A DNA stretch of 58,068 bases from Salsipaludibacter albus. GTDB lineage: Bacteria; Actinomycetota; Nitriliruptoria; Nitriliruptorales; Nitriliruptoraceae. The translations under genes and the position numbers were made by a program. The notes beneath the pieces are model-generated. The model searched no databases. It was not told the origin of the DNA and saw only the letters and a list, made by a program, of their open reading frames with translations. The DNA lies in the NCBI RefSeq assembly GCF_019798055.1, contig NZ_JAHOPH010000024.1, forward strand, positions 1 through 58,068. The letters are read 5' to 3'. This document shows, piece by piece, positions 1-58,068 of the stretch (position 1 is its first letter; each line of letters starts with the position of its first letter).

Positions 1-11
1 GGTGGGAACTG

Positions 12-84
12 CTCCGGGGGTGGGGCTCGAACCCACGACAACTCGATTAACAGTCGAGTGCTCTGCCAGCTGAGCTACCCCGGA
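12..84 (-). tRNA. tRNA-Asn (anticodon GTT)
   Basis: On the minus strand this 73-nt stretch folds as a cloverleaf. The 7-bp acceptor stem pairs TCCGGGG with CCCCGGA, the D-arm begins AGCTCAGCTGG, and the T-arm contains GTGGGTTCGAGCCCCAC. The anticodon loop reads CTGTTAA, giving anticodon GTT (Asn). The discriminator base is G, as usual for tRNA-Asn, and no CCA is encoded directly after it. The gene lies at the very left edge of the window, so its terminator is outside view. Confidence 0.95.
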
Positions 85-314
85 AAGGTGCGCGACTACG
101 CGGCCGGAAAGTGTACCAGCGGCGTCGTCGGTCGCCGACCACGAGACGCCCCCGTGCGGGTGTCCCGCCGACCCCGCAGACACGGGTCCGGCCGCCTAGC
201 CTGTGGCACGAAGCGAACGGACGGTCCGCGACATTCTCCGGCCCGACCACGCGTCCCGCGACCGGCACACCGAGCCCGGGAGCGATTCGGACGCGACCCA
301 ACCAGGAGGCACTC

Positions 315-692
315 ATGCGCAAGGATCTCGTCGTCACCCCCGACGACCGCCCCGGCGTGCTGGCCGACATCGGCGAGACGCTGGCCGAGGCGGGCGTCAA
401 CATCGAGGCCTGCAGCGCCTTCACCGGTGGGGGCAAGAGTGTCGTCCACCTGCTGGTCGACGACGACGTCGCCGGCGTCGCTGCCCTCCAGGAGGCCGGC
501 CTGACCGTGCACGCCGCACGCGAGGTCGCCATCGCCCAGCTCAGCAACGAGCCCGGCTCGCTGGCCCAGGCGACCCGTCGCGTGCACGACGCCGGGATCA
601 ACATCGAGCAGGCCTACTTCGCCAACGACAACCGGATCGTCATCGTCAGCGACGATCCGGCAGGCGTCCGCTCGGCACTCGGCGAGGTCTGA
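315..692 (+). CDS. Double ACT-domain protein
   Basis: A 125-residue protein made of two tandem ACT modules and nothing else. The first (about residues 4-57) contains DRPGVLADIGETLAEAGVNI and the second (about 72-125) contains NEPGSLAQATRRVHDAGINI, both with the typical ligand-loop pattern before the first helix. ACT domains bind amino acids or other small ligands and usually act as regulators, so an amino-acid-sensing role is inferred; the ligand is unknown. The ATG start is chosen because AGGAGG sits at 303-308, 6 nt upstream. A TANNNT -10-like element (TAGCCT) is at 197-202. The gene converges on the qcr operon with only 5 nt between stop codons. Confidence 0.85.
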   Translation: MRKDLVVTPDDRPGVLADIGETLAEAGVNIEACSAFTGGGKSVVHLLVDDDVAGVAALQEAGLTVHAAREVAIAQLSNEPGSLAQATRRVHDAGINIEQAYFANDNRIVIVSDDPAGVRSALGEV

Positions 693-697
693 CGGAC

Positions 698-1105
698 TCA
701 GCCGCCCAGGCAGGCGACGTCCAGCACGCCGCCACAGCCGGTCTGGAGTGCGCGCAGGGCCAGCCCGAAGGCGAAGAACGCGCCCCATGCCAGCCCGACG
801 TAGTCGTGGACCTCCCGCCGCATGCTCGCGATGCGTCCACTGACGATCGCGAGCAGCGGGAACAGCGATCCGTACAGGTAGTGCAGCCAGACCAGGTCGT
901 CACCGACGAGCCGGCGACCCAGCAGCAGGAAGACGACCCCGATCACCGTCTGCAGGATCAGCAGGTTCTCGGTCCAGTGCTGCAGGCCCCAGTACAGGGT
1001 GGGGGCCTCGTCCCGCCCGACCAGGCGCAGGCCCAGGCCTGCCACCGCGAGGACCGCGAAGGCCGCGACCAGCCCGGCCCCCAGCCAGGCGTGCACGACG
1101 GTCAC
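698..1105 (-). CDS. Four-helix membrane protein coupled to qcrB
   Basis: A 135-residue protein with four predicted membrane helices (about 4-28, 43-64, 72-93, 102-120) that I do not recognise as a named family. It is the last gene of the qcr operon, and its ATG overlaps the qcrB stop by 4 nt. There are four histidines, H5, H43, H75 and H100, each near the start of one helix. With alternating topology, H5/H75 fall on one side of the membrane and H43/H100 on the other, the geometry expected for two bis-His b hemes. This is an inference from spacing only. Two cysteines (C124, C132) lie in the C-terminal tail. An accessory bc1 or quinol-handling role is plausible but unproven. Confidence 0.7.
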   Translation of the reverse strand: MTVVHAWLGAGLVAAFAVLAVAGLGLRLVGRDEAPTLYWGLQHWTENLLILQTVIGVVFLLLGRRLVGDDLVWLHYLYGSLFPLLAIVSGRIASMRREVHDYVGLAWGAFFAFGLALRALQTGCGGVLDVACLGG

Positions 1106-2475
1106 GTCGACTTCGCCGCCGGGACCGTGCTCGAGGGCGCCGCCTCGACCGGCTGGTTGAGTCGCTCGGCGATCCGGTACGCGGCCAGGCCGGCGAGGAC
1201 CGGCAGGACGATCGCGGCCCAGCGCAGGACGGTGGTCAGGGTGTCCAGTGGGGTCTGGAGCGCGGCGGCCATGACGTCGTTGGACCCGGCGACGAAGATC
1301 ACCAGGAGGAAGGTGAGGCCGGCGAATCCGAACGCGGTCCGGGCGGGCACGTCACGCGGGCGCTGGTTGATGTGGTGCTCGGCGTGGTCGCCGGTGATCC
1401 ACCGGGCGTCGATCCACGGCCAGGCGAACACGATGCCGAACAGGATTCCCGGGACGACGACCGACGGGATGAAGATCGCGGGGATGGTCACCCCCAGGAT
1501 CGTGAACTCCCAGGCGGGCCACAGTCGCAGGAGTCCCTCCAACCATCCCATGTACCAGTCGGGCTGGGAGGGCGCGAAGACCTCGAAGGGCTCGTAGGGC
1601 CCGTAGAGCCACACGGGGTTGATCTCGAACACGCCGCCCAGGAAGGCGAGCACGGCCGCGACGGCGAAGAACAGCGAGGTCATGGTCAGGGCCTGGTTGG
1701 GCCACAGCGGCTCGCCGACGACGTTGTCCTCACGGGCGCGGCGCGTGCGCTTCTGGGTGTGCTTCTGGCGCACCACCATGAACAGGTGGGCGCCGAGCAG
1801 CCCGAGCAGGCCGGCCGGGATGATCATGACGTGGAGGATGTGCAGCCGCCCCAGCACCCCGACCCCGGGATACTCGCCACCGATCCCGAGGTAGCCCAGC
1901 AGCGGTCCGACGAACGGCACCGACAGCAGGGCGGAGTAGCCGATCCGCAGTCCCGTTCCCGACAGCAGGTCGTCGGGCAGCGAGTAGCCGGTGAAGCCGG
2001 CGCCGAACGCCAGCAGCAGCAGGATGCCCCCGACGACCCAGTTCAGCTCGCGCGGCCGGCGGAACGCGCCGGTGAAGAAGATCCGGAGCATGTGCACCAC
2101 GATGGCGGCGACGAACACCAATGCCGCCCAGTGGTGGATCTGGCGGAACAGCAGTCCGGCACGCACCTCGAACGACAGCTCCAGGACGGAGTTGTAGGCG
2201 GCGGAGATCTCCGTGCCCTGCAGCGGCACGTACGGCCCGGAGTACACGACCGGGGTGGTGTCCGGGGTGTAGAAGAGCGCGAGGAACGTGCCGGTCAGCA
2301 GCAGGATGATCAGCGCGAACATCGCGATCTCGCCGATCAGGAACGACCAGTGCCCGGGGAACGCCTTGCGCAGGTACTTGCGCGATCCCTCGGCCAGCTT
2401 CAGGCGGTCGTCGGCCCAGCCGGCGATCCGGTCCAGCAGGCTGTCCTTGGCCTCGGGGCGAGGTGCCGCAGTCAT
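1102..2475 (-). CDS. qcrB: Menaquinol-cytochrome c reductase cytochrome b subunit QcrB
   Basis: The 457-residue membrane subunit of the actinobacterial bc1-type complex, which oxidises menaquinol and passes electrons through b hemes and the Rieske centre. Visible features are heme-ligand histidines in RQIHHWAALVF (H114/H115) with H128, and in LHILHVM (H215) with H230. The first pair is 14 residues apart and the second 15, the latter as in cytochrome b6-type proteins. The Qo-site motif appears as PDWY (about 305-308) rather than PEWY. The start is taken at the inner ATG because AGGAG lies 8 nt upstream; the GTG three codons earlier overlaps that Shine-Dalgarno. It lies 70 nt after qcrA and overlaps the next gene by 4 nt. 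Confidence 0.97.
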   Translation of the reverse strand: MTAAPRPEAKDSLLDRIAGWADDRLKLAEGSRKYLRKAFPGHWSFLIGEIAMFALIILLLTGTFLALFYTPDTTPVVYSGPYVPLQGTEISAAYNSVLELSFEVRAGLLFRQIHHWAALVFVAAIVVHMLRIFFTGAFRRPRELNWVVGGILLLLAFGAGFTGYSLPDDLLSGTGLRIGYSALLSVPFVGPLLGYLGIGGEYPGVGVLGRLHILHVMIIPAGLLGLLGAHLFMVVRQKHTQKRTRRAREDNVVGEPLWPNQALTMTSLFFAVAAVLAFLGGVFEINPVWLYGPYEPFEVFAPSQPDWYMGWLEGLLRLWPAWEFTILGVTIPAIFIPSVVVPGILFGIVFAWPWIDARWITGDHAEHHINQRPRDVPARTAFGFAGLTFLLVIFVAGSNDVMAAALQTPLDTLTTVLRWAAIVLPVLAGLAAYRIAERLNQPVEAAPSSTVPAAKST

Positions 2476-2545
2476 CGTGCGCACTCCTGTCGGGCGGTCG
2501 GGCGGTGGTCGGTTCGGTCCGGGTCGTGCGGGTGGTCGGGGGCGG

Positions 2546-3466
2546 TCAGCTGTCCTGGCCCTGCGTCAGGTTCCAGAACGACGGACCGACCGGGGCGCTG
2601 AACTCGCCGGTGGCGACCAGGAACCCCTCGTCGTCGACGCCGATGGGCAACTGGGGGAGGGGTCGGCCGGTCGGCCCCGACAGCACCTTCGCGCCGGCGG
2701 TGACCAAGAACTGGGACTGGTGGCACGGGCAGATCAACTCGGCGTCCTGGGCCCGGTACAGGCCGACCGGGCACCCGGCATGGGTGCAGATCTTGGAGTA
2801 GACGACAAGGCCGTCGACGACCCCGTCCGGGTAGGGCAGGGTCGACAGGTCGATGGCCCCCGGTCGGGTGTGCACCAACACGGCCTGGCTGTCCGCGGCA
2901 CGGTCACTGTCGGCGGGGAACACCGTGGCGATCTCGTCCACCGCCAGCATCTCGGGGCGGAGCTCCTCGCCCTCGATGGTGACCAGCCGGCGACCGGCAG
3001 ACCACGAGGTGTCGAACAGCTCGCGGCGGGCGTTGGGGTCGAAGATCGGGCCAAGGGACAGCAGGGGCACCGTCAGGGCGAGCCCCAGGGAGGCGCCCGC
3101 ACCACCGAGCAGCTGCAGCAGGAACCGCCGACGCCCGCCGACCTTCACCTCGTCCACGGTGCTGTCGAAGTCCTGTTCGAAGCCCGCCCGGTCCTCGGCC
3201 CGCGAGGGCATCGGGTCGCGTGGCTCGACGATGACGCTGGGGCCGATCAGCACGCGCACCCACACGCCCAGGCCGGCGGCGACCCCACCGAAGGCCAACG
3301 TCAGCAGGATGCCCTCGAGCTGCGTGTCGCCACCCGTCAGGTACACCACGAGCAGGCCGAGCGCGGCGAGGATCGACACGCCGAAGCACAGGGCCGCGAT
3401 CCGGGTCGCACGGTCCTCGGCACGGGCCTTGTCGTCACGCTCGTCGGTGGTGGTCTGGTCAGCCAT
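2546..3466 (-). CDS. qcrA: Menaquinol-cytochrome c reductase Rieske subunit QcrA
   Basis: A 306-residue Rieske iron-sulfur protein of the bc1-type complex. It carries three predicted N-terminal membrane segments (about 22-43, 51-74, 116-137), the arrangement typical of actinobacterial QcrA. The C-terminal cluster-binding motifs are CTHAGC (C227, H229, C232) and CPCHQS (C246, C248, H249). C227, H229, C246 and H249 should bind the 2Fe-2S cluster, and C232/C248 form the stabilising disulfide. The membrane-anchored cluster domain faces outside and transfers electrons to QcrC. The start overlaps the end of qcrC by 8 nt, which supports co-translation. Confidence 0.97.
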   Translation of the reverse strand: MADQTTTDERDDKARAEDRATRIAALCFGVSILAALGLLVVYLTGGDTQLEGILLTLAFGGVAAGLGVWVRVLIGPSVIVEPRDPMPSRAEDRAGFEQDFDSTVDEVKVGGRRRFLLQLLGGAGASLGLALTVPLLSLGPIFDPNARRELFDTSWSAGRRLVTIEGEELRPEMLAVDEIATVFPADSDRAADSQAVLVHTRPGAIDLSTLPYPDGVVDGLVVYSKICTHAGCPVGLYRAQDAELICPCHQSQFLVTAGAKVLSGPTGRPLPQLPIGVDDEGFLVATGEFSAPVGPSFWNLTQGQDS

Positions 3467-4382
3467 CGGTCGCTCCCGTGGTCGGCTCGGGCCCGTCGGT
3501 CTCCACGACGTCCTCGGTGCCCTCGCGCTCGCCGAGCAGGTAGATCACCACGCCCAGCACTCCGAGCCCGACGATCCAGGCGATCAGGCCCTCGCTGACC
3601 GGCCCGCCCCGACCGAAGGCGAAGCCGCCGGCCGAGTCGCGGTGCGTCACGTCGTCGACCCACGCCACGATGGCCTCGAGGTCCTCGTCGGTGACGACCT
3701 CGTCGCCGAACACCGGCATCACCCCGGGCCCGACGCGCACGGCTTCGGCGACCACGATCGGCTCGGAGTCTCGCAGGTTCGACGACACGTCGTCGCGACC
3801 GACGGCGATCCCGGCGGCCGTCGGCCCGTGGCACGCCGCACAGTTGGTCGTGAACAGTTCCAGTCCGCGACTGAGGTCAGCTTCCTGCCATCCCTGGATG
3901 TCGGGGATCGGCGGGCCCGGCTCGATCAGTTCGGCCTCGGGAATGTCCTCGCCCTGGGCGAGGCGTTCCTCCTGGTCGTCGATCGCGGCCTGCGTCAACG
4001 ACTGGACGTAGGCCGTGAGGGCAGCACGCTCGGTGTCGTTGAACTGCGGCGGCCGCCGCACGAGGGGGTCGCTGCTGTCCTCGGCCGGCATCCGGCCGGT
4101 CCGCACCATGAAGTCGACCGAGGCCGCCCCCACGCCCAGCAACGACGGTCCGTAGACGCCGGATCCGTCGTCGGGGATGCCCTGGCCCTCCGGGCCGTGG
4201 CACAGGATGCAGGCCTGGCCGTACAGCTCGCGGCCCTGGTCGACCAGGGCCGGGTCGAGGTTCGGGTCGTCCTGGGCACCGGCGTCACCGGACAGCGCGA
4301 GGTTGAACCCGGCGGCGAGCGCAAGCACGACCAGGAGCAGGCCGAGGCGTCGCAGGTGGCGGGCGTGGACGGGGGCTGCCAC
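3459..4382 (-). CDS. qcrC: Menaquinol-cytochrome c reductase diheme cytochrome c subunit QcrC
   Basis: A 307-residue diheme cytochrome c, first gene of the qcr operon. It has a hydrophobic N-terminal signal/anchor (about 12-30), two c-heme sites CILCH (C58-H62) and CAACH (C181-H185), and one C-terminal membrane helix near residues 265-285. M98 and a Met in the GVMPVFG segment are candidate sixth ligands. In actinobacteria QcrC hands electrons directly to the aa3 oxidase, forming a bc1-aa3 supercomplex; oxidase genes are not in this window. The start is GTG, with AGGAAGG 11 nt upstream. The gene diverges from the 4594 gene. Confidence 0.96.
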   Translation of the reverse strand: MAAPVHARHLRRLGLLLVVLALAAGFNLALSGDAGAQDDPNLDPALVDQGRELYGQACILCHGPEGQGIPDDGSGVYGPSLLGVGAASVDFMVRTGRMPAEDSSDPLVRRPPQFNDTERAALTAYVQSLTQAAIDDQEERLAQGEDIPEAELIEPGPPIPDIQGWQEADLSRGLELFTTNCAACHGPTAAGIAVGRDDVSSNLRDSEPIVVAEAVRVGPGVMPVFGDEVVTDEDLEAIVAWVDDVTHRDSAGGFAFGRGGPVSEGLIAWIVGLGVLGVVIYLLGEREGTEDVVETDGPEPTTGATDG

Positions 4383-4593
4383 GATGGCCGGTGCCTTCCT
4401 GGTCGACGGGCGGTGTTCCCGATGGCCGGGTCCGCGGGCCCGCGCGCCCGCTCGGGATCGAGCCTATCGGGCGCGCCGGACGCGTCGGGACCGCCCGCCA
4501 CCGCGGGATCCGGACCGTCGGGACGGCCATTCGGGGCGTGGCGACTGCCGCCGGGGTCCGGCATGCTGGGGCCACCGACGGACCGGAGATCTG

Positions 4594-4899
4594 ATGATCG
4601 TGGCCTTCTCCATCTCGCCCGGGGGCGCTGGTGAGTCTGTCGGCGACGTCGTCGGTGAGTGCGTCGAGATCGTCCGGGCATCCGGCCTGCCCAGCGAGAC
4701 GAACGCGATGTTCACCAATGTCGAGGGTGACTACGACGAGGTGATGGCCGTGATCGGGCAGTGCATCGAGCACGTGGCGTCGGTCGCACCACGCGTCGGC
4801 GTGGTCGTCAAGATCGACCACCGTCCCGGGATGGACGATGCGCTGGGCCACAAGAACGCCCGAATCGCCGGATTCGGGGACGGTCGCGGAGGCGGGTGA
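4594..4899 (+). CDS. Thiamine-binding / MTH1187-family protein
   Basis: A 101-residue protein resembling the MTH1187/YkoF family (thiamine-binding protein domain). The N-terminus begins MIVAFSISP and is followed by a second strand-helix unit containing [20 protein letters not shown], then a basic strand [12 protein letters not shown]. Relatives bind thiamine or related small molecules, although the ligand is often unproven. The ATG start follows GGAG (4585-4588) at a suitable distance. The open frame extends far upstream, but the homologous part begins at this ATG. The gene diverges from qcrC and shares a 211-nt promoter region with it; I saw no clear TPP riboswitch there. Confidence 0.75.
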
Positions 4900-5084
4900 G
4901 GTCGTCGGAGGGCTGGGTCCGGGCCCATCGGCCAGTGGTCGTCCGCCCCCCGCCGATCGACCGTGGCGGAACGACACGCGGGGACCGTCGACCCCCGACC
5001 CTTGTGAACAGCGCCCCGGCACCCTGCCGTCTGCAGGCTGCCCCCGTGGTGCACCTCCCCTTTCCACCTGCCCAGCGAGCAGTC

Positions 5085-5834
5085 ATGCCTTCTTCGATCC
5101 TGCCTGATGGAACGTCCCGCCGGCTGGCCCTGGCCGCCGTGCCCGCGGCGGCCCTCGTCGCCACGGCGCTGCTGTCGGTGACCGATTCGGGTGCCGTGCC
5201 CGTAGGTGCGGCGACGCCCGCACCCGTGTCGCCCGCGCCAGCCCCCGGCGACGTCGCCGTGACCGCTGCCGGCCTGGACGTCCAGGCGTTCGCCCCGGTC
5301 GAGCCGGTGGCGACCTTCGCCGACGTCCAGATCGCGGCCCCGGCCCCGACCGTCCACGTGCACGAGCCCTTCGTGGACGCGGACGGCAACGTCATCACGC
5401 CCCCGCCGCCACCGCCACCCGCTCCCGAACCGGAACCCGAGCCGGAGCCTGAGCCGGAGCCCGAACCGGAGCCCGAGCCGGAGCCCGAGCCCGAACCGGA
5501 GCCCGAGCCAGAGCCCGAACCGGAGCCAGAGCCCGAACCGGAGCCCGAGCCGGAGCCGGAGCCCGAGCCCGAGTACGACGGGTCGGTCCCGCTGTCGGTC
5601 TGGGAGGACCTCGCCTCCTGCGAGTCCAGCGGGGACTGGTCCATCAGCACGGGCACCTTCGAGGGTGGCCTGCAGTTCCACCCCCAGACGTGGGACGCCT
5701 ACAAGGACGACGGCATGGCCGGCGCGGCCTACGAGGCCTCCAAGAGCGACCAGATCCGCATCGCGGAGCGTGTCCTGGACGACCAGGGATGGGGCGCCTG
5801 GCCCGCCTGCTCGTCGAAGCTCGGCCTCCGCTGA
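5085..5834 (+). CDS. Resuscitation-promoting factor-like transglycosylase with Pro-Glu repeat linker
   Basis: A 249-residue secreted protein. A hydrophobic segment (about 13-32) looks like a signal peptide or anchor. A Pro/Ala-rich linker leads to 25 consecutive Pro-Glu dipeptides (residues 114-163, bases 5424-5573). The C-terminal domain (about 168-249) is an Rpf-type lytic transglycosylase fold beginning [16 protein letters not shown]180 matches the catalytic glutamate, and C179 pairs plausibly with the Cys in the terminal [10 protein letters not shown]. Rpf proteins cleave peptidoglycan and stimulate regrowth of dormant actinobacteria. The PE run probably acts as a rigid, acidic wall spacer (inference). 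A strong hairpin follows the stop codon. Confidence 0.9.
5424..5573 (+). repeat. In-frame tandem repeat encoding (Pro-Glu)25
   Basis: This 150-bp run consists of CC(C/G/T/A)-GA(G/A) hexamers that encode 25 Pro-Glu dipeptides within the rpf-like gene. Synonymous variation (CCG/CCC, GAG/GAA) is scattered through the run, so it is not a recent perfect duplication, although its repeat nature should allow length change by slippage. On the opposite strand the same bases give an artificial Ser-Gly repeat that is not a gene. Confidence 0.95.
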
Positions 5835-5855
5835 ACCCCCGCGGCACACGATGCA

Positions 5856-5889
5856 CGAACGGGACGGCCCCTCGGGGTCGTCCCGTTCG
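5856..5889 (+). terminator. Hairpin terminator after the rpf-like gene
   Basis: An 11-bp perfect inverted repeat (5856-5866 with 5879-5889) is extended by one G-U pair and three G-C pairs closing on the loop CTCG. It begins 22 nt after the stop codon at 5834. No U-run follows, which is common in GC-rich actinobacteria. Confidence 0.75.
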
Positions 5890-5975
5890 CCATGTCCGGG
5901 CGATGGTGGGGGACTGCCGTGGGGCGGCGCGGTGCCGGCCCTATGCTCGCCGGAGCCGACCAGGGATGCCGCCGA

Positions 5976-7184
5976 ATGGACTTCGCGCGCTCGGAGCGAG
6001 CCGAGCGGCTGCGTGCCGAGTTGTCGTCCTTCATGGACGAGTGGATCTACCCCAACGAGTCCGCGGTCGCGGACCAGGTCGCTGCCTCCGGTGACCGCCA
6101 CCACCACCCGCCACTGCTCGGCGAGATCAAGGCCGAAGCGCGTCGGCGGGGACTGTGGAACCTGTTCCTCCCCGACGAGGTCCACGGCGCCGGCCTGTCG
6201 AACGTCGAGTACGCGCCCCTGTGCGAGCTCCTGGGGCGCTCACCGCTGCTCGCGCCCGAGGCGACCAACTGCGCAGCGCCGGACACCGGCAACATGGAGG
6301 TGCTGCACCTGTTCGGCACGCCGCAACAGCAGCAGGAGTGGTTGGAGCCGTTGCTCGCCGGCGAGATCCGGTCGTCGTTCTTCATGACCGAGCCCGACGT
6401 GGCGTCCTCGGACGCTCGCAACATCCGCTCGGAGATCGTCCGCGACGGCGACGACTACGTCATCAACGGACGCAAGTGGTGGTCCAGTGGGGCCGCGTCG
6501 TCGCGGGCGAAGGTCGGCATCTTCATGGGTGTCACCGATGCGTCGGCCGACCCCTACCGCCAGCAGTCCATGATCCTCGTTCCCCTGGACACCCCGGGCG
6601 TCGAGGTGGTGCGGGAACTGCCCGTGCTGGGTCGCTACGACGGCCACGGGGGCCACCCGGAGATGCGCTTCACCGACGTGCGCGTCCCGACCACCAACCT
6701 CATCGGCACCGAGGGTGACGGCTTCCGGATCGCCCAGGAGCGACTCGGCCCCGGCCGGATCCACCACTGCATGCGCGCCGTCGGGATGGCCGAGCGGTCC
6801 CTGGAACTCCTGGTGGACCGCGCCATCTCGCGGGTGGCGTTCGGCAAGCGGCTCGCCGACCAGGGCAAGATCCAGCACTGGATCGCGCAGTGCCGTGCCA
6901 GGATCGAGACCGCGCGCTTGCTCACGCTGAAGGCCGCGTGGCTGATGGACACCGTCGGCAACAAGGGTGCCCGGACCGAGATCTCGGCGATCAAGCTGGT
7001 CGCGCCCTCCGCCGCCGAGTACGTCATCGACAAGGCCATCCAGGTGCACGGGGGAGCGGGCATGTCCGACGACGTCCCACTGGCGTCGTTCTTCGCCCAG
7101 GTGCGCGCCATGCGGTTGTTCGACGGACCCGACGAGGTCCACGAGATGTCCATGGCCCGGCGCGAGATCCGGGCACGCGAATGA
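5976..7184 (+). CDS. Acyl-CoA dehydrogenase
   Basis: A 402-residue FAD-dependent acyl-CoA dehydrogenase, which introduces an alpha-beta double bond into acyl-CoA and passes electrons to electron-transfer flavoprotein. Family features are the substrate/FAD loop FMTEPDVASSDARNI, the mid-domain YVINGRKWWSSGA, and the C-terminal helix bundle with AIQVHGGAGMSDDVPL. The length matches the family. The ATG start was chosen where similarity begins; a TATGCT -10-like element lies at 5942-5947. The stop overlaps the start of the next gene (ATGA), so the two are probably co-translated. The acyl substrate cannot be predicted here. Confidence 0.93.
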   Translation: MDFARSERAERLRAELSSFMDEWIYPNESAVADQVAASGDRHHHPPLLGEIKAEARRRGLWNLFLPDEVHGAGLSNVEYAPLCELLGRSPLLAPEATNCAAPDTGNMEVLHLFGTPQQQQEWLEPLLAGEIRSSFFMTEPDVASSDARNIRSEIVRDGDDYVINGRKWWSSGAASSRAKVGIFMGVTDASADPYRQQSMILVPLDTPGVEVVRELPVLGRYDGHGGHPEMRFTDVRVPTTNLIGTEGDGFRIAQERLGPGRIHHCMRAVGMAERSLELLVDRAISRVAFGKRLADQGKIQHWIAQCRARIETARLLTLKAAWLMDTVGNKGARTEISAIKLVAPSAAEYVIDKAIQVHGGAGMSDDVPLASFFAQVRAMRLFDGPDEVHEMSMARREIRARE

Positions 7185-7741
7185 TCCCCGAGACGCCGCT
7201 GGTCGCCGCGCTCGCGCGGAAGGGCTTCACGCCGACCAGCCGCCGGGCGGAGTCCCAGCGGCTCGTGCGACGTGCCGACGACCGTCACGACCACGTCCTG
7301 CTCGAGCTCGCGCCGGCTTCGTGGCTGCTGCGGCTGGCCCGTCGGCCCCGGTCGGTCGTCGACATCGTCACGGGCGTGGTGTGGCCGATCGGTGAGCAGG
7401 CCTTCGCCCGGCCCGTGCCGGCCGAGCCGCCGGTGCCCCAGCAGGTCCACGCAGCCACGGGGTTCAGTTCGCTGTGCGAGGCCGAGGTCGATCCCGCGAC
7501 GGCCGCGGCTGCCGTGGACGACTGGTGTCGTCGGCTCGAGGAGCCGCTCGTCGCGTTGCGCGTCGGGGCGATCAGCGAGCCCATCCGGCGGCTGGAGTTC
7601 GCCGTGGTGACGTCGCAGTCCGCGATCGGTCGGGAGGCCGCGGAGGCCGCACGACGGGCGGCCGAGCAGTTGCCACCGGCCCGTCGCGAACGCGAGCAGG
7701 CACGCATCGACCTCGCCCTGGACCGCCTCCCCTCCACGTGA
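7181..7741 (+). CDS. Hypothetical protein coupled to acyl-CoA dehydrogenase
   Basis: A 186-residue soluble protein that I do not recognise. It starts at an ATG overlapping the acyl-CoA dehydrogenase stop by 4 nt and is therefore likely made with it. It is rich in Arg, Ala and Glu, has no predicted membrane helix or signal, and ends in long amphipathic helices (the last 60 residues contain EAAEAARRAAEQLPPARRE). The coupling suggests a role connected to the dehydrogenase, but no function can be assigned. A strong bidirectional hairpin follows at 7759-7786. Confidence 0.75.
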   Translation: MIPETPLVAALARKGFTPTSRRAESQRLVRRADDRHDHVLLELAPASWLLRLARRPRSVVDIVTGVVWPIGEQAFARPVPAEPPVPQQVHAATGFSSLCEAEVDPATAAAAVDDWCRRLEEPLVALRVGAISEPIRRLEFAVVTSQSAIGREAAEAARRAAEQLPPARREREQARIDLALDRLPST

Positions 7742-7758
7742 GGCGTCGCACCTCGTGA

Positions 7759-7786
7759 ACGACCCCCGGCCGGAGCCGGGGGTCGT
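7759..7786. terminator. Bidirectional hairpin terminator between convergent genes
   Basis: A perfect 12-bp inverted repeat (7759-7770 with 7775-7786) has a 4-nt loop, CGGA. It lies between the stop codons of the 7181 gene (plus) and the PhyH gene (minus), where it could stop transcription from both sides. Confidence 0.85.
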
Positions 7787-7811
7787 GTCGGTGCGAGGAG
7801 CGTGGGCAGGT

Positions 7812-8780
7812 CTAGCGCAGCCAGGGGACCGAGCGGTCGAGCAGGCCACGCTCCTTGAGCTCGGCGCGCAGCGGGATCTCGTCGTTGATGCCGCCCTCGG
7901 GGTGGATGCCCCAGTAGTCGGGCAGGTTCGGGCCGTCACCCAGCAGCTGCTGCTGCACGGGGGTCAGGTCGTCCCAGAACGGCTCGGCGAGCTCGAGCGG
8001 CATCGGGTCGAGCGGGCGGATCCAGCGATGGGTGTAGCCCAGGAACAGGATCTTGCGGGTGATGTCGGAGAAGTTGCGGGACCGCGAGTGCCACATGCGG
8101 CGGTCGAACACCAGCGCGTCACCCGGGTTGCCGGTCACCTGGATCGTGCCCTCGGGGTGCTCGAAGTCCTCGGGGTCGTCCGGGCGGGGCAGGGTGTTGT
8201 CGAGGTGGCTGCCCGGGATGATCAGTGTCGAGCCGCGGTCGGGCTCGGACAGGTCCGAGAACAACAGGGCCGTCTTGATGGAGAACTGCGGGCGGCTCAC
8301 GTAGTAGCCGTAGTAGTCGTCCATGTACTCCGCGTCGGAGTTCTGGCGCCAGCCGTCCTGGTGCCAGCCCCAGCGCTCGGGGTCACCGGACTCGTCCAGC
8401 GGGGGGTTGACGTCGAGGTGGTTGTGGTGGCTGTAGACGTTCCAGCCCAGCAGACCCCAGATCCACCGGAAGGCACGGTTGTCGTCCAGCAGCCGGACGA
8501 ACTCCGGGTGGCGCACGACCCCGCCCTGCAGGTGCAGCCAGTCACCCTTCCACAGGTCGCCGGCAGCCTCCGCCTCGGCGTAGAACTCGTCGATGATCTC
8601 CTCGACGCGCAGGCGCCGGTCCTCGTCGATCGCGTTGCGGACGACGACGTAGCCCTCCTCGTGGAACTGGCGACGCTCGTCGTCGGTCAGCGGCGTCCAG
8701 CGGTCCGCGTCGGTGTCCGAGACCGACAGCGGCCGGTCCACGGGGGTGGGCGGCGGCGTCTGCGTGGTGGCGATGCTCAT
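7812..8780 (-). CDS. Phytanoyl-CoA dioxygenase family protein
   Basis: A 322-residue non-heme Fe(II)/2-oxoglutarate oxygenase of the PhyH family. The iron facial triad is visible as H140 and D142 in WGWHQDGW and H231 in MWHSRSRN; nearby arginines (R235 or R242) could hold 2-oxoglutarate. The protein is close to full family length. PhyH enzymes hydroxylate lipids or specialised metabolites, and the substrate cannot be inferred from the neighbours. The start has a good GAGAGGAA Shine-Dalgarno on the minus strand, and a TACCCT -10-like element is at 8821-8826, so the gene probably has its own promoter downstream of typA. Confidence 0.88.
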   Translation of the reverse strand: MSIATTQTPPPTPVDRPLSVSDTDADRWTPLTDDERRQFHEEGYVVVRNAIDEDRRLRVEEIIDEFYAEAEAAGDLWKGDWLHLQGGVVRHPEFVRLLDDNRAFRWIWGLLGWNVYSHHNHLDVNPPLDESGDPERWGWHQDGWRQNSDAEYMDDYYGYYVSRPQFSIKTALLFSDLSEPDRGSTLIIPGSHLDNTLPRPDDPEDFEHPEGTIQVTGNPGDALVFDRRMWHSRSRNFSDITRKILFLGYTHRWIRPLDPMPLELAEPFWDDLTPVQQQLLGDGPNLPDYWGIHPEGGINDEIPLRAELKERGLLDRSVPWLR

Positions 8781-8912
8781 GGCGTTCCTCTCGGTCCTCG
8801 ACGAGGCGTGGCGACGGATGAGGGTACTCGTGGGCCCTGCGTCGACCGAGCAGGCCCGACGCCCGAACGTCGGTGGCCGAGGCGCTGCAGCCGCGGGTGC
8901 GGATCGTCCCGC

Positions 8913-10751
<1,839 letters not shown>

Positions 10752-10795
10752 GGGAGGGTCTTCGGTGATCGGGGCGAGGTGCCGAACGGCACATG

Positions 10796-10824
10796 AACGG
10801 CCTCGTCACGCGGACGAGGCCGTT
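10796..10824 (-). terminator. Hairpin between lipoprotein gene and typA
   Basis: A perfect 12-bp inverted repeat (10796-10807 with 10813-10824) has the 5-nt loop ACGCG. It lies between the end of the lipoprotein gene and the start of typA on the same strand. It most likely terminates the lipoprotein transcript; an attenuator in the typA leader is an alternative. Confidence 0.7.
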
Positions 10825-10868
10825 GCACCAGCGTACCGGTCCGCTCACGGGCCCCGGTGCGTGGTCGG

Positions 10869-11435
10869 TCAGGCGTCGCCGCCGGACTGGACCGTGTAGT
10901 TGGCGACCGTGCCGTCGGGCGTGTCGGCGACGGTGATGAAGCCCTCGAGGCCGTCGCCCTCGAACTGCATGGTGCGGGTGTCGAGCCCGTCCATCTGCAT
11001 CTCGCTGGTGCCGGTCAGGGTGTAGCCGGTGTCTTCGAGGCTGGCCTGCAGCTCCGCGGCGACGGTGTCCGCGTCCCCGGCGACCGACATGCTGATGTTG
11101 TAGCTGGCGTCGCCGCCGTCGTCGAAGGACATCGACGAGACCACCTCGTGGTCGGCCGGCAGTGGCAGCTCGGCCGGGAACCCGTCGGGCAGTTCCTGGG
11201 ACCCGCCCACCGAGAAGGACCCCTCGGAGCTGGAGATCGAGATCGACCCGTCCTCGTCGTTGATGTCGAGGTCGACGTCACCGCCCCCGTTGGCGGCCTC
11301 GGCCGCCTCCTCGACGGCGCGCTCGGTGACGCTCTCCGCCAGCGACCCGCACCCGGCGAGGGCGAGGCCCAGCAGCAGGGCGGTGGCGGCTCCGGCGGTG
11401 CGGCGTGCGGTCCCGGACAGGATGGGCATGGTCAT
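10869..11435 (-). CDS. Putative lipoprotein, acidic and Ser/Gly-rich
   Basis: A 188-residue protein with a type II signal peptide: positively charged start, hydrophobic stretch and lipobox LAGC with the lipidated cysteine at residue 29. The mature part begins with an acidic linker (EEAAEAANGGG, then Asp-rich strands) and continues with short beta-rich segments; I do not recognise a named domain. It is probably anchored outside the membrane. Two ATGs (residues 1 and 3) are possible starts; GGGGGAA precedes the first at a short distance. A hairpin follows downstream, so it is likely a single-gene unit. Confidence 0.75.
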   Translation of the reverse strand: MTMPILSGTARRTAGAATALLLGLALAGCGSLAESVTERAVEEAAEAANGGGDVDLDINDEDGSISISSSEGSFSVGGSQELPDGFPAELPLPADHEVVSSMSFDDGGDASYNISMSVAGDADTVAAELQASLEDTGYTLTGTSEMQMDGLDTRTMQFEGDGLEGFITVADTPDGTVANYTVQSGGDA

Positions 11436-11584
11436 GGGGTTCCCCCGATCGCGTGTGGTCGTGCCCGCGTGGCGAACAGCGGGCGTCGCAGGTGGAGAGG
11501 TCGGGCGCCGCGGCCGTGATACGTCGCCCGTCGGACGGGGCCGACGTCGTACCCTGACCCGTTCCCCCTCGACCCGGGAGCTTC

Positions 11585-11974
11585 GTGAGCACCTTCGACT
11601 TCGACTTCGACCCCAGCTGGGCCTGGCTCGTGCGCCTGAGCACCGGAGCCAACCCGGACAACTCCCACGTGACCGTCGGTGACCAGCGCCTGGTCGTCGA
11701 CTTCGGCTGGCTGGGCATCGAGACCCCGCTGGCCAACGTCCGGGACGTCCGCATCACGCGGGACTACAAGACGTGGAAGGCCCTGGGGGCCCGCGGGTCG
11801 CTGGCCGACCGCGGGGCGACCTACGGGACCAACGCCAGGGGCGGGGTCTGCATCTGCTTCCACGAACCGGTGCACGCGCTGCCGCTGTTCGCCAACCCGG
11901 GACTGACCGTCACGGTCGCCGACCTCGACGGTCTCGCCGACACCCTCCGCGTCGCCACCGGCCTGCCCGCCTGA
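11585..11974 (+). CDS. Conserved hypothetical protein, 129 aa
   Basis: A 129-residue protein of unknown function. It starts at GTG with a GGGAG Shine-Dalgarno just upstream and has a TACCCT -10-like element at 11550-11555. The sequence opens with a Phe/Asp alternation (STFDFDFDPSW), then beta-rich segments such as LVVDFGWLGIETPLANVRDV. A Cys pair, CICFHEPVHALPLF, lies in the second half. The layout resembles small uncharacterised actinobacterial proteins with a PH-like or beta-barrel look, but I cannot name a family. tRNA-Met follows 25 nt after the stop. Confidence 0.7.
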   Translation: MSTFDFDFDPSWAWLVRLSTGANPDNSHVTVGDQRLVVDFGWLGIETPLANVRDVRITRDYKTWKALGARGSLADRGATYGTNARGGVCICFHEPVHALPLFANPGLTVTVADLDGLADTLRVATGLPA

Positions 11975-11999
11975 GCCAGCCAGTTAGCCTCGGGCCGGC

Positions 12000-12073
12000 G
12001 GGCCCGTAGCTCAGCTGGTCAGAGCAGGCGACTCATAATCGTTTGGTCGTGGGTTCAAGTCCCACCGGGCCCA
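12000..12073 (+). tRNA. tRNA-Met (anticodon CAT, elongator type)
   Basis: A 74-nt cloverleaf: acceptor stem GGGCCCG with CGGGCCC, D-arm GCTCAGCTGGTCAGAGC, anticodon loop CTCATAA (anticodon CAT) and T-arm GTGGGTTCAAGTCCCAC. The discriminator base is A and CCA is not encoded. The first base pair is G-C, unlike the mismatched first pair of initiator tRNA, so elongator Met is preferred. tRNA-Ile2 with a lysidine-modified CAT cannot be excluded by eye. A TAGCCT -10-like element ends 9 nt upstream (11985-11990). Confidence 0.93.
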
Positions 12074-12092
12074 CGCTCCGGAGGGGCGTCGT

Positions 12093-12168
12093 GATGTGAG
12101 TTCGCGGCGGCGATGTGAATTGGGAGCGACTGGGACGACAACTCACATCGGTGCGGCCAACTCACATC
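12093..12168. repeat. Four copies of GATGTGAGTT arranged as paired inverted repeats
   Basis: Two direct copies of the 10-mer (GATGTGAGTT at 12093-12102; GATGTGAATT at 12112-12121) are followed by two inverted copies (AACTCACATC at 12140-12149 and 12159-12168). Within each pair the copies start 19 bp apart, so the unit forms a 29-bp imperfect inverted repeat around an 18-nt spacer. The region sits between tRNA-Met and the 3' end of the collagen-like gene. It could fold as a large terminator, serve as a multi-site protein-binding element, or be the remnant of a small repeat element. Confidence 0.85.
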
Positions 12169-12189
12169 AGGCCGTGCCGCCGGGTGTGG

Positions 12190-13032
12190 TCAGTTCCGGG
12201 AGGGGTAGATGCCGAAGACGCAGAGCGCGTACGACAGGTCGTTGGGCGCGGCGTCGCGGAGGTCGGGGACGGCGAACGTCGTTCTCCCGTCGCCGCCGTA
12301 GGTGGTCCCGTACAGCGAGAACAGCGCCTGGTAGGAGGCGATGGGGAGCACCTGGCCGTTCGCGATGATCTGGCCGCTCGACACGTTGCCAGCTGTCAGG
12401 ATGACGTCACCGAGCGTGCACTCCGCCCCACGACCCGACGCTGCACCCTGGGTCCTGGTGCCGAAAGCGGCGGAGTCGCCGGCCGGTCCCTGTGGGCCAG
12501 CCGGTCCGGCCGGTCCGACGGCCCCCGGCGCGCCCTCCGGTCCCGTCAGCCCGATCGGTCCGGCAGGACCGGTCAGCCCCACGGGGCCCTCGGGACCCTC
12601 AGGCCCGGCCGGACCTGCGGGCCCTGCCGGACCTGCTGGCCCGGTCGAACCCGTCGGGCCCTCCGGCCCGGTCGGACCCTCCGGCCCGGCTGGACCGTCG
12701 AATCCCGTCAGTCCCATGGGGCCCTCGGGGCCAGCGGCGCCCTCGGGACCGGCGGGACCCTCGGGACCAACTGGCCCCTCCGGACCGACGGGACCGTCGG
12801 CTCCTGCAGGGCCGGTCGGCCCCTCGGGACCGGGCGGTCCCTCGGGACCCATCTCGCCGAGGAATTCCAGCGGATACTCACTGCGCTTGCAGGTCTCCGC
12901 GACCCGCACCTTGCCGTTCGCGCTGTCCACGCACACTTGGCCCGCGGCTCCCGTTCCCGCCGCGGCGATGCCCGCCCCACCGGCGACCAGGCCGATGGCC
13001 AAGGCCAGGATTGCCGTCGTCGACTGTTTCAT
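12190..13032 (-). CDS. Secreted collagen-like protein with C-terminal phage-tail-collar domain
   Basis: A 280-residue protein in three parts. Residues 1-30 form a signal peptide ([20 protein letters not shown]). After a short Cys-containing segment (C34, C48), residues 59-187 are 43 uninterrupted Gly-X-Y triplets, mostly GPE, GPA, GPT and GPV, which should form a collagen-like triple helix. The C-terminal 93 residues resemble the phage tail-collar domain ([20 protein letters not shown], then [12 protein letters not shown]), often a trimeric tip or binding module. The start was placed at the ATG before the signal peptide, where AAAGGGG is found upstream, rather than at a longer open frame. A surface adhesin or appendage role is inferred. 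Confidence 0.88.
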
Positions 13033-13132
13033 GTCCCGCCCCTTTCGTCCCCTCGAGGTCGGTCGCAGGCGACGCCCGCGGCTGCCCGTCCCCGGGCACA
13101 CCCCAACCTGGGGGAAGCATAGGCCGCAACCG

Positions 13133-13150
13133 GCGCTCCGGAAGGAGCGC
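13133..13150 (-). terminator. Short hairpin after lapA-like gene
   Basis: A 7-bp perfect stem (13133-13139 with 13144-13150) carries a 4-nt loop and can gain one outer G-U pair. It lies immediately after the stop of the LapA-like gene on the minus strand and ahead of the collagen-like gene. It is a weak but well-placed terminator candidate. Confidence 0.45.
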
Positions 13151-13154
13151 TCGG

Positions 13155-13424
13155 TCAGGCCTTGCGCCTGGCGCGTCGGGAGGACAGGAGCCAGCCGATC
13201 AGGATGCCCAGGGCCAACAGCATCAGCGTGACGATCCACAGGGGCGCGGAGATCTCCACGACCAGCAGTTGCACGGCGATGGACTCGTTGTTCTGGAAGA
13301 TGAAGATCAGCGCCAGGACGCCCAGCACGATGGCCACGACCTGTCGGGGTGACACGCCCGTGTCACGCACGACCTGGTCGGGGCGGTTGGGACGGCGGTC
13401 GGGAGTCGACGGCTGGTCGGTCAT
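13155..13424 (-). CDS. LapA-like (DUF1049) membrane protein
   Basis: An 89-residue protein with two membrane helices (about 27-47 and 60-82) joined by the segment [21 protein letters not shown], which matches the LapA/DUF1049 pattern of IFIFQN followed by a short outside loop. The N-terminus is polar and Pro/Arg-rich, and the C-terminus is strongly basic (SSRRARRKA). Members are small inner-membrane proteins linked to lipopolysaccharide or envelope assembly in proteobacteria; the function in actinobacteria is unknown. It lies 33 nt downstream of the HerA-like gene on the same strand, so co-transcription is possible. Confidence 0.85.
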
Positions 13425-13457
13425 GGGCGCCTCGTGGTCGCGGGGGTGGTGGAGAGG

Positions 13458-14930
13458 CTAGGACGCTCCCGGCCCGTCGCCAACGACCCCGCCCGGCCCC
13501 CCGTGGGCCCAGTCGGTCGGCACGTCGCCGCCACCCTCGGGCGTGATCCGCGTCCCGATCCGGGCCAGCACCGGCGGCGACGCGACGCGGCCGGCCAGGA
13601 GTGCCTCGCCCAGCCCGAAACTGCCGACCATGTCGACCAGGCCGGTCGGCGCGAAGCTGAACCGCTCGGCCAGCGCCGCGCGGTCGCCGGCCGAGTTGAC
13701 CCGCATCAGCAGCAGGTTGTCGCACTGCGACAGGACGTTGTCGGGCAACTTGTCCGGACGCTGCGTCGACAGCAGCAGGTGGATGCCGTACTTGCGGCCC
13801 TCGCCCGCGATCCGGGTGAACAGTTCCACGGCCTGGCGTTCCAGGGGGTCACGGGGCACCGCCGGGCACACGTCGTGGGCCTCGTCGACGACCAGCAGGA
13901 ACGGCTCGCGCTCGCGGCGTCGCGCCCACGCACCCTGCAGCACGCTCACCGCGACCGCCAGGCGCTCCCGGCGTTCCGGCAGTCCGGAGCTGTCGGCGAT
14001 GAGTGCCCGGGGAGCGCGGCCGGTCCAGTGCTGGTGGACGGTGGTGCCGTCGCTGCCGGCCCAGATCTGCATCTGGAGCAGGCCAAGGTTCTCGGTGCGC
14101 AGGGCGAGGTCGCTGCCCGAGTCCGCGTCGTCCCGCATGCTCGCCACGACGTCGGTGAGCTTGTGCCAGGTGTGCGACTGTTCCTCGACCAGGTGGAGCA
14201 GCTGGTTGTACTCGTGTCGGTCGGTCACCGGGTCGAGCTCGAGCATCGCGGCCATTCCCTGCCGGCCGAGTTCGGCCAGCCGGATCTGGAGTGGCTCGTG
14301 GTCGGAGTCCGGCTGGCTCGACAGCACGAGCACGTCCGCGGCGGCCGCCCGGTAGCGCGCCGCCAGGTCGTCGTCGACGCCCGGGGCGACCTCGCCGAGG
14401 TGGACGTGGTCGCCGTTGGGGTCGAGCACCAGCAGCGGAAGCGTCGTCTCCAGCATCAGGCGTTCGAGCAGCACCCCGAGCGAGTAGGTCTTGCCCGATC
14501 CGGACTGGCCACACAGGAAGGTGTGGCGGTTGAACCCCGAGGCCACGAGGCTCGCGGCGACGTCGTCGCGATCGCGCAGCGACCCGACCTCCAGTCCGCC
14601 CGTCGCCGTGGACAGGGTGCGTCGCAGGTCGTCGTCGCCGGCGCGGGCGAGGGTGGCGCCGTCGAAGCTGGCGGGGGAGTGCACCCGATCGACGAGGTCA
14701 CCGCCCGCCGACACCAGGCGACGATCGCCCGCGTCCACCACGTCCAGCTGGAGGACCTGCCCGATCCTGGCCTCACCCTCCGGTGGCTCGATGCGGACGT
14801 ACTCCCCGAGCGGTGGGGATCCACCCAGCGGACCGCGACACCGGAAGGTACGTCCGTCGACGGACCAGGCGACGGTGGTGGACGGGTCGTGGTCGGTCAC
14901 GGTGGCCTCGTCGGGTCGGCGGATGCCCAT
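13458..14930 (-). CDS. HerA-like ATPase (DUF87 type)
   Basis: A 490-residue P-loop ATPase of the HerA/FtsK superfamily. An N-terminal beta-barrel-like part (about 20-95) is followed by Walker A GQSGSGKT (141-148), the strand LLVLDPNGDHVHLGE, Walker B LLVVDEAHD (D349, E350) and the sensor-like STQRPDKLP near residue 390. HerA forms hexameric DNA pumps that work with NurA nuclease in end resection. A NurA-like gene lies about 41 kb away at 55885-56793. The first ATG is used; a GTG 10 codons further in, preceded by GAGG at 5-nt spacing, is a credible alternative (14900). Confidence 0.88.
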   Translation of the reverse strand: MGIRRPDEATVTDHDPSTTVAWSVDGRTFRCRGPLGGSPPLGEYVRIEPPEGEARIGQVLQLDVVDAGDRRLVSAGGDLVDRVHSPASFDGATLARAGDDDLRRTLSTATGGLEVGSLRDRDDVAASLVASGFNRHTFLCGQSGSGKTYSLGVLLERLMLETTLPLLVLDPNGDHVHLGEVAPGVDDDLAARYRAAAADVLVLSSQPDSDHEPLQIRLAELGRQGMAAMLELDPVTDRHEYNQLLHLVEEQSHTWHKLTDVVASMRDDADSGSDLALRTENLGLLQMQIWAGSDGTTVHQHWTGRAPRALIADSSGLPERRERLAVAVSVLQGAWARRREREPFLLVVDEAHDVCPAVPRDPLERQAVELFTRIAGEGRKYGIHLLLSTQRPDKLPDNVLSQCDNLLLMRVNSAGDRAALAERFSFAPTGLVDMVGSFGLGEALLAGRVASPPVLARIGTRITPEGGGDVPTDWAHGGPGGVVGDGPGAS

Positions 14931-14967
14931 GATGCCACCATCGCGGGGGGCGCGGCGTGCCGGGTCG

Positions 14968-14996
14968 TTGTGTCGACCGACGTCATCGTCGATACT
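14968..14996 (+). promoter_or_regulatory. Sigma70-type promoter for the aquaporin gene
   Basis: TTGTGT (14968-14973), a 17-nt spacer and GATACT (14991-14996) form a good -35/-10 pair 41 nt ahead of the aquaporin start codon. The same -35 hexamer with the same 17-nt spacing occurs before tRNA-Gly, which supports both calls. Confidence 0.5.
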
Positions 14997-15037
14997 GCGA
15001 GTGCAGCTTCGTCCCGGACCCCGACGGAAGCCTCCCG

Positions 15038-15760
15038 ATGGCCACCTCGCACAGTCCTGCCCGCATCGCCGTCGCCGAGGGGATCGGCACCGCCGTCCTG
15101 CTGATGGGCGGGGTCGGCACCGCCGTCCTGGCCGGCGAGGCCATGGGCACCCTCGGGATCGCCCTGGCCTTCGGACTGTCGCTGCTGGTGATGGCGGCGA
15201 CGATCGGCCACGTGTCCGGCTGCCACATCAATCCCGCGGTCACCGTGGGGCTGTACCTGGCACGCAAGATCGACACCGCCCTGCTGGGCTGGTACCTGCT
15301 CGGCCAGGTCGTCGGTGCCCTGGTCGGTGCCGGCATCGTGTGGCTCGTCGCCTCCGGCGTCGACGGCTTCTCGTCGGCCGGCAACTTCGCCGCCAACGGC
15401 TACGGCGAGTTGTCCCCGGGCGGCTACGGGTTGGTCGCCGTCCTGGTCGCCGAGGTCGCCTTCACCGCCCTGTTCGTCCTGGTCGTGCTGGCCACGACCC
15501 GCCCCACGTACCCCCCGTCGCTCGGGCCGCTCGCGGCCGGGCTCGGACTGACGCTGGTGCACCTCGCGACGATCCCGGTCTCCAACACCTCCGTGAACCC
15601 GGCCCGCAGCCTGGCCGCCGCGGTGTTCGCGGGCGGCGACGCCCTGGCCCAGCTGTGGGTGTTCATCCTCGCGCCGGTGGTCGGTGGAGCACTGGCCGCC
15701 GTCCTGTGGCGCCTGCTCGGACCCCGGGTGGACGACGACGAGGTGGTGACGGCCGGCTGA
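15038..15760 (+). CDS. aqpZ: Aquaporin (MIP family, AqpZ-like)
   Basis: A 240-residue, six-helix MIP-family channel. Both hallmark NPA motifs are present, NPAVT in the first half (in HVSGCHINPAVTVGLYLARK) and NPARS in the second. The Arg after the second NPA and the His in the selectivity region fit water-selective AqpZ rather than a glycerol facilitator. The ATG start was chosen where the family begins (MATSHSPARIAVAEG); the open frame extends a further 27 codons without homology. The promoter at 14968-14996 fits this start. The DUF308 membrane gene follows 57 nt downstream. Confidence 0.95.
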   Translation: MATSHSPARIAVAEGIGTAVLLMGGVGTAVLAGEAMGTLGIALAFGLSLLVMAATIGHVSGCHINPAVTVGLYLARKIDTALLGWYLLGQVVGALVGAGIVWLVASGVDGFSSAGNFAANGYGELSPGGYGLVAVLVAEVAFTALFVLVVLATTRPTYPPSLGPLAAGLGLTLVHLATIPVSNTSVNPARSLAAAVFAGGDALAQLWVFILAPVVGGALAAVLWRLLGPRVDDDEVVTAG

Positions 15761-15817
15761 CCGCACGTGCTCGACCCCACCCCACCGATCGAACCCACCG
15801 CACCGAGGAGCCAGCCC

Positions 15818-16402
15818 ATGGACCAGCGCACCGACGACCTCCTGCCCGTCTCCCTGGTGTGGCAGCTGCCGGTGGCCATCGGCGTGGTCCACCTGCTGCT
15901 CGGCATCGCCCTGCTGGTCTGGCCGGAGGCCAGCGTCACGGTCGTCGCGGTCCTGCTGGGACTGGAGCTGGTCGTGGCCGGGGCGCTGCGGACCGTCCTG
16001 GCGGTCGTCGAGCGGGGCAGCGAGGCCCGACTGCTGCGCGGCGTGGTCGGCGTGCTGGGGGTGCTCGCCGGGCTCCTGGTGATCAGCCAGCCGCTGCGGA
16101 GCGTGGGCCTGATCGTGGTCGTGGTGGCCGCGTTCTGGGTCCTGTGGGGCCTGGCGGAGGCGATCATCGCGCTGACGCCATCGGCCGCGGGGCACCGCGG
16201 CCCGCTGTTCCTCGAGGCCGCGCTGGCCATCGGTGCGGGCGCGATCCTGCTGGCATGGCCCGGCCCCACCGTGCAGGTCCTGGTCATGGTCGTCGGGATC
16301 GCGTTGCTGCTGGCAGGCCTGCTCGCCACCTGGGCCGGCTGGCGCCTGCGCGGCATGGTCCACGACGTCGAGACCGAGGCGGGACAACTCGACCGACGTT
16401 GA
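15818..16402 (+). CDS. DUF308/HdeD-family membrane protein
   Basis: A 194-residue protein with six predicted membrane helices arranged as three similar hairpins, typical of the HdeD/DUF308 family. Repeated elements are LLLGIALLVWPEASVTVVAVLLG, LVISQPLRSVGLIVVVVAAFWVLWG and ILLAWPGPTVQVLVMVVG (each shown in part). HdeD is tied to acid resistance in E. coli, but the general function is unknown. The start is the ATG at 15818, preceded by GAGGAG (15805-15810). The gene follows the aquaporin closely and ends 16 nt before the convergent prfC stop. Confidence 0.85.
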   Translation: MDQRTDDLLPVSLVWQLPVAIGVVHLLLGIALLVWPEASVTVVAVLLGLELVVAGALRTVLAVVERGSEARLLRGVVGVLGVLAGLLVISQPLRSVGLIVVVVAAFWVLWGLAEAIIALTPSAAGHRGPLFLEAALAIGAGAILLAWPGPTVQVLVMVVGIALLLAGLLATWAGWRLRGMVHDVETEAGQLDRR

Positions 16403-16418
16403 GGGACGGGCCCCCGGA

Positions 16419-18014
16419 TCAGGTGGTGGAGACCTTGTCGAGCGGCAGCTCGGGATGGTCGCGCAGGATGCGCTCGACCTGCCAGCGGTCGCGGAACAGC
16501 GCGATCGGGGTGCCCGACGCACGCCGGTACACCTCGACGTCACGCATGCGCCGGAGCCGGTCCACGGCGTCGTCGGTCGTGCGACGGGCCTCGTGGAAGG
16601 CGGTGGTCTCGATCCGGACCGGTGAGCCGAACTCGTGCTCCATTCGCCACGCGGCGACCTCGAACTGCAGGGCGCCGACGGCCGCCAGGACGGGTGCCTG
16701 GTCACCGAGCTCGGGATGGCGCAGGACCTGGATGACGCCTTCCTGGTCGAGCTGGTCGATGCCCGTGCGGAACTGCTTGACGCGGGAGCGGTCCCCGGGC
16801 GTCGCGACGCGGAAGTGCTCGGGCGTGAACACCGGCATCGGCGGGTAGGCGATCTCGTCGCCGTCGTGGAGGGTGTCCCCGATCCGCAGGTCGGTGGCGT
16901 TGACCAGCCCGACCACGTCGCCGGGGAACGCCTCGTCCACGGTGACCCGCTCGCGGCCGAACACCTGGTGGGCGTACTTGGCGGCCATGCTGCGACCCGT
17001 GCGGGTGCAGGTCAGCTGCGAGTCACGCTCGAACCGCCCGGAGCAGATCCGCACGAAGGCGATCCGGTCGCGGTGTCGCGGGTCCATGTTCGCCTGGACC
17101 TTGAAGACGAAGCCCGAGAAGCCGGAGTCGATCGGGCGCACGGTGCCGTCCACGGCCGTGCGTGGCTGGGGTGGCGGTGCCATCGCGGCGATGGCGTCCA
17201 GCAGGGGCTCGACGCCGAAGTTGTTGAGGGCCGAGCCGAAGAAGACCGGGGTCGTGCGTCCCGCCAGGAAGGACTCCGGGTCGTGGGACAGCCCGAGCTC
17301 GTCGAGCAGGGCCAGGTCGTCGTCGGTCGCCGGGCCCGTGTCGACGTCGGCCGGGTCCCAGGTCGAGGTGGTGGCGTCCTGGCGCTGGGTGTTGGCGACG
17401 TCGGGGTCGTAGCGATGGAAGGCACGGTCGCGGCGGTCGACGACACCGCGGAAGACCCCGTCGGCCGTCCGCACCGGCCACGTGACCGGGGTGGCGACCA
17501 GGCCGAGCTGCTCCTCGATGTCGTCGAGCAGCTCCAGCGGCCCCCGGGACGGGCGGTCCAGCTTGTTGATGAAGGTGATCAGCGGGGTCCCGCGTCGGGC
17601 GCACACCTCGAACAGCTTCTTGGTCTGGGGCTCGACCCCGGCGGCGGCGTCGAGGACCATGATCGCGGCGTCCACGCCCGACAGCACCCGGTAGGTGTCC
17701 TCGGAGAAGTCGCGGTGGCCGGGGGTGTCGAGCAGGTTGTAGGCCAGGTCGGTGTCGGTCGCGTCGTCGTGGTGGTCGAAGCGCAGCACGGTCGTGGAGA
17801 TCGAGATCCCGCGATCCTGCTCCATCTGCATCCAGTCCGAGCGAGCCGTGCGGGCGACCTTGCGCGACTTCACGGCGCCGGCCTCGGCGATCGCGCCCGC
17901 GTACAGCAGGAACTTCTCCGTCAGCGTGGTCTTGCCGGCGTCCGGGTGCGAGATGATCGCGAACGTGCGACGGCGAGCGGCCTCGCTGCGGACGCGGGCG
18001 GCTTCGGCGGACAT
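16419..18014 (-). CDS. prfC: Peptide chain release factor 3
   Basis: A 531-residue translational GTPase that recycles RF1/RF2 from the ribosome after termination; the length matches PrfC. G1 is SHPDAGKTTLTEK, followed by the RF3-type SDWMQMEQDRGISI, G3 DTPGHRDFSEDTYRVL and G4 FINKLDRPSR. The C-terminal half holds the RF3-specific segments with VGALQFEVAAWRMEHEFG. The start is placed at the ATG giving MSAEAARVRSEAARRRT, just ahead of the GTPase domain; the open frame extends upstream without homology. It diverges from the hemolysin-III gene. Confidence 0.96.
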   Translation of the reverse strand: MSAEAARVRSEAARRRTFAIISHPDAGKTTLTEKFLLYAGAIAEAGAVKSRKVARTARSDWMQMEQDRGISISTTVLRFDHHDDATDTDLAYNLLDTPGHRDFSEDTYRVLSGVDAAIMVLDAAAGVEPQTKKLFEVCARRGTPLITFINKLDRPSRGPLELLDDIEEQLGLVATPVTWPVRTADGVFRGVVDRRDRAFHRYDPDVANTQRQDATTSTWDPADVDTGPATDDDLALLDELGLSHDPESFLAGRTTPVFFGSALNNFGVEPLLDAIAAMAPPPQPRTAVDGTVRPIDSGFSGFVFKVQANMDPRHRDRIAFVRICSGRFERDSQLTCTRTGRSMAAKYAHQVFGRERVTVDEAFPGDVVGLVNATDLRIGDTLHDGDEIAYPPMPVFTPEHFRVATPGDRSRVKQFRTGIDQLDQEGVIQVLRHPELGDQAPVLAAVGALQFEVAAWRMEHEFGSPVRIETTAFHEARRTTDDAVDRLRRMRDVEVYRRASGTPIALFRDRWQVERILRDHPELPLDKVSTT

Positions 18015-18122
18015 GCGGGAGACCTTCGGGCGGGCTCGGCCCGCCCCGGGACGCAGGGCGGCACGGGAGGGGAGACGGCGAATGGTGGGGCTGCGGGCGG
18101 GAGGCGCGACGCCCCACGAGGC

Positions 18123-18128
18123 TATCGT
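18123..18128 (+). promoter_or_regulatory. -10 element placed for a leaderless transcript
   Basis: TATCGT ends only 8 nt before the ATG of the hemolysin-III gene. Initiation at the usual distance would place the mRNA 5' end at or beside the start codon. No Shine-Dalgarno is visible there. No good -35 hexamer was found. Confidence 0.4.
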
Positions 18129-18136
18129 CGCGGCCG

Positions 18137-18811
18137 ATGATCCAACTGTCCCCCAACGCCGAACGGGCGCTCGAGGCGGCCCGGCCACGCCTGCGCGGAG
18201 TCAGCCATGCGCTGGCCGCCGTCGTGTCGGCGCCGCTGGCCATCCGGGCCATCCTCGTGGCCGAGCCGGGCACGCCCCGCGTGGCGGTGGGGATGTACAC
18301 GCTGGCCGCGGTGGTGATGCTCACGCTGTCGGCCGGGATGCACTGGCGCGACCGCGGACCGGTGGCGACCGAGGTGTGGGTCCGGCTCGACCACACCGGC
18401 ATCTACCTGATGATCGGGGCGGCAACGGTGGCCGTGGCGCTCCTCGGCCTCCCCCCGTCGTGGCAACGCTGGGTGATCCCGGTCGCCGTCGTGCTGGCCG
18501 TGGTCGGCCTGGTGGTCGAGTGGCTCCCGACCGCGACCCCACGCGGGTTCGCCCACGGGATGTTCCTGGGCGCGGGATGGGTCATGATCATCGGGGTCGT
18601 GGAACTGTGGCAGGGCCCCGGGGGCCGGGCCGCGGTGGTCTGGCTGGTCGCGGGGGGCCTGGCCTACACGCTCGGCGCCGTGATCGTGGCCCTGCGCCGG
18701 CCCGACCCGTGGCCGACCTGGTTCGGCTACCACGAACTGTGGCACGTCCTGGTCATCGTGGCGGTCGCGTGTCACTGGCACCTGGTCGTCGGCGTCCTCG
18801 CACCCGCCTGA
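18137..18811 (+). CDS. Hemolysin III / PAQR-family membrane protein
   Basis: A 224-residue protein with seven predicted membrane helices. The signature histidines of the HlyIII/PAQR superfamily are visible: RGVSHALAAV in helix 1, SAGMHW after helix 2, and the C-terminal GYHELWHVLVIVAVACHWH. These residues bind a metal in characterised relatives, which are thought to act as hydrolases or sensors; hemolysis is not their normal role. It appears to be expressed from a leaderless transcript (see the -10 element). The 18832 gene follows after 20 nt and is probably co-transcribed. Confidence 0.92.
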   Translation: MIQLSPNAERALEAARPRLRGVSHALAAVVSAPLAIRAILVAEPGTPRVAVGMYTLAAVVMLTLSAGMHWRDRGPVATEVWVRLDHTGIYLMIGAATVAVALLGLPPSWQRWVIPVAVVLAVVGLVVEWLPTATPRGFAHGMFLGAGWVMIIGVVELWQGPGGRAAVVWLVAGGLAYTLGAVIVALRRPDPWPTWFGYHELWHVLVIVAVACHWHLVVGVLAPA

Positions 18812-18831
18812 TCCCGATTCCGGAGCGCGTC

Positions 18832-19347
18832 ATGGACACCCCTCGCCTCGTCACCGTCAACGGCCACACGCCGGTCGTCCACGACGACGCCTGGATCGCC
18901 CCCGGCGTGGTCGTCGCCGGCAACGTGGAGGTCCGGGCCGGGGCGTCGATCTGGTTCGGCTGCGTGCTCCGGGCCGAGGTCGGGCCGATCGTCGTCGGGG
19001 AGGAGTCCAACCTCCAGGACGGGACCGTGGTGCATGCCGACCCGGACCACCCGGTCACGATCGGTCGGCGGGTGACCGTCGGCCACCGGGCCGTGGTCCA
19101 CGGGTGCACGCTGGAGGACGACGTCCTGGTCGGGATGGGCGCGATCGTCCTGAACGGAGCGCACGTCGGCGCGGGTGCGGTGGTCGGTGCGGGTGCGCTC
19201 GTCACCGAGGGGACCTCGGTGGCGCCACGCACGGTGGTGGTCGGAGCCCCGGCCCGCCCACGCGACCTCGACGTGCCGCCAACGCCCCGTCCCAACGTCG
19301 CGACCTACACCCGCCTGGCGAAGTGGTATCGCGCTGCCACGGGCTGA
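18832..19347 (+). CDS. Gamma-carbonic-anhydrase-like hexapeptide protein
   Basis: A 171-residue left-handed beta-helix protein of the gamma-carbonic anhydrase family (YrdA/PaaY-like). Hexapeptide repeats run through the first 140 residues (IAPGVVVAGNVEVRAGASIW, then IGRRVTVGHRAVVH). Three histidines, H68, H85 and H90, match the metal-binding set found at trimer interfaces. Many such proteins are inactive or have thioesterase-like roles, so carbonic anhydrase activity is not assured. It follows the hemolysin-III gene by 20 nt on the same strand and converges on the M23 peptidase gene with 12 nt between stop codons. Confidence 0.9.
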   Translation: MDTPRLVTVNGHTPVVHDDAWIAPGVVVAGNVEVRAGASIWFGCVLRAEVGPIVVGEESNLQDGTVVHADPDHPVTIGRRVTVGHRAVVHGCTLEDDVLVGMGAIVLNGAHVGAGAVVGAGALVTEGTSVAPRTVVVGAPARPRDLDVPPTPRPNVATYTRLAKWYRAATG

Positions 19348-19359
19348 ACTGTCGCTGCC

Positions 19360-20424
19360 TCAGCAGACCTGGGCCAGGGTCGGCCAGGAGTTGATGCTGA
19401 TCCCGTCGCGATAGACCTCGAAGTGGAGGTGGGGTGGGCCGCCGGCGGCGTTGCCGCTGGTGCCGACCGTGCCCAGGACCTCGCCGGCCTCGACCCGCCC
19501 GGAGGCGCCGAGCTCGTCGAGGTGGGTGCCCCAGTAGCGGTAGCCGTCGTCACCGAAGAGGTGGAACTGCTTGCCGCCGCGAGTCCCGGTGACGTGCTCG
19601 ACGCGGCCCGACACGGGGGCGACGACCGGCGTGCCGCGGTCGGCGTGCAGGTCGATGCCCTCGTGGTGGCGGCCGCCCGGCTTGGCCACGCCGAAGTCGT
19701 TGATGAACGACACGGCGCCGTTCACCGGGCAGGTCATGCCGCCCCCCCGACCGGGGATCGCCAGGGCCGTTCCCGTCGTGATGACGTTGGGGTCGGGGAG
19801 GTCGTTGGCGGCGGCCAGGTCCTGCCACGACACGCCGTACCGGTCGGCGATCCCGGCCAGCATCTCGCCCGTGCCCACGACGTGGGTGGCCGCGCCACCG
19901 CCACCGGCCGACGGGGGCGGGGGCGACGAGGCGCGGACGCGACGACCAACCGACAGCGGACCGTGGGTGTAGCCGTTGGCCGCCTCGAGCTGGTCGACCG
20001 TGATGCCGAGCCGGTCGGCGATGCTGGCCAGGGTGTCGCCGGCCTGCGAGGTGGTCACGGCGTCGGACGACGACGGCGGTGGGTCCACGGCGTCGGGCTC
20101 GGCCGCCGGAGGCTCCTCGTCGGGGGCTGCGTCGCCGGGCGCGTCCGCACCCACCTCGGGCGTGACGAAGACCTGCCCGACGTAGATGAGGTTGGGGTCG
20201 TCGATGTCGTTGGCCGCGGCGATCGCGTCGACCGAGCTGCCGGTCGCGTTGGCGATCGAGTACAGCGTGTCGCCGGCCTCGACCTTCCAGTCGGCGGACG
20301 ACAGGCCGACGACCACGGCCGCGACACCGCACAGGACGAGGCCACCGAGCACGGGGCGCTCCTCGAGGCGGTCGCGCCACGTCGGCGGCGAGGACGGGGC
20401 GGGGGATCCGGAACGAGACAGCAC
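19360..20424 (-). CDS. LysM-repeat M23 metallopeptidase
   Basis: A 354-residue cell-wall protein. One N-terminal membrane segment (about 26-44) is followed by three LysM modules (about 46-89, 123-165, 181-223), each with GDTL/GEML-type starts, which bind peptidoglycan. The C-terminal domain is an M23 endopeptidase with HHEGIDLHADRGTPVVAPV (zinc ligands H and D) and the final PHLHFEVYRDG. M23 enzymes cut peptide cross-bridges, so wall remodelling is the likely role. Low-complexity Pro/Asp/Ser linkers separate the modules. Start codon ATG; no clear regulatory site was seen in the 215-nt region shared with the divergent SNF2 gene apart from a -10-like element for the latter. Confidence 0.93.
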   Translation of the reverse strand: MLSRSGSPAPSSPPTWRDRLEERPVLGGLVLCGVAAVVVGLSSADWKVEAGDTLYSIANATGSSVDAIAAANDIDDPNLIYVGQVFVTPEVGADAPGDAAPDEEPPAAEPDAVDPPPSSSDAVTTSQAGDTLASIADRLGITVDQLEAANGYTHGPLSVGRRVRASSPPPPSAGGGGAATHVVGTGEMLAGIADRYGVSWQDLAAANDLPDPNVITTGTALAIPGRGGGMTCPVNGAVSFINDFGVAKPGGRHHEGIDLHADRGTPVVAPVSGRVEHVTGTRGGKQFHLFGDDGYRYWGTHLDELGASGRVEAGEVLGTVGTSGNAAGGPPHLHFEVYRDGISINSWPTLAQVC

Positions 20425-20639
20425 GAAAGAGGACTCCGTTGGACAACAAATCCAACTATAGCCACATCAAGCACATCCTTCACATCCCATCGTGCGCTGG
20501 GCACGCAGTCGGGCGTCCAGGACCGGTTGGGGGCGGCCGGCCCGCCGCAGGGGTCGACGGGCGGGCTTTGTACGCTGGGGGGTCGACACCTCGGCAGGGC
20601 CCCTGTCCGAGCATGACCTGACGACCCCAAGGATCCGGT

Positions 20640-23582
20640 GTGGTGGACGGTGCCCGAGCGCGACGCGTGCAACTGTCGTTCGTCCCGGACCCGGACGCGC
20701 CCGCCGCGGGCGCCTTCGCCGCCTGGGGGGTCGAGGACCTGCGCGGGGCCCTGGGCCACCTCGACCTGCCGGCCGGCGAGGCCGGGAAGGTCGACCATGC
20801 GCTCGGCCACGTCGAGGCACGTCTCCTGCCACTCGTCGCGACCCTGCGGAGGCTCGCGGAGCTTCCCGCCGGCGAGACGTGGCCGGACTGGTCCCGTCCG
20901 TCCGACAGTGTGTTGGCGTGGTCGCTGGCCGCGAAGTTCGGACTCGAGCTGGTGACCGGCGGGCGCCTCCTGCCCCGCCTGGTCGCGACGTCGGCCCCCG
21001 ACACGGCCCTGGTCCACTGGGTCGCCCTCGCCCCGCACGACGGTCGCCGTGAACGCTTGGCCGACCTGCTGCCCCCGGCGGCGCACGCCGTGGTGGTCGA
21101 CGGGGGTCCGCTGGGCGCCTTCGACGCCCTGTCGGCCTTCCTCGACGCGGTCGCCGATGCCTGTGGACGCAACGGCCATCGCCCGGTGCCGCGCCCCGAC
21201 CGGCGGCGCTCGGCACGCCCGTGGCGCGAGCTCCTGCTGGAGGGCCTGACCGGCGAGGACCCGGTCGTCGCGCCCCTGCGCCGGGCCGGTGACGAACTGG
21301 CGGCCGACGTCGTCGAGTGGCTCCAGCCGGCCCGCGGTGACGCTGGCCGGGCCGACCTGCGCCTGGCGATGCGCTTGCTCGCCCCCGACGTCGACGACAC
21401 CGCGGACCTGGTCGTGTCCGACGACCCCTGGCGTCTCGAACTGCTGCTGCAGTCGGTGCACGAGTCGTCCGACGTGGTCGACGCCGCCCGCGTCTGGGAC
21501 GGCAGCGCCACGGAGCTGGGTGGCCGTCGGCTCGACGGTGCACAGAGTGTCCTGGTGCGTGGGCTGGTCGACGCGGCCGCGACCTTCGCGCCGGTCCAGC
21601 GCGCGCTGGACGAGCAGCGGCCGACCGTGGTCGACCTGTCGTCGGCCGAGGCCGCCGACCTGCTGTCGGAAGGCGTCACTGCGCTGACCAATGCGGGGAT
21701 CGGGCTGCTGCTGCCGCCCGAGCTGCGCGAGGTCAACGCCCAGCGTCTCCGTCCGCGCTTGAGGATCGGCCAGACCACGCCGGTGACGGGGCGCCTGGAC
21801 CGCACCGGCCTGCTCGATCGCCAGTCGCTCACCGCCTTCTCCTACGAGGTCGCGCTGGGCGACGACGTGCTGGACTCCGAGCAGTTCGCCGAGGTGATGG
21901 ACCTCGAACGGTCGCTCGTGCGCTGGCGTGGACAGTGGGTCCGGATCGACCGCGACGAGGCCTCCCGGGTCGGGGAGCTGGCCGGGTCCAGCGGCACGAT
22001 GGAGCTGACCGAGGCGGTCGCGTCGGCGCTGTCCGGCCATGCCGAGCGCGACGACGACGAGCTCGAGGTGGTCGCCGTCGGGGACATCGCCGACCTGGTC
22101 GAGCGCCTGCGGGCACAGCCCGGTCCCGACGAGGCCGAGATCGTGGCGATCGAGGGTGACCTGCGCGAGTACCAGGAGCGCGGGGTGGCCTGGCTGCAGA
22201 AGATGGCCCAGATGGGTGCCGGTGGCGTGCTGGCCGACGAGATGGGCCTGGGCAAGACGATCATGGCGATCGCCCTGCTGACCTCCCGTCCCCAGGACCG
22301 CGCCCACCTCGTGGTGTGCCCGACGTCGGTGGTCGGCAACTGGGAGCGCGAGCTGGGTCGCTTCGCGCCGCGCCTGCAGGTGATCCGCCACCACGGACCC
22401 GATCGACCGGTCTCGCCCCGCCAGATCCCGCCGGGCCACGTCGTGCTGACCTCCTACGCACTGCTGCGACGTGACGTCGGGCTGCTGTCGCAGGTCGACT
22501 GGGACATCGCCATCTTCGACGAGGCGCAGCAGATCAAGAACGCCAGCTCGCAGGGAGCCAAGGCGGCCCGGACCCTGCCGGCACGTGCCCGCTTCGCCCT
22601 GACCGGCACCCCGATCGAGAACCGCCTGGCCGAGCTGTGGTCGATCCTCGACCTGACCAACCCGGGAATGCTCGGCCCGCAGCGACGCTTCACCCGACGC
22701 TTCGCCGTCCCGATCGAGCGCTGGCGCGACGAGGAGGCCGCCGCCCAGCTGCGTCGCCTGATCGCGCCGTTCGTGGTCCGTCGTCGCAAGTCCGACCCCG
22801 ACGTGGCGGTCGACCTGCCCGCGAAGCAGGAACTGACGGTCATGACCTCGCTGACCCGTGAGCAGACCGTGCTGTACCAGCGGGCGATCGACCAGGCCTT
22901 CGAGTCCGGGCTGGGCTCGACCGCGTTCGAGCGTCGGGGTCGGATCCTGGCCCTGCTGACCCGGTTGAAGCAGATCTGCAACCACCCGCGCCAGTACCTG
23001 CGCGACGGGGGTGCCCTCGCCGACCGGTCGGGCAAGCTCGCCCGCGTCACCGAGATCCTCGAGGAGGTGCTGGCCAACGGCGACCAGGCGCTGGTCTTCA
23101 CCCAGTTCCGCGAGATGGGTGACCTGCTGGCGATCCACCTCGCCGAGGAGCTCGGCCTGTCCGACGTCCCGTTCCTGCACGGCGGCACCCCGTTGTCCAA
23201 GCGCGAGGAGATGGTCGACGACTTCCAGGCCGGCACGGCGGTGCCGTTGCTGCTGGTGTCGCTGCGCGCCGGTGGCACCGGGCTCAACCTGACCAGCGCG
23301 ACCGAGGTCATCCACTACGACCGCTGGTGGAACCCGGCCGTGGAGGACCAGGCCACCGACCGGGTCCACCGCATCGGGCAGCGCCGGGCCGTCACGGTCC
23401 ACCGGATGGTGACCACGGGAACCGTCGAGGAACGCATCGACGAGGTGCTCGAGCGCAAGCGCGCGATCGCCGAGTCGGTCGTCGGTGACTCCGAGGCGTG
23501 GATCACCGAGCTGGGCGACGACGAGATCCGTGAGCTCGTGTCGCTGTCGGCCGACGCCTTCGACGAGGAGGACGCGGCATGA
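20640..23582 (+). CDS. SNF2-family DEAD/DEAH-like helicase
   Basis: A 980-residue SNF2/Swi2 ATPase. The first 500 residues include the bacterial SNF2-associated domain (around LTNAGIGLLLPPELREVNAQ). The motor carries Walker A DEMGLGKTIMAIALL (about 530-545), the DEAQ box IFDEAQQIKN (about 625), TGTPIENRLAELWSI, and the C-terminal RAGGTGLNLTSA, then HYDRWWNPAVEDQATDRVHR. Such proteins translocate on double-stranded DNA and remodel DNA-protein complexes. The start is GTG (20640), with a second GTG next to it. TACGCT at 20571-20576 is a -10 candidate. The stop overlaps the ATG of the SWIM-type gene, so the two should act together. Confidence 0.94.
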   Translation: MVDGARARRVQLSFVPDPDAPAAGAFAAWGVEDLRGALGHLDLPAGEAGKVDHALGHVEARLLPLVATLRRLAELPAGETWPDWSRPSDSVLAWSLAAKFGLELVTGGRLLPRLVATSAPDTALVHWVALAPHDGRRERLADLLPPAAHAVVVDGGPLGAFDALSAFLDAVADACGRNGHRPVPRPDRRRSARPWRELLLEGLTGEDPVVAPLRRAGDELAADVVEWLQPARGDAGRADLRLAMRLLAPDVDDTADLVVSDDPWRLELLLQSVHESSDVVDAARVWDGSATELGGRRLDGAQSVLVRGLVDAAATFAPVQRALDEQRPTVVDLSSAEAADLLSEGVTALTNAGIGLLLPPELREVNAQRLRPRLRIGQTTPVTGRLDRTGLLDRQSLTAFSYEVALGDDVLDSEQFAEVMDLERSLVRWRGQWVRIDRDEASRVGELAGSSGTMELTEAVASALSGHAERDDDELEVVAVGDIADLVERLRAQPGPDEAEIVAIEGDLREYQERGVAWLQKMAQMGAGGVLADEMGLGKTIMAIALLTSRPQDRAHLVVCPTSVVGNWERELGRFAPRLQVIRHHGPDRPVSPRQIPPGHVVLTSYALLRRDVGLLSQVDWDIAIFDEAQQIKNASSQGAKAARTLPARARFALTGTPIENRLAELWSILDLTNPGMLGPQRRFTRRFAVPIERWRDEEAAAQLRRLIAPFVVRRRKSDPDVAVDLPAKQELTVMTSLTREQTVLYQRAIDQAFESGLGSTAFERRGRILALLTRLKQICNHPRQYLRDGGALADRSGKLARVTEILEEVLANGDQALVFTQFREMGDLLAIHLAEELGLSDVPFLHGGTPLSKREEMVDDFQAGTAVPLLLVSLRAGGTGLNLTSATEVIHYDRWWNPAVEDQATDRVHRIGQRRAVTVHRMVTTGTVEERIDEVLERKRAIAESVVGDSEAWITELGDDEIRELVSLSADAFDEEDAA

Positions 23583-24469
23583 CCGTCGGACAGGACCTCG
23601 CCCGCGCCTACCTGGACGTCGTCGCCGGCCGCGACGCGTCCCGCCAGCGCTGGCTCGACCGGGGCCGCCGCGGTGCGGGCCACCACGTCGACGCGCTGCG
23701 CATCGAGCCCGGCCGGGCCCGACTGCGTGTGCCCAGCCCACGGGGTCGCTCGCCCGAGGTGGTGGTCACCGTCCCGATGCTGGCCGGTGAGGACTGGGAG
23801 CACGTCATCGAGGTGGCCGGCCGGAACCTGCGCTCGACCGCGGACCTGCTGGCCGGGCGCCTCCCCGAGGACCTCGCCCGCCCCGAGCTGCTGGTCCCCG
23901 ATTCGGTGGAGGCATCCTGCTCCGCCGATGCTCGCCAGTGTCCCCACGAGGCCGTGGCTCACCACGTCGTCGCCGTCGCGATCGAACGCGACCCGTTCCG
24001 GCTGCTCCAGTGGCGGGGACACCGGCGCCAGGACCTGCTCGGCGCGCTCCGACGTGCCCGGGGCGCCGTGTCCGCCGGGGGCGACGACAGCATCGACCTG
24101 TCGGACCCCTTCACCGCCCGTGGCGACCTGGACCTGCCGGTCCACCCGCACCCGCCGGCCGACCTCACCGCGCTCATCGACCGGCTCGGCCCGCCGCCGG
24201 GCATCGAGGAGCCCGACGAGCTCGAGGACGCGATCGCCGCGGCCGCGGCCATGGCGTGGCGGCTGGCCGCCGGCGAGGGCGGCGACGTCGCGGACGACGA
24301 GGTGCTCCTGGCCGAGCTGCGCGCCCAGCGCGTGACCAGCGCCGAGCGACTCGCCGACGCCCTCGGGCTGGACGAGCAGGTCGTCACCGACCACCTCGAC
24401 CGGCTCTACGAGGGTGGGGCGGTCATGCGCATGGGGGCGGGGTCGGCGGCCAAGTACCGCGCCGCCTGA
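23579..24469 (+). CDS. SWIM-type protein coupled to SNF2 helicase, degenerate zinc motif
   Basis: A 296-residue protein translationally coupled (ATGA) to the SNF2 helicase. A SWIM-like region lies at residues 112-125: CSADARQCPH keeps C114, C121 and H123 of the C-x-C-x(n)-C-x-H zinc motif, but the second cysteine is replaced by Ala116. The C-terminus (about 240-296) looks like a winged-helix unit (RVTSAERLADALGLDEQVVT, then HLDRLYEGGAVMRM). In actinobacteria SWIM-finger proteins are often encoded next to SNF2 helicases and may guide them to DNA or partner proteins. This pairing supports the identification despite the missing ligand. No strong hairpin follows the gene. Confidence 0.78.
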   Translation: MTVGQDLARAYLDVVAGRDASRQRWLDRGRRGAGHHVDALRIEPGRARLRVPSPRGRSPEVVVTVPMLAGEDWEHVIEVAGRNLRSTADLLAGRLPEDLARPELLVPDSVEASCSADARQCPHEAVAHHVVAVAIERDPFRLLQWRGHRRQDLLGALRRARGAVSAGGDDSIDLSDPFTARGDLDLPVHPHPPADLTALIDRLGPPPGIEEPDELEDAIAAAAAMAWRLAAGEGGDVADDEVLLAELRAQRVTSAERLADALGLDEQVVTDHLDRLYEGGAVMRMGAGSAAKYRAA

Positions 24470-24681
24470 CCACGGCCGCACCGTGCGCCGCTCCCCGACG
24501 TCCGGGTGGTCGACGTGACGTCACCACCCGATAACCTCACTGTCACGCCACGGCGAGGGGCGGGCCACCAGCAGGTGGAACCGACCCGGGTGTCCGAGCG
24601 GTGCACGATCGGCCGCGACCGACACCGGCCCGACCCCGAACCACCTGGCAACCGGGGTGACCGTCACGAGAGGAACCACCC

Positions 24682-24900
24682 GTGCGACAACGACTCGGAC
24701 TGACCACCCTGTGGACGCTGGCGGCACTGCTGCTGGTGATCCCCGCGGCCAACGCCTACATCGACCCGGGCACGACCTCGATCATCTTCCAGGCCCTGAT
24801 CGCCGGACTGGCCGCCGCCGGCACCGCGATCACCATGTTCTGGAGCCGGATCGTGTCGTTCTTCCGTCGTGACAGCGACGCCACCAGCCGGGACGGCTGA
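24682..24900 (+). CDS. Small membrane protein with YIDPGTTS motif
   Basis: A 72-residue protein. It has an N-terminal signal-like helix ending PAANA, then YIDPGTTSIIFQALIAGLAA leading into a second hydrophobic helix, and a short basic tail. Small proteins with a YIDPGT(G/T)S motif are widespread beside surface-polysaccharide or methyltransferase/sulfatase genes; their function is not known to me. It starts at ATG with GAGAGGAA upstream and is followed closely by the methyltransferase and sulfatase-like genes. A TAACCT -10 candidate with a weak -35 (TCGACG) is at 24510-24537. Confidence 0.75.
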   Translation: MRQRLGLTTLWTLAALLLVIPAANAYIDPGTTSIIFQALIAGLAAAGTAITMFWSRIVSFFRRDSDATSRDG

Positions 24901-24974
24901 CCGACCCGTCCTCGAGCACGGCGGGGCGTGGCTCGGCCGTGCCCACTGACCCTCCTGCCGAAGGACACGTGGCG

Positions 24975-26360
24975 ATGGTTCTCACACGCGTGGCCGGATC
25001 CTTCCGGGATCCGGCCGGTTTCGTGTTCAGCCGGGACGGTCGACTGCTCCGACAGGTCAACCGCGTCCACGCCGAGACGTGGGACGCGGTCGCCGCCTCG
25101 GACCTGTTCCCCGCGTTGTGGGACGCCGGCCTGCTCGTGCACCACGAGGAGGTCGACGTCGCGCTGGGCGACCAGCGCGCCCACGTCGTCATCGAGCCGG
25201 AGCGCATCACCACCCTGTCCCAGCCCCACGAGTGGGCGCCGGGACAGCTGCGGGCCGCGGCCCTGGCGACGCTGGAGGTCCAGCGGACGGCACTCGACCA
25301 CGGGATGACCCTGCGGGACGCGTCGGCCCACAACATCCAGTTCCACCACGGCCGCCCGGTCTTCATCGACACGTTGTCGTTCGAGCCCCTCGTCGAGGGT
25401 CGTCCCTGGATCGCCCACGGCCAGTTCTGCGAGCAGTTCCTGGCCCCGCTGGCGCTGCAGACCCTGGTCGACCCCCGCCTGCGACGGCTGCTGGTCGCAC
25501 GGCTCGACGGGGTCGAGCTCGACCTGGCGTCCCAGCTCCTCCCGGGTCGCACCAAGCTGCGCCCCGGACTCGCCCAGCACCTGCACCTGCACGCCCGTGC
25601 GCGTGGGCGCGGCGGCAGCGGGGGCGGTGGCGGGTCGTCGCGCGAGGCCACCTTCTCGCACAACGCGCTCGTGGGCCTGGTCGACTCGTTGCGGCGGACC
25701 GTGTCGAAGCTGGAGTACCGACCGTCCGGCACCGTCTGGGGCGACTACTACGCCGAGGCCGACCACTACGTCCGCGACGCCATGGAGGCCAAGGTCGCGC
25801 TGGTGCGCGAGCACGTGGCGACCGTGGCCCCCGAGATCGTGTGGGACCTCGGCGCCAACACGGGCCGGTTCGCCGACCTCGCCGTCGAGGCCGGGGCGAC
25901 CACGGTCGCCTGGGACATCGACGTCGGCGCGGTCGAGAAGGCCTGGCAGGAACTGGCCGCCGGGTCACCGCGCGACCTGCTTCCCCTGGTCCTGGACCTG
26001 ACCAACCCGTCCCCGGGGCTGGGCTGGGCCCACGCCGAGCGCCCGTCGCTGGCCGACCGCGGACCGGTCGACCTCGTCCTGGCACTGGCGCTCGTCCACC
26101 ACCTGTCGATCGGGGCCAACGTGCCCCTGCCCGACGTCGTGGCCGAGCTCGCCCGCCTCGGTCGCCACGTCGTCGTGGAGTGGGTGCCCAAGGGCGACCC
26201 CAAGGTCGACGTGCTGCTGTCGACCCGCGAGGACGTGTTCGCCGACTACACGCGCGAGGTGTTCGTGGAGGCCGTCGACCGTCACTTCGAGACGGTCTCG
26301 GTGAGCCCCCTGCCCCAGTCGGACCGCGAGCTGTTCCTGCTGCGTCGCCGCGATGACTGA
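24975..26360 (+). CDS. Kinase-like domain fused to SAM-dependent methyltransferase
   Basis: A 461-residue two-part protein. The first half contains LRDASAHNIQFHHGRPVFID, which resembles a kinase/phosphotransferase catalytic loop and metal loop (D-x4-N then ID), so it may be a kinase or pseudokinase fold. After a Gly-rich linker (RGGSGGGGGSS), the second half is a class I methyltransferase with motif I VWDLGANTGRF, an acidic end-of-strand-2 DIDV, and LALALVHHLSIG. Similar fused proteins have been likened to nodulation protein NoeA. The ATG at 24975 is preceded by AAGGA at 9 nt; GTG at 24969 or 24939 are alternatives. It overlaps the sulfatase-like gene by 8 nt. Confidence 0.8.
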   Translation: MVLTRVAGSFRDPAGFVFSRDGRLLRQVNRVHAETWDAVAASDLFPALWDAGLLVHHEEVDVALGDQRAHVVIEPERITTLSQPHEWAPGQLRAAALATLEVQRTALDHGMTLRDASAHNIQFHHGRPVFIDTLSFEPLVEGRPWIAHGQFCEQFLAPLALQTLVDPRLRRLLVARLDGVELDLASQLLPGRTKLRPGLAQHLHLHARARGRGGSGGGGGSSREATFSHNALVGLVDSLRRTVSKLEYRPSGTVWGDYYAEADHYVRDAMEAKVALVREHVATVAPEIVWDLGANTGRFADLAVEAGATTVAWDIDVGAVEKAWQELAAGSPRDLLPLVLDLTNPSPGLGWAHAERPSLADRGPVDLVLALALVHHLSIGANVPLPDVVAELARLGRHVVVEWVPKGDPKVDVLLSTREDVFADYTREVFVEAVDRHFETVSVSPLPQSDRELFLLRRRDD

Positions 26361-27930
26361 CACCGCGGTCGGGCTGGACGGCCCGGTCCGGGAGGCGGCT
26401 CCGCCGGTCCCGGGAGGGCCGCTGGGACGGTGGGTCCTGCACCCCCTGCTGGTCGTCGCGTACCCGACCCTGGCGCTGTGGGGCGCCAACGTCCACGAGG
26501 TCCCGGTCACCGACGCCACGGCCGTGCTGTGGCGCACCCTCGCGGTCGGCGCCGTCGTCTGGCTGGTCCTGGCGGGGCTGTACGCCCTGGCACGACGGCC
26601 CAACCCGGTGGCACGGGCGGGGCTGGCCACGTCGATCGCCGCGGTCGCGGTGCTGGCCGTCGGGCGGGTGCTGCCCGAGGCGAGCGCCACCACCGGCCTG
26701 GTGGTGACGGGGGCCGTCGTGGTCGCCGGGCTGGTGCTGTCCCTGCTGGTGTCGCGGGTCGTGCTGGCACGCCTCACCCTGCTGCTGAACGTCTTCTCGG
26801 TCGTGGCCACCGTGCTGGCCCTGGTGGCACTGCGCCCCGTCCTGGTCCCCAGTCGCAACCAGCCCGTGCTGGTGGACTTCGCCGGCGCCGAGGCCCCTGC
26901 TCGCGACATCTGGTACATCATCCCGGACCGCTACCCCCGCGCCGAGACCCTGTCCGACGAGTACGGGTTCGACAACAGCGACTTCGAGTCCCACCTCGAG
27001 GACCTCGGCTTCAGCATCCAGGACCAGGCCCGGGCCAACTACCCCAAGACCGCCCACTCCCTGGCCGCCACGTGGAACCTCGACACGGTCCAGGACCTGG
27101 TCCCGGAGCCCCCCGAGGACGGGGCCGACTACGGACCGCTGTACGACCTGCTCGACGACCACCGGCTGGGCCGGTTCATCACCGACTCCGGCTTCGACTA
27201 CCTCCACCTGGGGTCCTGGTGGGGTCCCACGGCCGAGTCGTCGGTCGCGACCGAGAACCGCAACCTGTCGACGGCCTCGGAGTTCGAGACCGTCTGGCGC
27301 ACCACGACGGCGTTGCGCTGGACGGGCGCGGTCACCGAGGAGGAGGGGATGGACTCGCGCAACTTCATCCGGGCCATCACCGACTACCAGCTCGACGAGC
27401 TCGACGCCCTGGTGACCGAGCCGAGTGACCGGCCGCGTTTCGTCCTCGCCCACGTGACGCTGCCGCACGAGCCGTACGTGTACGACGCGGACGGCTCCTA
27501 CGTCACGGCCGAGGAGGAGCAGTCCCGCACGCGGGTCGAGAACACGGTCAACCAGGTCGAGTACGTCAACCAGCGACTCACGGACCTGGTCGATCGCCTG
27601 GTCACGGGCGACCCGGCCGACGACCCCATCATCGTCATCCAGTCCGACGAGGGGCCGCACCCGGAGGAGCAGTACGCCGCCGCGGGTGGGATCAACTGGC
27701 TGGACGTGGACACCGAGGTGCGGGCCGAGAAGCTGCGCACGTTCTCGGCGTGGTACCTGCCCGGGCTGGACGACGAGGTGCCCGCGGACATCACCGGGGT
27801 CAACACCTGGCGGTTCATCCTCGATCGGTACTTCGGGACGGACCTGGGCCTGGTCGACGACCGGGTCTGGGTGTTCACCGACGAGCAGCACCTGTACGAC
27901 TTCACCGAGGTCACCGACGAGTTCGACTGA
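26353..27930 (+). CDS. Membrane-anchored sulfatase/phosphotransferase-like enzyme
   Basis: A 525-residue protein of the alkaline-phosphatase/sulfatase superfamily. The first 160 residues hold about five membrane helices, as in LTA-synthase-type enzymes. The catalytic part starts at about 180 with DIWYIIPDRYPRAETL (metal Asp), then ANYPKTAHSLAATWN, where the Thr of the KTAHS segment is the probable nucleophile. It continues with HVTLPHEPYVYD and IIVIQSDEGPHPEE; the last replaces the common DHG with DEG. Such enzymes transfer phospho-alcohol groups or hydrolyse sulfate or phosphate esters on surface glycans. Overlap with the methyltransferase gene suggests both modify the same envelope polymer (inference). 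Confidence 0.82.
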   Translation: MTDTAVGLDGPVREAAPPVPGGPLGRWVLHPLLVVAYPTLALWGANVHEVPVTDATAVLWRTLAVGAVVWLVLAGLYALARRPNPVARAGLATSIAAVAVLAVGRVLPEASATTGLVVTGAVVVAGLVLSLLVSRVVLARLTLLLNVFSVVATVLALVALRPVLVPSRNQPVLVDFAGAEAPARDIWYIIPDRYPRAETLSDEYGFDNSDFESHLEDLGFSIQDQARANYPKTAHSLAATWNLDTVQDLVPEPPEDGADYGPLYDLLDDHRLGRFITDSGFDYLHLGSWWGPTAESSVATENRNLSTASEFETVWRTTTALRWTGAVTEEEGMDSRNFIRAITDYQLDELDALVTEPSDRPRFVLAHVTLPHEPYVYDADGSYVTAEEEQSRTRVENTVNQVEYVNQRLTDLVDRLVTGDPADDPIIVIQSDEGPHPEEQYAAAGGINWLDVDTEVRAEKLRTFSAWYLPGLDDEVPADITGVNTWRFILDRYFGTDLGLVDDRVWVFTDEQHLYDFTEVTDEFD

Positions 27931-27950
27931 CCCGCCCCCGACCACGTGGA

Positions 27951-27982
27951 GACGGCCCGACCCCGTGTGGGGTCGGGCCGTC
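27951..27982. terminator. Bidirectional hairpin terminator
   Basis: A perfect 14-bp stem (27951-27964 with 27969-27982) with loop GTGT lies between the sulfatase-like gene (plus) and the HtrA-type gene (minus). It is one of the strongest hairpins in the window. Confidence 0.88.
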
Positions 27983-28048
27983 CGCCCAGTCAGGGGGTGA
28001 TGTCCGACCGGGACGTCGTGTCCGTCGCGCAGTGGTGGTGGGTCGGGG

Positions 28049-29350
28049 TCAGGCTTCGCCGAGGGTGACGGCCAGGTCCTGTCGGGTGCCGTCGCGGTCG
28101 ACGGTCAGGGTGACCTCGGTGCCGGGCTCCATCCGGGCGAGGCGAGCGGCGAACTCCTCGAAGGTGGTGACCTCGTCACCGTCCAGGCCGACGACGACGT
28201 CGCCGTCCTGCAACCCGGCCTCGTCGGCGGGGGACCCGCTGACGACCTGGTCGATGAACGCCCCTGCGGGCACCCCGTCCGCGGCCGTGGCGGTCGCCCC
28301 ACGCACGCCCAGGAACGAGCGGCTGACCGAGCCGTCGGCGATCAGGTCCTCGACGACACTGCTCACCGTGGCCGTGTCGATGGCGAAGCCGATGCCGTCG
28401 GACCCACCGCCCGAGGTGGCGATCGCCGTGTTGATGCCGATCAGCTCGCCGTTGGCGTCGACCAGTGCACCGCCGGAGTTGCCGGGGTTGATGGCCGCGT
28501 CGGTCTGGACGAGATTGGTCAGGGGCAGGTCGGCGCCCTGGACCGTGCGGCCCAGCGCCGAGACGATCCCGGCGGTCACCGACCCGTCGAGACCGAACGG
28601 CGAGCCGACGGCCACGACGGGCTCCCCGATACGGGGCGTGGTGTCGGAGACCGGCAGGGGAGCGAGGTCGTCCGCGTCCACCTCCAGCACGGCCAGGTCG
28701 GTCGTGGGGTCGGTGCCGACGACGTCCGCGGTCAGTTCACGACCGTCGGCGAGGGTGACCTCCACGGTCGGGGCGGTGGACACCACGTGGTTGTTGGTCA
28801 CGATGTGGCCCTGGTCGTCGATCACGACCCCGGACCCGGACCCGGATCCCGTCGGCAGGGTGACGTTGATGCGCACGACCGAGGGGGTCACAGCCGCGGC
28901 CACGGCACTGACGTCCATGGCCTCCGGGGCGGTGCCCGGCGCGGCCGCGGCGCCCTGGTCGGCGGCAGCCCCGTCGTCAGCGGAGTCCTCCGCGGAGTCC
29001 TCTGCAGCGGGGTCGTCGGCCGCCCGGTCGTCGCCGGAGGTGGCGTCGTCCTGCTCGCCGGCGACGGTCGGCACCACCGTCTCGGCGGGCGCGTCGTCGT
29101 CGACCAGCAGCGCGATCGGTGTCGCGACGGCGGCGCCGGACAGCGCGGCCACCAGTGCCACGGCGACCAGCCCGGACCGGCGACCGGGCGTGCGATCATG
29201 GTCTGGCCCGGTCGACGGCGGCGGGGGCGGGGTGGTGCCACCGCGGGACGGGGTGGGCGTCGGCTCGTGGGCCTCGCCCTCGTTCCAGCGAGGTCCGGCG
29301 TCGGGCCCGGTGGTGTCGGGGGCCGGCGGGGTCAGGTACGTGGTCGGCAT
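28049..29350 (-). CDS. HtrA/DegP-type S1C serine protease with PDZ domain
   Basis: A 433-residue envelope protease. The N-terminus is a Pro/Thr-rich cytoplasmic tail, then one membrane helix (about 60-82), an acidic Ala/Asp linker, the trypsin-like domain and a PDZ domain (about 340-433). The catalytic triad is visible: H188 in TNNHVV, D218 in TTDLAVLEV and S292 in NPGNSGGAL. Such enzymes degrade or refold damaged exported proteins. The ATG start was chosen because AGAGGA lies 6 nt upstream; the open frame extends beyond it without homology. The gene diverges from the molybdopterin oxidoreductase across a 332-nt region. Confidence 0.94.
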   Translation of the reverse strand: MPTTYLTPPAPDTTGPDAGPRWNEGEAHEPTPTPSRGGTTPPPPPSTGPDHDRTPGRRSGLVAVALVAALSGAAVATPIALLVDDDAPAETVVPTVAGEQDDATSGDDRAADDPAAEDSAEDSADDGAAADQGAAAAPGTAPEAMDVSAVAAAVTPSVVRINVTLPTGSGSGSGVVIDDQGHIVTNNHVVSTAPTVEVTLADGRELTADVVGTDPTTDLAVLEVDADDLAPLPVSDTTPRIGEPVVAVGSPFGLDGSVTAGIVSALGRTVQGADLPLTNLVQTDAAINPGNSGGALVDANGELIGINTAIATSGGGSDGIGFAIDTATVSSVVEDLIADGSVSRSFLGVRGATATAADGVPAGAFIDQVVSGSPADEAGLQDGDVVVGLDGDEVTTFEEFAARLARMEPGTEVTLTVDRDGTRQDLAVTLGEA

Positions 29351-29682
29351 GGCGGTCCTCTCGTGCGTCGAGTCCGCACGGTACGAACGGGTGCTGAGAG
29401 CAGGATGAGGAGGTCCATCGCCGGGTCGAGCGCCCGTCACATGCCGCTTCGTGGCCTCCGTGGGCGGTCGGAAAGGGATTGTTCAGAAAGCCCCCGGTGA
29501 CGTCCGCACGACCCCGCAGGACCGTGATGGGGGCAGATCCGGGTCCTCCTGGACGGGCTCGCGCAGCCGCCGGGCGCGGGTCGTGGAATGATGATGGGCG
29601 GCAGGGGCCGTTGTGGAGGGTGGAACCACCGACCGCCCCGCCGTCCGCCCGGACGCGGACCGGCAGCAGCGCAGGAGACACC
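29351..29682. other. 332-nt divergent intergenic region without a recognised gene
   Basis: This lies between the start codons of the HtrA-type protease (minus) and the membrane molybdopterin oxidoreductase (plus) and should hold both promoters. I see the protease Shine-Dalgarno at its left end and AGGAGA (29673-29678) for the oxidoreductase at its right end. A short AT-richer island, GGGATTGTTCAGAAAGC, lies near 29475 and could be an operator or promoter part. No RNA gene or coding frame with credible composition was found. Confidence 0.5.
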
Positions 29683-31299
29683 ATGAGCACCGTCGACACG
29701 ACCGGACCCGACACCACGGTCGGGACGACCCCGGCCACCCGGCCGGCACCGGGACGCGCGGCCGCTGCGCTGGCGGGCGCCGTCGGGGCTGGCCTTGCCC
29801 TGGGGCTGACCGAACTGTTCGCCGGGCTGCTGGACGGGATGCCGTCACTGGTCGATGCCGTCGCCGCACAGGTCGTCGCGATCCTGCCGGGCGACCTGCT
29901 GACGTGGGGGATCGAGACGTTCGGCGAGCGCGACCGCCTGGTGATCGGGCTCGGCGTGGTCGTGGTCGTCCTCGCGGTCGGCGCGGCCGCCGGCCTGATG
30001 GCGCGGACGGGCCGAGGCGGCGAGGCCGGCGCGCTGTTCGTCGCGTTCGGGCTGATCGGGATCGTGTCGGCCCTGGGCGACGTCGCGACGATCCCCTGGG
30101 TGACCACCATCGCGGTGGTGGTCGCGGTCGCGGCCGGGTTCGGTGCGACGTGGGTCCTGGTCGCGGGCAGGCGCGGCGACGGCATGCTCGACGTGGTCCG
30201 GAGTGACGGACGGGAGCCTGTCGCGCTGGACCGACGGACCTTCCTCGCGGCGGCCGGAGCCGTGGGCGGCGTCGCGGCACTGGCCGGCGTCGGTGGACGG
30301 CTGCTCGGCCGACCGCCCGCGGTCGACCCGGACGCGGCCTCGCTGGCCGAGATGCTCCCGGACCCGGTCAGCACCCTGCCCCCGGCGCCGGCGGCGGCCA
30401 GCCTCGACGTCGACGGGCTCACCCCCTTGTTCGTGCCCAACGAGGACTTCTACCGGATCGACACCGCGCTGACGGGAGCACCACGGGTCGACGTGGCCAC
30501 CTGGCGCCTGCGCATCCACGGGCTGGTCGAGCGCGAGCGGTCGTTCAGCTTCGAGGAACTGGTCGATCGTGGCCTGGTCGAGTCCGACGTCACCATCGCC
30601 TGCGTGAGCAACGAGGTGGGCGGCGGGCTGGTCGGCAACGCCCGCTGGACCGGCGTGCCACTGGCGCCCTTGCTGGACGAGGTGGGCGTGCTCGACGGCG
30701 GGACCCAGCTGGTCGGGCGGGCCGTCGATGACTTCACGGTGGGCTTCCCGACCGAGATCGCGCGGGACGGGCGCGATGCCATGATCGCCGTGGCGATGAA
30801 CGGGGAACCGCTGCCGGTCGCCCACGGGTTCCCGGCACGCCTGATCGTCCCCGGCCTGTACGGCTACGTGTCCGCCACCAAGTGGCTCAGCGACATCGAG
30901 CTGACCGGGTGGGACGACTTCGACGCCTACTGGGTGCCGCGCGGCTGGTCCAAGGAGGGCCCCGTCAAGACCCAGGCACGCATCGACACGCCCGGCGAGG
31001 GCGCCGGGGTGGCTGCCGGGGACGTCACCGTGGCCGGCGTCGCATGGGCGCCCACCCGCGGCATCGAGGCGGTGGAGGTCCGGGTCGACGACGGGGCGTG
31101 GCAGGAGGCCACGCTGTCCGAGCCACTGGACGACGACACCTGGGTCCAGTGGCAGCTGCCCGTGGCCCTCGAGCCCGGCGGGCACCGGCTGGCCGTCCGG
31201 GCGACCGACGGCACCGGGCAGACCCAGCCCGAGGAGCGCACGGCGCCCCACCCGAACGGTGCCCAGGGCTGGCACACCGTGCAGGTCGACGCCGCCTGA
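29683..31299 (+). CDS. Membrane-anchored sulfite-oxidase-type molybdopterin oxidoreductase
   Basis: A 538-residue protein. The first 160 residues form about four membrane helices, followed by DRRTFLAAAGAVGGVAALAG, which resembles a further anchor or an internal Tat-like segment. The rest is a sulfite-oxidase/YedY-type catalytic domain with the molybdenum-ligand cysteine C307 in TIACVSNEVGGGLVGN, then NGEPLPVAHGFPARLIVPG and GYVSATKWLSDIEL. A C-terminal Mo-co dimerisation-like beta domain follows (VEVRVDDGAWQEATL). Homologues oxidise sulfite or reduce oxidised methionine; the substrate is open. AGGAGA upstream supports the ATG. The membrane part may replace the separate YedZ-type anchor. Confidence 0.9.
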   Translation: MSTVDTTGPDTTVGTTPATRPAPGRAAAALAGAVGAGLALGLTELFAGLLDGMPSLVDAVAAQVVAILPGDLLTWGIETFGERDRLVIGLGVVVVVLAVGAAAGLMARTGRGGEAGALFVAFGLIGIVSALGDVATIPWVTTIAVVVAVAAGFGATWVLVAGRRGDGMLDVVRSDGREPVALDRRTFLAAAGAVGGVAALAGVGGRLLGRPPAVDPDAASLAEMLPDPVSTLPPAPAAASLDVDGLTPLFVPNEDFYRIDTALTGAPRVDVATWRLRIHGLVERERSFSFEELVDRGLVESDVTIACVSNEVGGGLVGNARWTGVPLAPLLDEVGVLDGGTQLVGRAVDDFTVGFPTEIARDGRDAMIAVAMNGEPLPVAHGFPARLIVPGLYGYVSATKWLSDIELTGWDDFDAYWVPRGWSKEGPVKTQARIDTPGEGAGVAAGDVTVAGVAWAPTRGIEAVEVRVDDGAWQEATLSEPLDDDTWVQWQLPVALEPGGHRLAVRATDGTGQTQPEERTAPHPNGAQGWHTVQVDAA

Positions 31300-31377
31300 C
31301 ATCGCCCCACCCGGGGTCGGGCGCACGACCACGCCGAGGCGTGGCAGACTGGGCCACGGTCCAACGACAGGAACCGG

Positions 31378-33084
31378 GTGAGTGCCCCGCTGCGTGTCCC
31401 GCCCAGCGGGATGCTGCGATCCCGCCTCGTGGTGGGCTTCGCCGCGGTGATCGTGCTCGCCGTCGGCCTGGGGTTCGTGGTCGACAGCGGACGTGCGACG
31501 GCCGTCCTCGACCGGTCGGTCGCGACCTGGATGCGGGCCCTGGCGGACCGCGCGGCAGTCGACCTGGCGCCGCTGGTGGGCGCGGTCGACCAGGACGATC
31601 CCGACAGCATCGGTGGGGTGACACCGCGCGTGCTCGGCGACGTCGCCGACGACCTCGACGTGGACGGCGTGGCGGTCGTGCGGGGCGACCGGGTCGTCGC
31701 CGCCGGCGTGGACCCGGCGCTGGCCATGTCGGCTGCGGACGGGGTCACCGACGACGCGCGGGTCGCGACCGACGGGCCGGGAGGCAACTGGTGGGCGGTC
31801 GCCAGCCCGATCGGCACCGACGGCGACGGCGTCGCCGTCGTCGCGATCGCCGATCCGGCCGCGGCGCTGGGACGCAGCATGCTCCAGACGCGGCTGCTGA
31901 CCCTTGCCTTCATCGCCGTGGTCGCCATCGGGCTTGCCACCGTGGTGGTGCGGCTGCTCACCCGACCCATCGAGGAACTGGTGGCGACCGCCGCGAGCAG
32001 CGGGGTCGTCGAGGTCGTGCCACGCATGCCATGGGACGCACCCGACGAGCGCGGCCGCGAGCCTCCGGCACCACCCGACGAGTTCCGGGTCGTGATCAGC
32101 GCGCTCGAGCAGCTCCGCGACGAGCTCGCCGGAGCCCGTCGGACGATCGAACGTCAGCAGACGGCGCTGGCCGAGGCCACCCGGCGGGTCGTGGGTGGCC
32201 AGGACGAGACCCGGCGGGAGCTGGCCGGCGAGCTCCACGACGGCATCCAGCAGCAGCTGGTGATGCTGCGGCTGCACCTCACCCTGACCCGCAAGCAGCT
32301 CGAGGACGGCGCTGCCGAGCCCGACGAGGTGTTCACGCGGCTGGGTGAGGAGGTCGACCTGATGCTCAGCCGGCTCCGGGACACGGCTCGGGGGGTCTAT
32401 CCGGCGATCCTGCGTGACCGTGGGCTGTACGAGGCACTGCAGAGCCTGGCCCGCCAGTCCCACGGACGCGTGAGCGTGCAGGCGGCACCCCGCCCCTTCC
32501 CGCGGCTGGACCTCGACGTCGAGGCCAACACCTACTTCCTGGTCGCCGAGTCGGTGTCCAACGCGCTCAAGCACGCCGGCGAGGGGGCCTCGATCGACAT
32601 CGACCTGGTCTGCGACCCGGAGCGACTGCGGGTGCGGGTCCGCGACGACGGCCATGGCTTCGACGTCGAGCGTGCCCCGGAGGGTCGTGGCCTGGCGAAC
32701 CAGCGGGACCGGGCCGCCGCCCTGGGTGGGACCGTCCAGATCGTGTCGGGTCGGACCGGGACGACGGTGCTCGCCCTGCTGCCGCGCGACGGTGCGCACC
32801 ACCGGCCGGACCCGGCCGCCCGGGGCAGTCGACGCGTCGATCGTCGCGTCGCGACCGGGGCAGGGTCAGCGGCCCCGCTCCAGGTACAGGAGAACGGCCG
32901 CGACCCGGCGGTTGAGGTGGATGTCGTCCTTGATGTCGAGCTTCTTGAAGATCGAGGAGATGTGCTTCTCGACCGATCGTTCCACGATGTCGAGCTCGGC
33001 CCCGACCGCGGCGTTGCCCTTGCCGGTGGCCATGAGGGCGAGGACCTCGTGCTCCCGCGGGGTGAGGGCGGAAAGTCCGTGTGA
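31378..33084 (+). CDS. NarL/DegS-type sensor histidine kinase
   Basis: A 568-residue membrane kinase. One helix at about 15-34 and one at about 175-197 flank an extracytoplasmic sensing region. After a linker and a coiled-coil stretch, the HisKA_3 dimerisation motif AGELHDGIQQQLV gives phospho-acceptor H287. The ATPase part has the N-box VAESVSNALKHAG and RDDGHGFD. Domain similarity ends at about residue 471 (LALLPR); the remaining 97 residues are low-complexity, and the last 219 bp lie antisense to the response regulator, so the tail may be unselected read-through. The start is GTG with AGGAA 4 nt upstream. The partner is probably the convergent regulator at 32866-33528. Confidence 0.88.
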   Translation: MSAPLRVPPSGMLRSRLVVGFAAVIVLAVGLGFVVDSGRATAVLDRSVATWMRALADRAAVDLAPLVGAVDQDDPDSIGGVTPRVLGDVADDLDVDGVAVVRGDRVVAAGVDPALAMSAADGVTDDARVATDGPGGNWWAVASPIGTDGDGVAVVAIADPAAALGRSMLQTRLLTLAFIAVVAIGLATVVVRLLTRPIEELVATAASSGVVEVVPRMPWDAPDERGREPPAPPDEFRVVISALEQLRDELAGARRTIERQQTALAEATRRVVGGQDETRRELAGELHDGIQQQLVMLRLHLTLTRKQLEDGAAEPDEVFTRLGEEVDLMLSRLRDTARGVYPAILRDRGLYEALQSLARQSHGRVSVQAAPRPFPRLDLDVEANTYFLVAESVSNALKHAGEGASIDIDLVCDPERLRVRVRDDGHGFDVERAPEGRGLANQRDRAAALGGTVQIVSGRTGTTVLALLPRDGAHHRPDPAARGSRRVDRRVATGAGSAAPLQVQENGRDPAVEVDVVLDVELLEDRGDVLLDRSFHDVELGPDRGVALAGGHEGEDLVLPRGEGGKSV

Positions 33085-33528
33085 CTGCTGTCCCTGCGCC
33101 ATGAGGAGCGTGTCGACGATCCGCGGGTCCAGCATCGAGCCCCCGGCGTGGACGGTCCGGACCGCCGAGGCCAGTCGGTCCACGTCGCCCAGGCGCTCCT
33201 TGAGCAGGTAGGCCATCCCCTCGGAGCCGTCCCCGAGCAGTTCCAGGGCGTACGCCGGGTCGTCGTGCTGGCTGAGCACGACGATGCCGACACCGGGATG
33301 GGTCTCGCGCAGGCGCTTGGCCACCTCGATGCCCTCGGTGGTGTGCGACGGTGGCATCCGGATGTCGATGATGGCGACGTCCGGCGGGTCGTCGTCGACC
33401 ATCGCGAGCAGCTCGTCGCCGTCCGAGGCTGCCCGCAGCACCTCGATGTCGCCGACGCTGCCCAGGGCCGCCCGTGCTCCCTCGCGGACCAGGTAGTCGT
33501 CGTCACAGACGTAGACTCGCAGGTTCAC
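32866..33528 (-). CDS. NarL/LuxR-family response regulator
   Basis: A 220-residue response regulator. The receiver domain (1-120) has acidic residues D9/D10, the phospho-acceptor D55 in IIDIRMPP and the conserved Lys in YLLKERLG. The C-terminal HTH (about 155-215) is LuxR-type: [20 protein letters not shown], then [14 protein letters not shown]. It should bind DNA when phosphorylated, probably by the HisKA_3 kinase encoded convergently, with which it overlaps by 219 bp at the 3' ends. The start is a GTG; two adjacent GTGs exist, and the inner one is chosen because GGGAGG then sits 7 nt upstream. Confidence 0.93.
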
Positions 33529-33647
33529 CACCGCACCTCCCGACCCGGACGCCCCCGTCCGCCATGCTAGGCGCGCCACCGCCCGGCCGGGTGCTGCCGC
33601 CGAGGTCACTACGCTGGCGCGACCGATCACCCGGGGGTCAGTCCTGC

Positions 33648-35582
33648 ATGTCCGTGCTCACCGTCAGTGGCGTGTCCAAGTCGTGGGGCGCCACGCCACT
33701 GTTCAGCGATGTCGACCTGCGTCTCCTGCGGGGGCAGCGGATGGCACTGGTCGGTGCCAACGGGGCCGGCAAGACGACCCTGCTCGAGATCGTGGTCGGG
33801 CTGGTCGAGCCTGACGAGGGCGAGGTCGTGCGTGCCCGTGGCGTGCGGGTCGGCTACCTGCCCCAGGACCTCGACCACACCCCGACGGGCACCGTGCTGG
33901 AGGAGACCCTCGCCGGCGCCGACCACCTCCTGGACCTGCAGGCTCGCCTGGAGGCGATGGAGGCCGACCTCGCCGACCCCACCGTGCTGGCGACCTACGG
34001 CGAGCTGCAGGCGCGCTTCGAGACGCTGGGTGGCTACCAGCTGGAGGCCGATGCCCATCGGGTGCTGGCGGGCCTGGGGTTCGATCCCGACGACGCGGAC
34101 CGGCCGCTGGCGGACATGTCGGGTGGCTGGCGGGTGCGGGCCGCCCTCGCCCGGCTGCTCCTGGGACGACCCGACGTGCTGGTGCTGGACGAGCCGACCA
34201 ACCACCTCGACGTCGAGTCGATCTCGTGGCTGGAGGGTGCGCTGGCCGGCTGGGAGGGCGCGATCCTGTTCGTCTCCCACGACCGCGACTTCCTCGACGC
34301 CGTGGCCGACCACGTCGCCGAGGTCGCGGCCTCCCGCGTGTTCACGTGGGTCGGCAACTACACGGCGTTCCTGGCCCAGCGCGAGGAGTGGCTGGCGGGC
34401 CTGCGGGGGGCCAAGGCCAACCAGGACCGCGAGATCGCCCAGACCGAGGAGTTCATCGCCCGCTTCCGGGCCAAGGCCACCAAGGCACGACAGGTCCAGT
34501 CCCGGATCAAGGCGCTGGACAGGATGGAGCGCATCGAGGTCCCCGACCTGCGCGCCCGACACGTGTCGTTCGGCTTCCCCGACCCGCCTCGCTCGGGCCG
34601 GGTCGTGGTCGAGGTGGTGGACGCGGCGGTCGGCCACGACGACGGGCCGGACGTGGTCGCCGACGTGTCCCTGGTCGTCGAGCGCGGGGACAAGGTCGGG
34701 GTCGTGGGTCCCAACGGCGCCGGCAAGTCGACCTTCGCGTCGCTGGTCCTGGGACGGCTGCCGGCGCGACGGGGGCGCGTGACCCTGGGCCACAACGTCG
34801 AGGTCGCGACCTTCGACCAGCACCAGGTCGAGGTGCTCGACCTGGACGCGACCGTGCTGGCCGAGTTCACCAAGGACCTGTCCGAGGAGCATCGCCAGCG
34901 CAACCCCCGCACGTTCCTGGGGGCCTTCGGGTTCACCGGGGACGCCGCCGAGCGCCCGGTCCGCGCGCTGTCCGGTGGCGAGCGGACCCGGTTGGCGCTG
35001 GCCAAGGTCATGGCCGACCCCGTGAACCTGCTGGTCATGGACGAGCCGACCAACCACCTCGACATCCCGTCGCGCGACGTGCTCGAGCAGGCGTTGTCGG
35101 CCTATCCCGGCACGCTGCTGCTGATCACCCACGACCGCCACGTGCTCCGCAACGTCGTGGACCGCGTCGTGGAGGTGCGGGACGGGCGGGTGACGGCCCA
35201 CCGCGGCTCGTGGGACGACTGGGTCGCGGCCCGGGGAGCCCAGCCGGCGGTGACCCCGCAGTCCCGCCCCGCACGGACCGACGGGCCGGCGCCGGCCGAC
35301 GAGGGCGGCGATCCCCGGGCGCGTCGGCGGGCTGCGCGTGCCCGCGAGCGCCACGAGCGGGCCGTGCAGGAGGCCGAGCGTGCCGTGACGGCCGCGGAGG
35401 CGGACGTCGCCACCCTGGTGCGGGCGATGGCCGCCGACGGGTTCTGGGACGACGAGCAGCGGGCCCGCACCGTCGTCGTCGGGCTGGACGCCGCGAAGGA
35501 CCGGGCGGCACGCGCCATGCGGACCTGGGAACGGGCCGTGGAGGCCCTGGACACCGACGAGACGAACGAGGAGCGGACATGA
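33648..35582 (+). CDS. ABC-F family ATPase
   Basis: A 644-residue soluble ABC-F protein with two ATPase cassettes and no membrane segment. Cassette 1 has GANGAGKTT (37-45), [11 protein letters not shown] and LDEPTNHLD; cassette 2 has [20 protein letters not shown] and MDEPTNHLD. The linker between them (PtIM region) contains the basic helix [22 protein letters not shown]-terminal coiled coil of about 90 residues follows. ABC-F proteins bind the ribosomal E site and relieve stalling; some protect against antibiotics. Which subfamily this belongs to is not clear by eye. TACGCT (33610-33615) is a -10 candidate. The stop overlaps the start of add (ATGA). Confidence 0.94.
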
Positions 35583-36622
35583 CCGACTGGACGCAGGTGC
35601 TGGCGCTGGCGATGCCCAAGGTGGTCCTGCACGACCACCTGGACGGTGGCCTGCGGCCGGAGACGCTGGCCGAGCTGGCGGCCGAGGTCGGCCACGACCT
35701 GCCCGAGGACGACCCGATCGCCCTGGCGCGCCACCTCCATGCCGGTGCGTGGCGGCGGGACCTCGAGCTGTACCTCGAGGGGTTCACCCACACCGTCGCC
35801 GTCCTCCAGACCCCCGAGGCCCTGGCCCGGGTCGCCCGCGAGTCCCTCGAGGACCTGGCGGCCGACGGCGTCGTCTACGCCGAGCTGCGGTTCGCGCCCG
35901 AGCTCAACACCCAGCAGGGCCTCACGCTGGACGAGGTCGTGGAGGCCGCCCTGGCCGGCATGGCCGAGGGGCCGATCCCCGCCGGGCTGGTGCTGGACGG
36001 CATGCGGACCTCACCCGTGGAGGTCGTCCGCGAGGCGGCCGAGGTCGCCATCGCCTTCCACGGCCGGGGCGTGGTCGGCTTCGACCTCGCCGGTGCCGAG
36101 TCGTTCCACCCGGCCCGGGTGCACGCCGAGGCGTTGGACGCCCTGGCCGAGGCGGGTGTGCCGCTGACGCTGCACGCGGGGGAGGCCCACGGGCCGACGA
36201 TGGTCACCGAGGCGATCGACCGCTTCGGGGCCCGTCGGATCGGCCACGGGGTGACCCTGGTCGACGACCTCGACGGCGATCGGCTCGGGCCGGCCGTGCT
36301 GGCCGTGCGCGAGCGCGACGTCATGGTCGAGTGCTGCCCGACGTCCAACGTCCACACCGGTGCGGTGGACACGCTGGCCGACCACCCCATCGAGCGCTTC
36401 CGCGAGCTCGGCCTGCGGGTCAGCCTCAACACCGACAACCGGCTGATGTCGGACGTGACGATGTCGTCGGAACTGCTGGCCGTCGCCCGCGCCTTCGACT
36501 GGACCACCGACGACGCCCTGGCCGTGGCCCGTGACTCGCTGGACGCCGCCTTCACCACCGACGAGGTCCGCACCACCGTCCACGCCACCATCGACGAGAC
36601 CGCCACCCGCCTCACCGACTGA
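35579..36622 (+). CDS. add: Adenosine deaminase
   Basis: A 347-residue zinc amidohydrolase that converts adenosine to inosine in purine salvage. Metal and catalytic residues are present: H18 and H20 in [11 protein letters not shown]199 in TLHAGEAHG with catalytic E202, H223 in RRIGHGV and D286 in SLNTDNR. The length is typical. Translation is coupled to the ABC-F gene by a 4-nt overlap. The gene converges on citrate synthase with 18 nt between stop codons and no hairpin of note. Confidence 0.94.
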
Positions 36623-36640
36623 GGCCGGAGCGGATGCTGG

Positions 36641-37927
<1,287 letters not shown>

Positions 37928-38093
37928 GGGGTGGACTCCAGACGTGCTCGAGGGCGGTTCGGACGACGTCGTCCGTGGTGTTCTGCCGGTGCCGTCGCGG
38001 CCTCCACGAGGTTCCACGACGGTGCGGCCGTTGGCTCCACGCTACCGCCGGGGCCTCGATTTCGTCACACCGCCGGGTGGTCGTCCGCGGGGA

Positions 38094-38537
38094 TCAGTCC
38101 TCGAGCGCGCGGTCCCTGATGCGGCCCAGCAGCTCGGCCAGTTCGTCGGCCTCGCGCTCGTCGATGACCGACGACACGAGGTCCACGAGGTCCTGGCGGT
38201 GGGCGGGCACCGCCGCCTCGAGCGTGGCCAGCCCGTGGTCGGTGAGCACGGCGTTGATGCCGCGGGCGTCGCGGTCGCTGGCCTCGCGTCGGACCAGGTT
38301 CCCCTGCTCCATGCGGTCGACCAGGCGGGTCAGGCCGGACTTGCTCAACAGGACGCGCTGGGCGAGCTCCTGCATGCGCAGTCGGCGGTCGGGGGCCTCG
38401 GAGAGGTGGACCAGCACGTCGTAGAACGTCAGCGAGATCTCGCGGTCGCGGAACCGGTCGTCGAGCGCGACGAGGAGGCGGGCATGGGCCTCCAGCAGGG
38501 AGCGGAACGCCTGCAGGTGCGACGGCGACAGGGTCAT
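38094..38537 (-). CDS. MarR-family transcriptional regulator
   Basis: A 147-residue winged-helix regulator. The MarR pattern is clear: a leading helix, then ISLTFYDVLVHLSEAPDRRL, recognition region QRVLLSKSGLTRLVDRMEQ, and the wing NLVRREASDRDARGINAVLT. MarR proteins act as dimers and respond to small phenolic or oxidative signals. It lies 18 nt after the Nei-type glycosylase gene on the same strand and could be co-transcribed with it. The target genes are unknown; autoregulation or control of the neighbouring repair gene is only a possibility. Confidence 0.92.
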   Translation of the reverse strand: MTLSPSHLQAFRSLLEAHARLLVALDDRFRDREISLTFYDVLVHLSEAPDRRLRMQELAQRVLLSKSGLTRLVDRMEQGNLVRREASDRDARGINAVLTDHGLATLEAAVPAHRQDLVDLVSSVIDEREADELAELLGRIRDRALED

Positions 38538-38555
38538 CGGTACCTCCCGCTCGGG

Positions 38556-39350
38556 TCAGCGCGTCCGGGGTGGCTGGCAGGACGGGCACCAGGCGACGTG
38601 TCGCGCGTTGCCCCCCAGTGCGGTGGAGGCGAGGGGGGTGCCGCAGCGACGGCAGGTCCGGCCGTCTCGTCCGTACACCCACAGTTCGCCCGGTCGCGCC
38701 CCGGGGACGGTCGTCCGCCGGACCCGGTCGATGTTGGCGACCAGTTCCCGGCGGCCCCGAGCATAGACGTCGCGCAACTCGTCGTCGGTCAGCAGGTCGG
38801 TGGGCGTGCGGGGGTCGAGCCCGGCCACGTGGCAGGCCTCGACGGCCAGCACGTTGCCCAGGCCGGCCGCGACGGACTGGTCGAGGAGCGTGACGTGCAG
38901 CGGACGCACCGGGCGGTCCCGCAGCCGACGGACGACCGCGTCGAGGTCGACGTCGTCGGCCAGGTCCGGCCCGAGTCGTCCCAGGACACGGTGGCGCGTC
39001 TCGCGGCCCGGCTCCAGCAACTCGGCGACCGGGGCCTTCCGGCACGTCGCCCGTGCCTCGGACGTGGTCAGGGCGATGCGCACGTCCCGTCCCCGCGGGG
39101 GTCCCGGGGGTGCCGGGCGGGTGACGTCCCAGCGGCCGGGCATGCCGAGGTGCACGTGCAGGACGACCGGGTCCGCCTCGTCGGGGTCGAGGTCGACCAG
39201 CAGGTGCTTGCCGTGGACGCGAACACCACGCACCTCCACCGGGCTCGGTGCCGGCGTCACCAGTCGCGGCATCACCAGCTCGGCCCGGCGGCCCACCAGC
39301 ACGGGGCCCAGTCGCCGGGCGTGGCGGTGGATCGTGTCACCCTCCGGCAC
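38556..39350 (-). CDS. Fpg/Nei-family DNA glycosylase
   Basis: A 264-residue base-excision repair glycosylase of the endonuclease VIII (Nei) side of the Fpg/Nei family. It begins MPEGDTIHRHA, where P2 is the Schiff-base nucleophile and E3 the catalytic acid; MPEGDTI is typical of actinobacterial Nei proteins. The helix-two-turn-helix region contains DQSVAAGLGNVLAVEACH. The C-terminal zinc finger is CRRCGTPLASTALGGNARH with the second pair in WCPSC. These enzymes excise oxidised pyrimidines. It sits between a strong hairpin (39388-39424) and the MarR gene. Confidence 0.93.
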   Translation of the reverse strand: MPEGDTIHRHARRLGPVLVGRRAELVMPRLVTPAPSPVEVRGVRVHGKHLLVDLDPDEADPVVLHVHLGMPGRWDVTRPAPPGPPRGRDVRIALTTSEARATCRKAPVAELLEPGRETRHRVLGRLGPDLADDVDLDAVVRRLRDRPVRPLHVTLLDQSVAAGLGNVLAVEACHVAGLDPRTPTDLLTDDELRDVYARGRRELVANIDRVRRTTVPGARPGELWVYGRDGRTCRRCGTPLASTALGGNARHVAWCPSCQPPRTR

Positions 39351-39387
39351 GGATGGGCCTTCCTGGTCGGGCGAGGCGGCCTGGACG

Positions 39388-39424
39388 ACGACACCCCGGC
39401 GCCTTCAAGGCGCCGGGGTGTCGT
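39388..39424 (-). terminator. Strong hairpin terminator after the histone-like gene
   Basis: A perfect 16-bp stem (39388-39403 with 39409-39424) closes on the 5-nt loop TTCAA. It starts 15 nt after the stop codon of the histone-like gene on the minus strand and ends 37 nt before the Nei start codon. It should make the histone-like gene a separate transcription unit. It is the longest perfect terminator stem in the window. Confidence 0.88.
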
Positions 39425-39439
39425 GGATTCGGGTCCGAC

Positions 39440-39616
39440 CTACAGGTCGTAGGGACGCAGGGTGCTGCGTCCGTTCTCCTTGGCACGCTTGGCGCCGGCC
39501 TCGAGAAGCTCGTGGACCTTGGCGTTGAGCGCGTCCGGGACATCGGACGAGAGGCGAAGGTCGAGGCCCTTGACGGCTTCCTTGACCTTGCTGGTGACGA
39601 TCACGTTGTCTGCCAC
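39440..39616 (-). CDS. Small bacterial histone-fold protein
   Basis: A 58-residue protein starting at GTG, with AAAGGAA just upstream on the minus strand. It begins MADNVIVTSKVKEAVKGLDL and continues with a long helix SDVPDALNAKVHELLEAG, then KRAKENGRSTLRPYDL to the stop. This matches the layout of the histone-like protein Bd0055 of Bdellovibrio as I recall it (TSKVK opening, central helix, RKTVMARDI-type end). R50, T52 and D57 reproduce the R-x-T-x4-D pattern that forms the RD clamp of histone folds. The third helix is almost absent, since the protein stops one residue after D57. It probably dimerises and binds DNA as a nucleoid protein. It has its own leader and a strong terminator. Confidence 0.8.
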   Translation of the reverse strand: MADNVIVTSKVKEAVKGLDLRLSSDVPDALNAKVHELLEAGAKRAKENGRSTLRPYDL

Positions 39617-39646
39617 CGCGATTCCTTTCTCAGCGGTTGTCTGGGC

Positions 39647-39652
39647 AGACTA
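39647..39652 (-). promoter_or_regulatory. Candidate -10 element for the histone-like gene
   Basis: On the minus strand TAGTCT lies 30 nt before the GTG start, and the segment between holds the Shine-Dalgarno. It matches the TANNNT pattern seen before other genes in the window. I could not find a convincing -35 at 16-18 nt. Confidence 0.35.
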
Positions 39653-39774
39653 GGGGGTTCGTGGGGTCGTTTCGCGCACCAATGACCGTCCGATGGGGTC
39701 TTTCGGGGGCGTTCGGATGCTTGACGGGGGCGGTTGGGCCTCGTGACCGACGAATCGGTGGTCCCATCGAGGGC

Positions 39775-44393
<4,619 letters not shown>

Positions 44394-44397
<4 letters not shown>

Positions 44398-44942
44398 CGG
44401 ACCAGGGCCCAGTCGGGCAGGGGGCGACCGGGCTCGCGGCCGGTCCGCACCGAGGCGCTGCCCGACCCCACGTGCTCCTCCAGCCACGGGAGGTCGTCGT
44501 CGCCCGGACCGTCGAGGTGGTCCAGCAGGTCCGCGAGGCAGGCCGGGTAGACGTCCTCGCGGGCCGCGAGCACGGCGAGCTCGTCGGACGGCCACCATCT
44601 CCAGTCGTCCAGCGACTCGTGCTCGTAGTCCTCGAGGTGGTGCGCGACCAGGGCCGGGCGATCGCCGACCCCGGCGAGCCAGAACGACTCGACCTGCTCG
44701 GTCCAGCGGCCCAGGAAGGTGAACTCGGCGCGCCGGTGCAGGACCGCCGGTCCACGCAACGCCACGGCGATCCCGGTCTCCTCGTGGAGCTCGCGGACGG
44801 CGGCCTCGCGGGCGGTCTCGCCCGGCCCGGTCCCCCCGCCGGGCGTGAACCAGAAGCCCTCGTCGTCGACCCGCGCGTGGCACAGCAGCACGGCGCCGAC
44901 GTCGTCCCGCACGATCACGCGTCCGGCCCGACGCGAGATCAC
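44394..44942 (-). CDS. Nudix hydrolase
   Basis: A 182-residue Nudix enzyme. The Nudix box is complete (about residues 36-58: G36, E42, R50-E51-L52, E54-E55, G57), so magnesium-dependent hydrolysis of a nucleoside-diphosphate-linked substrate is expected. It follows the strand FWFTPGGG. The substrate cannot be read from the sequence. The GTG start is chosen because it overlaps the stop of the upstream membrane gene by 4 nt (GTGA), and its own stop overlaps the lhr start by 4 nt. This tight coupling to a DNA-damage helicase suggests nucleotide-pool or repair-related work, but this is inference. Confidence 0.88.
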
Positions 44943-45316
44943 GGGCGTGCGGGCGCGGACGACGACCGGTGACGTTCGTGGCGGGGCGCGACCCACCAGG
45001 CCAGCAGGAACCACCCAGCACCAAGGACGGTGTGCACCAGGGCGAAGGCCAGCGACGGGGGATCGATCCAGGTGACCACCACCGAGCGGGTCCACAGCGC
45101 CACGGTCCAGCCGACGAACAGCCAGCGGAGCCAGTCCGCCCGGCCCGGTCGCGTCGCCAGCAGGCCAGCCGTCGCCAGCCCGACCACCAGGGAGCCCCCG
45201 ATGCGCACCAGGGCCCAGGGATCGTCGGTCTCGGCGCTGGTCAGCAGGCCGATGCGGCCACCCCAGGACACGAGTGTCCAGGCGGCCACCGCGACGGCGA
45301 GCAGGCGGTTCGACAT
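44939..45316 (-). CDS. Small membrane protein at the head of the Nudix-lhr operon
   Basis: A 125-residue protein with four predicted helices (about 4-20, 36-54, 62-80, 88-108) and a basic C-terminal tail (RHERHRSSSAPARP). I do not recognise a named family; the layout resembles small uncharacterised actinobacterial membrane proteins. The ATG gives MSNRLLAVAVAAWTLVSWGG. Its stop overlaps the Nudix GTG by 4 nt, making it the first gene of a three-gene coupled operon. It diverges from the glycosyltransferase, with about 69 nt between start codons. Confidence 0.75.
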   Translation of the reverse strand: MSNRLLAVAVAAWTLVSWGGRIGLLTSAETDDPWALVRIGGSLVVGLATAGLLATRPGRADWLRWLFVGWTVALWTRSVVVTWIDPPSLAFALVHTVLGAGWFLLAWWVAPRHERHRSSSAPARP

Positions 45317-45373
45317 GGTCGGGAGCGTATGCGAGCACCGGGACAGTCCGACCCCGCAGGCCGACCACCGGCC

Positions 45374-45379
45374 TAGGCT
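45374..45379 (+). promoter_or_regulatory. -10 element placed for a leaderless glycosyltransferase transcript
   Basis: TAGGCT ends 6 nt before the ATG at 45386. Transcription from it should begin at or next to the start codon. No Shine-Dalgarno is present in the short gap. This is the clearest leaderless arrangement in the window. Confidence 0.5.
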
Positions 45380-45385
45380 GCCACC

Positions 45386-46678
45386 ATGCCTGATCTCACC
45401 ACCATCGCCGCCCGCAGCACCGACGACGTCGACCTGACGGACCCGACCGCCGTGTCGCAGACCCGGGTGATCGCCGAGCAGTTGCTGGACACCGGGGCGT
45501 CGCGGTCGGTGCTGCAGGACCTCGCCCGCGACCCCGACGTCGGCATCGACGTCCGGGTGGCCACCAAGCTGGCCGAGTCCCGCCGACTGGTCGACGCCCT
45601 GCCGGACCCGCTGCCCCGGGTGCAGGTCCAGTTCGCGATGTGGGGTGAGCACCGCAGGCTGCGACCGCGGGCGCCGGACAACCCGGCCGGCGAGGACTCG
45701 CTGCGCGTGAAGCTCGACCAGCTCGGGTGGCTGCTGGACGACCGGGGCCTCGACTGGCGGCTGGTGGCGGTCGACGACGGCAGTCCGGACGACGATGCGT
45801 CGGTCGCCCGCGAGATGGCCCACATGCACCCGCTGGGGGAGCGGGTCGTGGTGGCCGAGCTGGCGGACGCCATCCCCACCGACGAGGGACCGCTGGCCGG
45901 CCTGGGCGACGTCGACGCCTCCCGCAAGGGTGGTGCCATGGTGCTGGGTGCCCAGCTGGCCCTGGACGACGGCATGGACGCCGCGGTGCTGACCGACGCC
46001 GACAACTCGGTCGACCTCGGCCAGCTGGGGCTCCTGCTGGCGCCCTTCGTGGCCGGCGTGCCGGTGGTCGTCGGGGACCGCAAGCATCCCGACGCCGTGC
46101 TGCGCAAGGCCGAGGCCCGCTGGGGCCCGGGGATCGTGGTCCTCAGGCACATGCAGCGCATGGTCGGGCGCGCCCTGTTCTCGCGGGGGCTGCGCGACAC
46201 CCAGGCGGCGTTCAAGCTGTTCGGCCGCGACGCCCTGGTGGACATCCTCGCCGCGCCCTCGACGTACGGGTTCTCGTTCGACCCGGACTGGCTGTACGGC
46301 GCCCTGGCCAGCGGCCACGAGATCGCCACGACCCCGTTCGCCTTCGTGGACTCCTTCGCCGAGTCGGCATCGCTGACCCAGGGGCCGATGACGACCTGGC
46401 AGTCGCTGCTGGTCGGGCTGACCGCGTCGGCCCGGTCGCGAGGCGCGGACCACGACGAGGACATGGCCGCGCTGGTCAGCGACCACGCGAGCGTGGCCGA
46501 CCTCGAACGCATCGTCGCCCGTGCACCGGCCGTGCTCGCCCAGGCGGACCCGGCACGCCTGGGTGACCCCGAGCTGATGTCGGTCGCCGACCTGCGTGCC
46601 TGGATCGAGGACCTGCTCGCGACCGAGCCCGACGACCAGCCCGGTCCGGTCGCGGGTGCGCTCCCGGGGAACCCCTAG
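45386..46678 (+). CDS. Family 2-like glycosyltransferase
   Basis: A 430-residue protein with a GT-A fold glycosyltransferase core. The nucleotide-sugar site shows LVAVDDGSPDD (about 127-137) and the DXD-like VLTDADNSVDLG (about 202-213). Downstream RDTQAAFKLFGRDAL and GFSFDPDWLYGA match polyprenol-phosphate-glycosyltransferase-like enzymes, although no membrane helix is present. An N-terminal stretch of about 100 residues has no obvious assignment. The acceptor is unknown. The mRNA appears leaderless. The WS/DGAT gene follows, and a TAGGCT element overlapping the stop codon (46676-46681) may give the latter its own promoter. Confidence 0.85.
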   Translation: MPDLTTIAARSTDDVDLTDPTAVSQTRVIAEQLLDTGASRSVLQDLARDPDVGIDVRVATKLAESRRLVDALPDPLPRVQVQFAMWGEHRRLRPRAPDNPAGEDSLRVKLDQLGWLLDDRGLDWRLVAVDDGSPDDDASVAREMAHMHPLGERVVVAELADAIPTDEGPLAGLGDVDASRKGGAMVLGAQLALDDGMDAAVLTDADNSVDLGQLGLLLAPFVAGVPVVVGDRKHPDAVLRKAEARWGPGIVVLRHMQRMVGRALFSRGLRDTQAAFKLFGRDALVDILAAPSTYGFSFDPDWLYGALASGHEIATTPFAFVDSFAESASLTQGPMTTWQSLLVGLTASARSRGADHDEDMAALVSDHASVADLERIVARAPAVLAQADPARLGDPELMSVADLRAWIEDLLATEPDDQPGPVAGALPGNP

Positions 46679-46723
46679 GCTCGACTCCCGGTGCGCGATG
46701 CCCGGACGACCGAGGGGCCAGCA

Positions 46724-48136
46724 GTGGCGATGGGACACGGAGACCGCCTGAGTGCCGTGGACGCGGCCTTCCTCGAGATGGAGACGCCGACGCAGCACAT
46801 GCACGTCGGGGGGCTGTTCCTGTTCGAGCCGGGCCCGGACTCGACGTTCACGTTCGACCGGTTCCAACGGCTGGTGCGCTCCCGGCTGCACCTGGTCCCG
46901 CGCTATCGCCAGACCATCGCCTGGACCCCGCTGGGCCTGGCCCAGCCGATCTGGGTCGACGACCCCGCCTTCGACCTCGCCTACCACGTCCGCCACGCCG
47001 CACTGCCACGTCCCGGGGGCATCGACCAGCTCCTGGAGTACGCGGGCAGGATCCTGTCGCGACCCCTCGACCGCAGCAAGCCCCTGTGGGAGGCCTACGT
47101 CGTCGAAGGGCTCGAGGACGGCCGGATCGCGCTGGTGACCAAGAACCACCATGCGATGATCGACGGGGTGGCCGGCGTGGACATCGTCGGCGTGCTGCTC
47201 GACGACGACCCGGTGACCCCCGCGGAACTGCCCCGCCCGCAGGCGTGGGAGCCGCGGCGGGCACCCGGCGGCCTGGAGCGCACCACCGATGCCGTGCGTG
47301 AGCTGGTCCGACAGCCGGCATCGGTCGTGTCGCGTGCGCGGCGGGTGGCCGAGCGCCCGGTCGACGTCCTGCGGCGCACTGCTGCCGTCGGCCAGGGCAT
47401 CGCCTCCATGGCGACCAGCGGGCTGTCCGGCGGTCTCGCTGGGAAGTCGGTCCTCAACCAGGCGCCCGGCATCTCGCGGCGCTTCGTCGTCGAGCAGCTG
47501 GACCTCGGCGAGATCAAGGAGGTCAAGAACGCGCTCGGTGGCACGGTCAACGACGTCGTGCTCGCCGTGTGCGGCGACATGCTGGGCCGGTTCCTGCGGG
47601 CCCGCGGCGAGCGCACCGCCGGCGACGACCTGCGGATCATGGTCCCGGTGAGCGTGCGCACCACCGCCAACCACGACAACCAGGTCACGGCGGTGTTCGT
47701 CGACGTCCCGGTGGGCGAGATGGACCCGGTCGAGCGACTGGCGTCGGTCACGCGGCGGATGGGCGACGTCAAGTCCACCCACCAGGCCGTCGGGGCGGAC
47801 TTCCTGCTGAGCATGACCGGGTTCGCACCCCCGACGATCCACGCCGCCGCGGCCCGGGTCGCCTCGGGTGCCCGGCTGTTCAACGTGGTCATCACCAACG
47901 TGCCCGGGCCCCAGCACCCGATCTATGCACTGGGCGCTCGGCTCGTCGGCGGCTTCCCGTTCGTGCCACTGGCCGCCACGCAGTCGCTGGCGATCGGCCT
48001 GGTGTCCCTGGACGGCATCGTCAACGTCGGGTTCACCGCGGACTACGACGCACTGCCGGACGTCTCCGCCATGCCGGAGATGGTGCGCGCCAGCCTGGAG
48101 GACCTCGTGGCGTGCGCCCGGGCGGTCGGACGATGA
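46724..48136 (+). CDS. Wax ester synthase / diacylglycerol acyltransferase (WS/DGAT)
   Basis: A 470-residue acyltransferase that esterifies diacylglycerol or fatty alcohols with acyl-CoA to make storage lipids. The N-terminus RLSAVDAAFLEMETPTQHMH is characteristic. The catalytic HHxxxDG motif is intact in KNHHAMIDGV (about residue 140). The C-terminal PLW-type and NVPGP segments (FNVVITNVPGPQHP) are also present. The start is GTG at 46724 because GAGGGG lies 6 nt upstream; ATG at 46730 and GTG at 46691 are alternatives. The stop overlaps the dut start by 4 nt. Lipid storage of this type is common in actinobacteria. Confidence 0.94.
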   Translation: MAMGHGDRLSAVDAAFLEMETPTQHMHVGGLFLFEPGPDSTFTFDRFQRLVRSRLHLVPRYRQTIAWTPLGLAQPIWVDDPAFDLAYHVRHAALPRPGGIDQLLEYAGRILSRPLDRSKPLWEAYVVEGLEDGRIALVTKNHHAMIDGVAGVDIVGVLLDDDPVTPAELPRPQAWEPRRAPGGLERTTDAVRELVRQPASVVSRARRVAERPVDVLRRTAAVGQGIASMATSGLSGGLAGKSVLNQAPGISRRFVVEQLDLGEIKEVKNALGGTVNDVVLAVCGDMLGRFLRARGERTAGDDLRIMVPVSVRTTANHDNQVTAVFVDVPVGEMDPVERLASVTRRMGDVKSTHQAVGADFLLSMTGFAPPTIHAAAARVASGARLFNVVITNVPGPQHPIYALGARLVGGFPFVPLAATQSLAIGLVSLDGIVNVGFTADYDALPDVSAMPEMVRASLEDLVACARAVGR

Positions 48137-48570
48137 GGCTGCGCGTGCAGCGGCTCCGTGACGACGTGGTGCTGCCCCGCCGCGCACACCCGGGCGACGC
48201 CGGTCTCGACCTGCGCATCGCCGAGGAGGTGGTGCTCGAGCCGGGCGCACGGGTCGCGGCGGGCACGGGCCTGGTCGTCGCCGTGCCGGAGGGCCACGTC
48301 GGGCTGGTCCATCCGCGCTCTGGCCTGGCGCTGCGTGACGGCGTCACCGTCGTCAACGCGCCGGGCACCATCGACGCCGGCTACCGGGGCGAGGTCAAGG
48401 TCGCCCTGGTCAACCTGTCCGACCGGGTCGCGCGCCTCGCGCCGGGGGAGCGTGTGGCCCAGCTCGTGGTCCAGGCGGTGGCCCTGCCGGAGGTCGAGGA
48501 GGCCACCGACCTGGCCGACGAGCACACCTCGCGGGGGGCCGGCGGGTTCGGCTCCAGCGGTCGCGACTGA
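48133..48570 (+). CDS. dut: dUTP diphosphatase
   Basis: A 145-residue trimeric-type dUTPase, which hydrolyses dUTP to dUMP and keeps uracil out of DNA. All five family motifs can be seen: HPGDAGLDL, PRSGLALRDG, NAPGTIDAGYRGEV (with the catalytic Asp and the uracil-stacking Tyr), PGERVAQLV and the flexible C-terminal RGAGGFGSSG. It is translationally coupled to the WS/DGAT gene by an ATGA overlap, an unexpected partner by function. tRNA-Gly follows 77 nt downstream with its own promoter. Confidence 0.96.
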   Translation: MRLRVQRLRDDVVLPRRAHPGDAGLDLRIAEEVVLEPGARVAAGTGLVVAVPEGHVGLVHPRSGLALRDGVTVVNAPGTIDAGYRGEVKVALVNLSDRVARLAPGERVAQLVVQAVALPEVEEATDLADEHTSRGAGGFGSSGRD

Positions 48571-48606
48571 CGCTGCGGGCAACCTGCCCCGGGCCGGTCG
48601 ATCGGT

Positions 48607-48635
48607 TTGTGTCGCCTCGCCGGCTCGGCTACCTT
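48607..48635 (+). promoter_or_regulatory. Sigma70-type promoter for tRNA-Gly
   Basis: TTGTGT (48607-48612), a 17-nt spacer and TACCTT (48630-48635) precede the tRNA 5' end by 12 nt. The same -35 hexamer and spacing are seen before the aquaporin gene. Confidence 0.6.
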
Positions 48636-48647
48636 GGCCGGTCGCAC

Positions 48648-48724
48648 GCGGTAGTAGCTCAGTTGGCTAGAGCGCCACCTTGCCAAGGTGGAGGTCGTGG
48701 GTTCGAATCCCATCTACCGCTCCA
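48648..48724 (+). tRNA. tRNA-Gly (anticodon GCC)
   Basis: A 74-nt cloverleaf plus encoded CCA (48722-48724). The acceptor stem is GCGGTAG with CTACCGC, D-arm AGCTCAGTTGGCTAGAGC, anticodon loop CTTGCCAAG-centred (anticodon GCC) and T-arm GTGGGTTCGAATCCCAT with one G-U/A-type edge pair. The discriminator is U. It is the only tRNA in the window with CCA encoded directly. Confidence 0.96.
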
Positions 48725-48741
48725 GCGCGAACGATTCGCAC

Positions 48742-48772
48742 AGGGCCCCTCGCGTGATCCGCGTGGGGTCCT
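48742..48772 (+). terminator. Hairpin after tRNA-Gly
   Basis: Two paired blocks (48742-48749 with 48765-48772, including one G-U, and 48751-48754 with 48760-48763) are separated by a single U-U mismatch and close on a 5-nt loop. The hairpin starts 17 nt after the tRNA CCA end and lies before the HPPD gene, as expected for a tRNA terminator. Confidence 0.5.
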
Positions 48773-48853
48773 CGACGTTGGGCCAGTGGGGCGATCCGAC
48801 GTCGGGCCGTACCGTTCGCCTGGCAACGACGCCTCGCTCGAGGAGCCCCAGCC

Positions 48854-49972
48854 GTGACGTTCCACGTCCCGTCCACGTCCCCCGGCCCCACCGTCGCACC
48901 GCCCCTGCACGGCATCGACCACCTCGAACTGTGGGTCGGCAACGCCCGCCAGGCCGCCCACTTCTGGATGACCGCCCTGGGCTTCGACGCCGTCGCGACC
49001 CTGCATCCGCATCCCGACCGCGTGTCGCACGTGCTCACCCAGGGCGACATCCGCCTGGTGATCACCGGTGCCCGCCTGGCCGACAGCGAGGTCGCCGCCC
49101 ACGTGCGACGCCACGGGCACGCCGTGCGCACGGTGGCCTTCCGGGTCGCCGACGCCACCCGGTCGCACGACCACGCGGTCGCCGGTGGGGCCCGGTCGGT
49201 GCAGGCGCCCCACCTCGTCGTCGATGATCGGGGTCCCCACATGGCGGCATCGGTGGCGGCCTTCGGGGACGTCGTCCACGCCTTCATCGAGGAGGCCGAG
49301 CCGTCCTCGCACGACGTGGCGGCCACGACCTGCGACCTGCCGACCGTCGCCCCCGGGCTCCCGGCGGTCGGACTGGTCGCGATCGACCACGTGGTGGGCA
49401 ACGTGCCGGCCGGCACCCTGGGCGAGTGGGTCGACCACCACGTCCGCACGCTCGGCCTGCAGCCGCTGAGCTCGTTCGGCGAGGACGTGTCGACGGACCG
49501 GACCGCCCTGCGCTCCACGGTGCTGCGCGACGCGTCCGGGACCGTCACCCTCCCCCTGAACGAGCCGGCGGCGGGCACGCACCGGTCCCAGATCGAGGAA
49601 TTCCTCGAGGCCAACGGGGGCCCCGGGGTCCAGCACGTGGCGATCCGCACCGACGACATCGTCGCATCGGTCGCGGCGATGCGACGTCGCGGCGTGCGGT
49701 TCCTCGACGTCCCCCGCGGCTACCACGTCGAGGCCCGACAGCGGGTCGGCGAGGTGGGTGCGTCCTGGGACCGGCTGGAGGAGCACGACATCCTGGTCGA
49801 CCGGGACGAGCAGGGCCACCTGCTGCAGGTGTTCACCGAGCCCCTCCAGGACCGTCCGACCCTGTTCCTGGAGTTCATCCAGCGCGAGGGTGCCACCGGC
49901 TTCGGTGCGGGCAACTTCGGGGCCCTGTTCGCCGCGATCGAGCGGGAGCAGGCTGCCCGGGGCAATCTCTGA
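48854..49972 (+). CDS. hppD: 4-hydroxyphenylpyruvate dioxygenase
   Basis: A 372-residue Fe(II) dioxygenase with two VOC-type domains, converting 4-hydroxyphenylpyruvate to homogentisate in tyrosine breakdown. The iron ligands are H179 (AIDHVVGN), H261 (GVQHVAIRT) and E340 (TLFLEFIQR). The C-terminal TGFGAGNFGALFAAIEREQ is the family hallmark. 4-Hydroxymandelate synthase is a close relative but less likely, since no antibiotic genes are nearby. The start is GTG with AGGAG 8 nt upstream; TACCGT (48810-48815) is a -10 candidate. No homogentisate dioxygenase gene lies in the window. Confidence 0.95.
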   Translation: MTFHVPSTSPGPTVAPPLHGIDHLELWVGNARQAAHFWMTALGFDAVATLHPHPDRVSHVLTQGDIRLVITGARLADSEVAAHVRRHGHAVRTVAFRVADATRSHDHAVAGGARSVQAPHLVVDDRGPHMAASVAAFGDVVHAFIEEAEPSSHDVAATTCDLPTVAPGLPAVGLVAIDHVVGNVPAGTLGEWVDHHVRTLGLQPLSSFGEDVSTDRTALRSTVLRDASGTVTLPLNEPAAGTHRSQIEEFLEANGGPGVQHVAIRTDDIVASVAAMRRRGVRFLDVPRGYHVEARQRVGEVGASWDRLEEHDILVDRDEQGHLLQVFTEPLQDRPTLFLEFIQREGATGFGAGNFGALFAAIEREQAARGNL

Positions 49973-49995
49973 CGACCCGCGCGTCCTGACCTCGC

Positions 49996-50991
49996 TCAGG
50001 CCCAGGCTGCCGCGATCGCGCGCAGGGCCGACTCGGCGTCCTCCAGGCTGGTGGCCAGCGGCTCGAGGGCCGGCACGGTGACACCGGCGTCGGTGTAGTC
50101 GGCGATGCGGGCGGCGACCGTGTCGGCGTCGCCGAGCAGGAACAGGTCGTCGACGACGTCGTCGGTGAAGGCGGCCACCATGGCCTCGCGGTCACCCGAC
50201 CGGGCCGCCCGGGCGATCTCCCGGGCGGTCTCGGTGTAGCCCATCCAGTCGTAGAAGCGGTTGTAGCCCGGCGTCGCGATGTAGGGCGCGAAGGTCTGCC
50301 GCACGACGGCACGCATGGCCGGGACGTCGTCGGTCACCCCGACGAACAGTCGCGCCACCACCGGGAAGTCGGCCGGCAGCTCCCTGCCCGCGGCGGTCGC
50401 GCCGGTCCGCACCTCGGCCAGCATGTCCTCGAGGTGGTGCGGCCCGAACTGGTTCAGGCACAGCCCGTCGGCGAGTTCCCCGGTCAGGCGCAGTGACTGG
50501 CGGTTCAGGGAGCCGATGAAGAGCGGGACCGGCGTGGGTGCCGGGGCCGGGTAGCGGTAGCCCCCCATCCGCACGTGGTCGCCGTCCAGCGACCCGCGCT
50601 CACCGTCGAGCACCGGGCGCAGGGCCAGGGCCATCTCGCGGACGTGCTGGAGCGGGCGGTCCCAGGCGATCCCGCCGAAGCGCTCAACCAGTGGTGGGGA
50701 GGAGGCACCGATCCCCAGCGTGAACCGGCCACCGGTGAGGTCGGCCAGGCTCAGGGCCGACATGGCCAGGACGAAGGCGGTCCGTGTCTGCACGGGCACC
50801 ACGGCGACGCCCAGGTCCATGTCGGTGCCGGGGGCGAGCGCTCCCAGGATCGTCATCGCGTCCGGACCGGCCACCTCCGACGCCCACCCCTCGGCGAACT
50901 CCAGGTCGGCGGTGCGCCGCACGAGCTCGACGACGGCCCGGCTGCCGATGGCGGTCGGACCGAGCGACAGGGACAGCCGGGGACGAGGCAT
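49996..50991 (-). CDS. LLM-class (F420-type) flavin oxidoreductase
   Basis: A 331-residue luciferase-like monooxygenase-fold protein. Typical elements are the N-terminal strand and helix (LSLGPTAIGSRAVVELVRR), AMSALSLADLTGGRFTLGIG, and the phosphate-binding segment PLFIGSLNRQSLRLTGELAD. Actinobacterial members of this subgroup mostly use coenzyme F420 rather than FMN, and the substrate is unknown. It converges on hppD with 23 nt between stop codons and diverges from the lipoprotein gene. No regulatory signal is evident. Confidence 0.9.
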   Translation of the reverse strand: MPRPRLSLSLGPTAIGSRAVVELVRRTADLEFAEGWASEVAGPDAMTILGALAPGTDMDLGVAVVPVQTRTAFVLAMSALSLADLTGGRFTLGIGASSPPLVERFGGIAWDRPLQHVREMALALRPVLDGERGSLDGDHVRMGGYRYPAPAPTPVPLFIGSLNRQSLRLTGELADGLCLNQFGPHHLEDMLAEVRTGATAAGRELPADFPVVARLFVGVTDDVPAMRAVVRQTFAPYIATPGYNRFYDWMGYTETAREIARAARSGDREAMVAAFTDDVVDDLFLLGDADTVAARIADYTDAGVTVPALEPLATSLEDAESALRAIAAAWA

Positions 50992-51134
50992 GGAGGCTCC
51001 GGGTGCACGGGGTCGGCGTCGAGGACCAGCCTAGGTGGGTGACCACCACGCCCGTGGTGGCTGTGCCGCCGCTGTACCGTGTCCGGCCGACTGGTCGCGT
51101 CGCCCGACCGGTGACTGCCGATCCCGAGGCCGTC

Positions 51135-51950
51135 GTGTCCCCTCGTCGCTCGCTGCCCCGACTGCTGCCCTGGTTCGCGGCTGCCGTGGTGCTGGCCGGC
51201 TGCCCCGGCGGATCCGAGTCTCCAGCCCCGACCAGCCCGGTGCAGGACGCCTCGGCAGGCCCGTCGTCGTCGGACCCGTCGGTGACGTCGTCGGACGCCA
51301 CCGAGCCGGCGGCCACGCCGACCCCGACCCCCAGCCCGACGCCGGTGTCGGCACCCAGCGGGAGCGGCGCCGTCGTGGTCGTGGCCGCGGACGACACCAC
51401 GGAGGCCCCGGTCGGCGGGGACTGCATGGTCTCGGGTCCGGCGCTGCCCGACGACCCGGTCGGGGACGTCCTGCTCGACGACGTGGAGGTGCTGATCGGC
51501 GTCGACACCTTCGTCGGGCCGGTCGGCGAGTCGGTCACCGACCGGCCCCTGGTCGTCGTGGTCGACGGCGAGGCCGACGACGCGACCGTGCGGATGACCG
51601 GCGGTCCGGTCGTGGACTGGGACACGTGGCAGGGGCCGATCGGGTCGCTGGAACTGGCGGACCCGGTCGCCGTCGACGGGGTCACCACGGTCCAGGCCCG
51701 CCTGACGGCGCGTCTCGCACGTGGCGAGCAGGTCTACCGCCGAGAGCGTGCACCCCAGCCCGCACCGACGGAACCGGCTCCCGCCACGCCCGCCCCGACC
51801 GACACCCCGACGGCGGCGGCGTCCGGGGTGACGTCAGGGGTGGCCGACGTGCGGCAGGTCGCGCTGGTCCAGCCGGCTCCCTCGCCCAGTGCGGCTCCCG
51901 TCGAGGCCCTCGACCTCGCCCTGGACGTGGTCTGCACGGTCGTGGGATGA
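51135..51950 (+). CDS. Putative lipoprotein with Thr/Pro/Ser-rich linkers
   Basis: A 271-residue protein with a lipoprotein signal (MSPRRSLPRLLPWFAAAV, then lipobox LAGC with C23). A Ser/Pro/Thr-rich linker follows, with PTPTPSPTP, then a globular beta-rich part (about 85-200, VLLDDVEVLIGVDTFVGPVG) and a second Pro/Ala/Thr-rich region before a short C-terminal strand. I do not recognise the domain. The GTG start is chosen for the signal peptide and a GAGG Shine-Dalgarno 5 nt upstream; the open frame continues far upstream without a signal. TACCGT at 51075-51080 is a -10 candidate. The convergent acetoacetyl-CoA synthetase ends 3 nt away. Confidence 0.72.
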   Translation: MSPRRSLPRLLPWFAAAVVLAGCPGGSESPAPTSPVQDASAGPSSSDPSVTSSDATEPAATPTPTPSPTPVSAPSGSGAVVVVAADDTTEAPVGGDCMVSGPALPDDPVGDVLLDDVEVLIGVDTFVGPVGESVTDRPLVVVVDGEADDATVRMTGGPVVDWDTWQGPIGSLELADPVAVDGVTTVQARLTARLARGEQVYRRERAPQPAPTEPAPATPAPTDTPTAAASGVTSGVADVRQVALVQPAPSPSAAPVEALDLALDVVCTVVG

Positions 51951-51953
51951 GGT

Positions 51954-53978
51954 TCAGCCCCGGCGTTCGGCCTCGGCCCAGTCGGCGAAGGCCTGCAGGC
52001 TCGCCGGGTTCGCCAGGGCACCGCGCGAGGCTGCCTCGTCCACCGGCGTCCCCGCCAGGATCCGCTTGACCGGCACCTCGAGCCGCTTGCCCGACAGGGT
52101 GCGCGGGATCGCCTCGACCGCGACGACGCGGTCCGGCACGTGCCGTGGGGACAGCTGGTCGCGCAGCGTGGCGCGGACCTCTGCCACGAGGTCGTCGTCG
52201 ACGCTCGCGCCGTCGGCCGGTGCGAGGAACAGGACGAGCTCGCCCATCGAGTCGTCGGGGTCCTGGCCGGGCAGGTGGACCACCAGGGCGTCGTCGACCC
52301 GGTCGATCGGGTCGACGACCGCGTAGAACTCCGCCGTCCCCAGGCGGACGCCGCCACGGTTGAGGGTGGCGTCCGAACGGCCGCTGATGATGCAGGATCC
52401 ACGCTCGGTGATCGTGATCCAGTCGCCGTGGCGCCACACGCCCGGGATGTCGTCGAAGTAGGCCTCGCGCAGGCGGCTGCCGTCGTCGTCACCCCAGAAG
52501 GCCACGGGCATGGAGGGCATCGGCTCGGTGATGACCAGTTCGCCCTCCGTGCCGACGACGGGCCGGTGGTCGTCGTCGTAGGCGGCCACGCTCGCGCCGA
52601 GCATCCGGCACGGGATCTCGCCCCGACGGACCTCCACGAGCGGCGCCGGCCCCACGAAGGCGGTGCACAGGTCGGTCCCACCGGACAACGAGCCGATCTG
52701 GGCGCGCGAGGACACCTCGGCGGCGAGCCAGTCGAACCCGGCCGGGGGCAGCGGCGCGCCCGTGGAGCCGATCCCACGCAGTCGCGACAGGTCGTGGTCG
52801 GTGCCCGGATGGATGCCCGCCTTGCGACAGGCCATGACGAACGGGGCGGAGACACCCGCGTAGGTGGTGCGGCTGTCGGCGACCAGCTCCCACAGCGTGT
52901 CGAGGTCGGGATGGCCCGGGTTGCCGTCGAACATGATCGTGGCCGCCCCCACCAGCCCGGCCGAGACCAGGAAGTTCCACATCATCCAGCCGGTCGTGGA
53001 GTACCAGAAGAAGCGATCGCGACGGCCCATGTCCAGGTGCAGCCCGAACGTCTTGCAGTGCTCCAGCAGGATGCCCCCGTGTCCGTGGACGATCGGCTTG
53101 GGCAACCCGGTCGTCCCGGACGAGAACAGGACGTACAGGGGATGGTCGAACGGCACCTCCACGAAGTCCATGTCGCCCGGCTGGCCGGCGAGCTCGTCCC
53201 AGGGGATGGCGTGGCGGAGTTCGGCGTCCGGGTCGAGGTAGCCCAGTGCCACCAGGTGCTCGACCGAGTCGAGGGCGTCGAGGACCGCCGCGACCTCGTC
53301 GCGTCGGTCGATCCCGCGATCGCCCCAGCGGTAGCCGTCCACGGCCAGCAGGACCTTCGGCTCGACCTGGGAGAGTCGGTCGATGACCGAGCGGGTCCCG
53401 AACTCCGGGGCGACCGAGGACCAGATCGCGCCCAGGGAGGCGGTCGCCAGGAAGGCCACCAGGGTCTCGGGGATGTTGGGGAGCCAGGCCGCGACCCGGT
53501 CGCCGCGGCCGACCCCGAGTCGTTGCAGGCCGGCGCGGACGGCCCCCACGGCCGTGTTCAGCTGCCGCAGGGTCAGGGCGCTGTCCGGGCGGGTCTGGGA
53601 CCGCGCGATGATCGTGGCGTCGTCGGCCGCGCGTCCCCGGGTGGCGAGCAGGTGCCGGGCGTAGTTGATCCGCGCCTCGGGGAACCACACCGCACCGGGC
53701 ATGGACGCATCGGCGAGGGCCGGCCCCGGGCGGGTGTCGGACGCGACGTTGAACTCGTCCCACACCGCTGCCCAGAACGCCCCCGGGTCGCTCGTCGACC
53801 ACTCCCACGCGGCCTCGTAGCCACCGTCGGCGACCCGGCGCGGCGCGTACTCCTGCAGGAACCGCCCCATCCGGGTGGTCGTGGGGTCGGTCGGCGGCGA
53901 CCACATGACCGGCGGCTCCCGCCGGGGCCGGTCCGGGTCGTCGTCGGGACCGGGCGGGCCGGGCTCGCGATCGGTCAT
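51954..53978 (-). CDS. Acetoacetate-CoA ligase
   Basis: A 674-residue adenylate-forming enzyme of the acetoacetyl-CoA synthetase type. The P-loop is VLFSSGTTGLPKP (about 285-297). The acetoacetate-type sequence IGSLSGGTDLCTAFVG and the C-terminal ISGRSDATLNRGGVRLGTAE, then IPRTLSGKRLEVPVKRIL (catalytic Lys) are typical. It activates acetoacetate for use as carbon source or for lipid synthesis, in keeping with WS/DGAT and acyl-CoA genes elsewhere in the window. The N-terminal 25 residues are Pro/Asp/Arg-rich. It diverges from the phosphohexomutase gene. Confidence 0.94.
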   Translation of the reverse strand: MTDREPGPPGPDDDPDRPRREPPVMWSPPTDPTTTRMGRFLQEYAPRRVADGGYEAAWEWSTSDPGAFWAAVWDEFNVASDTRPGPALADASMPGAVWFPEARINYARHLLATRGRAADDATIIARSQTRPDSALTLRQLNTAVGAVRAGLQRLGVGRGDRVAAWLPNIPETLVAFLATASLGAIWSSVAPEFGTRSVIDRLSQVEPKVLLAVDGYRWGDRGIDRRDEVAAVLDALDSVEHLVALGYLDPDAELRHAIPWDELAGQPGDMDFVEVPFDHPLYVLFSSGTTGLPKPIVHGHGGILLEHCKTFGLHLDMGRRDRFFWYSTTGWMMWNFLVSAGLVGAATIMFDGNPGHPDLDTLWELVADSRTTYAGVSAPFVMACRKAGIHPGTDHDLSRLRGIGSTGAPLPPAGFDWLAAEVSSRAQIGSLSGGTDLCTAFVGPAPLVEVRRGEIPCRMLGASVAAYDDDHRPVVGTEGELVITEPMPSMPVAFWGDDDGSRLREAYFDDIPGVWRHGDWITITERGSCIISGRSDATLNRGGVRLGTAEFYAVVDPIDRVDDALVVHLPGQDPDDSMGELVLFLAPADGASVDDDLVAEVRATLRDQLSPRHVPDRVVAVEAIPRTLSGKRLEVPVKRILAGTPVDEAASRGALANPASLQAFADWAEAERRG

Positions 53979-54110
53979 GGTCGCCCTGTCGTCGGGCCGC
54001 TGAGGGTAGGCGCGCCACCGGCGGCGTTGTCGGCCGTCGGGTCACCGGCCGAGGGACGGGTGCCGCCCTATCGTGGCGTGGGCGTCGTCGGGTCGAGGAG
54101 CGGGAGCGGG

Positions 54111-55799
54111 ATGGACCAGGAGTTGCTCGCGCGTGCACGTGCCTGGGTGGCCGGTGATCCGGATCGCGACTCGGCGGCCCAGCTCCAGGCGATGGTCGAC
54201 GCCGGGGCCGAGGAGGCCCTGCGCGACCACGTGGCCGGGGACCTGGCCTTCGGTACCGCCGGGCTGCGCGGGGCGGTCGGACCGGGCCCCGACCGGATGA
54301 ACCGGGCCGTGGTGATCCGGGCGACCCGCGGTCTCGCCGACCACCTGCTGGCCACGGTCGACGGGGCGCGTGAGCGGGGGGTCGCGGTGGGCTTCGACGC
54401 CCGACCGGACTCCGAGCGCTTCGCCCACGACGTGATGTCGGTGCTGCTGGCCGCGGGCTTCACGGTGCACGCCCACCTCACGCCGACCGCCACCCCACTG
54501 GTGGCCTTCGCCGCCCGGCGCCTGTCCACGGCCGCAGCGGTCGTGGTGACGGCGTCACACAACCCCCCGGCCGACAACGGCTACAAGGTCTACGACCAGC
54601 ACGGTGTCCAGATCACCCCACCCGACGACCGGCTGATCGCGGAGGCCATCGCTGCCGTGGGCCCCGCGGTCGACGTTCCCGGGGTCGGCGACGGCATCGA
54701 GGGCGTCCACGAACTCGGGGAGGAGGCCATGGCGGCCTACGTCGCCGCGATCACCGCTGACGAGGTGGTCGCCGCGCCCCGCGGCGACCACCCGTCGGTC
54801 CCGCTGGTGGTCACCCCCATGCATGGTGTGGGCGGGGGTCCGGTCGAGCGGATCCTGCAGGCGCGTGGGCACCACGTGGTCCGCGTGGACGGGCAGTGGG
54901 AGCCCGACGGCAGGTTCCCGACCGTGGACTTCCCCAACCCCGAGGAGCCCGGGGCGCTCGACCTGGCCGAGGCCACCGCGACGGACGTGGGCGCAGCGGT
55001 CATCCTGGCCAACGACCCCGACGCCGACCGGCTCGCCGTGGCCGTGCCGACGGCACAGGGGTGGCGACGGCTCAGCGGCGACGAGGTCGGCTGCGTGTTC
55101 GCCCACCACCTGCTGTCGCGGACGGGTGGCGACCTGGAGCGTCCGCTCGTGGCGTCGTCGATCGTGTCGTCGGCGAGGCTGGGGCGCATCGCGGCCGCGT
55201 TCGACGCCCGACACGAGGTCACCCTGACCGGCTTCAAGTGGCTCTGGCGGGCCGGTCGCGAGCTCGCCGACCAGGGCTGGCACTGGGTCATGGGCTACGA
55301 GGAGGCGCTGGGTTACAGCCTCGGGGACGCCGTCCGGGACAAGGACGGGATCAACGCCGCCGCGACCATGGCCGACCTGGTGGTGGAGCTGGCCGCCGAG
55401 GGGCGGGTGCTGGTCGACCTGCTCGCCGACCTCGACGAACGCTACGGGCGCTGGGCAAACGTCCAGGCCTCGGTCCGGCGCACCGGCGCCACCGGGGCCG
55501 ACGAGATCCTCGCGGCGGTCGACGCCGCGACCCGGGTGGACGGGGACGCGCTCGGGATGCGCACGATCGAGCGGGTCGTGGACCACCGTGCACCCACGCC
55601 GGACGCGCCCGCGTGGCGACCGACCACGCCGCTGGTGGTGTGGCACCTGTCTGGCGGCGGACGGGTGCTCGTGCGACCGTCGGGGACCGAGCCGAAGCTC
55701 AAGGTCTACGTCGACCTGCCGCTGGACGACGGCGAGGAGGCCGGGCTCGGCGACGTGCTGGCCGGGCGGACGGTCGAACTGCTGGGCATCGGCGACTGA
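54111..55799 (+). CDS. Phosphomannomutase / phosphoglucomutase
   Basis: A 562-residue alpha-D-phosphohexomutase. Catalytic features are the phosphoserine loop VTASHNPPADNGYKVY (Ser at about 148), the magnesium site NDPDADRLAV (about 302), the sugar-specificity GYEEALGYSLGD and the phosphate-binding VRPSGTEPKLKVYV. The size and the GYEEALGY signature fit the larger PgcA/PmmB type used for glucose-1-phosphate or mannose-1-phosphate interconversion. The ATG follows GAGGAGCGGGAG, and TATCGT at 54069-54074 is a -10 candidate. The NurA-like gene lies 85 nt downstream. Confidence 0.93.
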   Translation: MDQELLARARAWVAGDPDRDSAAQLQAMVDAGAEEALRDHVAGDLAFGTAGLRGAVGPGPDRMNRAVVIRATRGLADHLLATVDGARERGVAVGFDARPDSERFAHDVMSVLLAAGFTVHAHLTPTATPLVAFAARRLSTAAAVVVTASHNPPADNGYKVYDQHGVQITPPDDRLIAEAIAAVGPAVDVPGVGDGIEGVHELGEEAMAAYVAAITADEVVAAPRGDHPSVPLVVTPMHGVGGGPVERILQARGHHVVRVDGQWEPDGRFPTVDFPNPEEPGALDLAEATATDVGAAVILANDPDADRLAVAVPTAQGWRRLSGDEVGCVFAHHLLSRTGGDLERPLVASSIVSSARLGRIAAAFDARHEVTLTGFKWLWRAGRELADQGWHWVMGYEEALGYSLGDAVRDKDGINAAATMADLVVELAAEGRVLVDLLADLDERYGRWANVQASVRRTGATGADEILAAVDAATRVDGDALGMRTIERVVDHRAPTPDAPAWRPTTPLVVWHLSGGGRVLVRPSGTEPKLKVYVDLPLDDGEEAGLGDVLAGRTVELLGIGD

Positions 55800-55884
55800 G
55801 CAGCGCGGCGACGCGTGTCGCACGGCGTCGGCACCATGGGGTCCGTGCCCGTCCCGACCCCGCCCCCCCATCAACGAGGTGCAC

Positions 55885-56793
55885 GTGCGCTACGCAATCG
55901 ACGCCTGGGACCCCAACTACGGCGCCGCGGTCGCGCCGGTGCTCGACCAGTCGACCGCACCCCGCGACCTCGACGTCGAGCGGCCCGAGCGCGACTGGGC
56001 CCCGATCGCCGCGGGGACGACGCCCGCGCACGACGTGCTGTTCGTGGACGGCGTGCGCCGGATCGACGCCCGCGTCTGGGCCGTGGGCGACACCCACACG
56101 GCCCCCGCGCTGGCCGTGTCCGTGGCCGCCGGGGCCGTGCGGTGCAACGCCACGGCGCGGGTCGTGGACACCCGCGTCGCGCGCTTCCTGGTCGGTCGAG
56201 CTGGCCTGGCGCCGATCACGGGCTCCGGGCTGGCCTGGACGCCGCTGGCCGCGGCCGACGACGACGAGGCGACGCTCGTGCAGGCGGTCCAGTCCGAGAT
56301 GGGTCGACTGGAGGCCCTCGTGGCCGGGGACGTGCCCGATGCCGACCTGGTCGTCCTGGACGGCCCGCTGAGCGGCCGGACCCACCTGGACGACGCGGTC
56401 GGCTACGTCAAGAGCCACCGCATGTCGTACCTGCCCGCGTCGGTCGAGGGCGTGGTGCGGCGGCTCGGGCCCGGGGAGCGCACCCCCGTGTTCCTGTTGC
56501 AGGCCAACTGGCCACGGTTCTCGTGGTACCTGCGGCTGCCGGGTGGCACCGGTCATCCGTGGGCGGGTGTCGTGCGCATCGAGGCTCCGGCCAACGTCAC
56601 CGAGGTCGGCGCGGCCGTGGCACTGGCCGACGTCGTGGGGGCCACGCTGCCACGGTTCGCCTCGCCGGCGCACCGGGACGCGCGCGCCCCGGTCAACCTC
56701 CTGCCGATCGCCGGGCTCGAGGACACCCTGCACCACCTGCTGGGCGACCGCGACCTGCTCACCCGGCGCCTGCGTCTCGCCGTGGCGTCCTGA
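55885..56793 (+). CDS. NurA-like nuclease domain protein
   Basis: A 302-residue protein opening MRYAIDAWDPNYGAAV, as in a conserved actinobacterial family. The residue pattern matches the NurA nuclease fold: D55 in LFVDGVRR (motif I), E138 in a helix, D159 in VVLDGPLSGR, K176 in VGYVKSHRM, and a late RFASPAHRDARAP segment. NurA works as a dimer beside HerA, degrading DNA ends during resection. This assignment is from motif order, not a search. The start is GTG at 55885 with GAGG 5 nt upstream; GTG at 55879 is less well placed. The HerA-like gene of this genome lies about 41 kb away. Confidence 0.68.
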   Translation: MRYAIDAWDPNYGAAVAPVLDQSTAPRDLDVERPERDWAPIAAGTTPAHDVLFVDGVRRIDARVWAVGDTHTAPALAVSVAAGAVRCNATARVVDTRVARFLVGRAGLAPITGSGLAWTPLAAADDDEATLVQAVQSEMGRLEALVAGDVPDADLVVLDGPLSGRTHLDDAVGYVKSHRMSYLPASVEGVVRRLGPGERTPVFLLQANWPRFSWYLRLPGGTGHPWAGVVRIEAPANVTEVGAAVALADVVGATLPRFASPAHRDARAPVNLLPIAGLEDTLHHLLGDRDLLTRRLRLAVAS

Positions 56794-56863
56794 AAGGGCC
56801 CACAGCGAGGAACGGGAGCACGGCAGTAGCCTCCACGACGTGTCGCCGTCCGGGCGTCCGGCC

Positions 56864-56899
56864 AAGGAGGAACTCGACACCGTGTCCTCTCGCCGATGA
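56864..56899 (+). promoter_or_regulatory. Strong Shine-Dalgarno with 5-codon leader frame overlapping the AAA regulator start
   Basis: AAGGAGGA (56864-56871) precedes a GTG at 56882 that opens a frame of five codons, M-S-S-R-R, ending with TGA at 56897-56899. That stop overlaps the ATG of the AAA regulator (56896) in an ATGA arrangement. The main ATG itself has no close Shine-Dalgarno. Its translation may therefore depend on ribosomes that end the short leader frame. Confidence 0.45.
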
Positions 56900-58068
56900 C
56901 CGACCGTGGTGTCGTGCCGACGTCCCGAGAACCGTCGCCGTTCGTCGGGCGGAGCGCGGCTCTGGACCACCTCCGCGCCGCGCTGCGGGTCGCCCGGGGC
57001 GGCCACTTCGCCGGCGTCCTGGTCGCCGGCCCGGCAGGCATGGGCAAGACCCGGCTGGTCGACGAGTTCCGTTCGTGCGTCGGGCCCGGCGTCGGTCGCG
57101 TCCTGGTCGGTGCATGCCTGGACGAGGGTGGTGCGTACATGCCGCTGCACCCGATCACCCAGGCCCTCGACGGCCTCGGCGGCGACCTGTGGCTCTCGGA
57201 CGTGGTCGAGGACCAGGAGCACCACTTCCGCACGATGGCGGCATCGATGTCCCGCGGCGCCCGGCCCGGCCGGGTGCTCGTGCTGGTCGTCGAGGACCTC
57301 CACTGGGCCGATGCCACGACGCTGGCGTTCCTGCGCTTCCTCGCCCATGCCCTGGCCGACCAGCCCGTCCTGCTGGTCGGCACCCATCGGGGTGCCGACG
57401 AGGCGACGCCCGCCCTGCGTCGGTTCCTGACCGCGATGGACCGGCTGCCGCACCTGTCCCGGCTGGCGCTGGACCCGCTGCCACGCGACGACGTGGCCCG
57501 GTTGGTCCACGACCGGGTCGGGTCCTGGATCGACGACGCGACCCTGGACCGGCTGGTGGACCGTGCCGGCGGCATCACCCTGTTCGTCGAGGAGCTCGCG
57601 GTCGAGCTGGCGCGTGGGGATGACCGGGTCGTTCCCGCGCGGTTGCGCGACGTCTTCCTGACGCTGGTCGAGGGACTCGACGGGGGGACGTGCGAGCTGC
57701 TCGACCTCGCGGCCGTCTGTGGCCCCGAGTTCGGCCACGACCTGCTCGTGCGCGCGGCCGACATGCCCGCCCCGACCGTCGAGAAGCGCGCCGAGGAGCT
57801 GGTCGACGCCGGCATCCTGGTGACCGGCCGACCGGGCGACGACTACCGGTTCCGGCATGCCCTGTTGCACGAGACGGTGCGCGACCGGCTCCACCCGGGG
57901 ACGCGGCGCCGCCTCCACGCCGCCTGCGCCCGCGTGCTCGACGACAGCCCCGGTCTCGCTCCCCGGGGCACCAGTGCCACCAGCGAACGCGCCCGTCACT
58001 GGGCCGCCGCGGGGCGTCCGGGCCCGGCGTTGGTGGCACTGGTGCCCCGGGGAGCGAGACCGGGGCTG
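56896..58068 (+). CDS. AAA ATPase, probable STAND/LuxR-type regulator (3' end outside window)
   Basis: An open frame of 391 codons that runs off the right edge without a stop. The N-terminus has SPFVGRSAALDHLRAALRVA, the usual opening of AAA_16 ATPases, then Walker A GPAGMGKTRLVDEF and Walker B VLVLVVEDLHWAD. The following segments (GITLFVEELAVELARG, AVCGPEFGHDLLVRAAD, YRFRHALLHETVRDRL) are typical of MalT/LuxR- or cyclase-associated STAND regulators. The output domain, often a C-terminal LuxR HTH, would lie outside the window. The last 38 bases are a perfect inverted copy of 57945-57982, so the final 13 residues may not be genuine. Confidence 0.85.
   Translation, partial: MTDRGVVPTSREPSPFVGRSAALDHLRAALRVARGGHFAGVLVAGPAGMGKTRLVDEFRSCVGPGVGRVLVGACLDEGGAYMPLHPITQALDGLGGDLWLSDVVEDQEHHFRTMAASMSRGARPGRVLVLVVEDLHWADATTLAFLRFLAHALADQPVLLVGTHRGADEATPALRRFLTAMDRLPHLSRLALDPLPRDDVARLVHDRVGSWIDDATLDRLVDRAGGITLFVEELAVELARGDDRVVPARLRDVFLTLVEGLDGGTCELLDLAAVCGPEFGHDLLVRAADMPAPTVEKRAEELVDAGILVTGRPGDDYRFRHALLHETVRDRLHPGTRRRLHAACARVLDDSPGLAPRGTSATSERARHWAAAGRPGPALVALVPRGARPGL
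57945..58068. repeat. Perfect 38-bp inverted repeat flush with the window end
   Basis: Bases 57945-57982 and 58031-58068 are exact reverse complements (38 of 38), separated by 48 nt. The right arm ends at the last base of the window. Both arms lie inside the AAA regulator frame. A fold-back assembly artefact at a contig end, or a genuine inverted repeat in the chromosome, would both produce this. Confidence 0.95.

Follow-up and report, generated by a model that had tools for sequence, protein, structure and literature searches.

In Leptospira a face-to-face (FtF) histone is present and HU is absent, and this histone, HLp, wraps ~60 bp of DNA (PMC12701072). Its tetramer interface is composed of R49, N53 and R55 together with C-terminal residues, and R55 and D62 constitute its RD clamp (PMC12701072). 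The published FtF profile is R-x3-N-x-R-x-T-x4-D; histones of the bacterial-dimer kind, such as Bd0055, are described as devoid of the first R and N (PMC11390915). In their main texts, the surveys assign bacterial FtF histones chiefly to other phyla and leave the Actinomycetota unnamed. The readable literature yielded no report on histones in Nitriliruptor or Actinobacteria, and individual Nitriliruptorales entries may be present in the supplementary tables of earlier surveys.

Here we describe a small gene of the actinobacterium Salsipaludibacter albus, encoded on a contig of 58,068 nucleotides (the window), whose 58-residue product displays the same R-x3-N-x-R-x-T-x4-D pattern. An initial annotation had already proposed that a histone gene of actinobacterial origin was present at this position, and the origin proved to be right. 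The order concerned is apparently Nitriliruptorales, as the organism names in the matching records read Nitriliruptorales and Nitriliruptoraceae.

Results

The gene and its conservation

The coordinates of the gene, its flanking elements and its paralogues are collected in Table 1. The translation reads MADNVIVTSKVKEAVKGLDLRLSSDVPDALNAKVHELLEAGAKRAKENGRSTLRPYDL, followed by the stop codon. The gene is single-copy in the 4.25-Mb genome (97% complete), and a scan of all six frames of the window for R-x3-N-x-R-x-T-x4-D-x-stop gave this one occurrence. The interval is also open on the plus strand, but that reading is unrelated and unsupported and was rejected. Neither a relative on viral contigs nor an Rfam match within 38500-40500 was found.

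Table 1. Features of the histone locus in the window and of the paralogous genes in related genomes.
Feature	Position or locus	Strand	Remarks
FtF alpha3-histone gene, 58 aa, GTG start	39440..39616	-	FtF/RD-clamp residues R44, N48, R50, T52, D57
Shine-Dalgarno AAAGGA, 6 nt before GTG	39623..39628	-	sequence; shared with sister MAG L002
Candidate -10 element TAGTCT, about 31 nt 5' of start codon	39647..39652	-	weak, putative; common to sister MAG L002
17-bp perfect hairpin, terminator-like, no U-tract	39388..39424	-	sequence; most relatives have a similar hairpin
lhr, large helicase-related protein (Lhr), upstream neighbour	39775..44403	-	exact start uncertain
nei/fpg-type DNA glycosylase (Fapy_DNA_glyco + H2TH), next gene downstream	38556..39350	-	
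MarR-family regulator	38094..38537	-	in conserved lhr-histone-nei-marR order
Citrate synthase	36641..37924	-	usual next gene of conserved block
Tailed paralogues	L146-L161		genomes G003, G004, G007, G009, G012, G015, G016, G017, G020, G024, G060, G061, G062
Tailed paralogue	L152		genome G025
125-residue tandem of two complete FtF folds	L051:1486-1866	-	G025:C15, near efp and nusB

Both strands have long open frames here, as would be expected if it were a chance ORF in high-GC DNA. Nevertheless, the probability of that reading is vanishingly small: it is refuted by a frame kept in dozens of genomes, in which synonymous changes are in excess and the functional residues invariant, and by a confidently predicted fold. 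The orthologous protein of the sister MAG is 91% identical, and synonymous differences between the two genes number 17.5, against 5.5 non-synonymous ones (dS 0.60, dN 0.04); as judged from the sequences, the gene is under purifying selection. The search for orthologues that had been suggested at the outset retrieved the frame, intact, from 14 further loci of named Actinomycetota MAGs (62-91% identity); the 13 besides that of the sister MAG (62-72% identical) contain neither stops nor frameshifts. The gene is real and separate and lies on the minus strand; the initial annotation had named no strand.

Sequence, fold and family assignment

Pfam connected the protein to DUF1931 (PF09123) only, at 21.6 bits and under the cut-off of 21.8, and NCBIfam gave no match. 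In fact, none of the single-fold Nitriliruptorales histones that were scanned reaches a Pfam threshold, a possible reason for their having escaped notice; the expectation that the gene would easily be overlooked was correct. A DUF1931 pseudodimer was rejected as its identity, considering the single fold, the length of 58 residues and the sub-threshold score.

A phmmer comparison with the PDB sequences ranked HLp (9qt0) first (E 8.2e-8, 41% identity), the archaeal HTkC (9f2c) second (E 8.7e-7, 42-45%) and Bd0055/HBb third (E 7e-4, 32-33%). The AlphaFold2 model (pLDDT 91.7) comprises helix 1 (residues 8-17), a short helix 2 (26-47) and a helix 3 of three residues (55-57). Foldseek, the check proposed in the initial annotation, placed HLp on top (TM 0.92-0.95, rmsd 0.7 A), followed by HTkC and then Bd0055/HBb; the order of VIA-align was identical, with HLp at 0.7-0.8 A over 56-57 residues, and the HBb structures deviate from the model by 1.0-1.6 A. 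The histone fold is thus confirmed, whereas the choice of Bd0055 as the proper relative has to be revised in favour of HLp and HTkC. It had also been pointed out that helix 3 is nearly missing. The protein does end one residue after the clamp aspartate, but this is the norm of the alpha3 family, whose defining trait is the reduced helix 3 (only 3-4 residues, next to a shortened helix 2), and not an oddity. A nucleosomal (HMf-type) histone was rejected, as helix 3 spans three residues instead of the about 10 that accompany a longer helix 2 in that class, and HMfA/B superpose at 1.5-1.6 A with 14-18% identity.

The alignment to HLp is gapless and equates R44, N48, R50, T52, D57 and L58 with R49, N53, R55, T57, D62 and F63 of HLp, whereas the helix-1 lysines K15, K17 and K21 of HLp map to K10, K12 and K16. 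All 29 aligned homologues carry R44, N48, R50, T52 and D57 without exception. The initial annotation had located R50, T52 and D57 correctly. K10 is kept in 28 of the 29, K12 is always K or R, and the three exposed helix-1 positions taken together are K or R in nearly all of them. The motif RxTxxxxD supplies both the RD clamp and the DNA-binding threonine, and the residues equivalent to HMM R48 and N52 are present as R44 and N48. By every testable feature the protein is an FtF alpha3 histone, and its membership of the family is well supported because the signature is complete, HLp and HTkC are the best matches in both sequence and fold, and the interface residues are invariant.

The shared TSKVK opening and RD clamp, the 32-33% identity and an rmsd of 1.0-1.6 A speak for a dimer like that of Bd0055/HBb, which bends DNA or coats it edge-on and forms no ring tetramer. 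We regard this reading as quite improbable, given that the residue pair R44/N48, which is described as missing in the bacterial dimers and is required for the FtF interface, is present and invariant here, and that the scores for sequence and fold favour HLp and HTkC over HBb.

Leader, hairpin and gene neighbourhood

The good Shine-Dalgarno sequence that had been noted was recovered upstream of the GTG, and a scan for sigma-70 consensus promoters upstream of the gene called no match. The 16-bp terminator noted earlier corresponds to a hairpin that lies directly 3' of the gene, starting 15 nt past the stop codon, but that measures 17 bp, lacks a U-tract (the longest T run is 2) and was not called by a simple scan for rho-independent terminators, which yielded no U-tract terminator on the strand of the gene. 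As there is no U-tract, the hairpin resembles a terminator of the 'I-shaped' kind. Strong hairpins of differing sequence occupy the same place in the relatives (z below -2.4, ranging from -2.5 to -6.5, for 12 of the 14 genes tested; weak for the other 2), which suggests that the hairpin is a selected terminator of this kind.

The end of lhr and the start of the histone gene are 158 bp apart. Opposite lhr, the plus strand of the window is open over 1459 codons (39637-44016), an artefact that is to be expected at very high GC. The order lhr-histone-nei-marR(-citrate synthase) is kept in most of the family. The class-mates G027 (L164/L117) and G040 (L118), which belong to two other families, have lhr and nei directly adjacent and devoid of the histone, which makes the lhr-nei arrangement older than the histone. 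Most simply, the histone gene entered an already existing lhr-nei pair, of which G027 and G040 preserve the apparent 'empty site'.

The conserved position between a helicase and a glycosylase gene could also be taken to mean that the protein is a histone-fold accessory factor of a DNA-repair locus, for instance a loader at DNA ends or sites of damage, and not a global chromatin protein. This strikes us as very improbable. Besides the greater age of the neighbourhood, the histone is retained at sites that do not adjoin lhr and nei (L003/L031, L045 and G025, the last belonging to family f2, where the histone genes are located elsewhere than lhr-nei), the gene as a rule comes with a leader and a hairpin of its own, and HU is missing from these genomes.

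Distribution of the histone

FtF histones were found in 32 of the 36 genomes of the order, which comprise two families, versus none of the class's 30 remaining genomes. Sampled evenly, 396 Actinomycetota contained 18 positives, all of them within the order, and none among the about 358 genomes outside it. The four members of the order that gave no histone match (G013, G018, G057 and G021) are 61-88% complete and have no match to the Lhr C-terminus either; considering this incompleteness, the histone may equally well lie on a contig absent from the assembly as have been truly lost. The tailless Nitriliruptorales sequences group together in a tree based on 58 columns (81/87, weak), and this tree resolved no horizontal donor of the gene.

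HU, IHF and Lsr2

The distribution of HU (PF00216) is the reverse of that of the histone. HU is present in 27 of the 30 class members outside the order, where the proteins count about 90 residues and are tailless, versus none of the 36 members of the order once a single match in G021 is set aside. That match (L110, G021:C218:810-1073) was rejected as probable contamination because of its GC content of 0.43 against about 0.74 for the locus of the present genome, in a high-GC MAG, and its neighbours of a low-GC type. Not one of the 66 genomes of the class has both HU and the histone (table 0/32/28/6), although a Fisher p-value provides no test of this exclusion, since it reflects essentially one phylogenetic event. 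Among the relatives searched, Lsr2 was found in 0 of 41 and the actinobacterial IHF in 35 of 41.

Outside the class, HU is present in 235 of about 357 Actinomycetota, and about a third of these genomes have neither a PF00216 match nor an FtF histone; hence, the loss of HU does not require a histone. Conversely, an FtF histone alone does not remove HU, as all 8 of the other bacterial genomes that carry the closest FtF histones (Myxococcota, Planctomycetota and Bdellovibrionota) have kept it.

Tailed and fused paralogues

Several relatives encode a second FtF histone with an N-terminal tail of roughly 45-85 residues that is dominated by K, A, T and S (e.g. MAPAKKAAAKKATAKKATAKK...). These Lys/Ala-rich tails resemble those of histone H1 and of mycobacterial HupB. 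G003 encodes three tailed paralogues, and the only, weak Pfam match of one tailed paralogue is to the H1-like HC2 of Chlamydia. The genome of Salsipaludibacter albus has the tailless form only. In G025 a tailed histone occurs besides a fusion of two folds, both of which keep R-x3-N-x-R-x-T-x4-D (DUF1931 score 2.9e-9). The fusion is possibly an FtF pseudodimer.

Discussion

We propose that the protein is a DNA-wrapping, tailless FtF nucleoid protein that replaced HU in this order, a reading to which we assign a probability of roughly three in four. The tetramer, the wrapping, a high abundance or expression and the taking over of the role of HU are all put forward by analogy with HLp. The protein would act as a general nucleoid protein that is not sequence-specific. 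As in HLp, two chains would pair head-to-tail via helix 2, and two dimers would close into a ring tetramer via two equivalent interfaces, where R44, N48 and R50 of one dimer would face C-terminal residues of the other. The ring would carry a wrap of roughly 60 bp of DNA, held by S9, K10, K12 and K16 of helix 1 together with the L1 and L2 loops (S24, S51 and T52), with R50 and D57 clamping loop 2. The histone would thus take the place of HU as general architectural protein, next to the actinobacterial IHF that is retained in most genomes.

Several observations weigh against this proposal. The absence of HU is clade-wide and may represent one evolutionary event, the net charge of about +0.6 (pI 8.1) is modest for a protein that packs DNA, and HLp residues T27 and G29 are replaced by L22 and S24. 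Moreover, the many other Actinomycetota that lack both proteins, together with the retained IHF, would also fit a scenario in which the gain of the histone and the loss of HU are unrelated, with IHF or another protein filling the role of HU and the histone being of minor importance. We consider such a scenario unlikely in view of the strict mutual exclusion within the class, the near-universal retention of the histone and the strong conservation of its sequence.

The replacement of HU by a DNA-wrapping histone may be part of a wider development. In this extension, which we put at somewhat less than even odds, the Nitriliruptorales, an order of Gram-positive bacteria, possess a histone-based nucleoid: an FtF histone that had entered the space between lhr and nei took over from HU as the general DNA-packing protein and diversified in several genera into a tailless core form, Lys-Ala-tailed forms like H1 and HupB, and a fusion of two folds. 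If true, the histone variants would resemble the division of labour between core and linker histones in eukaryotic chromatin. The tailed paralogues allow the contribution of a basic, H1-like tail to a histone to be tested in bacteria. As the family has closed genomes, cultured strains are probably available.

The FtF kind of histone was already known. What appears to be new, in relation to the readable literature, is the combination of an order-wide presence in the Actinomycetota, the absence of HU and the tailed variants. A configuration with a histone and without HU was previously described in Leptospira, and the Nitriliruptorales thus provide a second lineage in which to ask whether a histone substitutes for HU.

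Comparison with known histones

The protein shares with HLp of Leptospira perolatii (PDB 9QT0/9QT1/9QT2; PMC12701072) the fold (0.7 A), the tetramer residues, the RD clamp and the helix-1 lysines; HLp likewise ends one residue after its clamp aspartate, D62, and its host likewise lacks HU. The two differ in phylum, in sequence (41% identity), in the short N-terminal tail of HLp that is missing here, and in their neighbours, which are SMC and MAP for HLp versus lhr and nei for our gene. HTkC of the archaeon Thermococcus kodakarensis (PDB 9F2C; PMC11390915) has the tailless FtF fold, the RxT motif and the interface arginine in common with our protein, but its loop 1 is two residues longer, it has E at the position of N48 and it coexists with nucleosomal histones. 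Bd0055/HBb of Bdellovibrio (PDB 8FVX, 8CMP) shares the alpha3-truncated fold, the RD clamp and the TSKVK opening, whereas it is described without the FtF pair R48/N52, as a DNA-bending dimer in a host that keeps HU. The DUF1931 pseudodimers (Thermus TTHA1479 and Aquifex) are a distant family match (PF09123) and consist of two fused folds devoid of the DNA-binding residues, whereas the Salsipaludibacter protein has a single fold that stays under the Pfam cut-off.
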